Source: Rhodocyclaceae bacterium
GTDB taxonomy: Bacteria > Pseudomonadota > Gammaproteobacteria > Burkholderiales > Rhodocyclaceae
Direction of reading: 5' to 3'
NCBI GenBank assembly: GCA_013791905.1
Contig: VMSX01000020.1
Location: forward strand, 62,001 to 126,000
Length of the DNA: 64,000 bases
Each line of letters starts with the position of its first letter. The first letter of the stretch is position 1. Under the pieces are notes generated by a model. The model made no database searches. It saw only the letters and a list, made by a program, of their open reading frames with translations, and was not told where the DNA came from. Of the stretch, positions 1 through 64,000 are shown piece by piece. Both the position numbers and the translations under genes were made by a program.

Positions 1-112
1 GAATTTTTCGGGTCAGGCGGGTTGCCAGTGAAACATCGCGGGGAAGAATCGCCGAGTGGGCGGGAATCAGGAGAACGTCGTCGAAGGTCAACGCCTTCTG
101 GATGAGTCGCAT
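1..112 (-). CDS. guaB: IMP dehydrogenase, 5' end only (cut by window edge)
   Basis: The complement of the first 112 bases reads [20 protein letters not shown] and continues into a [13 protein letters not shown]-like stretch, the highly conserved N-terminus of bacterial inosine-5'-monophosphate dehydrogenase. The enzyme converts IMP to XMP with NAD+, the committed step of GMP synthesis in the cytosol. Only about 37 codons lie in the window, so the CBS domains and catalytic Cys loop cannot be seen. An AAGGA ribosome-binding site lies a few bases before the ATG and a sigma-70 type promoter sits further upstream, so the start is well supported. Confidence 0.93.
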
Positions 113-138
113 GCTGTTATCCTTGTATCCAAAGCCGT

Positions 139-167
139 ATTATACGAGCCTGTCAGAGCCCGGGCAA
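139..167 (-). promoter_or_regulatory. Sigma-70 promoter of guaB
   Basis: On the minus strand a -10 hexamer TATAAT (complement of 139-144) is preceded by a 17-bp spacer and a -35 hexamer TTGCCC (complement of 162-167). It lies about 27 bases upstream of the guaB ATG. The -10 is a perfect match and the spacing is optimal; the -35 matches 4 of 6 positions. Confidence 0.7.
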
Positions 168-200
168 ACCAACCCGGCAGAAAGATTTGAAGGAAAAGTC

Positions 201-671
201 ATGCATGCAAACCGCCCTGCTTCTCTGATATCGTTTGTGCTGATTGCCTTGCTGTCGGCCAGCGCTCTGGCCCAGGTCTACTCCTGGAAAGACGCCAGTG
301 GCAAGATTCATTACGGGGATCGACCACCCGCTGAACGGCAGGCTGATTCGCGCAAACTGGCCGCTCCGCCACCCATGGACGTCGAGGCCATGCGCAGCGC
401 CAACGCTGAAAAACAACTGGCCGAACGCGAAAAGCAGCAAAAGGCCAAGGAATCCGCCAGCAAAGCCGAAGAAGATCAGGCCGCCACCCGGCAGCGTGAG
501 GAAAACTGCCGTCAGGCAAGAGCCAGTCTGGCCTCTCTCGAATCGGGGCAGATACGGTTCACCATCGATGCCAAAGGTGAGCGGGTCGCCCTTGATGGCG
601 CGGTGCGCGAAGCGGAACTCGGCAAGGCCAGGAATAGTGTCGATTCCTGGTGCAAACCGGCGGGAAAATAG
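201..671 (+). CDS. DUF4124-domain exported protein
   Basis: A 156-residue protein starting with a cleavable signal peptide (hydrophobic run SFVLIALLSASALA, cleavage near AQA/QVY). It is followed at once by the DUF4124 signature VYSWKDASGKIHYGDRPP, common in betaproteobacterial periplasmic proteins. The middle (about residues 65-115) is a highly charged Lys/Glu/Ala-rich segment likely to form a coiled coil. Two cysteines in the C-terminal third may pair. An upstream in-frame ATG at 102 exists, but the ATG at 201 has AAGGA before it and begins a proper signal peptide, so it is preferred. DUF4124 has no assigned biochemical role. The gene diverges from guaB. Confidence 0.85.
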   Translation: MHANRPASLISFVLIALLSASALAQVYSWKDASGKIHYGDRPPAERQADSRKLAAPPPMDVEAMRSANAEKQLAEREKQQKAKESASKAEEDQAATRQREENCRQARASLASLESGQIRFTIDAKGERVALDGAVREAELGKARNSVDSWCKPAGK

Positions 672-754
672 CCCCCCCGAAAAATCCGCTGCGCGGCTTT
701 CTCCCCCCAGGGGGCCAAGAAACACTTGGGGCGGCCCGGCGTGTTTCTTGAGAA

Positions 755-1078
755 CTACTCCTCGGCCGGCCCGCCACCCTTTTTCATTACCTTGCCCTCG
801 GCGGCGCGCTGTTTGCGCACCTCCTTGGGATCGGCAATCAACGGCCGGTAGATCTCGACGCGATCAAGGTCGCGCAACACCGTATCAAGCCGTGCCAGCT
901 TGCTGTAAATCCCGAACTTGCTCTTGGCTGGATCGATTTCAGGATATTTCGCCAGCAAACCCGAAGCCTCGATAGCCTGTTGCAGTGTGGCTCCCGCCGG
1001 CAGGGTAAGCGGCATGACATCTTGCCTCTCGGGAAGTGCATAGGTCACTTCGACCCGGATGGTGTCAGTCGTAGACAT
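755..1078 (-). CDS. rnfH: RnfH family protein (UPF0125)
   Basis: A 107-residue protein with the RnfH/UPF0125 beta-grasp (ubiquitin-like) pattern: [13 protein letters not shown] near the start, then [42 protein letters not shown] and a KEVRKQRA basic tail. The family is found next to ratA in many proteobacteria and its function is unknown; the name comes from an association with some rnf clusters, and no rnf genes are visible here. The ATG at 1078 lies inside the 3' end of ratA (14-bp overlap), indicating translational coupling. Confidence 0.9.
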
Positions 1079-1496
1079 GATTGGCGCGCTTGACAAAGGA
1101 ATCGACAAAAGTATCCACAATGAAGCCGAACACCGGCCCCAGGGCCTTTTCCAGCATTTTGCTGGAAAACTCGTAGTGCAGACGGAATTCAACCTTGCAA
1201 CCGGCATCGCCCAGCGCGATAAACCGCCAGCCGCCGTCGAGACGCTTAAAGGGCCCTTCGCGCAAAGCAATTTTCATTGAATGGGGGGGATCCTTGGCAT
1301 TTTCCGTGGCGAAATGCGCCTTGATGCCATGGTAATTGACATGAATGCGGGCCACGGTACGCTCGGCAGAGCGGGAAATCAAATCGGCACCCCCGCACCA
1401 AGGCAGAAATTTCTGATAATCCTCGACGCGATCGACCAGCTCGAACATCTGCTCGGCGGTACGCGGGATCAAAACAGATTTTTCAACAAGGGCCAT
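1065..1496 (-). CDS. ratA: RatA/COQ10-type START-domain protein
   Basis: A 143-residue polyketide-cyclase/START-fold protein, close to the usual ~145. It begins [24 protein letters not shown] and contains the family landmark [11 protein letters not shown], ending with [14 protein letters not shown]. Family members bind ubiquinone-like lipids (COQ10 in mitochondria), and E. coli RatA has been described as a ribosome-association toxin; which applies here cannot be told. The start at 1496 matches the conserved family N-terminus; an ATG nine codons upstream gives no conserved sequence. It forms an operon with rnfH and diverges from smpB, the standard arrangement. Confidence 0.9.
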
Positions 1497-1580
1497 ATGA
1501 AGGCTGCAATGGGGGCGCTGCATTAGAATGCATGGATTCTAACGTCTAACGCGAACCTGATTTTCCCCGCCCCCGCCATC

Positions 1581-2030
1581 ATGAGCATCACCGAAAACAA
1601 AAAAGCCTTCCACGACTATTTCGTCGAGGAACGCTTCGAGGCCGGGCTGGTCCTCGAAGGCTGGGAAGTCAAGTCGATTCGTGCCGGCCGCGCGCAGTTG
1701 AAAGAGGCCTACGTCATCATCAAGAATGCCGAACTGTGGTTGATCGGCTGCCATATCAGCCCGCTGACCACCGCGTCGACTCACATCAGCCCGGATCCCG
1801 TGCGTACGCGCAAGCTGCTGTTGCACGAACGCGAGATCGACAAGCTGATCGGCAAGGTCGAACGGGCCGGCTATGCGCTGGTGCCAATCGACCTGCATTT
1901 CACCAAGGGACGCATCAAACTGTCGATCGGTCTGGCCAAGGGCAAAAAACAGTTCGACAAGCGGGAAACCGACAAGCAGCGCGATTGGGTGAGAGAAAAA
2001 AGCCAGATCATGAAGGAAAAGAATCGGTGA
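1581..2030 (+). CDS. smpB: SsrA-binding protein SmpB
   Basis: A 149-residue SmpB, the partner of tmRNA in trans-translation. It binds the tRNA-like domain of SsrA and directs it to stalled ribosomes. Typical features are [32 protein letters not shown] at the N-terminus, the central [11 protein letters not shown], and a basic C-terminal tail [15 protein letters not shown] that enters the mRNA channel. Length is normal. The ssrA gene is not recognisable in this window. It is transcribed divergently from ratA across an 84-bp gap. Confidence 0.97.
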
Positions 2031-2031
2031 T

Positions 2032-3237
2032 GTGCGCCAAGACCTGATGTCACCGGCCGTTCTGCTCTGGCTGATCGTTGGCTGCCTGATGCTGCAGCCG
2101 CTGTCGACTGACCTGTATCTCGCCTCCCTGCCCCATCTGGCCACCGATTTTGGTGTCACGCCGGCGGCGGTGCAGCAAACCTTGTCCCTGTTCGTCATCG
2201 GCTTTGGCGTCGCCCAGTTGATCAGCGGTCCGCTCTCCGACCGCTTTGGCCGGCGACCGGTGTTGCTGTGGGGGCTGGGCGTTTATGTCGGCGCCAGCCT
2301 GGCCTGCGCGCTGGCACCGACGCTCAACCTGCTGATCTCCGCCCGCTTTGTCCAGGCGATTGGCTGCTGCACCGCCATTGTCGTCGCCCGGGCGCTGATT
2401 CGTGACGTCTATGCCCCCGCCGATGGCGCGAGAATGATCGCCCGCGCCAGTTCGCTGCTGTCACTGGCACCGCTGATCGGGCCAATCTTGGGCGGCTACC
2501 TGCAGGTCTGGTACGGCTGGCGCGCCGCCTTCGTCTTTCATACGCTGTTCTGTATCGTGCTCGGCATAGCCGTCTATCGCTTGCTGGCGGAAACCAACCA
2601 GCACTTGAACCCTGCTGCGGTGCGTCTGCGCAATCTCCTCAGCGTCTATCGCCGTATTGCCAGCGCCGACTTTTTCTGGGCCTATGCCTTGCCGGGTGCA
2701 CTATCGTATGCGGCGATCTTCACCTACATATCCGGCTCGTCTTTCGTGCTGATCAACGTGTTGGGCGTGCCGACCGAAAGCTATGGCTACTGCTTCGCCT
2801 TCGGCGTTTCTGGCTATCTGATCGGCACCCTGCTCTGTCGCCGCCTGCTCACCCACATCGGCCTGGCCAGGACCTTGACCGTCGGCGCCAGCCTTTCGCT
2901 GTTTTCCGGTCTGCTGTTTGCGGCACTGGTGCTGGCCGGATTCCATCACTGGTCCGTGGTGCTGCTGTGCCAGTTCCTGACGATGGGTGCCCATGGCCTA
3001 AATTTTCCCTGCGCCCAGGCAGGCGCGGTGGCGCCCTTCCCGCGCGAGGCTGGCGCGGCTGCCGGCCTGCTCGGCTTTTTCACCATGTTTGCGGCACTGC
3101 TGACGGGCACCTGGGTGGGCATGAGTCATGACGGCACATTACAGCCACTGGCCCTCACATCGGCCACCATCGGCCTGCTGCTGTTCATGGCAGCTTGGCA
3201 CCTGCGCCATCGCCGACCGCTGGCGGCGGAGGTGTAA
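2032..3237 (+). CDS. Bcr/CflA family MFS drug exporter
   Basis: A 401-residue 12-helix major facilitator of the drug:proton antiporter DHA1 group. The Bcr/CflA signature STDLYLASLPHLATDFGV lies in the first helix/loop, and motif A appears as GPLSDRFGRRPVLL between helices 2 and 3. It probably exports hydrophobic drugs or amino-acid derivatives; the substrate cannot be read from sequence. The likely start is the GTG at 2032, just after the smpB stop; an ATG at 2047 is possible and neither has a clear ribosome-binding site, so coupling to smpB translation is likely. Confidence 0.88.
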   Translation: MRQDLMSPAVLLWLIVGCLMLQPLSTDLYLASLPHLATDFGVTPAAVQQTLSLFVIGFGVAQLISGPLSDRFGRRPVLLWGLGVYVGASLACALAPTLNLLISARFVQAIGCCTAIVVARALIRDVYAPADGARMIARASSLLSLAPLIGPILGGYLQVWYGWRAAFVFHTLFCIVLGIAVYRLLAETNQHLNPAAVRLRNLLSVYRRIASADFFWAYALPGALSYAAIFTYISGSSFVLINVLGVPTESYGYCFAFGVSGYLIGTLLCRRLLTHIGLARTLTVGASLSLFSGLLFAALVLAGFHHWSVVLLCQFLTMGAHGLNFPCAQAGAVAPFPREAGAAAGLLGFFTMFAALLTGTWVGMSHDGTLQPLALTSATIGLLLFMAAWHLRHRRPLAAEV

Positions 3238-3279
3238 CCTATGCCCTTCACGCTGTAAGCGAACTGTCCAACCGCTCTC

Positions 3280-3948
3280 ATGCGCATCCTGATCGTCGAA
3301 GACGACACCCATATCGCCGAGAATCTTGTGCTCTTTCTTGAGATGAAGGGCCACGAGTGCGATTACGCCACTTCTTGCCGGGGCGCCAGCCAGCGGCTTG
3401 CCCAGGCAGAATTCGACGCGCTGATCGTCGATCGCGGCCTGCCGGATGGCGACGGCCTGTCCGTGATTCGGGATCTGCGCGCGCGCGGCAGCAGCTTATG
3501 GGCTCTGGTGCTGACCGCGCGTGACACGCTGGAGGACAAGCTTGCCGGTTTCGAAGCCGGTGCCGACGACTACCTGCTCAAGCCATTTGCGTTGCAGGAG
3601 GTCGAGGCCCGCCTGGATGCCATCGCGCGCCGCGGCAAGTTGCGCGAGGATGCCGGCACCTGGCAGCTTGGCGACATCGAATACGATTCTTCCGCCCAGG
3701 AAGTCCGCCGGGGCGGTAGCGCCTTGCGCCTGCCACCGAAGGCACTTCGCCTGGTCGCGGTGATGCTGCCGCACCCGAATCGGGCGTTCAGCCGCCGCGA
3801 ACTCGAACTGGCGATCTGGGGCCATGAGCAGGAATCCAGCGACAATCTCCGCAGTCTGCTGCACACAGTCCGCCGTCACCTTGGTGAAACCTGCAGCGTC
3901 GAAATCGTCAATATGCATGGCCTCGGCTACAAACTCGCCCTCCGTTAA
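3280..3948 (+). CDS. OmpR/PhoB-family response regulator (PmrA/QseB-like)
   Basis: A 222-residue response regulator. The receiver domain (1-115) carries acidic residues ED at 7-8, phospho-acceptor Asp51 in LIVDRGLPD, a Thr in VLTARD and Lys in LLKPF. The winged-helix domain (about 125-220) ends with RSLLHTVRRHLG...IVNMHGLGYKL, the recognition helix and wing of the OmpR class. It overlaps the next kinase gene and lies just upstream of an eptA-type gene whose leader has four phased direct repeats, so control of lipid A modification, as by PmrA, is the best inference. The inducing signal is unknown. Confidence 0.93.
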   Translation: MRILIVEDDTHIAENLVLFLEMKGHECDYATSCRGASQRLAQAEFDALIVDRGLPDGDGLSVIRDLRARGSSLWALVLTARDTLEDKLAGFEAGADDYLLKPFALQEVEARLDAIARRGKLREDAGTWQLGDIEYDSSAQEVRRGGSALRLPPKALRLVAVMLPHPNRAFSRRELELAIWGHEQESSDNLRSLLHTVRRHLGETCSVEIVNMHGLGYKLALR

Positions 3949-5224
3949 GCCGGCCGGCCGGCTTAACGCACCCAGTCTGCGCCAGCGCATTGTCCTGTCA
4001 TGCACGCTGTTGCTGCTGGTGATCGTGCTGGCCCAGTCCGTGGCCGCGTGGCTGACCCTCGAACAGATGGAAGAGGACCTGATCGATCAGATCCTCGACC
4101 AGCAGATCGAATACAGCATCTCACTGTCACAACGATCCACTGAGTTTGCTCCGCCAAATACACCAGACATGCAGCTTTACCGGATTGGTATTGGGGAAAC
4201 TGCGCCTGAGGTGCCAACTCGCCTCGCCGCATTGCCCATCGGCAACCATGAAATGCATGACAACGGGCGCGAACTGCATATTGCCGTCCGCCAGGACAAT
4301 GGCCACCGCTTCATCCTGGCCTACGATGTCGGGGAGCATGAAACCAGACTGCGGACTCTGGGGTTTGGCATGCTGATCAGCGCCTTTGCCCTCTCGGCCG
4401 TATTTCTCCTCATCATCCTGTTCCTGTCGAAACAACTCACCGCACATCTTGACCAGCTTGCCCGGCAAGTTGAGCACAGGACGGGAGATGAGCAATTCGC
4501 CTTGCCGGGAATGGATCGCGAAATTCTTGCCGTTGCACAAGCCCTGGATCGCTATGCAGAACAACATCAGCGATCACTGGACCGGGAGCGCAATTTCACC
4601 GCAGATATCTCGCATGAATTGCGTACGCCATTGACCAGCATTCGCACCGACGCCGAATTGCTGTCAGCCCTGCCTGAATTGTGCGAAGCAGCACGCAAGC
4701 GGGCTCTTGGCATCATCGGTACGGTAGACCGCGTCAACCGGCTTACCTCCAGCCTGTTGCTGCTGGCCCGGGAGATCAAACCGGCGCTGCTGGAAGATGT
4801 ACGGCTGGCACAGGCATTGCGTGAAGCCTGGCCGCTGTTGCTTGCGCAACATGGCCGCACGGCAACGCTCGATATTCAAGCCCCGGAAACGGTCGTGGTG
4901 CGCTGCGATCCATCGTTGCTTGCCCTGATATTGCGCAATCTGCTCGAGAATGCCTTGCGTCATGATGCGACCGGCATGATCGACTGTCGCCTGGAAGGCA
5001 GCAGGCTTATCGTCGCCGACCACGGACCCGGCTTCTTGGAGGACGATCTGGCGCGGCTGTTCGAAGTCGGCCAGCGCGGCAAAAGCCTCACCGGCCATGG
5101 ACTGGGTCTGGCCATCGTGCAGCATGTCTGCATGGCCTCGGGGTGGAAATTAACCGCCATGAACGGGGCAACCTGCGGCGCGGAGATTCATATCGACTTC
5201 GGTGAAACACTGACCAGCCCCTGA
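3917..5224 (+). CDS. Membrane sensor histidine kinase (PmrB/QseC-like)
   Basis: A kinase of about 435 residues. The first membrane helix (IVLSCTLLLLVIVLAQSVAAW) is followed by a short periplasmic segment of roughly 100 residues, a second helix (MLISAFALSAVFLLIILFL) and a linker. The dimerisation/phospho-acceptor motif DISHELRTPLTSIRTDAELL has His near residue 233; the N-box is NLLENALRHD and the ATP lid contains DHGPGF and GHGLGLAIV. The start is uncertain: the ATG at 3917 overlaps the regulator by 32 bp and has no clear ribosome-binding site, and no later ATG precedes the first helix. It pairs with the upstream regulator. Confidence 0.9.
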   Translation: MASATNSPSVKPAGRLNAPSLRQRIVLSCTLLLLVIVLAQSVAAWLTLEQMEEDLIDQILDQQIEYSISLSQRSTEFAPPNTPDMQLYRIGIGETAPEVPTRLAALPIGNHEMHDNGRELHIAVRQDNGHRFILAYDVGEHETRLRTLGFGMLISAFALSAVFLLIILFLSKQLTAHLDQLARQVEHRTGDEQFALPGMDREILAVAQALDRYAEQHQRSLDRERNFTADISHELRTPLTSIRTDAELLSALPELCEAARKRALGIIGTVDRVNRLTSSLLLLAREIKPALLEDVRLAQALREAWPLLLAQHGRTATLDIQAPETVVVRCDPSLLALILRNLLENALRHDATGMIDCRLEGSRLIVADHGPGFLEDDLARLFEVGQRGKSLTGHGLGLAIVQHVCMASGWKLTAMNGATCGAEIHIDFGETLTSP

Positions 5225-5267
5225 GCGCCCCGACCGACGCATCACATCCCCAGCACACCGGCTGGCC

Positions 5268-5323
5268 CATCACACTTTCCTCACAGTTGCCTCACTGAGT
5301 CTTCACGCGGCGGTTGCTATCTT
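5268..5323 (+). promoter_or_regulatory. Four phased direct repeats and -10 box upstream of eptA-like gene
   Basis: C-N-TCAC hexamers occur at 5268 (CATCAC), 5279 (CCTCAC), 5290 (CCTCAC) and 5301 (CTTCAC), exactly 11 bp apart. Such 11-bp-spaced direct repeats are how OmpR-class regulators bind DNA head to tail. The last repeat ends 11 bases before a -10-like TATCTT (5318-5323), so a bound dimer would cover the -35 region, and the ATG follows at 5349. The neighbouring response regulator is the obvious candidate; that link is inferred. Confidence 0.6.
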
Positions 5324-5348
5324 GGGCGCTTTATCGAGCACCCTTGGT

Positions 5349-6995
5349 ATGCAACTTTCCACTCTGCCGCTATGGCAACGCCTGCGCTTCAGCGCCTCTG
5401 CAGAACATCTGGCCCTCGGTTTCAGCCTGTTCCTCGCACTGGCCAGCAACCGGCTGTTCTGGCAGTCTGCCCTGGCTGGACACGACCTCGCACAATGGCA
5501 CGATGTATTGTTGGTCGCGGGACAGTTCGCGTTCATCACCGCGGCGCATTTCCTGCTGCTCCTGTTGCTGCTGACCCGCTGGTCATATCGGCCGCTGCTT
5601 GGCCTGCTCAGCATCGCCACCGCATTCGCGGTCTATTTCATGGAGAAATACGGGGTGTACCTTGACCCCGGCATGGTGCGCAATGCACTGCACACTGATT
5701 TCCTGGAAGCACGCGAACTGTTTGCCTGGGACATGGTGCCGTATCTGCTCTTCTATGCGGGATTGCCCATGCTGGTCCTCAGCCGTGTGACCCTGGCGCG
5801 CACCCTGTTGCTGAGGTCCGTATTGCGCCGCGCCGGTCACATTTTGTTGGCCATGTTCATCCTGTTTGCTGCGCTAGCGTTTATTTTCAAGGACTTTTCA
5901 GCACTGATGCGCACGCACAAGGAAATGCGCTATCAGATCACCCCGCTCAACCTGCTGTATTCGCTGGCTGCGGTTATCGGCAACGATGCCCATGCCGCCA
6001 CACGCGAACGTATCCCGGTGGGTACCGACGCCCATCTCGGAGAGTCCTGGCAACAGCGCAAGCGACCGACACTGCTGGTGATCGTGGTGGGTGAAACCGC
6101 GCGTGCCGCCAACTGGGGGCTTTCCGGCTATACGCGTCAAACCACGCCGCAATTGGCGGAGCTGGATGTTCTGAATTTTTCGAATGTCTCCAGTTGCGGC
6201 ACCAACACTGAAGTATCCGTTCCCTGCATGTTTTCTGCCGTCGGTCGTCGCGATTACGACGAAGCGCGCATCCGCGGCAGCGAATCCCTGCTACATGTCC
6301 TCGATCATGCGCGGGTCAGTGTCACCTGGAAGGATAATCAGTCGGGATGCAAGGGGGTGTGTGACAGTCTGACGCAGTTGCGCACGGCAGCCAGCCGCTC
6401 GCCCACACTGTGCAATGACGATCGCTGCCTTGACGAGGCACTGCTCGACGGACTTGATGACCTGGTGACCGGACGGCAGGGCAATCAGGTGCTGGTGTTG
6501 CATACCCTGGGCAATCATGGCCCCGCCTATTACCAGCGCTATCCGGATAAATTCCGGCAGTTCACCCCGACCTGCGACACCGCCGACCTCGGCAAATGTT
6601 CGAACGAGCAGATCGTCAATGCCTACGACAACGCCCTGCTCTACACCGATCACCTGCTCGCCCGGACTATCGAATTCCTGCAGCGGCATGCCGCCACTCA
6701 TGACACCGCCATGGTGTATGTCTCCGACCATGGCGAGTCGCTGGGCGAAAGCAATCTGTTCCTGCATGGCATGCCTTACGCGATTGCGCCGGATGCCCAG
6801 AAAAAGGTGCCGATGGTGATGTGGCTGTCGCCCGCCTATGCCGCGAACGCCGCCGTGAATACCGGCTGCCTCAAGGAACGGGGCAAACACCCGGCGTTCC
6901 ACGACAATCTTTTTCATACGGTGCTCGGCATGCTCGACGTCCGCACCAGCGTGTACGACCCGACGCTCGATCTGCTGCATGGCTGTCGGATCTGA
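5349..6995 (+). CDS. eptA: Phosphoethanolamine transferase (EptA family)
   Basis: A 548-residue inner-membrane enzyme with about five N-terminal helices (to residue ~180) followed by a periplasmic sulfatase-fold domain. The first metal-binding segment is LLVIVVGETARAANWGLSGY, the nucleophile region is SSCGTNTEVSVPCMFS near residue 280, and the C-terminal metal site is VSDHGESLGESNLFLHGMPY. Family members move phosphoethanolamine from phosphatidylethanolamine to lipid A, masking its charge and raising resistance to polymyxin and cationic peptides. The ATG at 5349 is preferred over a TTG at 5322. It follows a PmrAB-like pair and precedes a PAP2 phosphatase. Confidence 0.92.
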   Translation: MQLSTLPLWQRLRFSASAEHLALGFSLFLALASNRLFWQSALAGHDLAQWHDVLLVAGQFAFITAAHFLLLLLLLTRWSYRPLLGLLSIATAFAVYFMEKYGVYLDPGMVRNALHTDFLEARELFAWDMVPYLLFYAGLPMLVLSRVTLARTLLLRSVLRRAGHILLAMFILFAALAFIFKDFSALMRTHKEMRYQITPLNLLYSLAAVIGNDAHAATRERIPVGTDAHLGESWQQRKRPTLLVIVVGETARAANWGLSGYTRQTTPQLAELDVLNFSNVSSCGTNTEVSVPCMFSAVGRRDYDEARIRGSESLLHVLDHARVSVTWKDNQSGCKGVCDSLTQLRTAASRSPTLCNDDRCLDEALLDGLDDLVTGRQGNQVLVLHTLGNHGPAYYQRYPDKFRQFTPTCDTADLGKCSNEQIVNAYDNALLYTDHLLARTIEFLQRHAATHDTAMVYVSDHGESLGESNLFLHGMPYAIAPDAQKKVPMVMWLSPAYAANAAVNTGCLKERGKHPAFHDNLFHTVLGMLDVRTSVYDPTLDLLHGCRI

Positions 6996-7001
6996 CTGAA
7001 G

Positions 7002-7781
7002 ATGCATGCGGATAAATACTTCGCGGCCCAAAACGACTGGTGGTTCCGCCAAACCCTGCTGATGGCAATCCTGGCCTTGCTGCTGCTGCTGCTTTTCGAG
7101 CAGACCAGCCTCGATCTCCATCTGGAAAGTCTTTTCTACGATCCCGCCATAGCAGACTTTCCGTTGCGCCATCACTGGTTTTTCGCTGTGGTGATGCACC
7201 ACGGGATGAAGCAGCTCAGCATCGCGCTGCTGTTTCCCGCCGCCGCCCTTTGTCTGCTGGCCATGCGGGGAAAATTCGACTGGCTCCCTCCCCGCAATGC
7301 CCTGCTGGCGCTCACGGGAATGCTGCTGATACCGTTCACCACGGCATTGCTAAAACAGTTATCCAACCGGCACTGCCCCTGGGACGTTATCGATTTCGGC
7401 GGCTACGCCCCGTATATCGGCCTGTTTGCGACGACAGCGCACGACATCGCACCCGGCATGTGTTTTCCGGCCGGACATGCCGCCAGCGGGCTGGCGTGGA
7501 TCGTCTGGGCCCTGGCGCTGGCTCACAGCATGAAAGCCTTTTCCCGGGTAATTCTGGCATTCTCGCTGGCCTTTGGCCTGGCGATGGGACTGGCGCGCAT
7601 GGCCCAAGGGGCGCATTTCTTATCCCACGTGCTCTGGTCGGCATGGTGGGCATGGGCACTCAGCCTGGTGCTGGCCCGGCTCTTCAGGGCTAAGATTGTC
7701 GCAGCCGAGCCGGTCGTGTCAGATGACGCGCGGACCGAGCAGACAAACCCAAACGGTCAGTGCATTCGCCAAAGCCAGTAG
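7002..7781 (+). CDS. PAP2-family membrane phosphatase
   Basis: A 259-residue, roughly six-helix membrane protein of the type 2 phosphatidic acid phosphatase superfamily. The tripartite active site is visible: KQLSNRHCPWD (motif 1), FPAGHAASG (motif 2, catalytic His) and RMAQGAHFLSHVLWS (motif 3). Relatives next to eptA dephosphorylate lipid A (LpxE), phosphatidylglycerol phosphate or undecaprenyl pyrophosphate; motif 1 does not settle which. It starts 6 bp after the eptA stop, so co-transcription is likely. Its 3' end overlaps the convergent dgkA by 63 bp. Confidence 0.88.
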   Translation: MHADKYFAAQNDWWFRQTLLMAILALLLLLLFEQTSLDLHLESLFYDPAIADFPLRHHWFFAVVMHHGMKQLSIALLFPAAALCLLAMRGKFDWLPPRNALLALTGMLLIPFTTALLKQLSNRHCPWDVIDFGGYAPYIGLFATTAHDIAPGMCFPAGHAASGLAWIVWALALAHSMKAFSRVILAFSLAFGLAMGLARMAQGAHFLSHVLWSAWWAWALSLVLARLFRAKIVAAEPVVSDDARTEQTNPNGQCIRQSQ

Positions 7782-8096
7782 CACTGCTGCACTGCCGATG
7801 TCCTTGGCCCGCTTGGAAAGCTCGTGGTTTTCGATCGAGACACGATCCACCACCGCCTCAACGGCTGAATTCAGCAATTCGACGATCAGGATCAGGAAAA
7901 TGCTGCCAACCAGCAGCGCACGCTCGACCCCGTCCGTGCCCAGCCAGAAGCCCAGCGGCACGGTGACGACAGCGAGCAGCACCTCCTGGCGGAAAGCTGC
8001 CTCGTGGCGCCAGGCTGCCGCCAATCCACTAGCGGAGTAGAAAAAAGCATTCCACAGGCGCCGCACGCCGGTTACGCCTTTGTGCGGATGGATCAC
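7719..8096 (-). CDS. dgkA: Diacylglycerol kinase
   Basis: A 125-residue integral membrane kinase with three helices and the family signature VELLNSAVEAVVDRVS followed by HELSKRAKDIGSAAVLL, which carries the catalytic Glu and the metal-binding region. It phosphorylates diacylglycerol to phosphatidic acid with ATP. EptA-type enzymes leave diacylglycerol as a by-product, so location beside eptA makes metabolic sense. The ATG overlaps the qmcA stop by four bases, so it is translated as the last gene of nfeD-qmcA-dgkA and converges on the PAP2 gene. Confidence 0.95.
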   Translation of the reverse strand: MIHPHKGVTGVRRLWNAFFYSASGLAAAWRHEAAFRQEVLLAVVTVPLGFWLGTDGVERALLVGSIFLILIVELLNSAVEAVVDRVSIENHELSKRAKDIGSAAVLLALANALTVWVCLLGPRVI

Positions 8097-8962
8097 CCCG
8101 CGCCTCCACTCCTGACACGGCCCAGCACCGAACGCAGCGTTTCCTGGATATCGCCGGGGATCAGCACGGTCTTGGCATTGTCCGACGCGGCCAGACGCGA
8201 CATCGCGGCGATGTATTTTTCGCCCAACAGATAGCGCATCGGCATTTCCTGATCGCCGATGGCCGCCGACACGCGGCGGATCGCCTCGGCGCTGGCCTCG
8301 GCCAGCATCACCTGCGCTTCGGCGTCGCGACGCGCCGATTCGAGGCGCGCCTCGGCCTGCAGGATCATCGACTGCTTTTCGCCTTCGGATTTGGTGACCA
8401 TCGCCTTGCGTTCGCGCTCGGCGGCCGCCTGCAACTCCATCGCCTTCTGCATCGATGGCGAGGGCTTGATGTCCTGGATTTCGACCGACTTGACGGTCAG
8501 GCCCCAGTCGATGGCTTCGTCGGCAATCGACTCACGCAAGCGCGCCTTGATCTTGTCGCGGTTGGACAGCGCCTCGTCGAGGTTCATCTCGCCGACGATG
8601 GAGCGCAGCGTCGTCATGATCATGTTGCGGATCGCTTCGGAGAAATCGGTGACGCCATACACCGCCTTGATCGGGTCGGTGACCTTGATGAAGGCAATGG
8701 CGTTGGTGAGGATCACCGCGTTGTCCTTGGTGATGATGTCCTGTTCCTGCACGTCGAGGATGATGTCCTTGGTGACCAGTTTGTAGGCAACCTGGTCGAG
8801 ATAGGGAATGATGATGTTGAGGCCGGGAAACAGCGTGCCGTGATACTTGCCCAAGCGCTCGACGATCCATTCCTGGCCCTGTGGCACGATGCGCACGCCT
8901 TTCGCCAGCGTGATCCCCGCGAAAACCAGCAGTGCAATTACAAAAATCAGCATATCAGTCAT
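8093..8962 (-). CDS. qmcA: SPFH/band 7 (stomatin-like) protein, QmcA type
   Basis: A 289-residue SPFH-domain protein. One N-terminal helix (MLIFVIALLVFAGITLAKG) is followed by the band-7 domain (VPQGQEWIVERLGKYHGTLFPGLNIIIPYLDQV) and a long charged coiled coil (about 185-250, AAAERERKAMVTKSEGEKQSMILQAEARLE). Such proteins oligomerise into rings or cages on the membrane and associate with proteases or ordered lipid regions. It is encoded downstream of an NfeD-like partner with a 4-bp stop/start overlap, the usual arrangement for this family. Confidence 0.92.
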   Translation of the reverse strand: MTDMLIFVIALLVFAGITLAKGVRIVPQGQEWIVERLGKYHGTLFPGLNIIIPYLDQVAYKLVTKDIILDVQEQDIITKDNAVILTNAIAFIKVTDPIKAVYGVTDFSEAIRNMIMTTLRSIVGEMNLDEALSNRDKIKARLRESIADEAIDWGLTVKSVEIQDIKPSPSMQKAMELQAAAERERKAMVTKSEGEKQSMILQAEARLESARRDAEAQVMLAEASAEAIRRVSAAIGDQEMPMRYLLGEKYIAAMSRLAASDNAKTVLIPGDIQETLRSVLGRVRSGGAG

Positions 8963-9405
8963 GCTTCGGCCCTCCCGACCTTGAGAAAACTACCTTCCAC
9001 ATCCAGCACGCGCACCCGCTCGCCACTCTTGATCGCCTCGTCGGCGATGCACTCCCAGACATCCGCACCGAGGATCGGCTTCTGGAAGCGCACCTGCCCC
9101 TTCTCGAACGGCGCGACATTCCTGACCAGCATGCCGACCTCGCCGACCACGTTGGCGTCGGCCATGCCGATGCGCGTCTTGTGCATGTTCGGCTTGAATA
9201 CCTTGAACCAGCCGGCCACCATGGCCACCGAAACCACCAGCCAGAGTGCCAGTTGCGCCGTGGTGCCGATCGCGGCCAAAGCCACTACGGCCGCTACCAC
9301 CAACGCCCCCAGCCCGAACCAGATCACCACGAAGGCCGGCACCACCAGTTCGGCCACGATCAAGGCCAGGCCGCCGACCGCCCAATGCCACCATTCGATT
9401 TCCAT
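8959..9405 (-). CDS. NfeD family membrane protein
   Basis: A 148-residue protein with two to three N-terminal hydrophobic segments (WAVGGLALIVAELVVPAFVVIWFGLGALVVAAVVAL) and a C-terminal OB-fold-like domain of about 60 residues ending in RVRVLDVEGSFLKV. This is the short NfeD type without the ClpP-like protease domain. NfeD and stomatin-like proteins interact, and this gene overlaps qmcA by four bases. It is the first gene of the three-gene unit ending in dgkA. Confidence 0.88.
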   Translation of the reverse strand: MEIEWWHWAVGGLALIVAELVVPAFVVIWFGLGALVVAAVVALAAIGTTAQLALWLVVSVAMVAGWFKVFKPNMHKTRIGMADANVVGEVGMLVRNVAPFEKGQVRFQKPILGADVWECIADEAIKSGERVRVLDVEGSFLKVGRAEA

Positions 9406-9426
9406 TAGCTCTCTCCGAGATTTGGC

Positions 9427-9449
9427 GCCGTCCTGCCAGCGCCGACTTT
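9427..9449 (+). repeat. Dispersed 24-bp repeat, copy 1 (intergenic)
   Basis: The sequence is GCCGTC followed by TGCCAGCGCCGACTTT, one mismatch from the consensus core CGCCAGCGCCGACTTTT. It lies in the 71-bp gap between nfeD and the RNA methyltransferase. Other copies are near 18076, 23599, 23647, 35002, 46190, 52358 and 60225. Confidence 0.75.
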
Positions 9450-9476
9450 CAGTCGCGGCCTATTATCCTTGATTCA

Positions 9477-10259
9477 TCAGCTGCCACCGCGCTGGCGCCT
9501 CATTTCAAACAGGCAGATTGCCGCAGCAGCGGCGACATTGAGGGATTCGCTACCGTCCGCCAGCGGAATCGTGGCGCGCTGCTGCGTGGCGGCCTGCAGT
9601 GCAGGGGCAATTCCAGCACCTTCATTGCCAAACAGCCAGGCAATCGGCGCGCGGAGGTCGATTTCATACAGTGATGTGCCACGATGCGCCGCCGCCGCAA
9701 CCGAACAACCGGGGTAGGCGTGCAAAAATTCGGCCAGATCGACTCGTTCCCAAATCCGCAGCGCGAAATGCACGCCCTGCCCCGCGCGCAACACGCGTGG
9801 CGTCCAAGCGCCGGCACAACCCGTGCCGAGCAACACGTCGTGCACGCCCGCTGCGGCAGCCGTGCGCAACAGCGTGCCGACGTTGCCCGCATCCTGCACG
9901 GCATCGAGCAGCAGGCAGTCACCAACCGGGAGCATTGCGGGCTCGGGCGGAATCGCGATGCGCGCCAGAATGCCGACCGGCGTGGCAAGTTCGCTGATTT
10001 CGTGAAACAGTGTGTCGCGCAGCACGATGGTTTCGACTGCTGCGGCGCGCGCCAGCAGCGCAGCCACTTCGGTCTTGCCGAGCGCACTCTCGCTCACCGC
10101 CAGCAACTCGGGCACACCGGCGTGGTCAAGGTAGGCCGTCAACAAGTGCGGTCCTTCGATCACCGTATGCCCGGAATCGCGTTGCAACCGGTGGTCATGT
10201 GCGAGGGTGCGTAAAGCCTTGAAGCCCGGATTGTCACGCGAGGCGATGGACTTCATCAC
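9477..10259 (-). CDS. TrmH/SpoU-family RNA 2'-O-methyltransferase
   Basis: A 260-residue SPOUT methyltransferase. The N-terminal ~100 residues form the L30e-like substrate-binding domain (IEGPHLLTAYLDHAGVPELLAVSES). The SPOUT domain shows motif 1 NVGTLLRTAAAAGVHDVLL, motif 2 WLFGNEGAGI and motif 3 IPLADGSESLNVAAAAAICLFE, which make the knotted SAM site. It most likely methylates the 2'-OH of an rRNA or tRNA nucleotide; the target position cannot be told from sequence. It lies 4 bp downstream of rnhB on the same strand. Confidence 0.88.
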   Translation of the reverse strand: MMKSIASRDNPGFKALRTLAHDHRLQRDSGHTVIEGPHLLTAYLDHAGVPELLAVSESALGKTEVAALLARAAAVETIVLRDTLFHEISELATPVGILARIAIPPEPAMLPVGDCLLLDAVQDAGNVGTLLRTAAAAGVHDVLLGTGCAGAWTPRVLRAGQGVHFALRIWERVDLAEFLHAYPGCSVAAAAHRGTSLYEIDLRAPIAWLFGNEGAGIAPALQAATQQRATIPLADGSESLNVAAAAAICLFEMRRQRGGS

Positions 10260-10263
10260 CGTT

Positions 10264-10821
10264 TCACTTCAGCACATCCCTGACCGGAGCAAAGCTGCGC
10301 CGGTGGTGGGGCGTGGCACCATGGATACGCAGAGCTGTCAGGTGCAGCGCCGTGCCGTAACCTTTGTGGCGATCAAAACCATATTGTGGATAGCGCTCGT
10401 GCAGCACCAGCAGACCGGCATCGCGCGTTGTCTTCGCCAGGATGGAGGCCGCCGAGATCGCGGCCACCGTGGCATCGCCACCGATGATGGCCCGTGCCGG
10501 CATGGCCAGGACGGGACATCGATTGCCATCGATCAACGCTTCGACAGGCTGCAAGATCAAACCGCCCACGGCGCGCTGCATCGCCAATAATGTTGCCTGC
10601 AGGATATTGAGGGCGTCGATTTCCTCGACGCTGGCCTCGGCAACGGCCCAGGCCAGTGCTTTCTCGCGAATTTCGCTGGCCAGTCGTTCCCGCCGTGCAG
10701 CAGATAGTTTCTTGGAATCAGCCAGGCCAACAATCGGCCGCGCCGGATCAAGAATCACCGCTGCCGCGACCACCGGACCAGCCAGCGGTCCACGACCGGC
10801 TTCATCGACGCCGCAGATCAT
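10264..10821 (-). CDS. rnhB: Ribonuclease HII
   Basis: A 185-residue RNase HII, which cleaves RNA in RNA-DNA hybrids and removes misincorporated ribonucleotides. [22 protein letters not shown] carries the first catalytic Asp/Glu pair; [13 protein letters not shown] and the later SILAKTTRD and GYGTALHL complete the active site. The start at 10821 is set by the conserved N-terminus. The ATG overlaps the lpxB stop by four bases, the standard lpxB-rnhB linkage. Confidence 0.96.
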
Positions 10822-11966
10822 TGGGGCAACAGCGACAGAATTGCGCCAGCAGCCTTTTCGGCAGTGTTCTGCCGCAACTGGCGGTGCATGTCGGTAAATA
10901 AATGCGTCAGGCGCTTTCTGACCTCGGTGTCCACCACCAGATTGCCGAGCGCCTGCGCAAGATTTTCCGGGGTGGCATCGTCCTGCAGGAATTCCGGCAC
11001 GACAAAACTGCCGGCGAGAATGTTGGGGAGGCCAACCCACGGCTGGTAATGCATGCGCTTCATCAACCACCACGACCAGGGCGACATGCGATATGTGATC
11101 ACCATCGGCGTTTTCAGCAAGGCCGCTTCGAGGGTTGCCGTGCCACTCGCCACCAGAGCGGCGTCACAAGCCGCAAAGGCATCCTGAGCATGGCCGAAGA
11201 GGAGCTTGATCGGCAACTCCTGCGCACCTTGGGCCCAGATTTCGTTTTCAAAATTATTGCGCGTCTCGCGCGAAACCAGCGGCACGAGAAAAAGCGCATC
11301 AGGAAAGCGCGCGCGCAGCATGCCCGCCGTTTTAATAAACAGTGCCGCCATGAAGCGCACTTCCGACTGGCGGCTGCCCGGCAGCAGGGCAAATACCGGA
11401 GTGGCACTGGACGGCAGACCAAGCCGCTCACGCGCCTCACTGCGACTGACCTCCAGCGGCAACACATCCGCCAGCGGATGACCAACATAGGTCACTGACA
11501 AATCGGTTTTTTCGTACAACGGCGGCTCAAAGGGAAACAATGCCAGCAGATGATTGACCGACTGCGCAATGCGCCGCACCCGACCGCCGCGCCAAGCCCA
11601 GACCGATGGACTGACATAATGCACCGTAGGAATGCCGGCGCGTTTGAGGCGCTTTTCCAGCCAGAGATTGAAATCCGGAGCATCGACACCGATGAAGACA
11701 TCCGGTTTTTCTGCCAGCAGCCGTTTCAGCAGCGCGCGCCGCACGCTGGTGATTTTGCGGTAATGCCGCAGCACTTCGGCATAGCCGCGCACTGCCAGGG
11801 TTTCCGCCGGCCACCAGGCATTGAAACCGGCACGTTGCATCTTCGGCCCGCCAATGCCGCAAAACTCGGCGTTGGGAAGACGGCGCTTGAGCGCATCGAT
11901 CAGATGCGCGGCCAGCAGGTCACCCGAGGCCTCGCCAGCCACCAGGGCAATACGGAGGGGAGACAT
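10818..11966 (-). CDS. lpxB: Lipid-A-disaccharide synthase
   Basis: A 382-residue GT19 glycosyltransferase joining UDP-2,3-diacylglucosamine and lipid X to form the lipid A disaccharide at the inner membrane. The start [19 protein letters not shown] is diagnostic, followed by [31 protein letters not shown] and the sugar-nucleotide segment [21 protein letters not shown]. It abuts lpxA directly, with no spacer between the lpxA stop and the lpxB ATG. Confidence 0.97.
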
Positions 11967-12746
11967 TTAACGAATGATGCCGCGGCCGGGTACTGCCAGA
12001 AAATCGGCCAATGGCGCCAGCGCGGCCTCTTCAGGCACTGCAGCAGCAATCGCTGCGCTGGCCTCGTCAAGCTTGAGTCCGCTGCGATAGAGCGTCTTGT
12101 AGGCACGCCGCAAGGCCGCAAGCGCTGCGGGCGAAAAACCGCGCCGCTTCAGCCCTTCGCTGTTGATGCCGTGCGGCGCAGACGGATTGCCGGCGGCCGT
12201 CACATAAGGGGGGATGTCCTGCAACAAGATCGTGCCCATCGCGGTGAGGCAATGGGCACCGATACGCACAAATTGATGCACGACGGTAAAGCCGCCGAGA
12301 ATCGCCCAATCACCGATATGTACGTGACCGGCCAGTTGCGCGTTATTGGCGAAGATGGTGTGGTCGCCCACCTGGCAGTCATGCGCCAAGTGCACGTAGG
12401 CCATGATCCAGTTGTCATTGCCGACACGAGTCACCCCGGCATCCTGTGCCGTACCGCGATTGAAGGTACAGAATTCACGGATGGTATTGCGATCGCCGAT
12501 TTCAAGCCGGGTCGGCTCGCCGGCATACTTTTTATCCTGCGGCGCTTCGCCGATCGATGAAAACTGGAAAATGCGGTTATCACGGCCGATGCGGGTCGGA
12601 CCATTGATGACAACGTGCGGGCCGATCCAGGTGCCGTCACCGATGTCAACTTCGGCGCCAATCACCGCATAAGCACCCACGCTGACATTTTCGCCCAGCC
12701 GCGCAGTGGGGTCGATTAGTGCAGTCGGGTGAATGGCTCCGGACAT
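11967..12746 (-). CDS. lpxA: UDP-N-acetylglucosamine acyltransferase
   Basis: A 259-residue trimeric left-handed beta-helix acyltransferase catalysing the first step of lipid A synthesis. Hexapeptide repeats run from [20 protein letters not shown] through roughly residue 190, with the catalytic His in the [20 protein letters not shown] segment and the [21 protein letters not shown] stretch. The C-terminal helical domain contains [29 protein letters not shown]. It sits 1 bp after fabZ, the conserved order. Confidence 0.97.
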
Positions 12747-12747
12747 T

Positions 12748-13197
12748 TCAATTATCCAATTTGCGCACTGTGCACATCAACTGGGCTTCGGCAGCAATCA
12801 GACCGTCCACTTTGGCCTGCGCCGAGAATTTCCAGATGCCACGCTTGTTGGCGGTAACGGAAACCTCAAGGATCAGTTGGTCACCCGGGCTGACCGGCCG
12901 CTTGAAACGGGCACTGTCGATACCGACAAAATAATAAACGGACTTGTCGTCCGGCTTGCCACCCAGGCTCTTGAACGAAAGAATCGCCGCCGCCTGAGCC
13001 ATTGCCTCGATCACCAGGACGCCCGGCATCACCGGATGATGTGGATAGTGCCCGGGGAAGAATGGCTCGTTCATGCTGACATTCTTGAGCGCGGTGATGC
13101 GCTCGCCCGGCACGACATCCAGTACGCGGTCAACCAGCAGGAAAGGATAGCGGTGCGGCAAGTGTTGGAGAATTTCGTGGATGTCCATGGTGGTCAT
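12748..13197 (-). CDS. fabZ: 3-hydroxyacyl-ACP dehydratase FabZ
   Basis: A 149-residue hot-dog fold dehydratase of fatty acid elongation. The N-terminus [22 protein letters not shown], the active-site loop [23 protein letters not shown] (catalytic His, with the Glu in helix 3) and the [12 protein letters not shown] stretch are typical. The start at 13197 has AGGAG seven bases upstream. An in-frame ATG 15 codons earlier lacks conservation. It links fatty acid and lipid A precursor supply by sitting in the lpx cluster. Confidence 0.96.
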
Positions 13198-13231
13198 GTT
13201 TTTGACTCCTGAAGGGCCGTCCCGAAGGAGT

Positions 13232-13289
13232 TCATGTGACAAATGAGGCCCCCCGTGGGGGCAGCGAGTGTAGTGAGCGTGGGGGCCAT
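13232..13289. repeat. GC-rich inverted-repeat spacer between lpxD and fabZ
   Basis: The 92-bp gap holds GGCCCCCC followed by CGTGGGGGC and, about 30 bases on, GGGGGCC, able to fold into a strong hairpin. It includes AGCGAGTGTAGTGAGCG, itself an imperfect palindrome. Similar GC-rich spacer sequence recurs at 33580-33655. No T-run follows on either strand, so this is not a convincing terminator; it may be a REP-like element. Confidence 0.45.
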
Positions 13290-14318
13290 TTATTTCTCCG
13301 GTTCGATTGCGGTCAGGCGTTTTTCGAGGGCGCGTATTCTATCGGCCAGCGCGTCCAGATGGCGCAGGCGTGAAAAGTTCTTCAACCAATCTGCGTGAGC
13401 CATGAAGGGCACCGTGCCAGTGTAGGTACCTGGCACCGTGATCGACTTGCCGACCAGAGTGCCGGAAGAAACATTGACACCATCCGCCAGTGACAGGTGA
13501 CCGAGGATATTCGCCGCACCGCCCACCGTACAGCCAGCACCGATTATCGCGCTGCCAGCGACACCGGTGCAACCGGCCATGGCCGTATTGGCGCCAATAT
13601 GGACGTTATGGGCAACCTGGATCTGATTATCAAGCTTGACGCCATCGCCGATGATCGTGTCCTCCAGCGCACCCCTGTCGATTGTGGTATTCGCACCGAT
13701 TTCGACATCGTCACCGATCACCACACGTCCGGTCTGGGCGATCTTCACCCATTTACCATCCGGTGCACGCGCGAAACCAAAGCCATCGGCACCGATCACG
13801 ACACCCGAATGAATGATGGCCCGGCAGCCGATCCGACAACTGGCATAGACAGTGACGCCCGGATAAAGCTGGCAGTCTGCACCGATCCGCACTCCAGCGC
13901 CAATCCGGCATTGCGCACCAATCACGACATTTTCCCCTAGCACCACATCCGGGCCGATCCAGACCTGCGGGCCGACGCTAACGCTGGTCGGGATATCCGA
14001 CTCAACCACTGCGGAGGGGTGAATGCCTGTGAGGGGGCGCGGTCCCTCGGCCAACCATTGAGAAAGGTGGGCGAAATAAAGGTAGGGATGGGGGGTGACA
14101 ATGGCAGCAACCGGGCACTGATCGGCCATTTCTGGCGAAAGGATGACTGCGGCAGCACGGGTCGCCGCCAGCTGTCCGCGATACTTCGAATTCGCCAGGA
14201 AACTCAGCTGCCCCGCTGTCGCCGTCTCAAGCGACGCCAGCCCCGTGATGGCAATCGACTCGTCTCCACGCAGATCGCCGCCAAAGCGGGCGACGATCTC
14301 ATCAAGGCGCCGGGTCAC
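13290..14318 (-). CDS. lpxD: UDP-3-O-(3-hydroxyacyl)glucosamine N-acyltransferase
   Basis: A 342-residue left-handed beta-helix N-acyltransferase, third step of lipid A synthesis. The N-terminal uridine-binding domain (1-~100) includes [24 protein letters not shown]. The hexapeptide region holds the catalytic His in [16 protein letters not shown] and continues through [24 protein letters not shown]. The C-terminal helix ends near [12 protein letters not shown]. The start appears to be a GTG at 14318. It is 15 bp downstream of skp. Confidence 0.96.
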
Positions 14319-14333
14319 GTCACACAGACAATC

Positions 14334-14843
14334 TTACTTGGCGGCAGCGCCGTCGCCCAATGCCTTGATCACCTTTTCGGTGATGTCGATGCGCGGGCTG
14401 AAGTAGACGGCCTCCTGCACGATCAGATCGAACTTCTCGGCCTCGGCGATCTGACGGATGACCTTGTTGGCGCGCTCGAAGATCGCCGCCATTTCCTCGT
14501 TCTGGCGCAGATTCAAGTCCTCGCGGAACTCGCGCTGCTTGCGCTGAAAATCGCGATTGAGGTCATTGAAATCACGCTCCTTGTTGCGCCGTTCGCTCTC
14601 GGCCATGGTAACCGCGTTTTTTTCCATGGCCTCCTGCATTGACTGCAACTGTTTGGACACTTTCTGCAGTTCCTGGTCGCGCTTTTCAAACTCTTTCTCA
14701 ATCTTCTTCTTCGCTCTTACCGCTTGTGGCGATTCGTTCACGACACGCTGGCCGTTGACGAAACCCAATTTGACTTCAGCCAGTGCCGGCGCCACGGCAA
14801 GCGCCAATAAAACGGGAACCAAGGCTTTGAATAAATGTTTCAT
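14334..14843 (-). CDS. skp: Periplasmic chaperone Skp/OmpH
   Basis: A signal peptide (MKHLFKALVPVLLALAVAPALAEV) is followed by the short beta-strand LGFVNGQRVVNESPQAVRA and a long, very charged helical region (about 45-135) that forms the tentacles of the trimeric Skp jellyfish. The C-terminal strand is FDLIVQEAVYFSPRIDITEKVIKAL. Skp holds unfolded outer-membrane proteins for BamA, encoded directly upstream. Two tandem ATGs occur; the second at 14843 has better spacing from AGGAG. Confidence 0.94.
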   Translation of the reverse strand: MKHLFKALVPVLLALAVAPALAEVKLGFVNGQRVVNESPQAVRAKKKIEKEFEKRDQELQKVSKQLQSMQEAMEKNAVTMAESERRNKERDFNDLNRDFQRKQREFREDLNLRQNEEMAAIFERANKVIRQIAEAEKFDLIVQEAVYFSPRIDITEKVIKALGDGAAAK

Positions 14844-14856
14844 CATCTCTCCTGCT

Positions 14857-17148
14857 TCAGAATAGAGTGCCCATCTGGAACTGTAGGCGTTGCGTCTTGT
14901 CGCCATCCTTCTTGTTGAGCGGTTGGGCGAGGCTGAACTTGAGCGGGCCCAGCGGCGACGTCCAGGCCAGCGACAGGCCGGTGCTGTAGCGCAGTTCGCC
15001 GATGTCGAGTTTATCGCCTACGCCATAGACCTGACCTGCATCGACAAAAGCCCCCAAGCGTAGCGACTTATCCTGTCCGCCACCCGGCATCGGGAAAAGA
15101 AACTCGGCATTTGCCAGCACCCGGCGATCACCACCTACCCGGTCGCCCGTCGCAAAATCGACGGGGCCGAGCGAACCAGCCTGGTAACCGCGCACCGAGC
15201 CGACGCCGCCCGTATAGTAGTATTTGTAGAAAGGCAGCGGGCGGCCGCCCATGCCGTCGGCAAGCCCGAACTCACCATTCAACATCAGGCTGTATTCCCG
15301 GCCAATCGGGATATAGCGCTGGTACTGAAGATTGGTCCGGTAGTAACGCAGCGTGCCACCCAAGGCCAATTCGCCACCAATACGCGCCACATGACCCTTC
15401 ATCGGGTAAATGCGGCTGTCCAAGGTATCTTTCGCCCACCCCAGCGAGGCGATCGGACCCGAGAACTGGTCACCGTACTGAGTGAGGAAATCTTTGAAGC
15501 GCTGCGGCGTGTAGTCGGTCAGCTTGATCTGGGTGGAGTCGAACGCCAGGCCGAAGTTGATGGTGTCATCCTCACCGATCGGAATGCCGTAACGCACCCC
15601 GCCACCCAGCGACTTGGTACCGTAGCTGGCCACGGTCAGGGATGAAGTATTCGTATCGCGCATGTACACATCGAAACCGCGGCTGACGCCATCGACCGTG
15701 TAAAAGGGATCGGTGTAGGAAAACGAATACAGCGTATTGATCTTGCTGGTATTGAAGCCGACACCGACATGCTTGCCGCTGCCGAACAGGTTTTGCTGCT
15801 GTATCGAACCGGAAAACACCAGGCCTTCCGAACTGGACAAGCCGGCGCCCAGCATCAGGTTGCCGGTGGGCTTCTCCTTGACCGCGATGTTGAGGTCGAC
15901 CTGGTCGGTGGTACCCGGCACGGCGGGCGTTTCGACCGTCACTTCATCGAAATATCCCAGCCGGTCGACGCGGGTGCGCGACTTGTTGATTTTCTCGCCG
16001 TCATACCAAGCGGATTCCATCTGGCGCATCTCGCGGCGGATCACCTCGTCACGGGTGCGCGTATTGCCCGCTACCTGAATGCGCCGCACATATACGCGCC
16101 GGCCTGGATCGACGAACAGGGTGAAGGCAACCTGCTTCTTTTCCTTGTCCATCTCGGGGGCGGCGTTCACGTTGGCAAAGGCGTAACCATCATTGGAAAG
16201 GCGCTCGCTAACCGCCTTGATCGTTGCCGTCACCTGCTCACGCGAAAACAGTTTGCCCGGCTGGATCGTCACTAGTTTGAGCAATTCAGCCTCGGGCAGC
16301 AACAATTCGCCGGCCAGTTTGACCGACGACACCGAATACGGCTCACCTTCGCTGATGTTGATGGTGATGTAGATATCTTCCTTGCTGGTCGAGATCGACA
16401 CCTGAGTCGACTCGACATTGAACTCGATGTAGCCACGGTCGAGGTAATACGAACGCAAGGTCTCCAGGTCGCCGGACAGCTTTTGCTTGGAATACTGGTC
16501 ATTCTTTGTGTACCAGGTCAACCAGCCGGGCGTGCGCAAAGAGAAGAGGTTGAGCAGATCCTTCTCCTTGAAGGCCTGGGCGCCAACGATATTGATCTGT
16601 TTGATCGTGGCAATCTCACCTTCATCGACGGCAAAGGTAATGCCGACCCGATTGCGTTCCAGCGGTGTCACCGTGGTAGTGATCTGAGCGGCATAATGGC
16701 CCTTGGACAGATACTGGCGCTTGAGTTCCTGCTCGGCGCGCTCGACCAGCGAGCGGTCGAAAATCCGCGATTCGGCGAGTCCGACTTCACGCAGGCCCTT
16801 GCGCAACTGCTCCTTGTCGAAAGCTTTTACACCCGAAAATTCGAGCGAGGTAATGGCCGGACGCTCTTCAACCAGCACCACGAGCACACCACCCTCGACT
16901 TCCAGGCGCACGTCCTTGAAGAATCCCGTACCGAACAGGGCTTTGATCGCCTCTGCGGCCTTGTCGTCGGTGAGCGTATCGCCCACCTTGACCGGCAGAT
17001 AGCTGAAGACGGTACCCGCCTCGGTGCGCTGAATGCCTTCAACGCGGATATCCCGCACCACGAAGGGTTCAAATGCGACGGCGCTTGATGCCAACAGAGC
17101 CGAGAGCAAACCAGCGAGAAGATTGTGTTTCATACGCAATTTTTGCAT
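14857..17148 (-). CDS. bamA: Outer membrane protein assembly factor BamA
   Basis: A 763-residue Omp85 protein: signal peptide to ~residue 26, five POTRA domains (to ~420; the first starts FVVRDIRVEGIQRTEAGTVFSYLPVKVGD), then a 16-strand barrel containing the L6 lock motif, seen as VRGYQAGSLGP. The C-terminal strand ends FQMGTLF with the terminal Phe. BamA is the core of the outer-membrane protein insertion machine; bamC is elsewhere in this window (35807). Either of two nearby ATGs (17148 or 17133) could be used. Confidence 0.97.
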   Translation of the reverse strand: MQKLRMKHNLLAGLLSALLASSAVAFEPFVVRDIRVEGIQRTEAGTVFSYLPVKVGDTLTDDKAAEAIKALFGTGFFKDVRLEVEGGVLVVLVEERPAITSLEFSGVKAFDKEQLRKGLREVGLAESRIFDRSLVERAEQELKRQYLSKGHYAAQITTTVTPLERNRVGITFAVDEGEIATIKQINIVGAQAFKEKDLLNLFSLRTPGWLTWYTKNDQYSKQKLSGDLETLRSYYLDRGYIEFNVESTQVSISTSKEDIYITINISEGEPYSVSSVKLAGELLLPEAELLKLVTIQPGKLFSREQVTATIKAVSERLSNDGYAFANVNAAPEMDKEKKQVAFTLFVDPGRRVYVRRIQVAGNTRTRDEVIRREMRQMESAWYDGEKINKSRTRVDRLGYFDEVTVETPAVPGTTDQVDLNIAVKEKPTGNLMLGAGLSSSEGLVFSGSIQQQNLFGSGKHVGVGFNTSKINTLYSFSYTDPFYTVDGVSRGFDVYMRDTNTSSLTVASYGTKSLGGGVRYGIPIGEDDTINFGLAFDSTQIKLTDYTPQRFKDFLTQYGDQFSGPIASLGWAKDTLDSRIYPMKGHVARIGGELALGGTLRYYRTNLQYQRYIPIGREYSLMLNGEFGLADGMGGRPLPFYKYYYTGGVGSVRGYQAGSLGPVDFATGDRVGGDRRVLANAEFLFPMPGGGQDKSLRLGAFVDAGQVYGVGDKLDIGELRYSTGLSLAWTSPLGPLKFSLAQPLNKKDGDKTQRLQFQMGTLF

Positions 17149-17159
17149 CAGTCAGAAAC

Positions 17160-18536
17160 TCAGTTGGCAACCAAGCGAATAATGTCGTTATAGAACGCCA
17201 AGGCCATCAGCAAAAACAGCAGCGCAAAACCGATCTGCTGGCCGATTTCCATGACACGTTCGGAGAGAGGTCCACCCTTGATAACTTCGGCAAGATAATA
17301 CATCAAGTGCCCCCCATCCAGAACCGGTATGGGCAGCAGATTGAGCACCCCGAGACTGATGCTGATGAGCGCCAAAAAACGCAGATAATGGTCAGCGCCC
17401 AGCCGCGCCGACTGACCGGCGTAGTCGGCAATGGTCACCGGCCCGGAGATGTTCTTGACTGAAAGTTCGCCGATCAGCATGCGGCCGATCATGCGCAGAC
17501 TCAGCACCGAAACGTCCCAGGTTTGCTTCAGGGCCCGCTGCAGCGAATCACCCACGCCGTAACGCACGGTCACCAGCGCGTTCTTGCGCAGTTCTGGATC
17601 GTCGCGCACGGCGATCCCGATACGGGGAACCCGCTTGCCACCCCGGTCCTCGACCATTTCCGGCACGACCCGCACCTGTAACTGCTGCTCGCCACGCTTG
17701 ACGTCCAGCACAATCTCACGCAGCCCGGATTCACGGATACCCAGCACCAGTTCGTGCCAGGACGCAACGGGGCTGCCGTTGATGCCCAGAAGCAAATCTG
17801 CCGGCCGCAAACCGGCGGCGGCGGCCGGTGTTCCGGGCTGCACTTCACCGAGTATTGCGGGCAAATCCGGCCGCATCAGGTGCAGCCCGAGCGCCTGCAT
17901 CACGTCAATGTCCAGCGCGGTGCTGTCGAGCCGTTCGACCGCGAGTCGATACACAGCGATATTGCCGCGCGCATCAATGGTTTCAAGCACTACGGCTTCA
18001 CGATCCAGAACGCGGCGCAGTAATTCCCAGCGCAGCTCTGTCCAGGTCGCCACCGGCGTACCCGACACCGCGCGCGCCGTCTCGCCAGCGCCGACTTTTG
18101 CTTCTGCCGCCAGCGTACCGACAGGGGGGGCGGCAAACACCGGACGCGGCTCCTGCACGCCGCTCATGAACAGGAACCAGTACAAGAGAACCGCCAGCAA
18201 CAGGTTGGCTAGCGGCCCGGCCACAACAATAAAACTGCGCCGCCCGACGCTCTGGCGGTTGAAAGCGCGTCCCAGTTCGTGCTCGGGCACCTCGCCCTCG
18301 CGCTCATCAAGCATCTTGACGTAACCCCCCAAGGGGAAAGCCGCCACTGACCACTCGGTGCCATCGCGGCCGAAGCGCCGCATCCAGAGCGGTCGACCAA
18401 ATCCCACGGAAAAACGCAGCACCTTGACGTTGCAGATCCGCGCCGCAAGGTAATGCCCCAATTCATGAAAGACGATCAACAGGCCCAGCGCCAGCAGAAA
18501 AGCACCCAGAACCCAGAGGAAACCCTGGGCTGTCAT
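17160..18536 (-). CDS. rseP: Site-2 protease RseP
   Basis: A 458-residue intramembrane zinc metalloprotease that cleaves anti-sigma-E RseA and signal-peptide remnants. The HExxH site is in [28 protein letters not shown], the third ligand region is [13 protein letters not shown] near the C-terminus, and two PDZ domains lie between (about 105-300). The first PDZ segment AKVGAGETA is encoded by a perfect copy of the window's dispersed repeat (18076-18099), without a length change relative to family members I recall. The start overlaps the dxr stop by four bases. Confidence 0.95.
18076..18099 (+). repeat. Dispersed repeat, copy 2 (inside rseP)
   Basis: A perfect consensus copy: GCCGTCT followed by CGCCAGCGCCGACTTTT. 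It lies inside rseP on the strand opposite to transcription and encodes KVGAGETA at the start of the first PDZ domain. It adds no obvious extra residues there, so rseP could be the source of the repeat or could have been overwritten in frame. Confidence 0.8.
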
Positions 18537-19726
18537 GCGGACTTTCTGGCCAGCAGTTCTGTAGCCACGGCACGGGCATTGGCGTCCTCTGCCAGAATCG
18601 CCGTCAGATCGGCCATGGGCCTGACCGGCACGGCATCCAGCGTGGCGGCAATGATTTCGGCAATGGCGAGGAATGGCAAATGCCCGGCGAGGAATGCCGC
18701 CACTGCCACCTCGTTGGCGGCATTCAGCACCGTCGCCGCATTCGCGCCGTCACGCAAAGCACGAAATGCCAAGGCCAGACAAGGGAAACGCAGCAAATCG
18801 GGCTTTTCGAAACTGAGTCTGGCAATCGCCGGCAGATCCAGCGGCAGGACACCCGCCGCAATGCGCTCCGGCCAGGCCATTGCGTAGGCGATCGGGGTAC
18901 GCATGTCGGGGTTGCCGAGTTCGGCCAGCACCGAGCCATCGACATACTGCACCAGTGAATGGATGACGCTTTGTGGGTGGATCACCACCTCGATCTGCTC
19001 GGGCAGAAGATTGAACAGCCAGTGCGCCTCGATGACCTCCAGCCCCTTGTTCATCAAGGTGGCTGAATCGACGGAAATCTTGCGTCCCATCTCCCAGTTG
19101 GGATGGGCGCAGGCCTCAGCGGGGGTCACATTCTGCAAGCGCTCAAGGGGTGTGCCGAGGAACGGCCCCCCGGATGCCGTCAGCAGGATGTGGCTGACCC
19201 CGGCCCCAGCCGGTTCTCCCGCATAGTCAGCCGGCAGCGATTGGAATACCGCGTTGTGCTCGCTGTCGATGGGCAACAGCGTGGCGCCGTATCTGCGCAC
19301 TTCGGCCATGAACAAGGCACCGGCCATCACCAGCACTTCCTTGTTGGCCAGCAGCACGCGCTTGCCCTGCCGCACAGCGGCCAGGGTCGGCTGCAGTCCA
19401 GCCGCACCGACAATCGCCGCCATCACCATATCGACTTCGGGCAAGGCCGCCACCTGCTCCAGCGCAGCCGGCCCGGCCAGCACCTCGGTGTTAAGTCCGG
19501 CGCTGCGCAGGCGCTCGGTGAGTCCGGCCACAGCGTCTGCGTTTCCCACCACCGCGTAGCGCGGCCGGTGTTGCAGACATTGGTCAAGCAGCACCTCGAC
19601 GCGACTGTTGCCCGTCAGGGCAATCACCTCGTAACGGTCGGGATGGCGCGCCACCACATCCAGCGTACTGACGCCAATTGAACCCGTGGCGCCGAGTACC
19701 GTCAGTTTCTGGCGCTTCATATCCAA
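18533..19726 (-). CDS. dxr: 1-deoxy-D-xylulose-5-phosphate reductoisomerase
   Basis: A 397-residue NADPH-dependent enzyme of the MEP isoprenoid pathway. The Rossmann motif [20 protein letters not shown] opens the protein; the catalytic core has [27 protein letters not shown] and the flexible-loop stretch [31 protein letters not shown]. Length is normal. It overlaps cdsA by 10 bp and rseP by 4 bp in one transcription unit. Confidence 0.97.
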
Positions 19727-20517
19727 TGCAGCATCAAAGCCGCCAGCGGAAGGGTGGACATCTGACTGTCAATGCGATCCAGTATGCCACCATGCCCCGG
19801 CAGTAACTGGCTGCTGTCTTTCATGTTGGCCTGACGTTTGATCAGCGATTCAAACAGGTCGCCGATGATGCTGAATACCGTAAACAGCAACAGGAACCCG
19901 GCCAGCGAAGCCCAGCCCAGGCCATGAGCCACCGGCAGATGCGTGCTGACGAGCAGGCCGAACAGCAATACACCGCCAACGGCACCGGCCACGCCCTCCC
20001 AGGTTTTTCCCGGACTGATGGCGGGTGCAAGCTTGTGCCGTCCGAAAGCCCGACCAGTGAAATACGCGGCAATGTCGGCAACCCAGACCAGCGCCATGAC
20101 TGCCAGAAGTACCAGGGGGCCGTGCGCATACAAGGCTACCAGCGCGGCCCAGGTGGGCACCAGCAGAATCAGGCCAACCACATAACCAGCAACACCGGGT
20201 CGCCAGCCACGCAACAGCCAGACTGGCGCGATGAACAGCCAGAACAGCACAGACAGCGACCATAACAGGGTGGGCACACCGGAAAAGTCATCTGGGATAG
20301 CCCAGAGCACCACGCACAGGCAAAGGACAATACCCGCAAACAACAGGCGCGACGGTGCATTCGGCTGACCTGGCTTCAGCAAGCCGGCCCACTCCCAGGC
20401 AGCCAATGCGGCAATGATGGCGAACACAATCCCGACCATGGCCTCGGGCAGAAGAAACAATACAGTGAGAAAACCGGCGGCGAGAAACAGCGCGGTAATC
20501 ACCCGCGTCCTAAGCAT
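19717..20517 (-). CDS. cdsA: Phosphatidate cytidylyltransferase
   Basis: A 266-residue polytopic membrane enzyme with about seven to eight helices making CDP-diacylglycerol from CTP and phosphatidic acid. The family signature near the C-terminus is [37 protein letters not shown]. It overlaps uppS upstream by 8 bp and dxr downstream by 10 bp. Confidence 0.96.
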
Positions 20518-21304
20518 TTGGCTCCGCGGTGCTCAATGGCGACTGCACTGTTTTCTTGTTGAGCAGTTGTTCGCTGGTACGACCAAAGCGTCTCTCGCGC
20601 CGCCGATAGCTCTGAATGGCGTCATCCAGTGTGTTCGCATCGAAATCTGGCCAGAACTTGTCGGTAAAAAACAGTTCGCAATAGGCCAGTTGCCAGAGCA
20701 GAAAATTGCTGATGCGCTGCTCGCCGCCGGTGCGAATGAACAAATCGGGTTCCGGGGCATAACTCATCGCCAGGAAAGGCTCGAGATCGGCCTCGGTGTA
20801 AGCCCCGGCTTTTTCAGGGTTTGCCAGAACCAGGCCATTGAACGCCTGCATCAGGTCCCAGCGGCCACCATAATTGGCGGCAATCGTCAGGATCAGTTTG
20901 TTGTTGCCCGCCGTAAGGTTCTCGCCACGGCGAATCAGTTCAATCAGACGCGGTTCGAAGGCAGACAGGTCACCAATCACCCGCAAACGCACACCGTTTT
21001 TATGCAAACGGCCGACTTCGCGTTGGAGCGCCGCAACAAACAGGTTCATGAGGAAACCGACTTCCTCCGGTGGGCGACGCCAGTTTTCCGAACTGAAGGC
21101 AAACAGCGTCAGATATTCAATGCCATGCTCAATGCAGGTCTTGACGACCTGGCGGACCGTCTCGACGCCCTGCTGGTGACCGGCCACCCGGGGCAAAAAG
21201 CGCTTCTTCGCCCAGCGGCCATTGCCATCCATGATGATCGCCACGTGACGCGGCACATCCCGCGACTTCGGGATGGCAAGTGTCGAACTGTTGTAATCCG
21301 CCAT
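20510..21304 (-). CDS. uppS: Undecaprenyl diphosphate synthase
   Basis: A 264-residue cis-prenyltransferase that makes the C55 carrier for peptidoglycan and other polymers. [29 protein letters not shown] carries the catalytic Asp; [18 protein letters not shown] and the C-terminal [35 protein letters not shown] are diagnostic. It is 24 bp downstream of frr in the same operon. Confidence 0.97.
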
Positions 21305-21328
21305 CGGTGGCGTGGCTCGACAGATGGC

Positions 21329-21889
21329 CTAGATGGCCATCAGGTCCTTTTCTTTTTCAGCCAGCAGTTTGTCCACATCGCCGACATATTTGTCGGTCAA
21401 TTTCTGGACATCATCCTGGGTACGCCGCTCGTCATCCTCGGAAATTTCGTGTTTCTTGAGCGCATCCTTGAGATGGGTGTTGGCGTCGCGGCGCAGGTTG
21501 CGAATCGCCACCTTGGCGGTCTCACCTTCATTCTTGACGACCTTGATCAGGTCCCGGCGGCGTTCTTCGGTCAGCACCGGCATCGGCACGCGCAACATGT
21601 CGCCTTGGGCAGCCGGGTTCAAGCCAAGATCGCCATCGCGAATCGCCTTCTCAACCTTGCCGACCATGGGTTTTTCCCATGGCTGCACCCCGATGGTGCG
21701 AGCATCCAGCAAGGTAATGTTGGCGACCTGGTTGATGGGCATCGGCGTACCGTAATAATCAACCATGATGTGGTCGAGCAGCCCGGTATGGGCGCGACCG
21801 GTGCGCACCTTGGCGAGATCCAGCCTCAGCACCTCGAGACTCCGCTGCATTTTGTGTTCGGTGGTTTTCTTCAGTTCATCGATGATCAT
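21329..21889 (-). CDS. frr: Ribosome recycling factor
   Basis: A 186-residue RRF, which with EF-G splits post-termination ribosomes. The triple-helix domain includes [68 protein letters not shown] and the C-terminal [28 protein letters not shown]. Length is standard. An AGGAG-like sequence precedes the ATG and it lies 9 bp after pyrH. Confidence 0.97.
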
Positions 21890-21898
21890 GAAAAACTC

Positions 21899-22624
21899 CT
21901 AACAGTGTACGAGCGTGCCTTCATCCTCACCCATCACCACGCGCTTCAGCGCACCCGCCTTGAAGATCGAAAACACATTGATCGGCAACTTCTGGTCACG
22001 ACACAGGGCAAACGCCGTGCTATCCATCACCGTAAGATTGCGGCCAATCGCTTCATCGAAACTGATGCTGGCAAAACGCGTCGCCGCCGGATCCTTTTTG
22101 GGGTCGGCGCTATACACGCCATCCACCTTGGTGGCCTTGAGGACGATCTCCGCACCGATTTCTGCACCGCGCAATGCCGCCGCCGTATCGGTGGTGAAGA
22201 AGGGATTGCCGGTGCCACCACCGAAAATGACGACCTTGCCATCATCAAGATAGCGGATTGCCTTGCCCCGGATGTAGGACTCGACCACCTGATCGATCTT
22301 GAGTGCCGACTGCACACGCGCCGGCATCCCGGCCTGGCGCATGGCATCCGCCAGCGCCATCGCATTCATGACCGTGGCCAGCATGCCCATGTAGTCGGCA
22401 GCGGCGCGATCCATCCCGGAGGCGGCACCCGCCATGCCCCGAAAGATATTCCCCCCGCCGATCACCACCCCAACCGCAACACCGAGATCGGTCACCATCT
22501 TGATCTCATTGACGATCCGCCCCAGCGTCTCGCGATTGATGCCAAAGGCATCATTGCCCATCAGCGCTTCGCCCGAAAGCTTGAGCAGGATGCGCCGATA
22601 TTTGGGAGGCGTGGCCGCAGTCAT
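21899..22624 (-). CDS. pyrH: UMP kinase
   Basis: A 241-residue hexameric bacterial UMP kinase of the amino acid kinase fold. [20 protein letters not shown] is the phosphate-binding start; [35 protein letters not shown] and [17 protein letters not shown] are typical. It makes UDP from UMP. It is placed between tsf and frr as in most proteobacteria. Confidence 0.97.
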
Positions 22625-22632
22625 GACGGCGC

Positions 22633-23541
22633 TTATTTCTTGGCAGCCGCCGCCGCGGCAGCCGCGGCTTGTTCAGCAACTTCGGCAGCGAAGTCATTCA
22701 CCTTCTTCTCAATGCCTTCACCCACGACATACAAGCTAAAGCCATTGATCTTGGCATTTTTAGCCTTGAGCAACTGCTCGATAGTCTGCTTGCCATCTTC
22801 GGCCTTGACGAACACCTGCCCCAGCAGGGTCACGTCCTTGAGGTATTTCTGCACCGTACCCTCGGCGATTTTTTCGAGCATCGCCTCCGGTTTGCCGGAT
22901 TCACGGGCTTTCTCGATCGCGATGCGCCGCTCGGTATCCAGCAACTCGGCAGGAACGCCGGAGGAATCGAGGGACTTGGGCTTTGAGGCAGCGATATGCA
23001 TGGCCAGATCTTTCGCCAGTTGCTCGTCCCCACCGGTGACATCGACCAGAACACCGATCTTGGCACCGCCGTGCACATAGGCACCCAGTTTGCCCACTGC
23101 GGCGATACGCACGAAACGGCGCAGCGTCATGTTCTCGCCGACCTTGCCGACCAGTGCGGAGCGAGTGGACTCGACCGTACCCTCGCCCAGCGGGAGCGCG
23201 GACAACGCAGCTACATCGGCGGGATTTTGCTTGGCGACCAGTTCGGCACAGCCCTTGGCCAGCGCGATGAATTCATCGTTCTTCGCGACGAAGTCGGTCT
23301 CGGAGTTAACTTCAAGCAAAGCGCCCAGCTTGCCATCGGCAGCCAGGTACAAGCCCACCACACCCTCGGCGGCGATTCGCGTCGCCGCCTTGCTTGCCTT
23401 GTTGCCCAGCTTGACGCGCAAAATTTCCTCGGCCTTGGTCAGATCGCCAGCCGCCTCGGTCAGCGCCCTCTTGCAGTCCATCATCGGCGCGTCAGTCTTC
23501 TCGCGCAGTTCCTTCACCATGCTTGCGGTAATTTCCGCCAT
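22633..23541 (-). CDS. tsf: Elongation factor Ts
   Basis: A 302-residue EF-Ts, the nucleotide exchange factor of EF-Tu. The N-terminal UBA-like module [20 protein letters not shown] is followed by the TDF-V core [13 protein letters not shown] that displaces Mg-GDP. The C-terminus ends in an alanine run ([14 protein letters not shown]), a variable low-complexity tail. It follows rpsB across a 162-bp gap that is unusually rich in the dispersed repeat. Confidence 0.97.
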
Positions 23542-23598
23542 TCGCTTTACTCCAAATTCAGATATTCATGGGTCGCTGCGGACGGCGGCAAGATTGCC

Positions 23599-23700
23599 GC
23601 CGTCTCGCCAGCGCCGACTTTTCGGCTGGCGTGACACGCATACCTATCGCCAGCGCCGACTTTTCAACTGGCATGCCAGGTCACCCCGGCGCCAGCGCCG
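23599..23700 (+). repeat. Cluster of dispersed-repeat copies between tsf and rpsB
   Basis: A full copy lies at 23599-23622 (GCCGTCT then CGCCAGCGCCGACTTTT), a second core copy at 23648-23664, and a degenerate third fragment GCGCCAGCGCCGGC near 23690. Each full core is followed within a few bases by GGCTGGC or ACTGGC, which can pair with the GCCAGC of the core, so each unit could form a small hairpin in the rpsB-tsf transcript. It is a local multiplication of the window-wide repeat, not a CRISPR: spacers are short and unequal. Confidence 0.7.
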
Positions 23701-23703
23701 GCC

Positions 23704-24456
23704 TTATTCGGCAGCTTCTTCCTCAACTTCGACAAACTCGTCGTCGCCAACCATCTGCTGCACCACTTCGTTGAGCGACTGGTTTCTGCCTTCGAGGGCG
23801 GCATCCGCAATACCACGCGCATACAGGCGAATGGCGCTTGATGAGTCGTCATTACCCGGGATCACATAATCAATGCCGATGGGTGTGTGATTGGTATCCA
23901 CCACGCCGACCACCGGAATGCCCAGTTTCTTGGCTTCGGTGACGGCAATCTTGTGGTAACCGACGTCGATCACGAAGATCGCATCGGGCAGTGCAGCCAT
24001 ATCCTTGATGCCACCCAGGCTTTTTTGCAGCTTGACGTGTTCGCGCTGCAGCATCAACGCCTCTTTTTTCGGCATTTTTTCAAAGGCGCCGTCTTCGGCC
24101 ATTTGATCCATGTCCTTGAGACGCTTCAGCGACAATTTGACGGTCTTGAAGTTGGTCAGCATGCCGCCCAGCCAACGCTCATCGACGTAGGGCATCCCTG
24201 CGCGCCGCGCCTCTTCGGCGAGAATTTCCCGTGCCTGACGCTTGGTGCTGACAAACAGGACATTCCCCTTGCGGGCAGACATCTTCTTGATGAAGTCCGT
24301 CGCTTCGTTGAACTTGGCGAGCGTCTTCTCAAGGTTGATGATGTGAATCTTGTTGCGATGGCCGAAAATATAGGGGGCCATCTTGGGGTTCCAGAAACGG
24401 GTCTGGTGGCCGAAATGCACGCCGGCCTCCAGCATTTGACGCATGGTTGTGCTCAT
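23704..24456 (-). CDS. rpsB: 30S ribosomal protein S2
   Basis: A 250-residue S2 protein. [41 protein letters not shown] is the classic start, with [39 protein letters not shown] and the conserved core [31 protein letters not shown]. The start at 24456 has GGAGAT upstream. It heads the long minus-strand series rpsB-tsf-pyrH-frr-uppS and onward, and diverges from map. Confidence 0.98.
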
Positions 24457-24573
24457 AACATATCTCCGATATGGGTTATCCGCCACCCGGCCGGTCTCCA
24501 CGCCAACATTGGCACGGCACCCACTCGGCGCCGGGTGTGTGAATTTTGTCCAATAAATTCAGACAAGCCGCGG

Positions 24574-24603
24574 ATTATAGCGGTGAAATGCAGCAAACCT
24601 CAA
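24574..24603 (-). promoter_or_regulatory. Sigma-70 promoter of rpsB-tsf
   Basis: On the minus strand TATAAT (complement of 24574-24579) is preceded by an 18-bp spacer and TTGAGG (complement of 24598-24603). It would start transcription about 110 bases before the rpsB ATG, a leader of a length compatible with the S2 autoregulatory leaders known in gammaproteobacteria. Whether such control exists here is not shown by sequence. Confidence 0.6.
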
Positions 24604-24679
24604 TACTGCTTACATGTGCCTGCTCCGCGATCCCGGCACAGCGGTTAGAATTATTCAAATCATCCCCATATAGCCATCC

Positions 24680-25480
24680 ATGAGCATCACCATCAAGACC
24701 CCTGAAGAACTTGAGTACATGCGTGTCGCCGGCCGCCTGGCCGGCGAGGTGCTGGACTATATCGCGCCTTTTGTTCTGCCCGGCATCACCACAGCCGAGC
24801 TGGACCGCCTGTGTCATGACTATATGGTGCAGGTCCAAGGCTGCATCCCGGCACCGCTCAACTACGCCCCCCCCGGTTATCAACCTTATCCAAAATCCAT
24901 TTGCACCTCGGTAAATCATCAGGTCTGCCATGGCTTGCCCAATGACCGCACCCTGAAAAAGGGCGATATCGTCAATCTCGACATCACCACCATCAAGGAA
25001 GGGTGGCATGGGGACACCAGCCGTATGTTCAACGTGGGCGGCACGGCCTCCATTCTGGCCAACCGGCTGATCACCATCACCCATGAGTGTCTCTGGCTCG
25101 GCATCGCCGAAGTCAAACCGGGGGCAAGACTCGGCGACATCGGCGCTGCCATCCAGCGGCATGCCGAGTCGCATGGCTTTGCGGTGGTGCGCGAATTCTG
25201 CGGCCACGGGATCGGGCTCAAATTTCATGAAGAACCCCAAGTACTTCACTACGGCAAGCCGGGGGAAGGCATCCAGCTCGAAGAAGGCATGATCTTCACC
25301 ATCGAGCCCATGATCAATGCCGGCAAGGCTGCCGTATCGGAACTACCCGACGGCTGGACCATCGTCACCAAGGATCGCAGCTTGTCGGCGCAGTGGGAGC
25401 ACACCATCGCTGTCACCCCCAGCGGCTATGAAGTGATGACCCTGTCGGCTGGCGCGCCGCCGAACCCCTTCGCGGCCTGA
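24680..25480 (+). CDS. map: Methionine aminopeptidase type I
   Basis: A 266-residue MetAP that removes the initiator Met from nascent proteins. Metal ligands fall in the expected segments: DIVNLDITTIKEGWHGDTSRMFNVG (two Asp), EFCGHGIGLKFHEEPQVLHYG (His) and EEGMIFTIEPMINAG (Glu), with a final Glu in WEHTIAVT. It is divergent from rpsB and followed 16 bp later by glnD. Confidence 0.97.
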   Translation: MSITIKTPEELEYMRVAGRLAGEVLDYIAPFVLPGITTAELDRLCHDYMVQVQGCIPAPLNYAPPGYQPYPKSICTSVNHQVCHGLPNDRTLKKGDIVNLDITTIKEGWHGDTSRMFNVGGTASILANRLITITHECLWLGIAEVKPGARLGDIGAAIQRHAESHGFAVVREFCGHGIGLKFHEEPQVLHYGKPGEGIQLEEGMIFTIEPMINAGKAAVSELPDGWTIVTKDRSLSAQWEHTIAVTPSGYEVMTLSAGAPPNPFAA

Positions 25481-25496
25481 GCCCTCCCTGCCAGCC

Positions 25497-28076
25497 GTGG
25501 AGCAAGCGCCCACCTTGCCGGATGCCACACTCGTAGCCGAACTGCGCCGCACCCTGCAGGACGGCAAGCAGGCCCTCAAGGAGGCATATCTCGCCAACGG
25601 CAATCCGGCCGCGCTGTTGCGCGGGACGGCCCACCTGATTGACGGCGTGTTGCAGCACATCTGGCACACGCTGGCACCGGACCGGCAGCTATGTCTGGCG
25701 GCGGTCGGCGGCTACGGGCGGCGCGAGCAATATCCCGGTTCGGACGTTGACCTGCTGATCCTGCTGCCTGACGGCAATGCCGAAACACATCGACCAGCAC
25801 TCGAAAGACTGATCGGGCTGTTGTGGGATATCGGCCTCGACATCGGCCATAGCGTGCGTTCGGTAGGTGAATGCATCGGAGAAGCCGACCGTGACATCAC
25901 GGTACAAACCACGCTGCTGGAAACCCGCTTTCTGTGTGGCAGCCGCAAGATTTACACCCGGTTTCGGGGCGAATTCGATCAGGCCATCGACCCGCTGGCC
26001 TTCTTCAAAGCCAAGCGACTGGAGCAGGAATCACGCTACGCGAAGCACAACGATACGCCCTATAACCTCGAGCCCAACTGCAAGGAAAATCCCGGCGGCC
26101 TGCGCGACCTGCACACCATTCTGTGGGTCGCTCGCGCTGCAATGTTGACCGACAACTGGCGCAAGCTCGCCGCCGCCGGCATCATCATCCGCTCCGAGGC
26201 CCGCCTGCTGGCTCGATCGGAAGATTTTCTGCGCCGCGTCCGCATTGGCCTGCATTATCTCACCGGCCGCCGCGAAGACCGCTTGCTGTTCGACCATCAG
26301 GAAGCGCTGGCCAAGTCGCTCGGCTTTACAGCCACGGCGTCGCGGCGCGCTGCCGAAGTCTTGATGCAGCATTATTATCGCAATGCCAAGCGTGTCACCC
26401 AACTCAACACGCTGGTGCTTGCCGATCTTGCTTCACGTCTGGAACGTCATCCGGCGGCACCACCAATCACCATCGACGCTGATTTCCAGATAGTGCATGA
26501 ACAGCTTGACATCCGCGCTGGCGATCATTTCGAGCGGAATCCGGCCGCTCTGCTGAAATGTTTTCTGCTCCTTTCGCAACGGCCGGAACTGAAGGGCATG
26601 ACCTCCCGCTCGCTGCGCGCCCTGTGGCGCGCACGCGGTCGCATCGATGCAACTTTCCGGCGCGACCCCGCCAACCAGGCCAACTTTCTGGCCCTCTTCA
26701 AGGAAAACCGCGGACTCACTCACCAGTTGCGCCGCATGAACCAGTTCGACATCCTCGGCGCCTATTTACCGGCGTTCGGCCGCATTGTCGGCCGCATGCA
26801 GCACGACCTGTTTCATGTTTACACCGTTGACCAGCACATCCTTCAAGTCGTGCGCAACCTGCGGCGCTTTTCACTACCGGAATTCGCCCACGAGTATCCC
26901 TTTTGTTCGCGGCTGATGGCCGCTGTTCCACAGCGCTGGCGGCTTTTTCTGGCTGCCTTGTTCCACGATATTGCCAAGGGACGCGGCGGCGACCATTCGC
27001 ATCTGGGCGAAAGGGACGCCCGCCGCTTTTGTCGCACTCACGGGATCAGCCCTGACGACACGACCCTGATCTGCTTTCTTGTTGAACACCATCTGACCAT
27101 GTCGACGTTCGCCCAGAAGCATGACCTGGCTGACCCCAATGTCATACATCGCTTCGCCGCCATCGTCGCTAGTGAGGAGCGTCTGACCGCACTTTATCTC
27201 CTGACAGTCTGTGACATACGCGGCACCAGTCCCAAGGTATGGAATGCCTGGAAAGCCAAGCTGCTCGAAGATCTGTACCGCATCACCCGTCGCCTGCTGA
27301 GCGGCGAGAGCACCAGTCCGTTGGCGGGTATCGAAGAACGCAGTGAAGAGGCTCGGCGCCTATTGCGTTTGCGCGGACTCCGCCCCGGAGTCGAAACAGA
27401 TCTGTGGAACCAGCTCGACACCGCCTATTTTTTGCGCCATGACAGTGAAGAAATCTCCTGGCACACCCTGACTCTTTATCATTGCCTGGCCAGCCCGGTG
27501 CCGATTGTCCGCGCCCGGATCAATCCAGCCGGCGCCGGCCTTCAGGTGATGATCTACACCCCGGACCAGCCTTGGCTGTTTGCCCGTCTTTGCGGCTTTT
27601 TTTCCCGACTGGGCTATTCGATCGTCGATGCCAAGATTCACACCACGCGCCATGGCTATGCGCTCGACAGCTTTATCCTGCTCGATTCGGCAAACCAGCT
27701 GCCCTACCGCGACATGATCGGCCTGATCAACCATGACCTGGCAGAGCATCTCGCCCTGCAGCCGCCGCTCGCCCAACCATCGCAAGTCCGTATTTCGCGA
27801 CAGGTACGCCACATCCCGCTGACGCCGGAAGTCTCCATTCGTGCCGACGAAAGCAGCAACAACTACATCCTCTCCATAACGGCAGCCGACCGCTCCGGCC
27901 TGCTCTATGCCATTGCCCGCACGCTGGCCAAACATGAAGTACGGCTGTATTCCGCCAAAATTGCCACACTGGGCGAACGCGTCGAGGATACTTTCTTGAT
28001 TAGCGGCACAGAACTCGGTAAAACTGCAACATTGGTAAGGCTGGAGCAGGAACTGCTTGAAGTCTTGCAAGTTTGA
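25497..28076 (+). CDS. glnD: Bifunctional PII uridylyltransferase/uridylyl-removing enzyme
   Basis: An 859-residue nitrogen sensor. The nucleotidyltransferase site is GGYGRREQYPGSDVDLLILLPD (~75-96). It is followed by the GlnE-type domain (KENPGGLRDLHTILWVARA), the HD uridylyl-removing domain (LFLAALFHDIAKGRGGDHSHLGE, ~485-505) and two C-terminal ACT domains that sense glutamine (starting near 695 and 790). It uridylylates PII under nitrogen limitation. The start is GTG at 25497. No glnB/glnK is seen nearby. Confidence 0.96.
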   Translation: MEQAPTLPDATLVAELRRTLQDGKQALKEAYLANGNPAALLRGTAHLIDGVLQHIWHTLAPDRQLCLAAVGGYGRREQYPGSDVDLLILLPDGNAETHRPALERLIGLLWDIGLDIGHSVRSVGECIGEADRDITVQTTLLETRFLCGSRKIYTRFRGEFDQAIDPLAFFKAKRLEQESRYAKHNDTPYNLEPNCKENPGGLRDLHTILWVARAAMLTDNWRKLAAAGIIIRSEARLLARSEDFLRRVRIGLHYLTGRREDRLLFDHQEALAKSLGFTATASRRAAEVLMQHYYRNAKRVTQLNTLVLADLASRLERHPAAPPITIDADFQIVHEQLDIRAGDHFERNPAALLKCFLLLSQRPELKGMTSRSLRALWRARGRIDATFRRDPANQANFLALFKENRGLTHQLRRMNQFDILGAYLPAFGRIVGRMQHDLFHVYTVDQHILQVVRNLRRFSLPEFAHEYPFCSRLMAAVPQRWRLFLAALFHDIAKGRGGDHSHLGERDARRFCRTHGISPDDTTLICFLVEHHLTMSTFAQKHDLADPNVIHRFAAIVASEERLTALYLLTVCDIRGTSPKVWNAWKAKLLEDLYRITRRLLSGESTSPLAGIEERSEEARRLLRLRGLRPGVETDLWNQLDTAYFLRHDSEEISWHTLTLYHCLASPVPIVRARINPAGAGLQVMIYTPDQPWLFARLCGFFSRLGYSIVDAKIHTTRHGYALDSFILLDSANQLPYRDMIGLINHDLAEHLALQPPLAQPSQVRISRQVRHIPLTPEVSIRADESSNNYILSITAADRSGLLYAIARTLAKHEVRLYSAKIATLGERVEDTFLISGTELGKTATLVRLEQELLEVLQV

Positions 28077-28089
28077 GGGGGCACCCACC

Positions 28090-28563
28090 ATGAGCTGGAT
28101 ACGCGAACAATTCACCTTCCACGACCTGCAGCGCCTGCTATTCAAGCTGGCCGAACGCGTCAAGGCCTTTCAAGGACTGAAACCAGCCGAGATCAGCGAG
28201 TTGCTTGCCCGTACCGAGAAATGTTCGTTTGAAGCAGGCGCCCAGATCGTCAAGGAAGGAAGCGTCGGCAATCACATGTACATCATTCTCGATGGCGAAG
28301 CCGTCGTGTCGAAAAAAGGCCGCGATGGCGAACTGGAACTTGCGCGGCTGTCCTCTGCCGACAGCTTCGGCGAAATGGCGCTGGCGGATAACGAGGCCCG
28401 CAGCGCCACGGTATCCGCACTCTCACCTTGCGTGCTGGTGCGCCTGTCGGACCAGTTATTGAACAGTCACCCGGAAATCGGCATGAAGGTCTATCGCAAC
28501 ATCGCCCGCGTGGTTTCGGCACGGCTGCGCAGCGCCGACGAGGCGCTGGCCTGGCGAATCTGA
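28090..28563 (+). CDS. Stand-alone cyclic-nucleotide-binding-domain protein
   Basis: A 157-residue protein consisting of a short helical N-terminus and one CRP-type cyclic-nucleotide-binding domain (about 30-145): FEAGAQIVKEGSVGNHMYIILDGEAVVSKK, then the phosphate-binding-cassette-like stretch SFGEMALADNEARSATVSAL. The cassette carries FGEMAL and a RSATV arginine, so nucleotide binding is plausible. There is no helix-turn-helix after it, so it is not a DNA-binding CRP. A strong GAGGGGG lies before the ATG and the gene starts 13 bp after glnD. Its role is unknown. Confidence 0.85.
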   Translation: MSWIREQFTFHDLQRLLFKLAERVKAFQGLKPAEISELLARTEKCSFEAGAQIVKEGSVGNHMYIILDGEAVVSKKGRDGELELARLSSADSFGEMALADNEARSATVSALSPCVLVRLSDQLLNSHPEIGMKVYRNIARVVSARLRSADEALAWRI

Positions 28564-28581
28564 AGGCCCGCCCTCCCCCAG

Positions 28582-28601
28582 CCCCTCCCGCACGGGAGGG
28601 G
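28582..28601 (+). terminator. Hairpin after glnD / cNMP-protein unit
   Basis: CCCCTCCCG and CGGGAGGGG form a perfect 9-bp stem with a two-base gap, 18 bp after the stop codon. There is no clean T-run, so termination is uncertain. A second GC-rich repeat block follows to 28747, including a divergent copy of the dispersed repeat (28722-28748). Confidence 0.45.
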
Positions 28602-28747
28602 TGACTGTTGCTCGCTGCGCTCGTCTGTTACGGGGTGCTCCCGTTCACGCTTGGGCGCGGATTGCGGCTGGCGCCGCGTGTCGCCTTGCCTTGGGGCGGC
28701 CCGGCGGCAAGGCTGCTGAGTAAAAGTCGGCTCTGGTGGTACGGCGG

Positions 28748-29494
28748 CTAAACGGTTGCAGCGCAAAGCTGCTCGATCACGCGGCGTACCTTGCCCATTG
28801 AGTCGTGCAGCACGGCCTCGATCTGATCGAAACGGATCGCGCTGGTTGAGTCACCGCGTCCCGCAGCCCAATTTGCCACGACGCAAACCGCCGCATACGG
28901 TGTTTTCAATTCCCGCGCCAATACGGCCTCGGGCATGCCGGTCATGCCGACGATATCGGCACCATCACGCACCAGCCGCTCGATTTCCGCCGCGCTTTCC
29001 AGGCGCGGCCCCTGCGTAGCAGCATAAACCGCCGTACCGGCCAGCGGCAGTAACGCCATTTCGCCCGCGCGCAGCAGTCGCTCACGCAAGGAGCGATCAT
29101 AGGGTTCGGTGAAATCGACATGGACTACCGCCGCGTCGCCGCCATCGAAAAATGTGGCCAGACGGCCCCACGTGTAGTCAATGATCTGGTGCGGCACGAC
29201 CAGCGCACCGGGCTTGAGGTCATCCCGCATGCCACCCACCGAAGCGACCGAGACAATGCCATCTGCACCGGCCGCCTTGACCAGCGCCCAGATATTCGCG
29301 CGGTAATTGACGCGATGCGGCGGAATCGTATGACCATGCCCGTGACGCGCCAGAAAGACGACCTGCTGCCGTCCGATGCTGCCGTAGGCCAGTGTTCCCG
29401 AAGGCTCGCCGTAGGGCGTACGCACCACCTCGCGCCGTTCGATTTCCAGGCAGGACAACTGGGTCAGTCCGCTGCCTCCGATGATTGCCAACAT
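28748..29494 (-). CDS. Methylthioinosine/methylthioadenosine phosphorylase family protein
   Basis: A 248-residue member of the MTAP/PNP-2 family: LAIIGGSGLTQL (phosphate loop), FLARHGHGHTIPPHRVNYRANIWAL, VASVGGMRDDLKPG, and ATQGPRLESAAEIERLVRDGADIVGMTGMPEAVLARE. Where adenosine-specific MTAPs carry two base-recognising Asp residues (a DYD-type motif), this protein has VANWAAG, with Asn in the first position as in 6-oxopurine-specific enzymes. It is therefore probably S-methyl-5'-thioinosine phosphorylase, an enzyme described in Pseudomonas, cleaving MTI to hypoxanthine and methylthioribose-1-phosphate. It diverges from typA. Confidence 0.85.
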   Translation of the reverse strand: MLAIIGGSGLTQLSCLEIERREVVRTPYGEPSGTLAYGSIGRQQVVFLARHGHGHTIPPHRVNYRANIWALVKAAGADGIVSVASVGGMRDDLKPGALVVPHQIIDYTWGRLATFFDGGDAAVVHVDFTEPYDRSLRERLLRAGEMALLPLAGTAVYAATQGPRLESAAEIERLVRDGADIVGMTGMPEAVLARELKTPYAAVCVVANWAAGRGDSTSAIRFDQIEAVLHDSMGKVRRVIEQLCAATV

Positions 29495-29588
29495 ACTTCC
29501 ATCTCCTAAACTGAAGTGTTCAAAGGCAGCGTGCTAGAATCCGCGCCCCCTTTCGTCAGACCGCGCTTTTCTGCGCCCCCCATTCCCG

Positions 29589-31412
29589 ATGTCCCGTCAA
29601 CTGCGCAATATCGCCATTATCGCCCACGTCGATCATGGTAAGACCACTCTTGTCGACCAACTGCTCCGTCAGTCCGGCACCTTCCGTGACAATCAGCAGG
29701 TAGCCGAACGGGTGATGGACTCGAACGACATCGAACGGGAACGCGGCATCACCATTCTCGCCAAGAACTGCGCCATCGACTTTGAAGGTATCCACATCAA
29801 CATCATCGACACCCCGGGCCACGCCGATTTCGGTGGCGAGGTCGAGCGCGTGCTGTCGATGGTCGATGGCGTGCTGCTGCTGGTCGATGCCGTCGAAGGC
29901 CCGATGCCGCAAACCCGCTTCGTGACGAAGAAGGCGCTGGCATTAGGACTCAAACCAATAGTCGTCATCAACAAGATCGACCGTCCGGGCGCCCGCCCCG
30001 ACTGGGTGATCAACCATACCTTCGACCTGTTCGACAAGCTGGGCGCCACCGAAGAGCAGCTCGACTTTCCCGTCGTCTACGCCTCGGCACTCAACGGCTA
30101 CGCCATGATGGCATCGAGCACCCTAGGCACCGACATGCGGCCGCTTTACGAAGCGATCCTGCGTCATGTGCCGCCGCCCGACGTCGATGCCGACGCGCCG
30201 CTGCAGTTGCAGATCTGCTCGCTCGACTACAACACCTATGTCGGCAAGATCGGCATCGGCCGCATCAAGAAGGGCCACATCAAGCCCGGCCAGCAGATCG
30301 CCGTGATGTATGGCGAAGAAGCACGCGGCCTGGCCAAGGTAGGTCAAGTGTTGACTTTCCACGGCCTGGAACGCCAGCCAGCCCTCGATGCCGAAGCCGG
30401 CGACATCGTACTGGTCAGCGGCATTGAGGAAGTGAACATCGGCGTTACGCTTTGCGCCGTCGACTGTCCCGACCCGCTGCCGCCCATCACGGTGGACGAA
30501 CCCACGCTGACGATGAATTTCCAGGTCAACACCTCGCCGCTCGCCGGCAAGGAAGGCAAATACGTCACCAGCCGCCAGATTCGCGAGCGACTCAAAAAGG
30601 AACTGCTGTCCAACGTCGCCCTGCGCGTCGTGGAAACCGAAAACGCCGACGTTTTCGAGGTCTCCGGTCGCGGCGAACTGCACCTGACGATCCTGCTCGA
30701 AAACATGCGCCGCGAAGGCTACGAACTCGCTGTTTCACGCCCGCGCGTGATCGTCCATGAGACCGATGGCGTAAAACAGGAACCCTACGAAATGCTCACG
30801 GTGGACATCGAAGACGGCCACCAGGGTGGCGTCATGGAAGAACTCGGCCGGCGCAAGGGCGAGTTGCAGGACATGCAGCCGGACGGCCGGGGCCGCGTAC
30901 GGCTCGAATACCGCATTCCGGCGCGCGGCCTGATCGGCTTTCAGGGCGAATTCCTCACCCTGACCCGCGGCACCGGTCTTGCCAGCCACGTCTTCGACGA
31001 ATACGGCCCCTGGGCCGGTGTCATGGCCGATCGGCGCAACGGCGTGCTGATCTCGGCTGAGGATGGCCCCGCTGTCGCCTATGCACTGTGGAAGCTGCAG
31101 GATCGCGGCCGCATGTTCGTCAGCCCTGGCGATCCGCTGTACGAAGGCATCATCATCGGCATCCACAGCCGCGACAACGATCTGGTGGTCAACCCCATCA
31201 AAGGCAAACAGCTGACCAACGTGCGCTCCTCGGGCACCGACGAAGCGGTGCGGCTGATCACGCCGATCCAGATCACGCTCGAATCCGCCGTTGAATTCAT
31301 CGCCGACGACGAACTGGTCGAAATTACGCCCAAGTCAATCCGCCTGCGCAAGCGCTTCCTCAAGGCGCATGACCGCAAACGCGCCGACCGCGAGGTTGCC
31401 GGGGCAACCTGA
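29589..31412 (+). CDS. typA: Translational GTPase TypA/BipA
   Basis: A 607-residue ribosome-associated GTPase. The G1 motif is [15 protein letters not shown], the switch I region ends [12 protein letters not shown]3 is [16 protein letters not shown] and G4 is [10 protein letters not shown]. The C-terminal TypA-specific domain has [30 protein letters not shown]. TypA helps 50S assembly at low temperature and under stress. Length is standard. It diverges from the phosphorylase gene over a 94-bp gap. Confidence 0.97.
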
Positions 31413-31600
31413 CATCGCGTTCGTGAAGCAGCGTTGATTCAAGTACCGGCCACCGTTCAGGTAGCCGGTCAGTTGCCATGTCCTTACCACCCTTGAAACA
31501 GGACATTTATGCCCTATTTTCAATGCGCTGAATCTTGAAACTTTTGCTGTACTTCGCTAGTCTTACTGCCATCTCGATTTACTACTGAAAGGGAATGCTC

Positions 31601-32296
31601 ATGCAACCGTTCCAGATCGCGCAACAAACCACCGCCAGTCCGGAATTAGCCCAGCGTCAGAATCGCGTCCTGCGCAATACCTATGCACTGCTGGCAGTTT
31701 CGATGGTGCCGACGATACTCGGTGCGCTGCTGGGCATCCAGATGCAGTTTTCCTTCATGGCGGGCAGCCCGATGATGGGCTTGCTGCTGTTCCTGGGCAT
31801 CGCCTTTGGCTTCATGTGGGGCATCGAAAAAACCAAACACAGCGGCATGGGCGTCGTGCTGCTGCTCGGCTTCACCTTTTTCATGGGCCTGATGCTCTCA
31901 CGCATCCTGCAGGTGGCGCTCGGTTTCAGCAATGGCGGCACCCTGATTGCCCTAGCCGCCGGTGGCACGGGTGCAATTTTCTTTGCTCTCGCCGGCATTG
32001 CCTCGACCAGCAAGCGCGATTTCTCAAACCTCGGCAAGTTCCTCTTCGCCGGCGTCATCCTCATCCTGCTGGCGGCGCTGGCCAATGCCTTCTTCCAGAT
32101 CCCGGCACTGGCGCTGGCGATCTCGGCACTCGCCGTGGTGATTTTCTCTGCCTACATCTTGTATGACATCAACCGCATCGTCAAAGGCGGCGAGGATAAC
32201 TACATCAGCGCCACGCTGTCGGTGTACCTCAGCATCTACAACGTCTTCGTCAGCCTGCTGCATCTCCTGCTGGCTTTCACGGGCAATCGCGACTGA
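31601..32296 (+). CDS. Bax inhibitor-1/YccA family membrane protein
   Basis: A 231-residue protein with seven predicted helices. The N-terminus LAQRQNRVLRNTYALLAVSMVPTILGALLG and the C-terminal segment FSAYILYDINRIVKGGEDNYISATLSVYLSIYNVFVSLLHLL carry the BI-1 signature and its conserved Asp. E. coli YccA modulates FtsH; related proteins act as pH-sensitive calcium leaks. The ATG at 31601 is chosen because GGGA sits six bases upstream; an ATG at 31595 would abut it. It is preceded by a 188-bp gap after typA with only a weak hairpin (31445-31469). Confidence 0.88.
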   Translation: MQPFQIAQQTTASPELAQRQNRVLRNTYALLAVSMVPTILGALLGIQMQFSFMAGSPMMGLLLFLGIAFGFMWGIEKTKHSGMGVVLLLGFTFFMGLMLSRILQVALGFSNGGTLIALAAGGTGAIFFALAGIASTSKRDFSNLGKFLFAGVILILLAALANAFFQIPALALAISALAVVIFSAYILYDINRIVKGGEDNYISATLSVYLSIYNVFVSLLHLLLAFTGNRD

Positions 32297-32340
32297 GCAA
32301 CTGAAATGTCGGCGCTGGTGATACGGCGCCGGCAGCACCA

Positions 32341-32380
32341 ACGGCGACCATGAACGGTGACTCAAGGTCGCCGTTTTTTT
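32341..32380 (+). terminator. Rho-independent terminator after the YccA-like gene
   Basis: ACGGCGACC (32341-32349) and GGTCGCCGT (32366-32374) form a perfect 9-bp stem around a 16-base loop, followed by TTTTTTT to 32380. It ends the upstream gene just before dsbB. Confidence 0.8.
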
Positions 32381-32397
32381 ATGCTAGGATAATCGCC

Positions 32398-32847
32398 ATG
32401 AATGCCTCGCCTGCTACAGAGACACACGAATTCACCACTGCGTGGAAACTGGTTTTCGGTGCCTGGCTGATCGCCAGCACGGCAACCTTGGGCGCACTGT
32501 TTTTTGGCGAAATCATGGCCTTGCCGCCCTGCCTGCTCTGCTGGTATCAGCGCATTTTCATGTTCCCGCTGGCGCTGATATTGCCTTTCGGGCTGGCGCC
32601 ATTCGATGCGAAAATTGTCCGTTATGCACTCCCCCTGGCGATCGGCGGCTGGCTGGTCGCCGTGTTCCACCAGGCCCTCGTGGCCGGACTGGTTCCCAAA
32701 GCCATGGAACCCTGCGCGCGCGGCGTACCCTGCTCGAAAACCGTGATCGAGATGTTCGGATTCGTCACGATTCCCCTGCTGTCGATTGCCGCCTTTTCCG
32801 CCATCATCGCGTTGCTGGTGCTCGCGCATTTCCGGAGCGCTCGATGA
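32398..32847 (+). CDS. dsbB: DsbB-type disulfide bond oxidase
   Basis: A 149-residue four-helix membrane protein. The first periplasmic loop carries the CxxC site ALPPCLLCWYQR, where the following Arg of the WYQR block contacts quinone in DsbB. The second loop contains CARGVPC. Length and spacing suit the compact DsbB/BdbC group that reoxidises a periplasmic thiol oxidase and passes electrons to quinone. The stop overlaps the start of the following DsbA-like gene (ATGA). Confidence 0.9.
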   Translation: MNASPATETHEFTTAWKLVFGAWLIASTATLGALFFGEIMALPPCLLCWYQRIFMFPLALILPFGLAPFDAKIVRYALPLAIGGWLVAVFHQALVAGLVPKAMEPCARGVPCSKTVIEMFGFVTIPLLSIAAFSAIIALLVLAHFRSAR

Positions 32848-33503
32848 AACAGAAAACCTTGGTGATCGCCACGGCCAGCCTCCTGCTGCTGACTTTCATC
32901 ACGGGAACTTTCATTTACAAGAGCCATAAAGCCGACAAGACAGCGCAACTTGTCGATCAGAACAAATCATCGCTCATCCGTCCGCACTCGCCCTCGCTAG
33001 GCAGAGACGACGCTCCGGTCGTGATCGTCGAATTTTTCGATCCGGCCTGCGGCACCTGCCAGGCATTTCACCCGCTGGTCATGAGCTTGCTGGAAAGTAA
33101 TCCTGACCAAGTTCGTCTGGTGCTGCGCTACGCACCCTTTCACGAGGGCTCGGACAAAATTGTGGCGGTGCTCGAAGCAGCGCGCAAGCAGGACATGTTC
33201 TGGGAGGTACTGGACGTCTTGATGGACACGCAGGATGAGTGGAAGCCGCTGCAGGCAGCTAAGGTGGCCTTGGTCTGGAAGCACCTGGAAGGTATGGATC
33301 TCGATCTCGATCAAATGCGGGCCGATATGAACGACCCGGAGATTTCCCTGATCCTGGCCCAGGATATCGAGGATGCCAATAAATTCAATATTGACACGAC
33401 GCCGGAGTTCTTCATCAACGGCAAACCATTGCCGCGTTTTGGTTCCGAGCCGTTGAAACGGATGGTCGATGAGGCAGTGAAGGCCGCCGCTGGAGCGCGA
33501 TGA
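32844..33503 (+). CDS. Membrane-anchored DsbA-like thiol oxidoreductase
   Basis: A 219-residue thioredoxin-fold protein with an N-terminal hydrophobic anchor or signal (LVIATASLLLLTFITGTFIY). The active site is EFFDPACGTCQAFHPLV (CGTC, near residue 65) and the cis-Pro loop is TTPEFFIN. It likely introduces or rearranges disulfides in exported proteins and is reoxidised by the DsbB-type protein it overlaps by four bases, a BdbC/BdbD-like pair. The target is unknown. Confidence 0.88.
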   Translation: MKQKTLVIATASLLLLTFITGTFIYKSHKADKTAQLVDQNKSSLIRPHSPSLGRDDAPVVIVEFFDPACGTCQAFHPLVMSLLESNPDQVRLVLRYAPFHEGSDKIVAVLEAARKQDMFWEVLDVLMDTQDEWKPLQAAKVALVWKHLEGMDLDLDQMRADMNDPEISLILAQDIEDANKFNIDTTPEFFINGKPLPRFGSEPLKRMVDEAVKAAAGAR

Positions 33504-33657
33504 GCGTGAAAATGCAGCGTTTGCGCCGGGCCGACCCAAGCAAACGCAGCACGCGCCGCCAGGCGCAACCCGCACCGCTGTCAACGCGCCCCGTGATAAG
33601 CGAGCGAAAGCGAGTCGTTTAGAACCCCCCGCGAGGGGGGCGAAGGGGGCGGGCGTG

Positions 33658-34962
33658 TCAGCGCTCGAACAGCGCGATCGACTCGACGTGCGAGGTATGC
33701 GGGAACATGTTGGCAACCCCCGCCGCAACCAGCCGGTAACCCTTCTCATGCACCAGCACGCCAGCGTCGCGCGCCAGGGTGGCCGGACTGCACGAAACAT
33801 AGACGATCCGTGAAGGTGCTGCCTCGCCTGGCCCGCCCAGCGACTTGATGAGTTCCATTGCGCCATCGCGCGGCGGATCGATCAGCATCTTGTCGAAGCT
33901 GCCCCACGCCGCCAGGCTTTCCGGTGTCACCTTGAACAGATTGGCCACGTGGTACTCGATATGTTCTGCCAGTCCATTGAATACCGCGTTCTCCTTCGCC
34001 CGTTCCAGCAGTGGCGCACTACCCTCGACACCCACCACCCGAGCGCCCATGCGCGCCAGCGGCAGAGTGAAATTGCCCAGGCCGCAGAACATGTCGGCGA
34101 CCCGGTCACCCGGCTGGATGTCCAGCAGCCCCAATGCCCGGCGCACCAGCACCCGATTGACATCATGGTTGACCTGAGTGAAGTCAGTCGGCCGAAAGCG
34201 CAGGGTGACGCCAAATTCCGGCAGATGATAGGACGGCATCGGTGCGTCGGGCGGATGGAACAATGTGGCGGACTCCGGCCCGCTGGTTTGCAGGTAGATC
34301 GTCACGCCATGCCGGTCGGCAAATTCGCGCAGCAGCACCGCGTCGTCAGTTGAAATTGCTTCGAGTATGCGCAGCACCAGCGCCGTCGGCATATCGCCTG
34401 CGGCCACCTCGATCTGCGGCACGCGGTCAGGGATCGACAAGGCCGCGATCAGCTCGCGCATCTTCACTAGCAGCTCGGAAATCGGCGCTGGCAGGACGGC
34501 GCAGGAATCCATCTCAGCAACAAAACTGCGGCGCTTTTCATAAAAGCCGACCAGCACGCAGCCCTTTTTATCGACCTTGCGCACCGTCAGCCGCGCCCGT
34601 CGACGATAGCCCCAGGCGGGACCAATGATCGGTGACAGGATCGTTGTGGGACGCAAGCGCGCGATATGCCAGAAGGCATCTTCCAGCACGCGCTGCTTGG
34701 CAGCTACCTGAGCCGTCGCATCCAGATGCTGCATGCTGCAGCCACCGCATACGCCGAAGTGCGGACAAGCCGGCGTAACGCGCTGACTGGACGCCTTGAG
34801 GACAGCATCGACGCCCGCACTCTCGAATTTCGGCTTGCGGCGGTAAGCGACATAAGTGACCAGTTCACCCGGCAGCGCCCCATCGATAAAAATGGCCTTG
34901 CCCTCGACATGGGCGACGCCATGTCCTTCGTAGTCGAGCGATTCGATGGTGACTGGATTCAT
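33658..34962 (-). CDS. rlmD: 23S rRNA (uracil-5-)-methyltransferase RlmD/RumA family
   Basis: A 434-residue SAM-dependent RNA m5U methyltransferase. The N-terminal TRAM domain ([30 protein letters not shown]) is followed by iron-sulfur cysteines in [14 protein letters not shown]. The Rossmann domain shows [17 protein letters not shown], and the catalytic Cys is in [12 protein letters not shown]. RlmD methylates U1939 of 23S rRNA in E. coli; target identity here is by family. The ATG at 34962 is preferred over a TTG at 34971. Confidence 0.93.
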
Positions 34963-35001
34963 GAGGGGCAAGCGGACAGGAAAGGGGCGCGATTATAAAT
35001 C

Positions 35002-35025
35002 GCCGTCCCGCCAGCGCCGACTTTT
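35002..35025 (+). repeat. Dispersed repeat, copy between rlmD and the YycJ-like gene
   Basis: A perfect copy (GCCGTCC then CGCCAGCGCCGACTTTT) in the 61-bp gap; its last bases overlap the stop codon of the minus-strand hydrolase gene. Confidence 0.8.
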
Positions 35026-35788
35026 AACGCAGTTCGCGCCAGCCGCAACCGGTGGCCTGGTCGGCCACGCCGATCCAGTCGTGGGTACAGCCCAGCGCAG
35101 TGGCGAAGGCGGTACGCGCCAGGTCAGGCGTATTGTTTTCCTCGGAAAGATGGGCCGCCACCACATGCTGCAGTCGCCCGCCGCCGAGCGTGCGCAACAG
35201 GCCGGCCGCCGCGGTGTTGTCGAGATGGCCGAATCCGCCGGCAATGCGGCGCTTCAGTTGGGGCGGATAGCGGCCATTAGCCAGCATGTCGGCATCATGG
35301 TTGGCTTCGAGCACCAGCGCCGCACACTCGGCCAGCATGGCGACGATGTGGGGGGTGATTGTGCCGGCGTCGGTCAGTACGCCCAAACGATTTGCGCCAT
35401 CCGAGAACATAAACTGTGTCGGCTCGCGCGCGTCGTGCGGCACGGGATAGGGGTGGATCTCGATGTCGCCGATGGCGAAAGCGGCATGGCTGTCGAAGCG
35501 CCGCACGGCAACGTCGGCAAGCTGCCGTGCGGCTGCCGTCGTGCCGTGGCTGGCATGCACCGTCCAGCCGAAACGGGCCGCGCAACGCGCTACGCCGCCG
35601 ACATGATCGGCATGTTCGTGGGTGACCAGCACGGCATCGACGGATTCAGGCTCGATCTCCAGGCGCTCTAGCCGCCGCACCATTTCGCGCGGGCCGAATC
35701 CGCAATCGACCAGCACGCGGGTGCGCCCGGACTCGACAAGCAGCGCGTTGCCTTTGCTGCCGCTGCCGAGCGAGGCAAATCGGATCAC
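35024..35788 (-). CDS. YycJ/WalJ-type metallo-beta-lactamase-fold hydrolase
   Basis: A 254-residue metallo-hydrolase. It begins RFASLGSGSKGNALLVESGRTRVLVDCGFG, then the zinc motif VLVTHEHADHVGG, HxHxDH. Further ligand regions are EANHDADML and VVAAHLSEENN. YycJ-like members are 5'-exonuclease-like proteins implicated in mismatch repair in Bacillus; the substrate here is not established. The start appears to be GTG at 35788. It lies 18 bp downstream of bamC. Confidence 0.88.
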   Translation of the reverse strand: MIRFASLGSGSKGNALLVESGRTRVLVDCGFGPREMVRRLERLEIEPESVDAVLVTHEHADHVGGVARCAARFGWTVHASHGTTAAARQLADVAVRRFDSHAAFAIGDIEIHPYPVPHDAREPTQFMFSDGANRLGVLTDAGTITPHIVAMLAECAALVLEANHDADMLANGRYPPQLKRRIAGGFGHLDNTAAAGLLRTLGGGRLQHVVAAHLSEENNTPDLARTAFATALGCTHDWIGVADQATGCGWRELR

Positions 35789-35806
35789 CCGCGGATCACC
35801 CCGGGA

Positions 35807-36967
35807 TCACTTCAACTGTTCAAACAGCAGCCCGAGAATTTTCCGTGCGGTTTCGGAAGAGTCGACGCCGCCTTCGCGGGTCACGATACGCACATTGCTG
35901 TCGCTACCGGCGTTGATGACCTGAATGCGGAACTGCGCCTTCGGATCGACATCGATCTTGTTGCTCTTCCAGAAGGCCAGCTTCGACAGCCAGCCCTTGT
36001 CGCCGTCCTTCTTGCGCAGGTCGGCTTCGGGGTCGACGTAACGGACGAAGTACAGCCCCTGGGTGCGGTCGCGGTCTTCGACGGTAAAGCCGACGCGGTC
36101 AAGCGCCAGGCCAACGCGCCGCCAGGCCCGGTCGAAGGGTTCCTGCACGGTCAGCGTACCGGCGCCATCGGCGGCACGCGTCAGTTTGGCGCGCTCCTGC
36201 TTCGGCTCTGCGGCCATCTGCGTTTTGGCACGGGCCTCATCGGCACCCAGACGCACCATCAGGCGCCGCAGCATCTCGGCCTCGAGGTCGGGATCGGCGG
36301 GACGCGGCTGCCAGCGGGTTTCCGACTTGCCTTCGTTGATGTAGACCTCATACATGCCACGATGGCTGATGTAGATCTCGGTGGTACCGGCTTCGGCGCC
36401 CTTTTCGAGGCGGGTGCGGAATTTGTCGCGCTCGGCTGTCGAATACAGGCCGTCGATCACCTTGCCGAGGGTTGAGCGGAGAATGTCCTGCGGTATTTTT
36501 GCGCGGTTCTCGGCCCAGTCCGTCTCCAGCACGCCAGCCTCGGGTAATTCGATGTTGACGATGAAGCCGGTTTCCTGCCAGAACTCCTTGATCGAAGGCC
36601 AGATGTTTTCTGGTGTTCCGGCCACCACCAGCCAGCGTTGCGAACCGGCGCGCTCGATGCGCATCTTGTCGACACTGGGCAGCACGACGGGGCCGGATGA
36701 CGCTGTGGTCGCGCCGCTCCGCTCTCCCGAGTAAGCCGAGAAAGTGGCGCTGCCCTTCGGGGTGACGTCGGGAACGGCATAGCGTTCGTCGCGCGAGGGC
36801 TGGGTCAGATCGGGCGGCACCTCAAGCGAGGGCAGCCGCTGATTGCCCGCGGATTTGTATTCGATTTTTTTCGATTCGGGCAGGATGTTGCCGCTACAGG
36901 CGGTCAAGACCAGCAGGCTGGCCGCAAGCAAGGGTGCCGTGCGCAGGATGGAAGATGAAATTTTCAT
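35807..36967 (-). CDS. bamC: Outer membrane assembly lipoprotein BamC
   Basis: A 386-residue lipoprotein. The signal ends at the lipobox LTAC (Cys near residue 24), followed by the unstructured BamA/D-binding segment with PESKKIEYKSAGNQRLPSLEVPPDLTQP, the BamC/NlpB hallmark. Two helix-grip domains follow (about 90-210 and 270-385). It is an accessory of the BAM complex and lies directly downstream of dapA, the standard dapA-bamC linkage. Confidence 0.94.
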   Translation of the reverse strand: MKISSSILRTAPLLAASLLVLTACSGNILPESKKIEYKSAGNQRLPSLEVPPDLTQPSRDERYAVPDVTPKGSATFSAYSGERSGATTASSGPVVLPSVDKMRIERAGSQRWLVVAGTPENIWPSIKEFWQETGFIVNIELPEAGVLETDWAENRAKIPQDILRSTLGKVIDGLYSTAERDKFRTRLEKGAEAGTTEIYISHRGMYEVYINEGKSETRWQPRPADPDLEAEMLRRLMVRLGADEARAKTQMAAEPKQERAKLTRAADGAGTLTVQEPFDRAWRRVGLALDRVGFTVEDRDRTQGLYFVRYVDPEADLRKKDGDKGWLSKLAFWKSNKIDVDPKAQFRIQVINAGSDSNVRIVTREGGVDSSETARKILGLLFEQLK

Positions 36968-36982
36968 GGATTCGGTTTTGGT

Positions 36983-37873
36983 TTAGGCGGAAATGCCCGC
37001 ATCGCGCATGGCGGCTCGCACACGTTCGTGGCAGTCGGCAGAAAGCTGAGTGAGCGGCAGGCGCAGGGTATTCTGGATCAGGCCCATGCTGGCGCAGGCC
37101 CACTTGACGGGGATCGGATTGGCCTCGCAGAACAGCTGCTTATGCAAACCGATCAGGCGGGCATTGATCTCGCGCGCGGCCTTGACGTCAGCGGCGAGGC
37201 CAAAGGTCACCATGGCATGCATCAGCTTGGGCGCGACGTTGGCCGTCACGGAGATCACGCCATGCCCGCCGAGCAGCACCATGGCCAGGCCGGTGGGGTC
37301 GTCGCCGCTGTAAATGGCGAACCCGGGCGGCGCACGCTTGATGAGGTCGGCAGCGCGTTCGAGATTGCCGGTGGCATCCTTGATGCCGACGATGCCGGGC
37401 ACCTGGGCCAGCCGCAGGGTCGTGTCGTTGGACAGATCGGCCACCGTGCGTCCCGGCACGTTGTAGAGGATCATCGGCAGATCCACTGCCTCGGCGATGG
37501 TCTTGAAATGGAGAAACAGACCTTCCTGCGTCGGCTTGTTGTAGTAGGGCACGACCGACAGGTGGGCGTTGGCGCCTGCGGCCTTGGCGCACCGGGCGAG
37601 TTCGATCGCCTCGCTGGTCGAGTTGGCGCCGGTGCCGGCAATCACCGGGATGCGGCCGGCTACATGTTCGACGGTGGCACGAATCAGTTCGCAGTGTTCG
37701 TCCATGTCGACGGTGGGCGATTCGCCCGTCGTGCCGACGACAACCACCGCATCGGTGCCTTCGGCGATGTGCCAGTCAAGCAGACGGCGCAGGGCGGGCA
37801 GGTCGAGCGCGCCATCCTCATTCATGGGGGTGACGATGGCGGGAATTGAACCTTGGATCATGGGTAAGCTCAT
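36983..37873 (-). CDS. dapA: 4-hydroxy-tetrahydrodipicolinate synthase
   Basis: A 296-residue TIM-barrel lyase of the lysine/diaminopimelate pathway, condensing pyruvate with aspartate semialdehyde. [45 protein letters not shown], the Tyr of [15 protein letters not shown] and the Schiff-base Lys in [14 protein letters not shown] are all present. The start may be at 37873 or at a second ATG at 37861. Confidence 0.96.
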
Positions 37874-37939
37874 TTCGGAGAAGTTTTGATTTTACCGGAT
37901 ATGCCCGTCATGGCTGACAGGCGGAGATAACAGCAAATA

Positions 37940-38863
37940 TTACAACTCGGCCAGCGCCTTGATATGCGCCGCCACGCTGCGTGCCAAGGCCGACAGGGCA
38001 TAGCCCCCTTCGAGCATGGACACGATGCGGCCCTGGGCGGATTCCTTCGCCACCTTGACCAATTGCTCGGTCACCCAGGCGTAATCGGATTCAAGCAGGC
38101 CCAGCGAGGCCATGTCGTCCTCGTAATGGGCATCGAAACCAGCGGAAATGTAGATCATCTCGGGGGCAAACTCACGCAGACGCGGCAGCCACACCTCGGT
38201 CACCACCTCGCGGAAACGGTCGCCGCGGGTGCGGGCCGGCAGCGGCACGTTGCACATGTTGGACGCCGGGTTCTCAGTGCCGCAATACGGATAGAACGGG
38301 TGCTGGAAGGCGCCGACCATCAAAATGCGTTCATCATTGGAGAAAATATCTTCGGTGCCATTGCCGTGGTGCACGTCGAAATCGACAATCGCCACGCGCT
38401 GCAAACCCCAGGCCTCGATTCCGTGGCGGGCGGCCACGGCGATGTTGTTGAAGAAACAGAAACCCATCGACTTGGCGCGCTCGGCATGGTGGCCGGGCGG
38501 GCGCACGGAACAGAAGGCGCTGGGCGCTTCCTTGCGCATCACCAGATCGGTAGCCAGCACGCCCGAACCGGCGGCCCGCAGGGCCGCCTGCAGCGTACCC
38601 GGATTCATCGCCGTATCGGGATCGAGGTGGCGGATGCCATGCTCGGGAAGGCTGGCGCGGAGATAGTCGAGATAGCTCTGCGGATGCACACGCAGCAGAT
38701 GTTCCACTTCCGCCTGCGGCGCATCGTGATAGGAAAGGTAAATATCGAGACCAGCGGCAATCAACCGGTCGTGGATGGCACTCAGCCGATCCGGACACTC
38801 GGGGTGATGTGCCCCCATGTCATGCAGCAGGCAATCGCGGTGGGTGATGAAAGCAACAGTCAT
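37940..38863 (-). CDS. Histone-deacetylase-fold amidohydrolase
   Basis: A 307-residue arginase/deacetylase-fold protein. RPPGHHAERAKSMGFCFFNNIAVAA carries the His-His charge relay, VAIVDFDVHHGNGTEDIF two zinc ligands, and YISAGFDAHYEDDMASL the third Asp. Bacterial relatives deacetylate acetylpolyamines or small amides, or are linked to acetoin utilisation; the substrate here is unknown. The ATG at 38863 starts the conserved VAFITHRDCLLHDMG. It diverges from moxR. Confidence 0.88.
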   Translation of the reverse strand: MTVAFITHRDCLLHDMGAHHPECPDRLSAIHDRLIAAGLDIYLSYHDAPQAEVEHLLRVHPQSYLDYLRASLPEHGIRHLDPDTAMNPGTLQAALRAAGSGVLATDLVMRKEAPSAFCSVRPPGHHAERAKSMGFCFFNNIAVAARHGIEAWGLQRVAIVDFDVHHGNGTEDIFSNDERILMVGAFQHPFYPYCGTENPASNMCNVPLPARTRGDRFREVVTEVWLPRLREFAPEMIYISAGFDAHYEDDMASLGLLESDYAWVTEQLVKVAKESAQGRIVSMLEGGYALSALARSVAAHIKALAEL

Positions 38864-38941
38864 GGCGTCAAGGAATGATGATGGGGCTTCGCATACAATG
38901 GCAGAAAGCAGCATTATGACCTGTTCGAGAATATTTTTCTC

Positions 38942-39868
38942 ATGCCACCCACGCCAACCACCACCCCACTCAAAGCGGTACTGACTGCTGCGTCAGAGAT
39001 CATCCTGGGCAAGGAGCATCAATTGCGTCAGGCGCTAGCCTGCCTGCTGGCGCGCGGCCACCTGCTGATCGAGGACCTGCCGGGGGTCGGCAAGACCACG
39101 CTGGCGCACACCCTCGCCCGCCTGCTCGGCATGGAGTTTCAACGCATCCAGTTCACCAGCGACATGCTGCCGGCCGATATCCTCGGCATTTCGGTATTCG
39201 ACCGCGAGCGCGGCGATTTCCGCTTTCATCCCGGCCCCATCTTCACCCAGGTCGTGCTGGCAGACGAGATCAACCGTGCCACGCCCAAGGCGCAAAGCGC
39301 CCTGCTTGAGGCAATGGAAGAGCGCCAGGTAACCGTTGAAGGGGCCACGCGCCCTCTGCCGCAACCGTTCTTCGTGATCGCCACACAAAACCCCTCGCAC
39401 CAGATCGGCACTTTTCCACTGCCCGAATCGCAACTTGACCGCTTCCTGATGCGTATTGAACTCGGTTATCCCGATCGCAGCGCCGAACGCGCCCTGCTCG
39501 AAGGGCGCGACCGCCGCAGTCTGCTGGCCGAAACCCAGCCACTTCTGTCGCCCGAAGTCCTGCTGGCAGAGCAGGCCCGCGCCGCCGCACTGCACGTCGC
39601 TGCGCCCCTCTTCGATTATGTGCAGGCATTGATCGCCCACACCCGTAACGCACCGGAATGGAAAACCGGCCTGTCGCCGCGTGCCGGGCTTGGTCTCATC
39701 GCCGCTGCGCGTGCCTGGGCGCTGCTCGCCGACCGCAATCACGTCCTGCCCGAGGACGTACAGGCAGTATTACCCGCAGTCGCCATACATCGTCTACCGA
39801 CCGCGGGGGACGCACGCAGTGCGGCTGAAATCGCCCAGGCATTGATTGAAGCCGTCCCGCTGCCTTAA
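38942..39868 (+). CDS. MoxR family AAA+ ATPase
   Basis: A 308-residue MoxR ATPase. Walker A is LIEDLPGVGKTTLAHTLA, Walker B QVVLADEINRATPKAQSALLEAMEERQVTVEG, sensor 1 IATQNPSHQIGTFPLPESQLDRF, and the C-terminal lid runs from PEVLLAEQ. MoxR proteins act as chaperones for metal-cofactor insertion or complex assembly and are normally followed by DUF58 (VWA-like) and transglutaminase genes. Here the gene is followed only by a terminator and the convergent iodate-reductase-like operon, so its usual partners are absent at this locus. Confidence 0.92.
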   Translation: MPPTPTTTPLKAVLTAASEIILGKEHQLRQALACLLARGHLLIEDLPGVGKTTLAHTLARLLGMEFQRIQFTSDMLPADILGISVFDRERGDFRFHPGPIFTQVVLADEINRATPKAQSALLEAMEERQVTVEGATRPLPQPFFVIATQNPSHQIGTFPLPESQLDRFLMRIELGYPDRSAERALLEGRDRRSLLAETQPLLSPEVLLAEQARAAALHVAAPLFDYVQALIAHTRNAPEWKTGLSPRAGLGLIAAARAWALLADRNHVLPEDVQAVLPAVAIHRLPTAGDARSAAEIAQALIEAVPLP

Positions 39869-39879
39869 TAAGTGCCAAC

Positions 39880-39935
39880 AAAGAAAAGGGTCTGCCGTCA
39901 CCCGGTCGTCTCGACGACCGGGTGGCGGCAGACCC
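39880..39935 (-). terminator. Strong terminator of the idr-like operon
   Basis: Bases 39888-39909 and 39914-39935 form a 22-bp inverted repeat (arms start GGGTCTGCCG and end CGGCAGACCC) broken only by one G-T pair, with a CTCG loop. On the minus strand it is followed by TTTTCTTT (39880-39887), as expected for termination of the leftward operon. It could also block read-through from moxR on the plus strand. Confidence 0.85.
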
Positions 39936-39956
39936 TGACAAACTGGCTACGCAGAA

Positions 39957-40280
39957 TTACTTCAATGTCAGAACGAACTGCACCAGTGTCTTCATATCCG
40001 CGTCCTTGACGGTGGCATTCGGCGGCATCGGGATGGGGCCCCAGACGTCCTTGCTGCCTTTCTTGACCGACAGCAGCAGCTTTTCTTCCGCCCCCGCAAC
40101 ACCGGCGTATTTCTTGCCGACCTCTTTCCAGGCCGGCCCGACCAGTTTCTTGTTGAGGTCGTGACAAGCCAGGCAACCGTTTTTCTTGGCGAGGGCCAGG
40201 GCCGCCGCCTCGTCGGCGGCTTGGGCAAACCCGGTCGCCAGCAAGAGGGCCGCAGGCAAAAAGATGAGTGTTTTCTTCAT
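39957..40280 (-). CDS. Class I c-type cytochrome (c551/c552-like), last gene of idr-like operon
   Basis: A 107-residue periplasmic monohaem cytochrome. The signal peptide is MKKTLIFLPAALLLATGFAQA; haem attachment is NGCLACHDLNKKLVGPAWKEVGKKYAG, and the distal Met ligand is in GPIPMPPN near residue 85. The fold and length match cytochrome c551/c552 electron shuttles. It starts 10 bp after the molybdenum subunit gene, with AAGGA before the ATG, so it belongs to the operon. Its likely job is carrying electrons between the respiratory chain and the Rieske/Mo complex. Confidence 0.92.
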   Translation of the reverse strand: MKKTLIFLPAALLLATGFAQAADEAAALALAKKNGCLACHDLNKKLVGPAWKEVGKKYAGVAGAEEKLLLSVKKGSKDVWGPIPMPPNATVKDADMKTLVQFVLTLK

Positions 40281-40290
40281 GAACTTTCCT

Positions 40291-42969
40291 TCAGACAATG
40301 TTGCGTGGTTTCAAAGTCATCAAAGTAAAGCTGTGCTTGTAGGGCGACTCGCCGACCTTCCGCAAGGTGCCGCGACCCAGCTTGTAGCGGTAGTTGTTGG
40401 TCATCGGATCGGGTACGGCCGAAACCACAGCGTTGGCTGGTGAGCTCGGGAAGTTGAAGTTGGCCATGGCAACGCCAGGGCGCATTTCATCCGACACGAT
40501 GGCAACCGCCTGGAACTTGCCGGCGGTAGTCATGATGTGGCCATCCTTCATCAACTGATTGAAGGTGAGATCGGCGTCGAGCACCCCTTGCGGCTGACCG
40601 GTCTGCACATACACCGTGTCATTGACCACTTCGACAAAATCGCCTGACTCGATACCGGCCCGTTTGGCGTCATCCGGATGAATCGTGATCGCGGAATCCG
40701 GCCAGCGCTTGGAGAGATAGGGCTTGCGCAGGTCGTCGAAACCCGATTGCCAAGTTTCATTGTAACGACCGTTGGTAATCCAGATTTCACCCTTGTCGGC
40801 GCGCGGCTTGATGGCATCGTAAAACTGGATCCAGCCAGCAAATTTCCATGGACTCTTCAGCAGGATGGCCTTGCCACTGTGCGTATTGAATGAGTGCAGC
40901 CACGAACGCTGGACCTCTACCCCCTCCATCTCACCCCAGTTATTGTTGGGGTCATGCAGACGCTGGGTGCCAACCAGTTTGCCATCGCGCACACGGATCG
41001 GAGTCTGGATACCGGTGGTGCCATAAGTACGCAGCAGTTCCTGCGCCTTGATACCCTTCTCCTTGGCCTGGGTGGCTAGTGGGTGATAGTTCAGCACCCC
41101 GCCACGCGAGAAGCGGGCGGCCTCTTCGAACACATCGTTGGAATCCTTCCAGGCGTAGCTGCCATCCTTGTCGAAGCCCATTTTCTGGGCGAACTTCTGC
41201 ACCGCCCACCAGTCCGGCTTGGCGTTGCCCGGCGCATCGTAAAACTTGCTGTAGAGGCGCAGGCGACGTTCCGAGTTGCAGCGGGTGAAGTTTTCCTCGC
41301 CCCAGGTGGCGGCGGGCAGCACGATGTCGGCAATTTCGGTACCAATCGGCACGCAGGGATAGATGTCGGAATCGACCATCACCGTACCGCCCGAATCGAC
41401 ACGCTTCTTGAGCGTTTCGAAAATCGCTGCACGGTCGAGGCTGGTGATCTTGTTGGGGTTGTCGATGGTCAGCTCGCGCATGCGCTTTTCGAGCGCACCC
41501 GAGGCCATCATCGCTGCAATCCACGTCGTGCCAAACACCCAGGCGAACTTGATCTCACCGGCCATCAGCCAGCGGTCCATGTTGAACGGCTTCTTGCGCC
41601 GCCCCGGATGCTTCTCCGGACTCAGCCAGCCGGAACCACCGCCCGCCGAAACCATGCCGCGCTGGTGGCCACCACCACGCGAGATCATGCGTCCTGGGCG
41701 ATTGCCGGAGCCGCAAATCAGGCCCAGTGCAGCCAGCGAGGTGGTGTTCATGTAATTGTTGGACCAGTAATTGCCCTTTTCCAGCATGAACGAAGTTTTG
41801 GGCATCTTGCCATCGACCGGCTTGGCAATCCACTCTGCGGCCTTCTGGATATCGGCGGCATTAAGCCCAGTCATTTTCGCGGCTACATCGAGCTTGGACT
41901 CTTCCTGGCTCAGGATGAACTTCTTGTAGTCCTCCCAATCGCTTTGCCAGGTGCCCCAGGTGGTGCGCCACTGCCAGCCGGTATTGCGGGTGCCGCGGCC
42001 ATAGCCGGAATCCACCTCCCACGGCTTGGCAATCCACTTGTCGATGAACTCCTGGTCCTGCCAGTTGTTCTCGATGACGATGCGCGCCAGCGCCATGTGC
42101 AGGATGGTGTCGGTGCCGGGAATGATCGGCAGCCAGATGCCACGCCCCTGCGCCACCGACCAGGCCACGCCCATGGTGCTGTGCGGCGTGACAAAGATGA
42201 ACTTCTTATTGCCCGGCATCATCCACTGGGTGAATAACGTGGTCTTCGTCTCATACGGGTCGACGCCCGACAGAAAGGCCACATCGCTGTCGGCCCAATC
42301 CTGGTAGCTCGCCGAGAATGAGTCGATGCCAGAATCGTCGAGGCCAGCGGCGTCGTTGGTGTTGGCATTCTTGTCGTGCGGCGCGATGCTGGGCGTGCCA
42401 ATGCTGGTCATGCCCAGCTTGGTAATGGCATAGGTGTTCTCGAAATACTGGTAGGAGTACATCTTGATGGCCCAGGCATGCTCGCCATACTTTGCAATGA
42501 CATACTTCGAAATGTCGGCCATGACATCGGTGGCAAGGTCCCAGCTGACCGGGGTCAGCTTGCCGTTCACCCGGATCATCGGATCCTGCAGGCGTTCCCG
42601 CGTCCGGTTACCCGGGTTGAAGCATTTTTCGGCGAGGGTACCGCCCCGCACCGAATGGTCGCCACCTTTGTTGACGACGGTGGCATCCTTGTCCGGCACG
42701 ACGATGACATTGTGCGGTTTGCCCTTGTAGCTCACCACGTTGTATTGGTGCGGACTGACCCAGGCGGTCATCATCCCCTGGTGCGGGAAGCTCGTCTTCA
42801 GCGCGTTCTGTCCAGCCGCAGCGCCACCGTCCTTGCTGCCCACCGGCCAGCGATATACCTTGTAGCCGCAGGCCACCGTGCAGTAATCGCAGGCCGTGGT
42901 GAATACGTCCGCATCCTTCGGGGGCAGCGGCACGGAATCCACTCTCTTTGCTATCTCGTGTTTACTCAT
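40291..42969 (-). CDS. idrA: AioA/IdrA-family molybdopterin oxidoreductase, probable iodate reductase catalytic subunit
   Basis: An 892-residue DMSO-reductase-superfamily enzyme. The N-terminal cluster motif is Cys27-x2-Cys30-x3-Cys34 (CDYCTVACGYKVYRWP), with Ser106 (HSVRGG) at the position of the fourth-ligand Ser of arsenite oxidase, predicting a 3Fe-4S cluster. There is no signal peptide; export would be by piggy-back on the Tat-targeted Rieske subunit, as for AioAB. By comparison with recalled AioA sequence, Ala208 replaces the arsenite-contacting His, while the RGGGHQRG stretch near residue 430 is kept. The flanking Rieske and two di-haem peroxidase genes match the iodate reductase set, so iodate rather than arsenite is the inferred substrate. 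GAGGAG precedes the ATG. Confidence 0.82.
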   Translation of the reverse strand: MSKHEIAKRVDSVPLPPKDADVFTTACDYCTVACGYKVYRWPVGSKDGGAAAGQNALKTSFPHQGMMTAWVSPHQYNVVSYKGKPHNVIVVPDKDATVVNKGGDHSVRGGTLAEKCFNPGNRTRERLQDPMIRVNGKLTPVSWDLATDVMADISKYVIAKYGEHAWAIKMYSYQYFENTYAITKLGMTSIGTPSIAPHDKNANTNDAAGLDDSGIDSFSASYQDWADSDVAFLSGVDPYETKTTLFTQWMMPGNKKFIFVTPHSTMGVAWSVAQGRGIWLPIIPGTDTILHMALARIVIENNWQDQEFIDKWIAKPWEVDSGYGRGTRNTGWQWRTTWGTWQSDWEDYKKFILSQEESKLDVAAKMTGLNAADIQKAAEWIAKPVDGKMPKTSFMLEKGNYWSNNYMNTTSLAALGLICGSGNRPGRMISRGGGHQRGMVSAGGGSGWLSPEKHPGRRKKPFNMDRWLMAGEIKFAWVFGTTWIAAMMASGALEKRMRELTIDNPNKITSLDRAAIFETLKKRVDSGGTVMVDSDIYPCVPIGTEIADIVLPAATWGEENFTRCNSERRLRLYSKFYDAPGNAKPDWWAVQKFAQKMGFDKDGSYAWKDSNDVFEEAARFSRGGVLNYHPLATQAKEKGIKAQELLRTYGTTGIQTPIRVRDGKLVGTQRLHDPNNNWGEMEGVEVQRSWLHSFNTHSGKAILLKSPWKFAGWIQFYDAIKPRADKGEIWITNGRYNETWQSGFDDLRKPYLSKRWPDSAITIHPDDAKRAGIESGDFVEVVNDTVYVQTGQPQGVLDADLTFNQLMKDGHIMTTAGKFQAVAIVSDEMRPGVAMANFNFPSSPANAVVSAVPDPMTNNYRYKLGRGTLRKVGESPYKHSFTLMTLKPRNIV

Positions 42970-42979
42970 GGTGATCTCC

Positions 42980-43552
42980 TCAAGCCTTGCGTTGCGTCGT
43001 CATGGCGCTGTAGCCATAAACGAGACCCATAACGCCCACCGCATAGATGTCGTCGCCCTGAATTTCCAGCACGATCTGCGGCAGGCTGTCGGTGGCCTGA
43101 CCGGATATGACCATGCCATGGTGGGTCAGATCGAAGGTGGTCAGGTGCAGCGGACAGGGACCGAGGGCCTGGTACTTATCCTTGTAGGTGCCATCCAAGG
43201 GCCCGCCCATGTGGGTGCATTGCTGATTGAAGGCGACGATATCCTTCTGCGGGCCAGCCCCGCCGCCGGCTTCGACACCCAGCTTGACGAGGATGTTGCG
43301 CACATCGGAGTAGGGATAGTTGAAGGGCAGCGGGACACCCTTTTTCAGGGCGGCGAGACTGCCGATCCTCTGGCGCGGATAGCTTGCCTTGAGCGCCTGC
43401 GCCGCCTCTGCAGAACCGGGCAAGGCACCGAGACTCACCAGCGCGACGGTTGCGCCGCCCGTCAGCAGGAACTGGCGGCGACTCATGCACAGGCGGTCAC
43501 CGGCTTTTTCATCGTGGTGTTCGGTTTCGACGGGAATGATTGTTTGGCTCAT
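42980..43552 (-). CDS. idrB: Tat-exported Rieske subunit, IdrB/AioB-like
   Basis: A 190-residue Rieske [2Fe-2S] protein. The N-terminus has a twin-arginine signal (SRRQFLLTGGATVALVSLG, residues 24-42). The cluster ligands are Cys112-x-His114 (QQCTHMGGPLDG) and Cys133-x2-His136 (GPCPLHLTTFDL). The extra cysteines that form a disulfide in bc1-type Rieske proteins are absent. It would escort the molybdenum subunit to the periplasm and relay electrons to or from it. It lies 10 bp upstream of the Mo subunit gene and 13 bp downstream of a di-haem peroxidase gene. Confidence 0.88.
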   Translation of the reverse strand: MSQTIIPVETEHHDEKAGDRLCMSRRQFLLTGGATVALVSLGALPGSAEAAQALKASYPRQRIGSLAALKKGVPLPFNYPYSDVRNILVKLGVEAGGGAGPQKDIVAFNQQCTHMGGPLDGTYKDKYQALGPCPLHLTTFDLTHHGMVISGQATDSLPQIVLEIQGDDIYAVGVMGLVYGYSAMTTQRKA

Positions 43553-43565
43553 GATCAGCTCCTCC

Positions 43566-44693
43566 TTATTTGACCGGCGGCGGCAGCGGCTGATAGTCGC
43601 CGGGCAGCTTGGGGTCGTCGTGAATCAACGGCTCGGTCATGGACAAAGCATCGATGAAAGCCAGCAGGTCTTTCTTCTCGGCGGGCTTCAGCTTCAGCGG
43701 CTTCAGCAGCTTGGTCTTGTTCATGCCCGGTCCGCCGCCGACGTCGTAGAAGTCCACCACCTGGTCAAGCGTAGCGAACACGCCGTTGTGCATGTAAGGC
43801 CCGGTGTACTTCACCTCGCGCAGGGACGGCACGCGGAACTTGCCCTTGTCCTTGGGATTCTTGGTCCCGAAATAGAGCCCCAAGTCATTGGCTGCGTCGC
43901 GATAAACGCCCTCGGAAACACCCTTCTGGTAGTACTGCCAGCGGTGCGTAACCTGCAGGAGCGGGTCATCCTTGAAGCCCGGATGATCGGGCACACCGAT
44001 GTCGTAGAACCGCTGGTCTGAAGCGAGCGGACCGTTGTGACACTGAATACAACCGGCCTTGCCGTTGAAGAGCGCCATGCCACGCTTCTGCGAGTCGTTC
44101 AGCGCCTTCTTGTCACCCTTGGCATGGCGATCGAACGGCACCTTGCTGGCATCCGACACAACCGTGCGCTGGTAGGCGGCAATGGCCCGATAGGCATCGA
44201 ACATCCGCGGCCATTCGTTACCGAACACCTGCCTGAAGGCGGCGACATATTCAGGAATGAAGCGCAGGCGCATTTCCATCACCGACGTATCGCCGTTGCC
44301 AGCCACGCCACCCTCGGCGGCCGCAGGTGCCTGAGCTTCCAGACTGGTGACCGAACCTTCCCAGAACAGCTTGTTGTAGTAGGCAGAATTCAGAATCGTC
44401 TGCGAATTGCGCCAGTGCTTGGTGCCCGGATAGCCGCGCGATATTTCGCCACCGTCACCCCAGCCCAGTGCGGGCAAATGGCAGGAAACGCAGGGCATCG
44501 AGTTGTCGCCGGACAGGCGGTTATCCCAGAACAGTTGCTTGCCGAGGGCGATCTTCGCCGGCGTATTGGGATTGTCTTTCGGAATCGGCACCGGCGGCAA
44601 AGGTGCCAGCGGCGGAAATTTCTGGGCCAGCGCGGTTCCCGTCAGTAGAAGACCGGCCAGGCCAACAGCATATATGGCAAGTTGCTTTCTCAT
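43566..44693 (-). CDS. Di-haem cytochrome c peroxidase-like protein (IdrP-type), second gene of operon
   Basis: A 375-residue periplasmic protein: signal peptide MRKQLAIYAVGLAGLLLTGTALAQ, a first haem site at Cys68-x2-Cys71-His72 (MPCVSCHLPALGWGDG) and a second at KAGCIQCHNGP. It has the MauG/CcpA layout including SLREVKYTGPYMHNGVFATLDQVVDFYDVGGG. In the reported iodate reductase complex two such proteins (IdrP1, IdrP2) are proposed to remove H2O2 made at the Mo site. Which of the two this one corresponds to cannot be told. GGGAGG lies before the ATG. Confidence 0.87.
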   Translation of the reverse strand: MRKQLAIYAVGLAGLLLTGTALAQKFPPLAPLPPVPIPKDNPNTPAKIALGKQLFWDNRLSGDNSMPCVSCHLPALGWGDGGEISRGYPGTKHWRNSQTILNSAYYNKLFWEGSVTSLEAQAPAAAEGGVAGNGDTSVMEMRLRFIPEYVAAFRQVFGNEWPRMFDAYRAIAAYQRTVVSDASKVPFDRHAKGDKKALNDSQKRGMALFNGKAGCIQCHNGPLASDQRFYDIGVPDHPGFKDDPLLQVTHRWQYYQKGVSEGVYRDAANDLGLYFGTKNPKDKGKFRVPSLREVKYTGPYMHNGVFATLDQVVDFYDVGGGPGMNKTKLLKPLKLKPAEKKDLLAFIDALSMTEPLIHDDPKLPGDYQPLPPPVK

Positions 44694-44704
44694 GGTCGCC
44701 TCCC

Positions 44705-45787
44705 TCAATTTTTGCCGTAGACACGCGGTTGCATGTCAGGCTGATCGGGTACCTTCATGGTGACTTTGTCACCCGAAAGCGTGAGCAGGAAGGCCACCAG
44801 CGCCTTCTTCTCCGTGGCCGTCAGATTAAGCGGCTGCAGCACCGCGCCTTCACCGCCACCCTTGTCGTAAAAATCGACCACCTGATCCAGCGTCGCAAAC
44901 ATGCCGTTGTGCATATAGGGCGCGGTGTATTTGAGATCACGCAATTGCGCAGTCTGGAATTTGCCGATATCGCGCTTGTCCTTGGTGATGGCGTAGCTGC
45001 CGACGTCGGTGCGCGCGTTCATGTAGTTGGGCATACCGCTGGTTGCATAGTGACGCAGCATGGTGATGGTGCGCAGCGGATTCTTCAGCACATCCGGATG
45101 CTCGGGCACGCCGGTCTTGTAGAGCTTGCCGTCGGAACCGATCGGGCCGTTGTGACAGGACACGCAATTGGCCTTGCCCTTGAAGACTTCATAGCCGGCC
45201 TTGGCCTCGGCGCTGATCGCGGCGGCATCGCCCTTGACGAATTTATCGAATGGCGCATTGGTCGTTTCCAGAGAACGGATGAACTCGCCGATGACGTTGA
45301 ATACGCGCATGCCGTTGATGTCGTCGTTACGCCATTTCTTCCACAGGGCGTTGTATTCGGGCACCTGCTTGAGACGTTCCTGCATCAGACGACTATCCAT
45401 GTTCATGGTGTGCGTCTCGGTAATCATGTCGCGCACCAGGGTGCCGGCGTCTGCGCCGTCAAGGCGACCGTCCCACATGAAACGAATACGATGGCGTGCG
45501 TTGATCACGGTCGGTGCATTGCGGAAATATTCCATCGACGGATATCCCGCCGACAGCGCCTGCCCGTCGGCCCAACCCTTCTCTGGATCATGACAGGAAG
45601 CGCAGGACACTCCCCAGTCACCGGAAATACGATTGTCAAAATAGAAATGGCGGCCCAGCTCGATCATGGCCGCATTGCCCGGTTTGGTTTCGGGCATCGC
45701 TTGCAATTCCGGCGCCTTGCTTTGCGCCAGCGCGCCGGTCATGCCGATGACCAGACCGAGAACAACTGCGTGTTTCGCGATTCGCAT
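44705..45787 (-). CDS. Di-haem cytochrome c peroxidase-like protein (IdrP-type), first gene of operon
   Basis: A 360-residue periplasmic di-haem protein and paralogue of the next gene. The signal peptide is MRIAKHAVVLGLVIGMTGALAQ; haem sites are Cys62-x2-Cys65-His66 (VSCASCHDPEKGWADG) and KANCVSCHNGP, and the C-terminal TAPYMHNGMFATLDQVVDFYDKGGG matches its partner. The start at 45787 has GAGGGGGA just upstream and a sigma-54 promoter about 60 bases away. It is the first gene of the five-gene unit, 11 bp before the second peroxidase gene. Confidence 0.87.
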   Translation of the reverse strand: MRIAKHAVVLGLVIGMTGALAQSKAPELQAMPETKPGNAAMIELGRHFYFDNRISGDWGVSCASCHDPEKGWADGQALSAGYPSMEYFRNAPTVINARHRIRFMWDGRLDGADAGTLVRDMITETHTMNMDSRLMQERLKQVPEYNALWKKWRNDDINGMRVFNVIGEFIRSLETTNAPFDKFVKGDAAAISAEAKAGYEVFKGKANCVSCHNGPIGSDGKLYKTGVPEHPDVLKNPLRTITMLRHYATSGMPNYMNARTDVGSYAITKDKRDIGKFQTAQLRDLKYTAPYMHNGMFATLDQVVDFYDKGGGEGAVLQPLNLTATEKKALVAFLLTLSGDKVTMKVPDQPDMQPRVYGKN

Positions 45788-45847
45788 GATTCCCCCTCGC
45801 GTTAATGAGTTTGCGCACAGGACAATCCTGTGCCGCAGGGGAGTTAA

Positions 45848-45863
45848 TGCATGGTTCGTGCCA
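45848..45863 (-). promoter_or_regulatory. Sigma-54 (-24/-12) promoter of the idr-like operon
   Basis: The minus strand reads TGGCACGAACCATGCA, against the RpoN consensus TGGCACG-N4-TTGCA: the -24 element is perfect and the -12 element has one change, with the invariant GG and GC pairs correctly spaced. Transcription would start near 45838, about 50 bases before the first ATG. It sits between a gene for an NtrC-type activator and its presumed target. Confidence 0.88.
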
Positions 45864-45933
45864 GCATGCGGATGCGCACAAAGGATCGCGCCAGAGCAGT
45901 CCCACAAAGGGATAGACAAACCACACCAACTGC

Positions 45934-45953
45934 GTGGGCATGCAAATGCCCAC
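45934..45953. promoter_or_regulatory. Palindrome, probable activator (UAS) site for the idr-like operon
   Basis: GTGGGCAT and ATGCCCAC form a perfect 8-bp inverted repeat separated by GCAA. Its centre is about 105 bp upstream of the predicted sigma-54 start site, the normal enhancer distance for NtrC-family activators. No T-run follows, so it is not a terminator. Binding by the adjacent regulator is inferred from position. Confidence 0.65.
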
Positions 45954-45980
45954 AAGTGGTCAATATTTATCCGGCAATAG

Positions 45981-46009
45981 AAATAATTAACCGGTTAATT
46001 TTTAACCGG
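45981..46009 (-). terminator. Hairpin terminator after the NtrC-type regulator gene
   Basis: CCGGTTAA (45991-45998) and TTAACCGG (46002-46009) pair around a three-base loop, 10 bases past the regulator stop. On the minus strand the tail reads TTAATTATTT. It separates the regulator unit from the operon below, so the latter depends on its own sigma-54 promoter. Confidence 0.65.
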
Positions 46010-46018
46010 CTTTCGCCC

Positions 46019-47380
46019 CTACTCGTCGCCGAACTCGGAACCCTTGAGCTTGTTCCGCAACGTGAGCCGAGTGATGCCGAGCAGTTCGGCGGCATGGGTC
46101 TTGTTGCCATCGCACTGCGCCAGCACCACGCGAATGTGTGCAGCCTCGACCTCAGCCAATGTGGCTGTTATGTCTGTGACTGCCGCGTTAAAAGTCGGCG
46201 CTGGCGGGACGGCGCGGGAAATCTCCAGTGGCAGTTGCGCCGGACCGATGGTGCCGCCTTCGCAGAGAATCACGGCCCGCTCCAGCACATTACGCAGTTC
46301 GCGCACATTGCCCGGCCAAGTGTAGCCGCTCAGCAATGCCGTACTTTCGGATGGCAGCTCCGGCGGTGCCAATCCCGTGGCCAGTGCGGCAGCCCGCAGG
46401 AAGTGGCGGGCGAGCACGGGAATGTCCTCGCGCCGGGCGCGCAGGGGCGGCACATCGATGGCACCGACGTTGAGTCGATAGTAGAGGTCTTCACGAAAAC
46501 GCCCGCGTTGGACCATCTCCGGCAGATTGCGGTGGGTGGCCGCGACGAACCGCACATCGACCTGGATTTCCCGACTGCCGCCCAGGCGGCGGAAGCTCTG
46601 CGTTTCCAGCACCCGCAGCAATTTTGGTTGCAGGCTCAGCGAAAGATCGCCGATCTCGTCAAGAAACAACGTGCCACCGTCCGCCAGTTCCAGCAGGCCG
46701 CGCTTCAGCGCCTTGGCATCGGTGAAAGCCCCCTTTTCGTGGCCGAACATCTCCGATTCCATCAGACCTTCGGGCAGCGCCGAACAATTCAGCGTCACCC
46801 ACGGCCCATTGGCGCGCGGCGACTGACAGTGGATGGCACGGGCGACACGCTCCTTGCCCGATCCTGACTCGCCGCGAATCAACACCGGCACGCGCGAGGC
46901 GGCAATTTTATGGGTAACCGCCACCAGTTCCCGAAAAGCCGGGCTGTCACCGATCAATCCTTCGAGTTCGCAGACAGCGGATTGCGCGCGACGCCACTCG
47001 ACCTCGTGGCGCAACCGCCGGGTTTCCAGGGCACGGCCGATCAGGCTGGCCAGATCCTCCAGGTCGAAGGGCTTGTTGATGTAGTCGTAGGCACCGGCCT
47101 TGAGCGCCGCCACAGCCGTGCGCACCTCCGGATAGGCGGTCATGGTGACGACCAGCGCTTCGCTATCCAGTTCGCGCAACCGGGCGATCACTTCGAGGCC
47201 CTGGATATCCGGCAGGCGGATATCCAGCAGGACCAACTCGTGACGCCGCTCCTGCGCCAGCGCGATTCCCTGTTCGCCCGTCGCCGCCTCATCGACAGCA
47301 AAACCCTGGCGACGCAGAAAACCGCCAAGCGTCAAACGCAGGGTTTCGTCGTCTTCGATGATGAGTATTGAAGTGGGCAT
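46019..47380 (-). CDS. NtrC-family sigma-54-dependent response regulator
   Basis: A protein of about 453 residues: receiver domain (1-~120, phospho-acceptor in LVLLDIRLPD, Lys in INKPF), AAA+ domain (~140-375) and Fis-type helix-turn-helix at the end (GNKTHAAELLGITRLTLRNKL). Walker A is RGESGSGKERVARAIH; the sigma-54 contact loop reads GAFTDA rather than GAFTGA; Walker B is GGTLFLDEIGDL. The linker before the helix-turn-helix contains PPAPTFN, encoded by a dispersed-repeat copy. A GTG at 47389 is an alternative start overlapping the kinase stop. It most likely activates the operon below, as AioR does for aio genes. Confidence 0.92.
   Translation of the reverse strand: MPTSILIIEDDETLRLTLGGFLRRQGFAVDEAATGEQGIALAQERRHELVLLDIRLPDIQGLEVIARLRELDSEALVVTMTAYPEVRTAVAALKAGAYDYINKPFDLEDLASLIGRALETRRLRHEVEWRRAQSAVCELEGLIGDSPAFRELVAVTHKIAASRVPVLIRGESGSGKERVARAIHCQSPRANGPWVTLNCSALPEGLMESEMFGHEKGAFTDAKALKRGLLELADGGTLFLDEIGDLSLSLQPKLLRVLETQSFRRLGGSREIQVDVRFVAATHRNLPEMVQRGRFREDLYYRLNVGAIDVPPLRARREDIPVLARHFLRAAALATGLAPPELPSESTALLSGYTWPGNVRELRNVLERAVILCEGGTIGPAQLPLEISRAVPPAPTFNAAVTDITATLAEVEAAHIRVVLAQCDGNKTHAAELLGITRLTLRNKLKGSEFGDE
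46190..46213 (-). repeat. Dispersed repeat, copy inside the NtrC-type regulator
   Basis: A perfect copy in reverse orientation on the plus strand (AAAAGTCGGCGCTGGCG then GGACGGC). It is read in the sense direction by the regulator gene and encodes VPPAPTF in the flexible linker between AAA+ and DNA-binding domains. Confidence 0.8.
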
Positions 47381-47385
47381 GGTGG

Positions 47386-49347
47386 TCACAATTGCAGGGG
47401 CCAGTACAGGGTAATGCAGGTTCCGTGCCCTGTCTCGCTCTCTACCCGGATTTCGGCGCCATGTTCACGGACGATCTTGGCGATGATCGCCAGACCCAGG
47501 CCCGACCCCCCGGGCCGGGTAGTAAAGAATGGATCGAAGATGCGTGGCAGCACGTCGGCGGAAATTCCACTGCCTGAGTCCACGATATCGATGCGGGCGC
47601 GAGACCCGTCTGCTACCGCAGACATGATCAAGCGGCCACCGTTAGGCATGGCGTGCAGGGCGTTCACCACCAGATTCAAGAGCACCTGCTTCAATTGTGC
47701 GGGATCTGCCGTCAGGGGCGGCAGATCGACAGGAATCATCGTCTCGATATCGATGTCGATACTTTTCGCTTCCTTGCGTGTCCAGAACAGTACATCCCGT
47801 ACCACCTCATCCAGATCGACCGCTTGCAAGTTTGGCGCCGTCGGTGCGGCAAAGCCATGGAAACTGCGCAGAAAATCGGAGAGGCGATCCACCTCGGCTT
47901 CGAAACGGCGCAAGGCTTCCCGGATGCCGGGCGGCAGGTCTTCCTCGAATTGCACCGCTTGGGCGACCGCTTTCATACCCGCGAGCGGATTGCCTATTTC
48001 ATGAGCCATCCCCATCGCCAGCTCACCCATGGTCGCCATTTTGTCCATCTGGAACATCTGGCGGTCAACCTCGCGCCGCTCCTCCTGTTCACGCTCAAGC
48101 TCGGCGGTACGGGCACGCACTTCGTCTTCGAGCCGGTCCCGGTGTGCGGCGAGCGAACCAACCAATTGCTCGATCCGCGCTGCCATGGCGTTGAATTTCT
48201 CGCCCAGCCCGGCAATTTCGTCGCTGCCCCGCACCTCAACCCGGTGCGAAAAATTGCCCGCCGCAATCTCCTCGGACTCTCGGCTCAACGCCTCCAGCGG
48301 TTTAAGCAAGTGGCGCGAAAGCGCATAACCACCAATCGCCGTCGCGAGCAGGCTGATGCCAAGAATGGCATACAGCGCATAGAGGTTGAATACCGAGAAG
48401 AATAACGTCCGCTCGGGAAAAGCCACCGCAATCACCCAGGGCGCCGCCTCTTCCTTGGGGTACGTTGGCCCGAAGCGAATCGCTGCATGCGCAAAAATGT
48501 CATTGGCCACTGAACTCGTACCATCGGCGGTAACAAAAATATCTTTGATCGCCTCAGTACCGAAGCGTGATTCCAGGCTTTCGATCGGTTGCAAGGAAAA
48601 TTTTGCCTTGCTGCTAGCCGTGTGCGCCAGAAAGTGTCCGGCACGATCAAACAGATAGGCCGTGCCAGAACGGGCCTGCACCATCTGCTGGATCTGCTCA
48701 AGCAAAAAGTCGGCGTGGAGGTTGATGACAAGCATGCCGTCATTGGGACCGCTGCCCGTGCCGATCGGGGTGGCAACGCGAATCACCGGCCGTTCCGGCT
48801 GCTCGACAACCCCGAACTCGATGTTGAGATCGAGCGGCGAGACATACAACTCGCCGGGTTTGCGACGGATGGCATCAGAAAAATAGTAGCGGTCCGCTTT
48901 ATTCTGGAGCCGCTCGGCGGGAATCACGGTGACCTGACTATCCTTCTTATCGACACGGACGATCTCCTGGCCGCCGGCATCCATATAGCGGATCTGGTAA
49001 AGGTGCGGGTAAGTCGTTGCCAGAGATGTGTAGTCGCGCTCCAGCCGCGTCGTTGCAGCACCAATGCGCTGGCGGTCACCCGTCCGCAGCGCCACGCGCA
49101 GTTCCTCCAGCGGCGCCGCATCTGCCAGATAGAGTATCTCTGCCGCCAACTGGTCAAAAAACAGCCCGACACCCTGCGCCCGCACTGCCACCTCCTGCTG
49201 GAGATTGCGCAAGGTCTCCGCACGCAGCGTATCAAGCGAGACGTAAATGCCGATCAGTCCGGCCAGAGCAGTCGGAATGACTGCCGCCATCAGAAAGGCA
49301 AAATAGATACGCCGCGCCAGGCCTCGTAAAGGTTTGGTAATCGTCAT
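47386..49347 (-). CDS. Membrane sensor histidine kinase, partner of the NtrC-type regulator
   Basis: A kinase of about 653 residues. One N-terminal helix (IYFAFLMAAVIPTALAGLIGIYV), a large periplasmic region of ~270 residues with Cache-like features (QIRYMDAGGQEIVRVD, YYFSDAIRRKPGELYVSPLDL, VIRVATPI), a second helix near 330, a HAMP domain, a coiled coil, then HisKA (MAMGMAHEIGNPLAGMKAVAQAV) and HATPase (LLNLVVNALHAMPNGG, DSGSGISADVLPRIFDPFFTTRPGGSGLGLAI). Cache domains bind small ligands, so it may sense the electron acceptor directly. The ATG at 49347 is preferred over a TTG at 49353. Its stop overlaps the region of the regulator start. Confidence 0.9.
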   Translation of the reverse strand: MTITKPLRGLARRIYFAFLMAAVIPTALAGLIGIYVSLDTLRAETLRNLQQEVAVRAQGVGLFFDQLAAEILYLADAAPLEELRVALRTGDRQRIGAATTRLERDYTSLATTYPHLYQIRYMDAGGQEIVRVDKKDSQVTVIPAERLQNKADRYYFSDAIRRKPGELYVSPLDLNIEFGVVEQPERPVIRVATPIGTGSGPNDGMLVINLHADFLLEQIQQMVQARSGTAYLFDRAGHFLAHTASSKAKFSLQPIESLESRFGTEAIKDIFVTADGTSSVANDIFAHAAIRFGPTYPKEEAAPWVIAVAFPERTLFFSVFNLYALYAILGISLLATAIGGYALSRHLLKPLEALSRESEEIAAGNFSHRVEVRGSDEIAGLGEKFNAMAARIEQLVGSLAAHRDRLEDEVRARTAELEREQEERREVDRQMFQMDKMATMGELAMGMAHEIGNPLAGMKAVAQAVQFEEDLPPGIREALRRFEAEVDRLSDFLRSFHGFAAPTAPNLQAVDLDEVVRDVLFWTRKEAKSIDIDIETMIPVDLPPLTADPAQLKQVLLNLVVNALHAMPNGGRLIMSAVADGSRARIDIVDSGSGISADVLPRIFDPFFTTRPGGSGLGLAIIAKIVREHGAEIRVESETGHGTCITLYWPLQL

Positions 49348-49427
49348 TGCCAAGAAGCCTATTTATGCTTCTGGAAAATGATTATCGCGTCCTGATGAAC
49401 GCGTTCCATCAAGATGTTCTTCATAGG

Positions 49428-49449
49428 TCATTGGGATCGGAGCCAATGA
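49428..49449. repeat. Inverted repeat between the kinase and yaiI
   Basis: TCATTGG and CCAATGA form a 7-bp perfect inverted repeat with an 8-base spacer in the 146-bp divergent intergenic region. It could be an operator for either gene; nothing else supports a function. Confidence 0.4.
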
Positions 49450-49493
49450 TGAGGTGAGATGCTATTGTAGAGCCCCGCCAGAATAGCCTCATC

Positions 49494-49946
49494 ATGAAGA
49501 TTTGGGTCGATGCCGACGCCTGCCCGGCAGCCATCAAGGACATCCTCTACCGCGCCGCGAACCGTGCGCAGCTGTCATTGACGCTGATCGCCAACCAGAT
49601 GCTGCGGGTGCCGCCTTCGCCATGGATTCGCGCGTTGCAGGTGCAGTCGGGGTTCGACGTCGCCGACCAGCGCATCGTTCAGGAGGCGATTGCCGGCGAT
49701 CTGGTGATCACCGCCGACATACCGCTTGCCGCGCTGGTGATCGCCAAAGGCGCCCAAGTCCTCGATCCGCGTGGCGATCTGCTCGATGCGGGCAACATTC
49801 AGGAGCGCCTGACGATGCGCAACTTCATGGACGGTTTGCGCAGCGGCGGTGTCGAAACCGGAGGACCCGCCGCCTTTTCAGCTGCCGACCGGCAGGCATT
49901 TGCGAACCGGCTCGACGGACTGCTGGCCAGACGAACCCAGCCCTGA
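49494..49946 (+). CDS. YaiI/YqxD family protein (DUF188)
   Basis: A 150-residue DUF188 protein, beginning with the invariant [24 protein letters not shown] and containing [26 protein letters not shown]. The fold is PIN-like with clustered acidic residues, which suggests a nuclease-type site, but no activity has been assigned. It converges with the DbpA-type helicase gene (10-bp gap). Confidence 0.9.
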
Positions 49947-49956
49947 TCGCAACCAG

Positions 49957-51345
49957 TTAGGCTGCTTTCAGCAGGTTCATGCGGAAATTGCGGCCCTTGA
50001 TGCCGGCTTCGGCTAGGCATGCCAGTGCGCGCGCAGCGGCATGGCGCTCCAGCGCGACAAAGCAGATATCGTCGAAGACATCAATGCGGCCAACCTGTTC
50101 CTTGGTCAATCCGGCAATGCCGGTCAGCGCGCCGAGCAGATCACCCGGGCGCAACTTGTCCTTGCGGCCGCCCTGGATGCGCAAGGTCTGCATGGGCGCT
50201 TGCAACATCCCGTCTGCGGCCGGCTGGAGTTCGGTGAGGGGAAACCAGCGCACCGCCCCCCCCTGCCAGGCTTCAATCAACTTGACCCACTTGCGCTCGC
50301 TCGGCGCACATAAACTCAGCGCCAGGCCGGTCTGGTCGCCACGACCGGTGCGGCCGATGCGGTGGGTATGGACTTCGGTGTCCTTGGCGACATCGACATT
50401 GATGATCGCGTCGACAGTACGAATATCCAGACCGCGCGCCGCGACATCGGTCGCCACCAGCACCGTGCAACTGCGGTTGGCAAATTGCACCAGCAGTTCG
50501 TCGCGTTCGCGCTGCTCCAGTTCGCCGTGCAGCGCAAGAGCCGAAAAACCCTGCGCACGCAGTTCGGCGGCCAGTTCGCGGCAGTGGATGCGCGTATTGC
50601 AGAAGGCCAGTGTCGATTCCGGACGGAAATGGGCAAGCAGTTGCGCGACGGCAAGGTTGCGTCGCTCGTGCGCGACTTCGTAGAAGCGCTGCTCGACGCG
50701 GGGGGCATCCAGCGTGGCATCCACCTTGAGTTCCAGCGGCCGGTTGAGAAAAGCCGCACTGGCCATCTTCATGTCATCGGGATAAGTGGCCGAAAACAGC
50801 AGCGTCTGGCGCTCACGCGGACAGGCGTTGACGATGCCCTTGATCTCGTCGAAAAAGCCCATGCCGACCATCCGGTCGCCTTCGTCGAGGACCAGCGTGC
50901 GGACACCGGAAAGGTCAATGCTGGCACGGCTCATGTGGTCCTGGATCCGCCCCGGCGTGCCGACCACGATATGCGCGCCATGCTCGAGCGAAGCGATCTG
51001 CGGCCCCATCGGCGTGCCACCGCAAAGCGTCAGCACCTTGATGTTGTCGGCGAAGCGCGCCACGCGCCGCAACTCCTTGGCGACCTGATCGGCCAGTTCG
51101 CGCGTCGGGCACAAGACCAACGCCTGGGTGCTGAAATCTGCGGGATCAAGCCGATGCAGGATGCCGATGGCGAAAGCCAGCGTCTTGCCGCTGCCGGTGT
51201 TGGCCTGGGCAATCAGGTCACGCTGCTGCAGGATCAACGGCAGGCTCTGCGCCTGGATGGCCGTCATGCTGCGGTATCCCAGGCGCTCAAGGTTGCGCAG
51301 GAATACCGGCGACAGCGGCAGGGTTGAAAAGTCTCGATTAGTCAC
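49957..51345 (-). CDS. dbpA: DEAD-box RNA helicase, DbpA type
   Basis: A 462-residue helicase. The Q motif (FLRNLERLGYRSMTAIQAQSLPLIL), Walker A AQANTGSGKTLAFAIGIL, motif III SATYPDD and motif VI HRIGRTGRGD are intact. Motif II reads DEGD (LVLDEGDRMVGMGF) rather than DEAD, an unusual third residue. The C-terminal ~75 residues (IQGGRKDKLRPGDLLGALTGIAGLTKEQVGRIDV) match the DbpA RNA-binding domain that recognises hairpin 92 of 23S rRNA, so a role in 50S assembly is likely. Confidence 0.93.
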   Translation of the reverse strand: MTNRDFSTLPLSPVFLRNLERLGYRSMTAIQAQSLPLILQQRDLIAQANTGSGKTLAFAIGILHRLDPADFSTQALVLCPTRELADQVAKELRRVARFADNIKVLTLCGGTPMGPQIASLEHGAHIVVGTPGRIQDHMSRASIDLSGVRTLVLDEGDRMVGMGFFDEIKGIVNACPRERQTLLFSATYPDDMKMASAAFLNRPLELKVDATLDAPRVEQRFYEVAHERRNLAVAQLLAHFRPESTLAFCNTRIHCRELAAELRAQGFSALALHGELEQRERDELLVQFANRSCTVLVATDVAARGLDIRTVDAIINVDVAKDTEVHTHRIGRTGRGDQTGLALSLCAPSERKWVKLIEAWQGGAVRWFPLTELQPAADGMLQAPMQTLRIQGGRKDKLRPGDLLGALTGIAGLTKEQVGRIDVFDDICFVALERHAAARALACLAEAGIKGRNFRMNLLKAA

Positions 51346-51470
51346 ACAGATATAAAAAGTTTAGTGAGATGACACCCAATGGTAGCGGATGTGTCATCGA
51401 TGCAGCGCAGAAGATGCCCCGCAAGAAAGGGCGCGGAGTCTAGCAGAGGTGCCACGATGAAGGAGAGATA

Positions 51471-52355
51471 ATGACAGCAAACCACACCCTCCACTCCGAA
51501 CAGGTTGACCGGCCGCGTTCGGTAGAACAGTTGGTGGCCGGCAAACCGACCTCCGACGGCGCCGGCGTGCAACTGACGCGCGTGCTGACACAACAGCTCC
51601 AGCGCCGGCTCGACCCTTTCCTGATGCTGGATGCCTTTGGCAGCGACAATCCGGACGACTACATCGCCGGCTTTCCCGACCATCCCCATCGCGGCTTCGA
51701 GACTATCACCTACATGATCGCCGGCCGCATGCTGCACCGCGACAGTGCCGGACATGAAGGCTTGCTCAGCAATGGCGGCGTCCAGTGGATGACCGCCGGC
51801 AGTGGCGTGATCCATTCGGAGATTCCCCAACAGGAAGCAGGCGTGATGGAAGGCTTCCAGCTCTGGCTGAACCTGCCCGGCCGCGACAAGATGTGTGCGC
51901 CCTGGTATCGCGACTTCGCCGCGGCCGACCTGCCGCGCTTCATTTCCGAGGCCGGCGTGACGGCAACACTGATCGCCGGCAGCAGTCATGGTGTGACGGG
52001 TGCTATCACCCGCGATGCCACTGCGCCGCTCTATCTCGATCTGCATCTGCCGGCAGGAACCCGATTTGCGCAGTCGCTGCCGGCAACGCACAATGCTTTC
52101 ATCTATGTTTATCGCGGCGCGGTCAACGTGGCAGGAAAAACCGTGCCGGCGCAGCGCATGGCGATTCTCGCCAACGATGCACAGGCGGATGGCGTGGTAA
52201 TTGAAGCCGCCGAAGAAGCGAAAGTACTGCTGATCGCCGGGCAACCGCTGCATGAGCCCATTGCGCAACACGGCCCGTTCGTAATGAATACCGAGCAGGA
52301 GATCAATCAGGCGATAGATGATTTTCGCTCTGGTCGACTGGGTACAGCAGGCTGA
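51471..52355 (+). CDS. Pirin family protein
   Basis: A 294-residue bicupin. The metal site is in FPDHPHRGFETITYMIAGRMLHRDS (two His) with a further His in GSGVIHSEIPQ and Glu near it. The C-terminal pirin domain follows (AFIYVYRGAVNVAGK). Bacterial pirins act as iron-dependent quercetinase-like enzymes or bind pyruvate dehydrogenase; role here unknown. It diverges from dbpA. Confidence 0.92.
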   Translation: MTANHTLHSEQVDRPRSVEQLVAGKPTSDGAGVQLTRVLTQQLQRRLDPFLMLDAFGSDNPDDYIAGFPDHPHRGFETITYMIAGRMLHRDSAGHEGLLSNGGVQWMTAGSGVIHSEIPQQEAGVMEGFQLWLNLPGRDKMCAPWYRDFAAADLPRFISEAGVTATLIAGSSHGVTGAITRDATAPLYLDLHLPAGTRFAQSLPATHNAFIYVYRGAVNVAGKTVPAQRMAILANDAQADGVVIEAAEEAKVLLIAGQPLHEPIAQHGPFVMNTEQEINQAIDDFRSGRLGTAG

Positions 52356-52357
52356 GG

Positions 52358-52381
52358 AAAAGTCGGCGCTGGCGAGACGGC
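52358..52381 (-). repeat. Dispersed repeat, copy after pirin
   Basis: A perfect copy in reverse orientation (AAAAGTCGGCGCTGGCG then AGACGGC) directly after the pirin stop codon. Confidence 0.8.
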
Positions 52382-52398
52382 ATCGGTTTATTATTTAC

Positions 52399-52426
52399 TT
52401 GGCTTGAATGGCTTATTTGCTATAAA
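52399..52426 (+). promoter_or_regulatory. Sigma-70 promoter of the OmpA-like lipoprotein gene
   Basis: TTGGCT (52399-52404), a 16-bp spacer and TATAAA (52421-52426) precede a GGAGG ribosome-binding site at 52436-52440 and the ATG at 52446. The 5' leader would be very short. Confidence 0.5.
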
Positions 52427-52445
52427 CAATAGACGGAGGTTCCAA

Positions 52446-53084
52446 ATGAAAAACACTCGCACATTAATGACTATCGCTGCAGCGGCTGCCTTGGCAAGTG
52501 GCTGCGCAACGCAACAACAGACTGAAACTGCTGTCGGTACCGGTGCCGGCGCTGCCGCTGGCGCTGTACTGGGCACCATGATCGGCGGCTCCGGTCGGGG
52601 TACGGTGGTCGGTGCGGCGGTGGGTGCCGGCGTCGGTGCCGCAGCCGGATATAACTGGCCGCTGGTCAAGGAAAAGCTGGGCATGGCCACCAAGGATTCC
52701 GGCGTGGCGGTTTCAGAACAAAAGGATGGCTCACTTAAAGTAAGTGTGCCGGGGTCAGTCTCGTTCGCCAGCGGCAGCGCTGCCATCGAGACAAGGCTGT
52801 ATCCCACCCTCGACAAGCTGGCGAATACGCTGAATGAATATCCGGCGAGCGCCATCACGGTGGTTGGCTATACCGACAGTCAGGGCAGTACCCAGGACAA
52901 TCTGGAGTTGTCGGGCAGACGCGCTGCCGCTGTGGCGGATTATCTTGCGCTGCGCGGCGTCCAGCGGAACCGCATGACGATCACTGGCCGGGGTGAAGCA
53001 GAACCGATCGCCGACAATGCGACCGAAACGGGGCGCGCCCAGAATCGCCGCGTTGAAATGGTTATCCGTCAGCCACAAGGCTGA
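52446..53084 (+). CDS. OmpA-domain lipoprotein with glycine zipper (YfiB/Pal-like)
   Basis: A 212-residue lipoprotein: lipobox LASGC (Cys near residue 20), then a glycine-zipper membrane-inserting stretch (GTGAGAAAGAVLGTMIGG ... GAAVGAGVGAAAGY, ~30-75). The C-terminal OmpA-like peptidoglycan-binding domain (~105-210) contains [34 protein letters not shown] and NRRVEMVI. It probably ties the outer membrane to the cell wall. A strong terminator follows. Confidence 0.9.
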   Translation: MKNTRTLMTIAAAAALASGCATQQQTETAVGTGAGAAAGAVLGTMIGGSGRGTVVGAAVGAGVGAAAGYNWPLVKEKLGMATKDSGVAVSEQKDGSLKVSVPGSVSFASGSAAIETRLYPTLDKLANTLNEYPASAITVVGYTDSQGSTQDNLELSGRRAAAVADYLALRGVQRNRMTITGRGEAEPIADNATETGRAQNRRVEMVIRQPQG

Positions 53085-53106
53085 CCTGGCCAGTCCAGCC
53101 AAAGTA

Positions 53107-53134
53107 AAAGCCGGGGTTCCCCCCGGCTTTTTTT
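53107..53134 (+). terminator. Rho-independent terminator after the OmpA-like gene
   Basis: AAGCCGGGG and CCCCGGCTT pair around a TTCC loop, followed by a run of Ts to 53134. It lies 22 bp after the stop codon and shortly before the convergent dehydratase gene. Confidence 0.9.
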
Positions 53135-53159
53135 ATACCCTGCTCCTCCGGATCAACAC

Positions 53160-54686
53160 CTACATCACCGCACCGGTCTGCCACGGGCAGAATTCCAGAT
53201 CACCGATGCCATGCACTTCGCTTCGCGACGGCTGGCCGGATGCCGTGTCCAGAATCACTTGAAAAATCCGTTCGCCCATCTCGGCGGTCGATGCTTCGCC
53301 GTCGGCGATGACGCCGCAATTGATATCCATGTCGTCGCGCATCCGCTCGAACATCGGCGTATTGGTTGCCAGCTTCAGGCTGGGTACCGGCTTGCCGCCG
53401 TATACCGAACCGCGTCCGGTGGTGAAGCAGGTCAGGTTGGCCCCGCCGGCCACCATGCCGGTGATGGATGCCGGATCGTAGCCGGGGGAGTCCATGAACA
53501 CGAAACCCTTCGCCGTCACCGGCTCGGCGTATCGATAGACATCCATCAACATGGTGGTGCCACCCTTCGCCGCCGCGCCCAGCGACTTTTCCAGAATGGT
53601 GGTCAGCCCGCCTTGCTTGTTGCCCGGCGTCGGGTTGTTGTCCATGCGCGCCTGATTGGCTGCGGTGTGCTGTTCCCACCATTTGATGCGCGCAATCAGT
53701 TTCTCGCCCACCGCTTGCGTAACGGCGCGCCGTGTCAGCAGATGTTCGGCGCCGTAAATCTCCGGCGTTTCGGCGAGGATCGCGGTACCGCCGTGGCGCA
53801 CCAGAATATCCACCGCCGCGCCCAGCGCAGGGTTGGCGGTAATGCCTGAATACCCGTCCGAGCCGCCGCATTCGAGCGCGACCGTCAGGTGGCTGGCATC
53901 AACGGTGGAACGCCGGGCGGTGTCGGCGATGGCCAGCATCGCCCGCAGCTTGGCGATGCCTGCCGCCACGGTGGCAACCGTGCCGCCTTCGTCCTGGATG
54001 ACCAGGGTCTGCAAGGTCGCGCTTTGGGTCAGTCCGTAACGTTCCAGCATGGAGTCGATCTGCGCCACCTCGCAACCCAGGCCCACCAGCAACACCCCCG
54101 CGAAATTCGGATGCCGGGCATGGCCGACCAGGGTGCGTTCCAGATTGCCGTGGGTGTCGCCGTCCAACGGGATGCAGCAACCGGTCTGGTGCGGCAGCGC
54201 GACAACGCCATCCACATGCGGCCACTGCGCCAGTTTGTCGCCCGCAAAGGCATCGGCAATCAGTCGCGCCACGGAATTGGAGCAATTGACAGATGCCAGC
54301 ACCCCGACGAAGTTACGCGTGCCGACTTGACCATCGGCACGCAAGAAACCCTGAAAGATGGCGCGCTCCGCTGCCGGAACGAAAGCCGTCGGCCGCGCGT
54401 CGACGCCGAAAGCATAGTCGCGGTCAAAATCGCCGAACTCGGTGTTGTGGGAATGCACATGCTCGCCCGGCCGGATAGCGACGCTGGCAAAGCCGATGAT
54501 CTGGTCGTATTTGCGCACCGCCGCGCCCTTGGCGATGGCGGCGGTCGCCACCTTGTGGCCGCGCGGCACGGCGCCAGTGGTGGTCACGCCCTCGACCGGC
54601 GTTCCTGCCGCCAGGTCATCCCGCGCGACAACCACGTTGTCGGCGGCGTTCAAACGAATGCTGGCACGGTCGGCAACTACGTTCAT
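53160..54686 (-). CDS. UxaA-family hydro-lyase (altronate/galactarate dehydratase type)
   Basis: A 508-residue protein with an N-terminal SAF domain (~10-90, HVHSHNTEF at its end) fused to the UxaA/GarD catalytic domain: GQVGTRNFVGVLASVNCSNSVARLIA, VVALPHQTGCCIPLDGD, VALECGGSDGYSGITANPALG and MDSPGYDPASITGMVAGGANLTCFTTGRGS. Family enzymes are iron-dependent dehydratases of sugar acids. No other hexuronate genes are nearby, so the substrate is open. Confidence 0.88.
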   Translation of the reverse strand: MNVVADRASIRLNAADNVVVARDDLAAGTPVEGVTTTGAVPRGHKVATAAIAKGAAVRKYDQIIGFASVAIRPGEHVHSHNTEFGDFDRDYAFGVDARPTAFVPAAERAIFQGFLRADGQVGTRNFVGVLASVNCSNSVARLIADAFAGDKLAQWPHVDGVVALPHQTGCCIPLDGDTHGNLERTLVGHARHPNFAGVLLVGLGCEVAQIDSMLERYGLTQSATLQTLVIQDEGGTVATVAAGIAKLRAMLAIADTARRSTVDASHLTVALECGGSDGYSGITANPALGAAVDILVRHGGTAILAETPEIYGAEHLLTRRAVTQAVGEKLIARIKWWEQHTAANQARMDNNPTPGNKQGGLTTILEKSLGAAAKGGTTMLMDVYRYAEPVTAKGFVFMDSPGYDPASITGMVAGGANLTCFTTGRGSVYGGKPVPSLKLATNTPMFERMRDDMDINCGVIADGEASTAEMGERIFQVILDTASGQPSRSEVHGIGDLEFCPWQTGAVM

Positions 54687-54773
54687 GACCCTGATCTCCT
54701 TATAAATTCATCACATCCACAATTGGCGGGATACACCGCCGCGACCACTTCCAGCCCCCCTGAGCGGTATCGC

Positions 54774-56360
54774 TCAGGTCGGATCGAGGTGTCCTGTGCG
54801 GGCCGGTTTTTCTGCATACATTCTCATGTCCGCCTGCTTGATCAAATCCTCCGGAGTGTCGCCGTCCTCGGGAAACATCGCCACCCCGATGCTAGCCTGC
54901 GCTGACAGCAGATGATCACCCATCAGAAATCCTTGTGACAGCGTTTTCTGAATTTTCTCGCGCACCGCGGCCGGTGCTTCCAGGCTTTCCACGCCTTCGA
55001 TCAGGATGATGAACTCGTCGCCGCTCAGTCTGGCCACGGTATCATCCATGCGGACAACCGCGCGCAGGCTCTCAGCAACAAACTTGAGCAATCGGTCGCC
55101 AACTTCATGCCCATAGGCGTCATTGATCTTCTTGAAATCATCAAGATCCAGGAACATGACGGCCATGCGCTTTTCCTGGCGCCGCATTCTTGCCAGCAAT
55201 TGCTCCATCCTATCCATCAGCAGCATGCGGTTGGGAAGGCCGGTCAAGGAATCATGGTTGGCGAGCTGCCACAGCCGCCTTGCGTTTTCGATCTGGAGAA
55301 GCCGGCCCACTCGATGTGCCCGCAAGTACACCACCAGCATTACTGACGACAGAATGGTAAGCATGGCCATTAAAGCCAGCAGCCCCAGACTGAGATCGGA
55401 CCAGCCGACCTGCCGCTTGACCAATAGTACAAACGGTTCCCCCATCGTCGCCAATGACTTCTTGTAAACAAAGGTGGGGAAAAGGGCCGTCTCAACAGGA
55501 CCGCGGGGTTCCCCCGACAGCGCCAGCAACTGCCCCCCCGGATCGTCAGTCCCGAAATCCTTGTGATGAACAAGCACCGTGCCGCCAGCAAAGACCGGCA
55601 ACTGGACAGGCTCCACCAGTTTGGTGGCGTCGATCACCATGTTCACCACCAGCTCATCCCGAGTCGTGCGCAACATGGATGGATCGTCGCGCCGAAAGCT
55701 CTCGGGAATCGGGCAAAACACGACATAGGCCAGATTACCCTCTACCAGCCGGAACGGATGACTGGCAACCGGCGCTTGCCGCAGAAGCGATTCGCGCATG
55801 GCCCTCCGCAAAAATGACACGCTATCGACATCCAGTCCGAGGATATCTTCGGAGCCTGGCGGCATCGGCTCCATGAACACGATCGGATAATAAAAAGGTT
55901 TCTCTTCCAGGGGCTGCCATTTCCGGTCGGATTCATAGGAGAACGATTTGACCGTGAAATTCCGGAAGCCGTCACGCCGCTTCCCGGCAACAAACTCCAC
56001 AAGCTCGCTATTCGGCACCCGCTGCACGATCTCAAGGGCAAAGATCTGGGGATTGCTCTCGATAACCTGCCAGACATAACGCGCGACGATCTCCGGGTCG
56101 GTGTTGCCAACGGCACCAAACAAGGCCGAGAATCCTTTCAGGACGGTTTCGCTGCTGACCAGTTCCTTGTTCAGGTGATCCGCATAGGTGTCACCGTATT
56201 GCGTCAGACCTTGCTCCGCATCGCGAATGTTCATCGCAACCAGCATGACCGCCGCTCCAATGCACAAGGCAAGCCACAGCGCAAGGCTGACGACAGTAGT
56301 CCAGATGGAGAGCGCTTTAATCTCGGGCTGAGGCTGTTGCTTGAGCGTATCCAAGGTCAA
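54774..56360 (-). CDS. CHASE-GGDEF diguanylate cyclase
   Basis: A 528-residue membrane protein. A first helix (TTVVSLALWLALCIGAAVMLVAM) is followed by a periplasmic CHASE domain (ALEIVQRVPNSELVEFVAGKRRDGFRNFTV), a second helix (LALMAMLTILSSVMLVVYL) and a GGDEF domain (~370-525). The signature reads RLSGDEF, a Ser variant of GGDEF still compatible with activity, and an RxxD inhibitory site (RMDD) precedes it by five residues. It should make c-di-GMP in response to an unknown extracytoplasmic ligand, with product inhibition. Confidence 0.92.
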   Translation of the reverse strand: MTLDTLKQQPQPEIKALSIWTTVVSLALWLALCIGAAVMLVAMNIRDAEQGLTQYGDTYADHLNKELVSSETVLKGFSALFGAVGNTDPEIVARYVWQVIESNPQIFALEIVQRVPNSELVEFVAGKRRDGFRNFTVKSFSYESDRKWQPLEEKPFYYPIVFMEPMPPGSEDILGLDVDSVSFLRRAMRESLLRQAPVASHPFRLVEGNLAYVVFCPIPESFRRDDPSMLRTTRDELVVNMVIDATKLVEPVQLPVFAGGTVLVHHKDFGTDDPGGQLLALSGEPRGPVETALFPTFVYKKSLATMGEPFVLLVKRQVGWSDLSLGLLALMAMLTILSSVMLVVYLRAHRVGRLLQIENARRLWQLANHDSLTGLPNRMLLMDRMEQLLARMRRQEKRMAVMFLDLDDFKKINDAYGHEVGDRLLKFVAESLRAVVRMDDTVARLSGDEFIILIEGVESLEAPAAVREKIQKTLSQGFLMGDHLLSAQASIGVAMFPEDGDTPEDLIKQADMRMYAEKPARTGHLDPT

Positions 56361-56491
56361 TTGTCCTGGGTTTTGTGAGCATGCAGGCTGTTAACCCGCA
56401 AAGTGTGACCTGGGTTTCCATCCCGGAATTACGCCACGATTCTATGCGTGCAGTATAGTCACAGCCCGCCTGCTAGCGGGCCTTGCATCAC

Positions 56492-56761
56492 TCAAACCCC
56501 AGCGATCAATCCTTTGCGCAAGAGCTCACCAACCAGTTCATTCAAGCCCATCTGCCTGGCCATGGCCTGAGCACGGATTTCTTCAGCCAGTTGCGCATCC
56601 AATTTGACAGCGAATGGGATCAGACCCTTCGCCTGATCCAGCTTGCGTTGCCCCTTGCGGTCAAGCATCGCACCCCCGGCAAAACGTTCGGGTGTGCCAG
56701 AAAGTTTCAAGCGGCTGTCGAGTTTGAGGGCCATGTTCTTTTCAAGATCAGTTCTTTTCAT
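56492..56761 (-). CDS. Small ribbon-helix-helix-like protein
   Basis: An 89-residue protein whose C-terminal half, IPFAVKLDAQLAEEIRAQAMARQMGLNELVGELLRKGLI, has the beta-strand plus two-helix pattern of ribbon-helix-helix (CopG/Arc-like) DNA-binding proteins. The N-terminal half is basic and unrecognised. Such proteins are often antitoxins or small repressors, but no toxin gene adjoins it. A start at an internal Met (residue 10) is possible. Confidence 0.6.
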   Translation of the reverse strand: MKRTDLEKNMALKLDSRLKLSGTPERFAGGAMLDRKGQRKLDQAKGLIPFAVKLDAQLAEEIRAQAMARQMGLNELVGELLRKGLIAGV

Positions 56762-57092
56762 TTGGGGAGTCCAGATAGGGGGGATTACCGGGGGGGCGAC
56801 AACTCATGTCCTCTGACGCTGAAAGTGCCAGACTTGGGGCGGGTAAAGTCGCATGCGTTGATGATACACGGTGGCTTTAGCGTATTCTGCTGGCTGGCAG
56901 TCAGTTCTGCCTGCCTCTCGATTAGACGAAGGCTGATATCTGCCTTCGAGTGGCGGCCTGTCGGGCTTGAATTCGTTGGGTGGATGATTCACGATCCAGC
57001 AAGAATCGATACGCTTCAGGCAGACATTGGGTTGTTTCACTATGAAATCGTGAAACTCCTGTCCTATTTGCTTACCTTGAACGCAATCCAGA
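56762..57092. other. 331-bp region without a supported gene
   Basis: This stretch lies between the small RHH-like gene and hflX. It holds two G-runs (near 56778 and 56790) and is less GC-rich towards hflX. A minus-strand reading frame spans most of it, but its translation shows no conserved pattern, signal or domain. The hflX promoter is presumably here; no clear -35/-10 pair was found. Confidence 0.5.
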
Positions 57093-58463
57093 ATGCAAAA
57101 AGAAGTCAAAGAGAAGCCAAAATACGCCGTCGTGGCGGCCGTCCAGTTGCCAAATGTAAGCGACGTCGAGTTCGAAGCGTCACTGGCCGAACTGCGCGAC
57201 CTCGCAAAAACACTCGGTTACGAGATTACTGCCACGTTTACGCAGAAACGCACCAGCTTCGACACGACCGCCTACCTGGGAGCCGGCAAGCGAGAGGAGT
57301 TACGCGCCTTCATGGACAGCGAACCGGCACCCGGTGCGTTCGAGAAAGCCACACACGCTGCCGCCGACCCTGACGTCGGCAATATCGACGTCATCTTCGT
57401 CGACCACGAGATCTCCCCGTCGCAAGCGCGCAACCTCGAAAAGGAGGTTGGCTGCGAAGTGATGGACCGCACCATGGTCATCCTGGAGATATTTCACCGC
57501 AACGCTCGCTCGCGCGCCGCCCGGGCACAGGTGGAGATCGCCCGTCTCGGCTACATGGCGCCGCGCCTGCGCGAGGCGGCGAAGCTCGCCGGGCCACAAG
57601 GCCGGCAGCGCAGTGGCGTTGGCGGCCGCGGTGCCGGCGAATCGCACACCGAGCTGGATAAACGCAAAATCCGTGACCGGATTGCCGCACTCCAACAAGA
57701 GATCGCGGCGATGGACGTCGAACGCGGGACACAGCGCGCACGACGGCAAGAGAGTCAGGGGCTCGCCAGCGTGGCGCTCGTCGGCTATACCAACGCGGGC
57801 AAGTCCACCCTGATGCGCGCACTCACCGGCAGCGACGTGCTGGTCGAAAACAAACTCTTCGCTACGCTCGACACCACCGTGCGCACCCTCCAGCCCGAGA
57901 GCCGGCCGCGCGTGCTCGTCAGCGACACGGTCGGTTTCATCAAGAACCTGCCGCACGATCTCGTCGCTTCGTTCAAGTCAACGCTTGAGGAGGCACTTGA
58001 TGCAGCGCTGCTACTCCATGTCATCGACGCGAGCGATCCCGGGTTCGCACGGCAGCTTGAGGTCACCGACAAGGTACTGGCCGAGATCGGTGCGCAGGAC
58101 GTGCCACGCATCCGCGTGTTCAACAAGATCGACCATGTTGGCGATGCAACGGCGCAAGCCGAACGCGACGCCGCGCTGCGCGCACTGTTCCCGGACTGCA
58201 TCGTGATGAGCGCGCGCCACGCTGGCGACATAGCGTTGCTGCACGCAGCGATAGTCGCTTTTTTCCAGCACGGGCTCGTCGAGGCCGAGCTTTTTCTGCC
58301 TTGGTCGGCACAGCAATCGCGCAACGAAATCTTCGCGAACTGTCAGGTGCTGAATGAGCGCGCCGACGCAGATGGTGCGTTCTTACACGTTCGCGGTGAG
58401 CACGGGACTGTGAAGAACCTGTGCGAGCGATTCAGCCACCGGCCAATGACTGTGCCAGACTGA
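57093..58463 (+). CDS. hflX: HflX-type ribosome-associated GTPase
   Basis: A 456-residue GTPase. The N-terminal HflX domain (1-~190) contains ATFTQKRTSFDTTAYLGAGKREELR, VIFVDHEISPSQARNLEKEVGCEVMDRTMVILEIFHRNARSRAARAQVE and the GRGAGESHTELDKRKIRDRI linker helix. The G domain has G1 LVGYTNAGKSTLMRAL, G2 in FATLDTTVR, G3 DTVGFIKNLPHDLV and G4 NKID. HflX splits stalled 70S ribosomes. It is not beside hfq or hflKC, its usual place in proteobacteria, so it may be a second, stress- or drug-related copy. Confidence 0.9.
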   Translation: MQKEVKEKPKYAVVAAVQLPNVSDVEFEASLAELRDLAKTLGYEITATFTQKRTSFDTTAYLGAGKREELRAFMDSEPAPGAFEKATHAAADPDVGNIDVIFVDHEISPSQARNLEKEVGCEVMDRTMVILEIFHRNARSRAARAQVEIARLGYMAPRLREAAKLAGPQGRQRSGVGGRGAGESHTELDKRKIRDRIAALQQEIAAMDVERGTQRARRQESQGLASVALVGYTNAGKSTLMRALTGSDVLVENKLFATLDTTVRTLQPESRPRVLVSDTVGFIKNLPHDLVASFKSTLEEALDAALLLHVIDASDPGFARQLEVTDKVLAEIGAQDVPRIRVFNKIDHVGDATAQAERDAALRALFPDCIVMSARHAGDIALLHAAIVAFFQHGLVEAELFLPWSAQQSRNEIFANCQVLNERADADGAFLHVRGEHGTVKNLCERFSHRPMTVPD

Positions 58464-58566
58464 TATCTCAGCAATTCCTGACTAGCGACAATCTGCTTGA
58501 TCGCTGCACGATTAATAAGCATCGCAACTACATGACAACTGCGACATAGTGAAACGAAGCATCTCC

Positions 58567-58695
58567 ATGATGGGTTCTCACTCACACCAGGACCGCGGGG
58601 ACGACGAGATCGCTGAATTCAATGCCAAGGCAAGTCCGGCGGGCCTCTGGACCGACAAGAATCCGCAGCCTCCCTGGGAGTTCAGAAAACAATGA
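58567..58695 (+). CDS. Small 42-residue protein coupled to the deoxyribosyltransferase-like gene
   Basis: The frame begins with ATGATG at 58567 and encodes MMGSHSHQDRGDDEIAEFNA and on to a C-terminus ending PPWEFRKQ. It is acidic in the middle with a Trp-Pro-rich end. Its stop overlaps the start of the next gene in an ATGA, which argues for translation. A GTG six codons upstream (58549) is an alternative start. No domain is recognised. Confidence 0.5.
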   Translation: MMGSHSHQDRGDDEIAEFNAKASPAGLWTDKNPQPPWEFRKQ

Positions 58696-59471
58696 AAGTC
58701 TATCTGGCGGGGCCGGACGTATTTCGTCCCGATGTCGTCGAGTGGGCCGCATCGGCACGCGCCATCTGTCGTCGCTATGGTTACGAACCGCTGATGCCGA
58801 TCGATCATGGCGAAACCGAAGCCACAAAGATATACCAGGCCAACATCGATCTGATCCGCAAAGCCCAGATCGTCGTTGCCAATCTGAATCCATTTCGGGG
58901 CAGCGAGCCGGATTCCGGTACCTGCTTTGAAATCGGCTATGCGCTGGCCCTTGGCAAGAAGGTCAGCGGATATGTGTCCAAACTGGAAAGCCTGCAATCA
59001 CGAGTGAATCGTATCGAGCAGGCGGATAACGAACGAACCGTTGATGGCACGGGCATGGCCATCGAAAACTTCAACCTGCCACTCAACCTCATGCTTGCCG
59101 TACCGGCACAGATTGTCGAGGGCGGACTGGAAGAGTGCCTCAAGGCGCTGCGTGGGCATATTTCTGTCGGCGAAGGATCGCCGTCCGATCTGCTGATGCC
59201 GGTCAAACCGTCCGGCGTCCCTGGCGACCCCGTGATAAAAAGCGCACAGGAAGCCGCCATCCGCTACTTGCGCTGGGTCGGGGACGGCAGAATCAGTGAT
59301 CAGAATCCGATTACAACTGTCGCGGATCAATATGAAGTGAAGACAGAGACTGTCCAACAGTGGAGCGACGCCTGGTCGGGCACCTCTACCGATTCAGGGG
59401 TTGAGTATCTCTCTGAAGATGTCATCCGGCAGATGAAGATCAAAGGCCGGCAATTCAGGCGATTCAAGTGA
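58692..59471 (+). CDS. Nucleoside 2-deoxyribosyltransferase-like protein with C-terminal extension
   Basis: A 259-residue protein. Residues 1-~155 match the nucleoside 2-deoxyribosyltransferase fold: MKVYLAGPDVFRPD, IDLIRKAQIVVANLNPFRGSEPDSGTCFEIGYALALGKKVSGY, where the Glu in TCFEIG is the expected nucleophile. The domain is usually the whole protein (about 150-180 residues); here about 85 further residues follow, with IRYLRWVGDGRISDQNPITTVADQYEVKTETVQQW resembling a helix-turn-helix-like segment. It may process modified or damaged nucleosides. It follows a 42-residue gene with overlap. Confidence 0.8.
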   Translation: MKVYLAGPDVFRPDVVEWAASARAICRRYGYEPLMPIDHGETEATKIYQANIDLIRKAQIVVANLNPFRGSEPDSGTCFEIGYALALGKKVSGYVSKLESLQSRVNRIEQADNERTVDGTGMAIENFNLPLNLMLAVPAQIVEGGLEECLKALRGHISVGEGSPSDLLMPVKPSGVPGDPVIKSAQEAAIRYLRWVGDGRISDQNPITTVADQYEVKTETVQQWSDAWSGTSTDSGVEYLSEDVIRQMKIKGRQFRRFK

Positions 59472-59506
59472 TGAACCCCCTTAATCGGTTCCGGCAGTGA
59501 ACCGCC

Positions 59507-59824
59507 ATGTCCATCGATAACCAGATCGAACCTCCACAGTCATTCATGGCCATGTACGTCAAGCCGGGACAAAGCCGCCCCAACGCACCCCAAGAGGAGG
59601 TGTTGGCCCGCTACGAGCAGTGCGAGGACATGTCCTGCATCCTGGCCGAACAGGCACAGACGCTGATGTTCAAGGAAAACCTATCGGAACAGGAGGTTCT
59701 TGAACGCTGCCATCAAGGCTTGACGGACCAAGGCGTCGACTTCACTCAAAAGGAATCCGCGTGGGTCATTCTCAGATTGGCCGAGTTTCTGGGTTGGATG
59801 CCCCTGAAGTCGGAGGAAGCATAG
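59507..59824 (+). CDS. Conserved small protein of unknown function
   Basis: A 105-residue acidic, mostly helical protein with the stretch PQSFMAMYVKPGQSRPNAPQEEVLARYEQCEDMSCILAEQAQTLMF and LERCHQGLTDQGVDFTQKESAWVILRLAEFLGW. Similar short betaproteobacterial proteins are, from memory, often labelled 'ATPase with chaperone activity', but no Walker motif is present here and the label is unsupported. It starts 36 bp after the deoxyribosyltransferase-like gene on the same strand. Confidence 0.75.
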   Translation: MSIDNQIEPPQSFMAMYVKPGQSRPNAPQEEVLARYEQCEDMSCILAEQAQTLMFKENLSEQEVLERCHQGLTDQGVDFTQKESAWVILRLAEFLGWMPLKSEEA

Positions 59825-59914
59825 TGGGCACCCAATTCACCCGCCATCAGCCCCGTGCAGAATAGTTGTGTTCGGTTCTGGGTGCCAAACGCATCGTGAA
59901 AAACCCGCTGGCGC

Positions 59915-60262
59915 TTACTCCTTGACACAGTCAGCGCAAAACGGGGCCGCCAGATCAGCAGCTAAGCGTTCTGCAGCAATTGCCTCGCCACAACGACAAC
60001 ATTCGCCATAACGTCCATCGGCCACCCGGTCCAGCGCCGCATCTGTCTTGCGGATTTCCGTGCGTAACCGTTCAGCCAGGCTGGCAGCCATCGCCTGTTG
60101 CTGGATCGCGTCCATGCGCGAGAGGCGACCTTGGGTAGTTTGATCCAGTTCGACTGGCGCGGCGGCGGCTGTCGTGCGAGCCAACTCTTCGTGCAGACTG
60201 GCGAGCCTGTTCTGAAGTAATGCCGCCGTCCCGCCAGCGCCGACTTTTGTGGGTGTCTTCAT
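59915..60262 (-). CDS. DksA/TraR-type zinc-finger protein
   Basis: A 115-residue protein with an N-terminal coiled coil (~20-75, LLQNRLASLHEELART ... QQQAMAASLAERLRTEIRKTDAALDRV) and a four-Cys zinc finger near the C-terminus (YGECCRCGEAIAAERL ... APFCADC). Such proteins bind the RNA polymerase secondary channel; at this length it is an atypical DksA paralogue. Residues 6-13 (KVGAGGTA) are encoded by a dispersed-repeat copy, so the N-terminal tail may be an acquired extension. It lies 2 bp after the universal stress protein gene. Confidence 0.85.
   Translation of the reverse strand: MKTPTKVGAGGTAALLQNRLASLHEELARTTAAAAPVELDQTTQGRLSRMDAIQQQAMAASLAERLRTEIRKTDAALDRVADGRYGECCRCGEAIAAERLAADLAAPFCADCVKE
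60225..60248 (+). repeat. Dispersed repeat, copy at the 5' end of the DksA-like gene
   Basis: A perfect copy (GCCGTCC then CGCCAGCGCCGACTTTT) lying antisense within codons 5-13 of the DksA-like gene, where it encodes KVGAGGTA. Confidence 0.8.
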
Positions 60263-60264
60263 GC

Positions 60265-61131
60265 TCAACGCAGTAATAAGGTGGGGATAGTCGTCGAACG
60301 TAACAGATCCGAGGTCTTGCTGCCGAGAAAAAGACTGCGCAGCGGCGAGTGGGCGTAGGCACCCATGATGAGAAGGTCGATTTCATGCTCTTGTACGGCA
60401 CGGGCAATGACCTGCTCGGCGTCGCCGGGCACGATGGCGGCGGGTGCCTCGAAGCCAGCCTCCTCCAGCGTCCTTTTCGCCCACTCGATCTGCTTGTGGC
60501 CGTCCTGAACGGGGCTACCCGACATCAGCAAATGACAGGGCAAGCCGCGAAACAACGGACTCGCCGCGACCATTTCGACCCCCTTGCGGCTGAGGCTGCC
60601 GCCGTCGAAGGCGATCATCACCCGGCGCGGTTCGTGAAAATCTTTTGTCACCGCAAGGATCGGTTTGTGCAGGGCGCGCACCACGCGCTCGACGTTGCGG
60701 CCGAGGTCGCGCTGGGTAGTGGCGGCGGATTCACCGCGCCGGCCAAGCACGAACAGGCTTGTGTTCGCCTCCTGCTCGGTCAGCGTCGCTTCCAGTTCAC
60801 CGTGGCGCTGGCGCATGTCGGTATTGCGCACGCCCGCCGCGATGGCCCGTTCGCGCAGGGTGTTGAGGAAGACGCGGCATTGGTCGCGCTCCGCGCGCAC
60901 ACGCGCGGCATCGCGGTCGGCCAGTTCGGTCAGCAGCACTTCCTGGGCATTGAAGCCAATGCTGCCGCTATGGTCGTTGCCAGTGCCGATCTCGGGATGG
61001 CGGTCGATGACGTGCAGCAGTTCCAGCGGCGCAACGAGGCGCCGCGCCGCCCAGGCGGCGTAGTCGGTGACATGATCGGCGTAGTGCGATTGATCGACGC
61101 AGGCCAGTACCTTGCTATCCATGTACATCAT
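60265..61131 (-). CDS. Tandem-domain universal stress protein (UspE-like)
   Basis: A 288-residue protein with two UspA folds. The first begins VLACVDQSHYADHVTDYAAWAARRL and ends GRRGESAATTQRDLGRNVERVVRALHKPILAV; the second begins RVMIAFDGGSLSRKGVEMVA and carries a GAYAHSPLRSLFLGSKTSDLLRSTTIPTLL nucleotide-binding tail of the G-x2-G-x9-G-S/T kind. It probably aids stress survival. It lies directly after the SulP gene and before the DksA-like gene in one apparent unit. A start at 61122 is also possible. Confidence 0.9.
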   Translation of the reverse strand: MMYMDSKVLACVDQSHYADHVTDYAAWAARRLVAPLELLHVIDRHPEIGTGNDHSGSIGFNAQEVLLTELADRDAARVRAERDQCRVFLNTLRERAIAAGVRNTDMRQRHGELEATLTEQEANTSLFVLGRRGESAATTQRDLGRNVERVVRALHKPILAVTKDFHEPRRVMIAFDGGSLSRKGVEMVAASPLFRGLPCHLLMSGSPVQDGHKQIEWAKRTLEEAGFEAPAAIVPGDAEQVIARAVQEHEIDLLIMGAYAHSPLRSLFLGSKTSDLLRSTTIPTLLLR

Positions 61132-61132
61132 C

Positions 61133-62614
61133 TCAGTGCCCCATCAGTTGTTCGACGGCGTCGGGTTTGTCATGCACGGCGAAGCGATCCACCAGCGTGG
61201 CGGTGGCCTCGTTCATACCGATCACCTCGACCTCGGTGCCCTCGCGGCGGAATTTCATCACCACCTTGTCCAACGCGCTGACGGCGGTCACGTCCCAGAA
61301 ATGGGCGCGGCTGACATCGATGCGCACCGTCTCGACGACTTCCTTGAAGTCGAAGGAGGCGATGAAGCGGTCGGCGGAGGCGAAAAACACCTGGCCGAGC
61401 ACGTGGTAATGCCGCACTCGGCCTTCCTCCACCGCGCGCGACGCGACGTGCAGCACCTTGCCCACCATGTCGGCGAAGAAGAACCCGGAGAGCAGCACGC
61501 CGACAAGCACCCCCTGCGCCAGATCGTGAGTGAAAACGACGACCACGACCGTGGACAGCATCACCACGCGGTAGCTCTTCGGATGCTTGCGCAGGTCACG
61601 GATCGAGGCCCAGTTGAAGGTACCGATGGCAACCATGATCATCACGGCTACCAGCGCGGCCATCGGGATCTGCGCCACCCAGTCGCCGGCGAACACGATC
61701 ATCAGCAGCAGAAAGACGCCAGCCGCCAAGGTGGAGAGCCGTCCGCGGCCGCCGGATTTCACGTTGATCACCGACTGGCCGATCATCGCGCAGCCGGCCA
61801 TGCCGCCGAGGCAGCCGGAGGCGATGTTGGCGATGCCCTGGCCGACGCATTCGCGGTTCTTGTTGCTCGGCGAATCGGTCAGGTCGTCGACGATGGAGGC
61901 GGTCATCAGCGATTCGAGCAGGCCGACCACGGCGAGGGTGGCCGAGACGGGGAAGATGATCCGCAGCGTTTCCCAGTTCAGCGGCACTTCGGGCAGCAGG
62001 AATACCGGCAGGCTGTCGGGAAGTTGGCCCATGTCGCCGACGGTGCGGATGTCCAGTCCGAGCACGATGGCGACACCGGTAAGCAGCACGATGGCGACCA
62101 GCGGCGAGGGCAAGGCTTTGGTGACGAGCGGGAACAGGTAGATGATGCCCAGCCCGGCTGCGACCATCGCATAGACGATCCAGCTGACGTTGGTTAGTTC
62201 GGGCAACTGGGCCATGAAGATCAGGATGGCCAGCGCATTGACGAAGCCGACGATGACGGCGCGACCGACGAAGCGCATCAACGTGCCAAGCTTGAACCAG
62301 CCGGCGAAGATTTGCAGCACGCCCGTAAGGAGCGTGGCAGCCAGCAGGTATTGCAGGCCGTGCTCCTTGACCAGCATCACCATCACCAGCGCCATCGCAC
62401 CGGTGGCGGCGGAGATCATGCCCGGCCGGCCGCCGGCGAAGGCGATCACCGTGGCAATGCAGAAGGAGGCATAGAGGCCGACCTTGGGATCGACCCCGGC
62501 GATGATGGAGAAGGCGATGGCCTCGGGGATCAGGGCCAGCGCGACGACGAGGCCGGCCAGTAGATCATTGCGGACATTGGAGAGCCAGTCCTGGCGGAAG
62601 GATTTGAAGTTCAT
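61133..62614 (-). CDS. SulP family anion transporter with STAS domain
   Basis: A 493-residue transporter with 10-14 helices. The N-terminal core [37 protein letters not shown] and [17 protein letters not shown] are the SulP signature. The C-terminal STAS domain runs from about 385 ([56 protein letters not shown]). Members move sulfate, bicarbonate or dicarboxylates; pairing with a universal stress protein gene is common in the bicarbonate-type group, but the substrate is not proven. The start at 62614 is set by [18 protein letters not shown]. Confidence 0.9.
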
Positions 62615-63074
62615 AGGGGAAACCGAAAGGTAAGGCGGGCGCCAACAATCATGTGGCACGCGAAGAACACTCAAGCAGGCGCGTCAAGCGGCTGCCCGAG
62701 TACAGGATTCAGCATGGAATCAGGGGGGTGTCAGCTGGGGGGCGACACGAGCGCGACTATTCTTGATGGATGGGCGCGGCGCTTTGGTCGTGGGGATGCG
62801 AGGCAGGTGTTGCATGCAACCATTTTATCAGTAGCAGGAGTAGCGCCATGCAAAGCCAGCGCACGCGAACTGGCTAACTGGCAGCAATGCTGCCGGACAG
62901 CGGATCTCCATTCAGATCGATTTTCCTGCTACTGGATAAAGCAACTCTGACCGTGCCCGGCCCGGTAATCCTTGTACCATCAGGGTTAAAAAATTACGTT
63001 CCAATATCCAGAAGTCAGGCGGTAGAGTTCGAAGGCCGAGGCGCTATTCAATGCCTTGAGTACTTCCGAAAAGT
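62615..63074. other. 460-bp region without a supported gene
   Basis: Between the SulP gene and the small unknown gene no frame shows a conserved pattern; one plus-strand frame (62651-62950) has the look of random translation. A 12-bp perfect palindrome GTTGCATGCAAC lies at 62809-62820 and could be an operator. The upstream control region of the SulP-Usp-DksA-like unit must lie in the left part. Confidence 0.5.
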
Positions 63075-63338
63075 TCATGGCGATGGAACTTTCTTGACCA
63101 GTTGCTTCATGAAGGCAGCTTCGCTTTTGGTGATGCGGACGACTTTTTGAGGCCCGATGGAATCAACAAGTTTTACGAACTCGTCCAGGGACAGGGCATC
63201 AGAAACCTGCTGGTCGGCTTTGTCAATTCGTTCGCAGAGCTTGAATAGACCAGTTCCGGTGATGACCATCAGATAGTGACGCCCTTCACTGCGCGAATTC
63301 AGGCGGGCTACGGCGGCGGTTGCACGAGTTGAACGCAT
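63075..63338 (-). CDS. Small protein of unknown function downstream of exonuclease
   Basis: An 87-residue basic protein: an Arg/Ala-rich N-terminus (MRSTRATAAVARLNSRSEG) then YLMVITGTGLFKLCERIDKADQQVSDALSLDEFVKLVDSIGPQKVVRITKSEAAFMKQLVKK. The second half looks like a small alpha/beta fold; no domain is recognised. It begins 13 bp after the exonuclease stop on the same strand, suggesting co-expression. Confidence 0.6.
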   Translation of the reverse strand: MRSTRATAAVARLNSRSEGRHYLMVITGTGLFKLCERIDKADQQVSDALSLDEFVKLVDSIGPQKVVRITKSEAAFMKQLVKKVPSP

Positions 63339-63351
63339 GTGAGTCGCCAAC

Positions 63352-63978
63352 CTATTGGTCAGTAGCCGATTGAAGTCGATAGCGTTCCACACACTTGTCC
63401 AACTGATGTTTCTGCACCTTCTGAATATTGCGCAGAAGTTCATGCGGCACATCGTGGAGTTTGTAACGCCGACGGAGTTCTTCTTCCATATGGACGATAA
63501 GGCTGGCGGCCATCTCGGCATCCGCCAATGCCCGGTGGTACCGTCCCGTGACGGGAAGTTTGGCAAATTCGACGAGCACGCCAAGTTTGTGGCTCGGTGC
63601 CTGGGGGAACAGACGGCGCGCCACGAGCATGGAACAAGCGAATTCCTGCCGGCGATTGCGGCGAACACGCTTGAGTTCTGCATCCCAGAACCTGCTATCG
63701 AATGATGCATTGTGTGCGACCAGTGGATAGTCGCCAACAAAATCTGCCACGTCGCGCATGACATCGGCCGCAGGCGGCGCCATCCGCACCATGGCGTCGG
63801 TGATACCGGTAAGCTCAGTGATGAATACAGGAATGCGCACCCCTGCATTCATCAAGCTCTGGTACCGATCGACAACCTTACCGTCTTTGAGCAGGACCGC
63901 AGCAATCTCCGTTGCACGATCGCCATGGTCAGGAGACGATCCCGTCGTTTCAAAGTCAATGACTGCTACAACATCCAT
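63352..63978 (-). CDS. DnaQ-family 3'-5' exonuclease (DEDDh)
   Basis: A protein of about 208 residues with the DEDDh exonuclease motifs: Exo I VVAVIDFETTGSSPDHGDRATEIAAV, Exo II PLVAHNASFDSRFWDAELK, and Exo III YHRALADAEMAASLIVHM with the catalytic His and Asp. Relatives are the epsilon proofreading subunit and RNase T/oligoribonuclease-like enzymes; alone it may be a DNA-repair exonuclease. The ATG at 63978 is better spaced from AAGGG than the one at 63987. Confidence 0.88.
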   Translation of the reverse strand: MDVVAVIDFETTGSSPDHGDRATEIAAVLLKDGKVVDRYQSLMNAGVRIPVFITELTGITDAMVRMAPPAADVMRDVADFVGDYPLVAHNASFDSRFWDAELKRVRRNRRQEFACSMLVARRLFPQAPSHKLGVLVEFAKLPVTGRYHRALADAEMAASLIVHMEEELRRRYKLHDVPHELLRNIQKVQKHQLDKCVERYRLQSATDQ

Positions 63979-64000
63979 CGTGTCCATCCCTTTGCTCTGC

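Follow-up and report, generated by a model that had tools for sequence, protein, structure and literature searches.

The window, that is, the whole stretch of 64,000 bases analyzed here, covers bases 62001 to 126000 of a 220,674-base contig, and the betaproteobacterial genome comprises 3.64 Mb in 30 contigs. On the minus strand, positions 39957 to 45787 carry five genes, idrP2, idrP1, idrB, idrA, and the gene of a c551-type cytochrome, separated by intergenic gaps of 11, 13, 10, and 10 bp. The idrP2 gene (44705 to 45787) starts with ATG and encodes a 360-aa di-haem protein of the MauG/CCP family with two CxxCH motifs and an altered distal pocket. A second member of this family, likewise with an ATG start and two CxxCH motifs, is encoded by idrP1 (43566 to 44693; 375 aa); it keeps the distal-pocket Gln, while the Pro and Glu are replaced by Ala. 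The two proteins are paralogues (39% identity over 277 residues), and their N termini, judged by eye, resemble signal peptides. The Rieske subunit encoded by idrB (42980 to 43552; 190 aa) has the Tat motif SRRQFL and the Rieske motif CxHx18CxxH, and idrA (40291 to 42969) encodes the 892-aa molybdopterin catalytic subunit. By motif search, the CX2CX3C [3Fe-4S] motif of IdrA is followed by a Ser 71 residues further on, a spacing written as X70 in the paper on strain DN11 (PMC10149662). The last gene (39957 to 40280) encodes a 107-aa cytochrome c with one haem motif (CLACH), whose kin in the PDB are cytochromes c551/c552. Pfam models match all five proteins and NCBIfam models four of the five; the cytochrome has a Pfam match and no NCBIfam match. 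The initial annotation had described five same-strand genes with gaps of 10 to 13 bp, comprising a paralogous di-haem pair, a Tat-signal Rieske protein, an AioA-family subunit, and a small cytochrome, and all of this was confirmed.

The unit extends past position 45787. Upstream on the same strand lie a gene for a sigma-54-dependent response regulator (46019 to 47389), with receiver, Sigma54_activat, and Fis-type HTH domains, and a gene for a histidine kinase (47386 to 49353), with Cache-type sensor and HAMP domains. At the other end, a hairpin followed by a T-rich stretch (39887 to 39936, minus strand) is a likely operon terminator; the fold of minus-strand positions 39870 to 39960 has an energy of −52.4 kcal/mol (z −8.0). 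Judged by its gene content, the locus is a complete, self-regulated gene set of the known iodate-reduction type.

About 60 nt before the idrP2 ATG lies a sigma-54 (−24/−12) promoter-like site, TGGCACGAACCATGCA (45848 to 45863, minus strand; one mismatch), which recurs in kin with this regulator. With up to two mismatches, such a site precedes idrP2 in 17 of 21 loci that have a strong regulator match, versus 6 of 43 loci without one; with at most one mismatch the counts are 10 of 21 versus 3 of 43, compared with 0.06 and 0.28 loci after base shuffling. The loose sigma-54 pattern is not enriched over the window as a whole (39 occurrences against 46 expected from shuffled sequence), so the case for the promoter rests on position and recurrence. 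In DN11, atoC and atoS lie upstream of idr, and excerpts of the same paper contain no mention of a promoter for the DN11 idr genes (PMC10149662). Allowing up to 4 mismatches, a 23-base repeat, AAAGTCGGCGCTGGCGGGACGGC, is dispersed through the window in 11 copies and also occurs in congeners. One copy lies inside the window regulator gene (46191 to 46213), and copies are also present inside the regulator genes of loci L035, L038, L039, L042, and L052.

Placement of the catalytic subunit among Idr and Aio

A scan of named genomes returned at least 515 relatives among at least 591 candidate stretches. Among the best 80 of these, which were kept, IdrA identities to the window protein include 83% for Azoarcus Aa7, 82% for Aromatoleum toluvorans, 76% for Denitromonas iodatirespirans IR-12, and 64% for Notoacmeibacter marinus; the top identity among the matches listed is 84%, for a groundwater metagenome-assembled genome (L030). 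The reading of the operon as dissimilatory iodate reductase (idr) and not arsenite oxidase (aio), which the initial annotation had offered together with a phylogenetic check of the large subunit, is borne out by the trees, by diagnostic columns, and by the di-haem genes beside idrA. In the trees, IdrA falls within an Idr clade apart from Aio, with an SH-aLRT of 100 in a 94-row tree (which omits the fragments L057 and L067, the duplicates L168 and L171, and L107) and with 100/100 in a tree of 36 chosen rows. The window IdrA is sister to a seven-row Azoarcus/Aromatoleum clade (SH-aLRT 98 with 94 rows; 93/98 with 36 rows, below the tool's star). IR-12 belongs to the same part of the tree and N. 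marinus lies further out. Long branches are flagged among the Aio and basal rows, and plasmid row L027, a distant enzyme, is placed among the outgroup. In each of two genomes (Sulfuritalea sp. bin.273 and G497), a pair of different idrA genes from separate subclades was seen, namely, L035 with L055 and L113 with L125.

An alignment of 87 Idr rows, the window's among them, with 15 Aio rows yields 14 columns at which 96% or more of the Idr sequences share one residue and 90% or more of the Aio sequences share a different one; the window carries the Idr residue at all 14 and the Aio state at none. These columns provide a simple way to tell Idr from Aio. At four of them, the Gln, Glu, Ala, or Ser of Aio gives way to Lys242, Arg437, Arg523, and Arg563 (87, 86, 87, and 87 of the 87 Idr rows, respectively), and the positive charge gained in this way would favor an anion such as iodate over uncharged arsenite. 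The residues that we take to form the arsenite site align with His198, Asp206, Arg431, and His435 of the window protein; His, Arg, and His are thus kept, and Glu is replaced by Asp, the residue found in 79 of the 87 Idr rows.

The neighborhoods of the best 80 named loci (of at least 515) contain idrB in 73 cases, idrP1 in 73, idrP2 in 61, and at least one P gene in 74. No P gene was matched at 16 Aio-type loci, as the initial annotation had led us to expect, within flanks of only 1.5 to 4 kb. Among the six loci that lack both P genes, five have idrA near a contig end, and L097 (10001 to 12682) shows no idrP match despite full flanks. L016, a basal Idr row, likewise has no idrP match in its short flank; L097 and L016 may mark the limit of Idr function. 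In a Dehalococcoidia clade (L085, L090, L092, L100), idrP1 directly precedes idrA and idrB has no match. The exact order P2-P1-B-A is present in the window and in 58 of the best 80 named relatives, and the full order kinase-regulator-P2-P1-B-A-cytochrome in 9 of the 80. It had been suggested that the gene order might differ from that of described loci. This was not borne out: idrAB is reported to be always preceded by idrP1P2, with a two-component system and a cytochrome as frequent accessories (PMC8801600), the order P2, P1, B, A is given for Pseudomonas SCT, IR-12, and Methylomirabilis (PMC10989891), and the seven-gene order is identical in IR-12 (L047).

Both subunits exceed the cut-offs of the NCBIfam arsenite-oxidase models (TIGR02693, 429 bits versus 359; TIGR02694, 112 versus 96), and the His, Arg, and His presumed to belong to the arsenite site are retained. 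The operon could accordingly be read as an Aio arsenite oxidase, the label that the NCBI models would give it, with two di-haem genes adjacent by accident. We consider this highly improbable, as IdrA lies outside the Aio clade at full support, has the Aio state at none of the 14 diagnostic columns, and is only about 29% identical to NT-26 AioA, and as di-haem genes stand beside idrA in 74 of the best 80 relatives versus 0 of 16 Aio-type loci (flanks of 1.5 to 4 kb). The NCBIfam Aio models do not separate Idr from Aio. The predicted mislabel as arsenite oxidase is evident from these scores and from the annotation of the closest annotated plasmid relative, an Azonexus idr copy labeled arsenate reductase (azurin); iodate-reduction genes are thus systematically filed as arsenite oxidase. 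The window genome holds no second match to the IdrA protein at an E value of 1e-20 or below, and a second enzyme of the aio/arx type was rejected on this ground. One further DNA match of 36 bases lies in a reading frame for a distant molybdopterin enzyme (24% identity).

Insertion site, with probable horizontal transfer and mosaic ancestry

The five-gene operon, the kinase, and the sigma-54 regulator are the seven genes of an island at 39865 to 49492, a 9,628-bp insertion between two host genes on the plus strand, one for a MoxR-type AAA ATPase (38942 to 39868) and one for a DUF188 (YaiI/YqxD) protein (49494 to 49946). Homology with relatives stops at 39864 and resumes at 49493. The GC content of the island is 59.4% versus 60.4% for the rest, and no transposase or integrase is found among its genes. 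Between 300-base stretches across the island ends, a search for a target-site duplication or terminal repeats gave nothing beyond a single 13-base match (92%) and matches of 7 to 8 bases, which were not taken as signal.

We compared the junction in five genomes of the same genus (G674, G677, G675, G671, and G680). The empty junction, at which the flanking genes meet directly, is seen in two of them: in G674, homology reaches window base 39864 and resumes at 49493, and in G677 it reaches 39864 and resumes at 49495; the latter genome differs beyond DUF188 and has the helicase on another contig. In both, the stop codon of the MoxR gene overlaps the start codon of DUF188 (ATGA and GTGA). G675 is missing DUF188, and only 68 bp separate its MoxR gene from the helicase; G671 and G680 are uninformative on the junction, as each has the flanking genes on separate contigs. 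An assembly chimera is unlikely, since both flanks match the same neighbors in congeners.

Gain of the island by horizontal transfer is the simplest reading of these junctions. The alternative, presence in the ancestor of the genus followed by loss in the congeners without the island, draws on the idrA matches in 3 of 19 genomes of the genus, namely, the window's own, G669 (77%), and G675 (two fragments on different contigs). However, a deletion would have to recreate the 4-base stop/start overlap exactly at both empty sites, and 16 of the 19 members have no idrA match (7 of the 19 are less than 90% complete or more than 5% contaminated). In addition, the DNA left of the G669 module has its counterparts in the window genome on contigs C6 and C20 and not on the window's contig, so the G669 copy sits elsewhere, and the G669 IdrA is 77% like the window's, yet IdrA proteins of two other genera of the family reach 80 to 81%. 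We therefore regard ancestral presence followed by loss as unlikely and retain horizontal gain.

Transfer of idr has already been published for a 12.7-kb region in strain TC-10 (PMC8801600). What the window adds to that case is ends defined at the base level, in another lineage, for a unit of little more than the seven genes.

Matches to IdrA also occur in 39 plasmid records, two at 77 to 82%, one (a Vibrio megaplasmid) at 47%, and the other 36 at 24 to 30%; the three at 77 to 82% and 47% show the idr arrangement. The plasmid idr clusters are L022 (NZ_CP151407.1, 232976 to 259651), L023 and L173 (NZ_CP133216.1), and L024 (NZ_CP045339.1), with Azonexus hydrophilus, Thiothrix subterranea, and a Vibrio (the megaplasmid) as hosts. 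In the Azonexus plasmid copy, moaA follows the cytochrome gene, and the cluster adjoins TnsA/TnsD-like genes and an IS21 element. In titles and abstract openings of the plasmid and island literature and of idrA papers since 2022, the scope of our search, we found no report of idr on a plasmid.

Regulator and catalytic halves do not share one history in all loci. For 18 loci with kinase, regulator, and four core genes, the core tree (1,848 columns) and the kinase/regulator tree (1,122 columns) disagree: the window core groups with the Azoarcus set, and the window regulators group with Sulfuritalea-type loci. In AU tests, placing the window regulators with the Azoarcus type is rejected (p = 5e-7), placing the window core with the Sulfuritalea type is rejected weakly (p = 0.03), and core and regulators are also discordant in L170 and L060 (AU p = 2e-38 and 7e-7, respectively); these p values are optimistic because the groups were defined with the trees already in view. 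The tree conflict indicates that sensor and enzyme halves were clearly exchanged in L170 and L060, and they were probably exchanged in the window locus.

Distal pockets of IdrP1 and IdrP2

Bacterial peroxidases, MauG, and BthA share a conserved distal Gln, Pro, and Glu, and peroxidase variants altered at the Gln or Glu are inactive (PMC10094543, PMC6405878). Counted from the Trp between the haems, these residues are at +10 (Gln), +14 (Pro), and +20 (Glu) in two references, and 71 of 81 IdrP1 and 55 of 64 IdrP2 sequences could be placed by motif. Of the 71 IdrP1 sequences, 67 keep the Gln, none has the Pro (68 have Ala), and none has a Glu at +20, with a Glu at +19 in three; in the alignment of all 81, the Glu column lacks Glu throughout and the Gln column has Gln in 80. 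IdrP2 differs in that Arg takes the place of Pro in 52 of the 55 placed sequences and that 51 of the 55 have a Glu at +19, shifted by one residue from its normal position; Gln occurs at +10 in none of 54 and, by alignment, in 5 of 64. This Glu could serve as the distal Glu if the indel were placed differently. The distal His of classical peroxidases aligns with Tyr in 74 of 81 IdrP1 and all 64 IdrP2 sequences, and the position of the second-haem Met ligand is Tyr, as in MauG, in 68 of 74 IdrP1 and 62 of 64 IdrP2 sequences. The window IdrP1 and IdrP2 share the pocket and second-haem states of their groups.

With its distal Pro and Glu lost, IdrP1 is unlikely to work as a peroxidase through the known mechanism. 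The initial proposal that both IdrP proteins remove peroxide is doubtful for this reason and because IdrP2, too, has an altered pocket; the published peroxidase role of IdrP is likewise at odds with the residues seen. PMC11445184 describes the roles of IdrP1 and IdrP2 as still unclear. The residue pattern turns this standing question into a testable one. IdrA, IdrP1, and IdrP2 are all present in the active Idr bands from SCT and DN11 (PMC10149662), which would fit a complex. In a speculative reading, which we hold to be less likely than not, IdrP1 and IdrP2 might be MauG-like di-haem subunits of an Idr complex and not peroxide scavengers, with IdrP1, which has lost the O−O-cleaving Glu, only relaying electrons and IdrP2, with its rebuilt Glu/Arg/His pocket, reducing hypoiodous acid from IdrA; the seven-gene module would move as a precise block, its sensor and catalytic halves swapped between hosts. 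If true, hypoiodous acid reduction by IdrP2 would fill a step for which no chlorite-dismutase gene was found in the genome.

Proposed mechanism and comparison with known systems

The locus is very probably a complete iodate-reduction island, with an operon switched by the kinase and regulator and periplasmic iodate reduction by IdrAB, acquired by horizontal transfer. As to signal, electron route, substrate, and chemistry, we propose the following. The membrane histidine kinase would sense iodate or a related signal and activate the sigma-54 regulator, which would turn on a single operon from the promoter upstream of idrP2. IdrA would be exported together with IdrB by means of the IdrB Tat signal, and the small cytochrome would carry electrons from the bc1 complex to IdrAB. 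In the periplasm, the enzyme would reduce iodate, with hypoiodous acid as the probable product; this acid would then disproportionate chemically to iodide and iodate. IdrP1 and IdrP2 would act alongside IdrAB, IdrP1 at least being an unlikely standard peroxidase. The whole block would have come by horizontal transfer and been inserted between two host genes.

Two models of the Idr mechanism are in print (PMC8692401). The IR-12 model, in which a cytochrome feeds IdrAB and the hypoiodous acid formed disproportionates chemically, fits the window genome, which has bc1 Rieske and MoaA matches and no match to the chlorite dismutase family; PF06778 is absent from this genome and detected in 7 of 14 control genomes, and a chlorite dismutase was rejected accordingly.

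Judged from the sequence, the organism may respire iodate. Deletion of idrA in D. iodatirespirans IR-12 abolished growth on iodate (PMC8692401), and N. marinus reduces iodate (PMC11445184). Under static conditions, iodate was reduced by three idr-bearing marine aerobes, none of which grew anaerobically on it (PMC11445184); this would agree with Idr acting as an electron sink or detoxifier at low oxygen and not for growth on iodate. The window IdrA is, however, placed closer to the Azoarcus, Aromatoleum, and Denitromonas sequences, among which growth on iodate has been published (DN11, PMC10149662; TC-10, PMC8801600; IR-12, PMC8692401), and a role restricted to an electron sink or detoxifier seems to us the less probable one. 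A literature search for iodate in Sulfuritalea turned up a single paper, on the microbiomes of horsetails.

Iodate reducers shape the iodine cycle and have been discussed for the removal of iodine-129 (PMC10149662). The idr system itself is already known in the literature; added here are the base-level ends of the island, the pairing of regulator and promoter, the exchange of halves, and the changes in the IdrP pockets, which sharpen the question of what IdrP1 and IdrP2 do.

Among known systems, DN11 (PMC10149662) and TC-10 (PMC8801600) are represented by their papers and lie outside the compared loci. The IR-12 cluster (L047; PMC8692401) resembles that of the window in having kinase, regulator, P2, P1, B, A, and cytochrome on one strand and a sigma-54-like site before idrP2; it differs in that IdrA is 76% identical, the kinase and regulator are only 49 to 63% identical, and the window has its own insertion site. 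The Azoarcus/Aromatoleum clusters (L031, L060) belong to the closest IdrA clade and share the gene order with kinase and regulator upstream, but they have no cytochrome match after idrA, and their kinase and regulator belong to a different group. The Aio system of NT-26 (L025) likewise combines a CX2CX3C molybdopterin subunit, a Rieske subunit, an upstream kinase and regulator, and a small downstream cytochrome, although its identity is about 29%, no di-haem genes lie in the stretch compared, and other residues occupy the 14 diagnostic columns. Finally, MauG and the bacterial cytochrome c peroxidases share with IdrP1 and IdrP2 the CCP_MauG domain, two CxxCH motifs, and the Trp between the haems, and differ from them at the distal pocket, where IdrP1 has lost the Pro and Glu and IdrP2 is altered.
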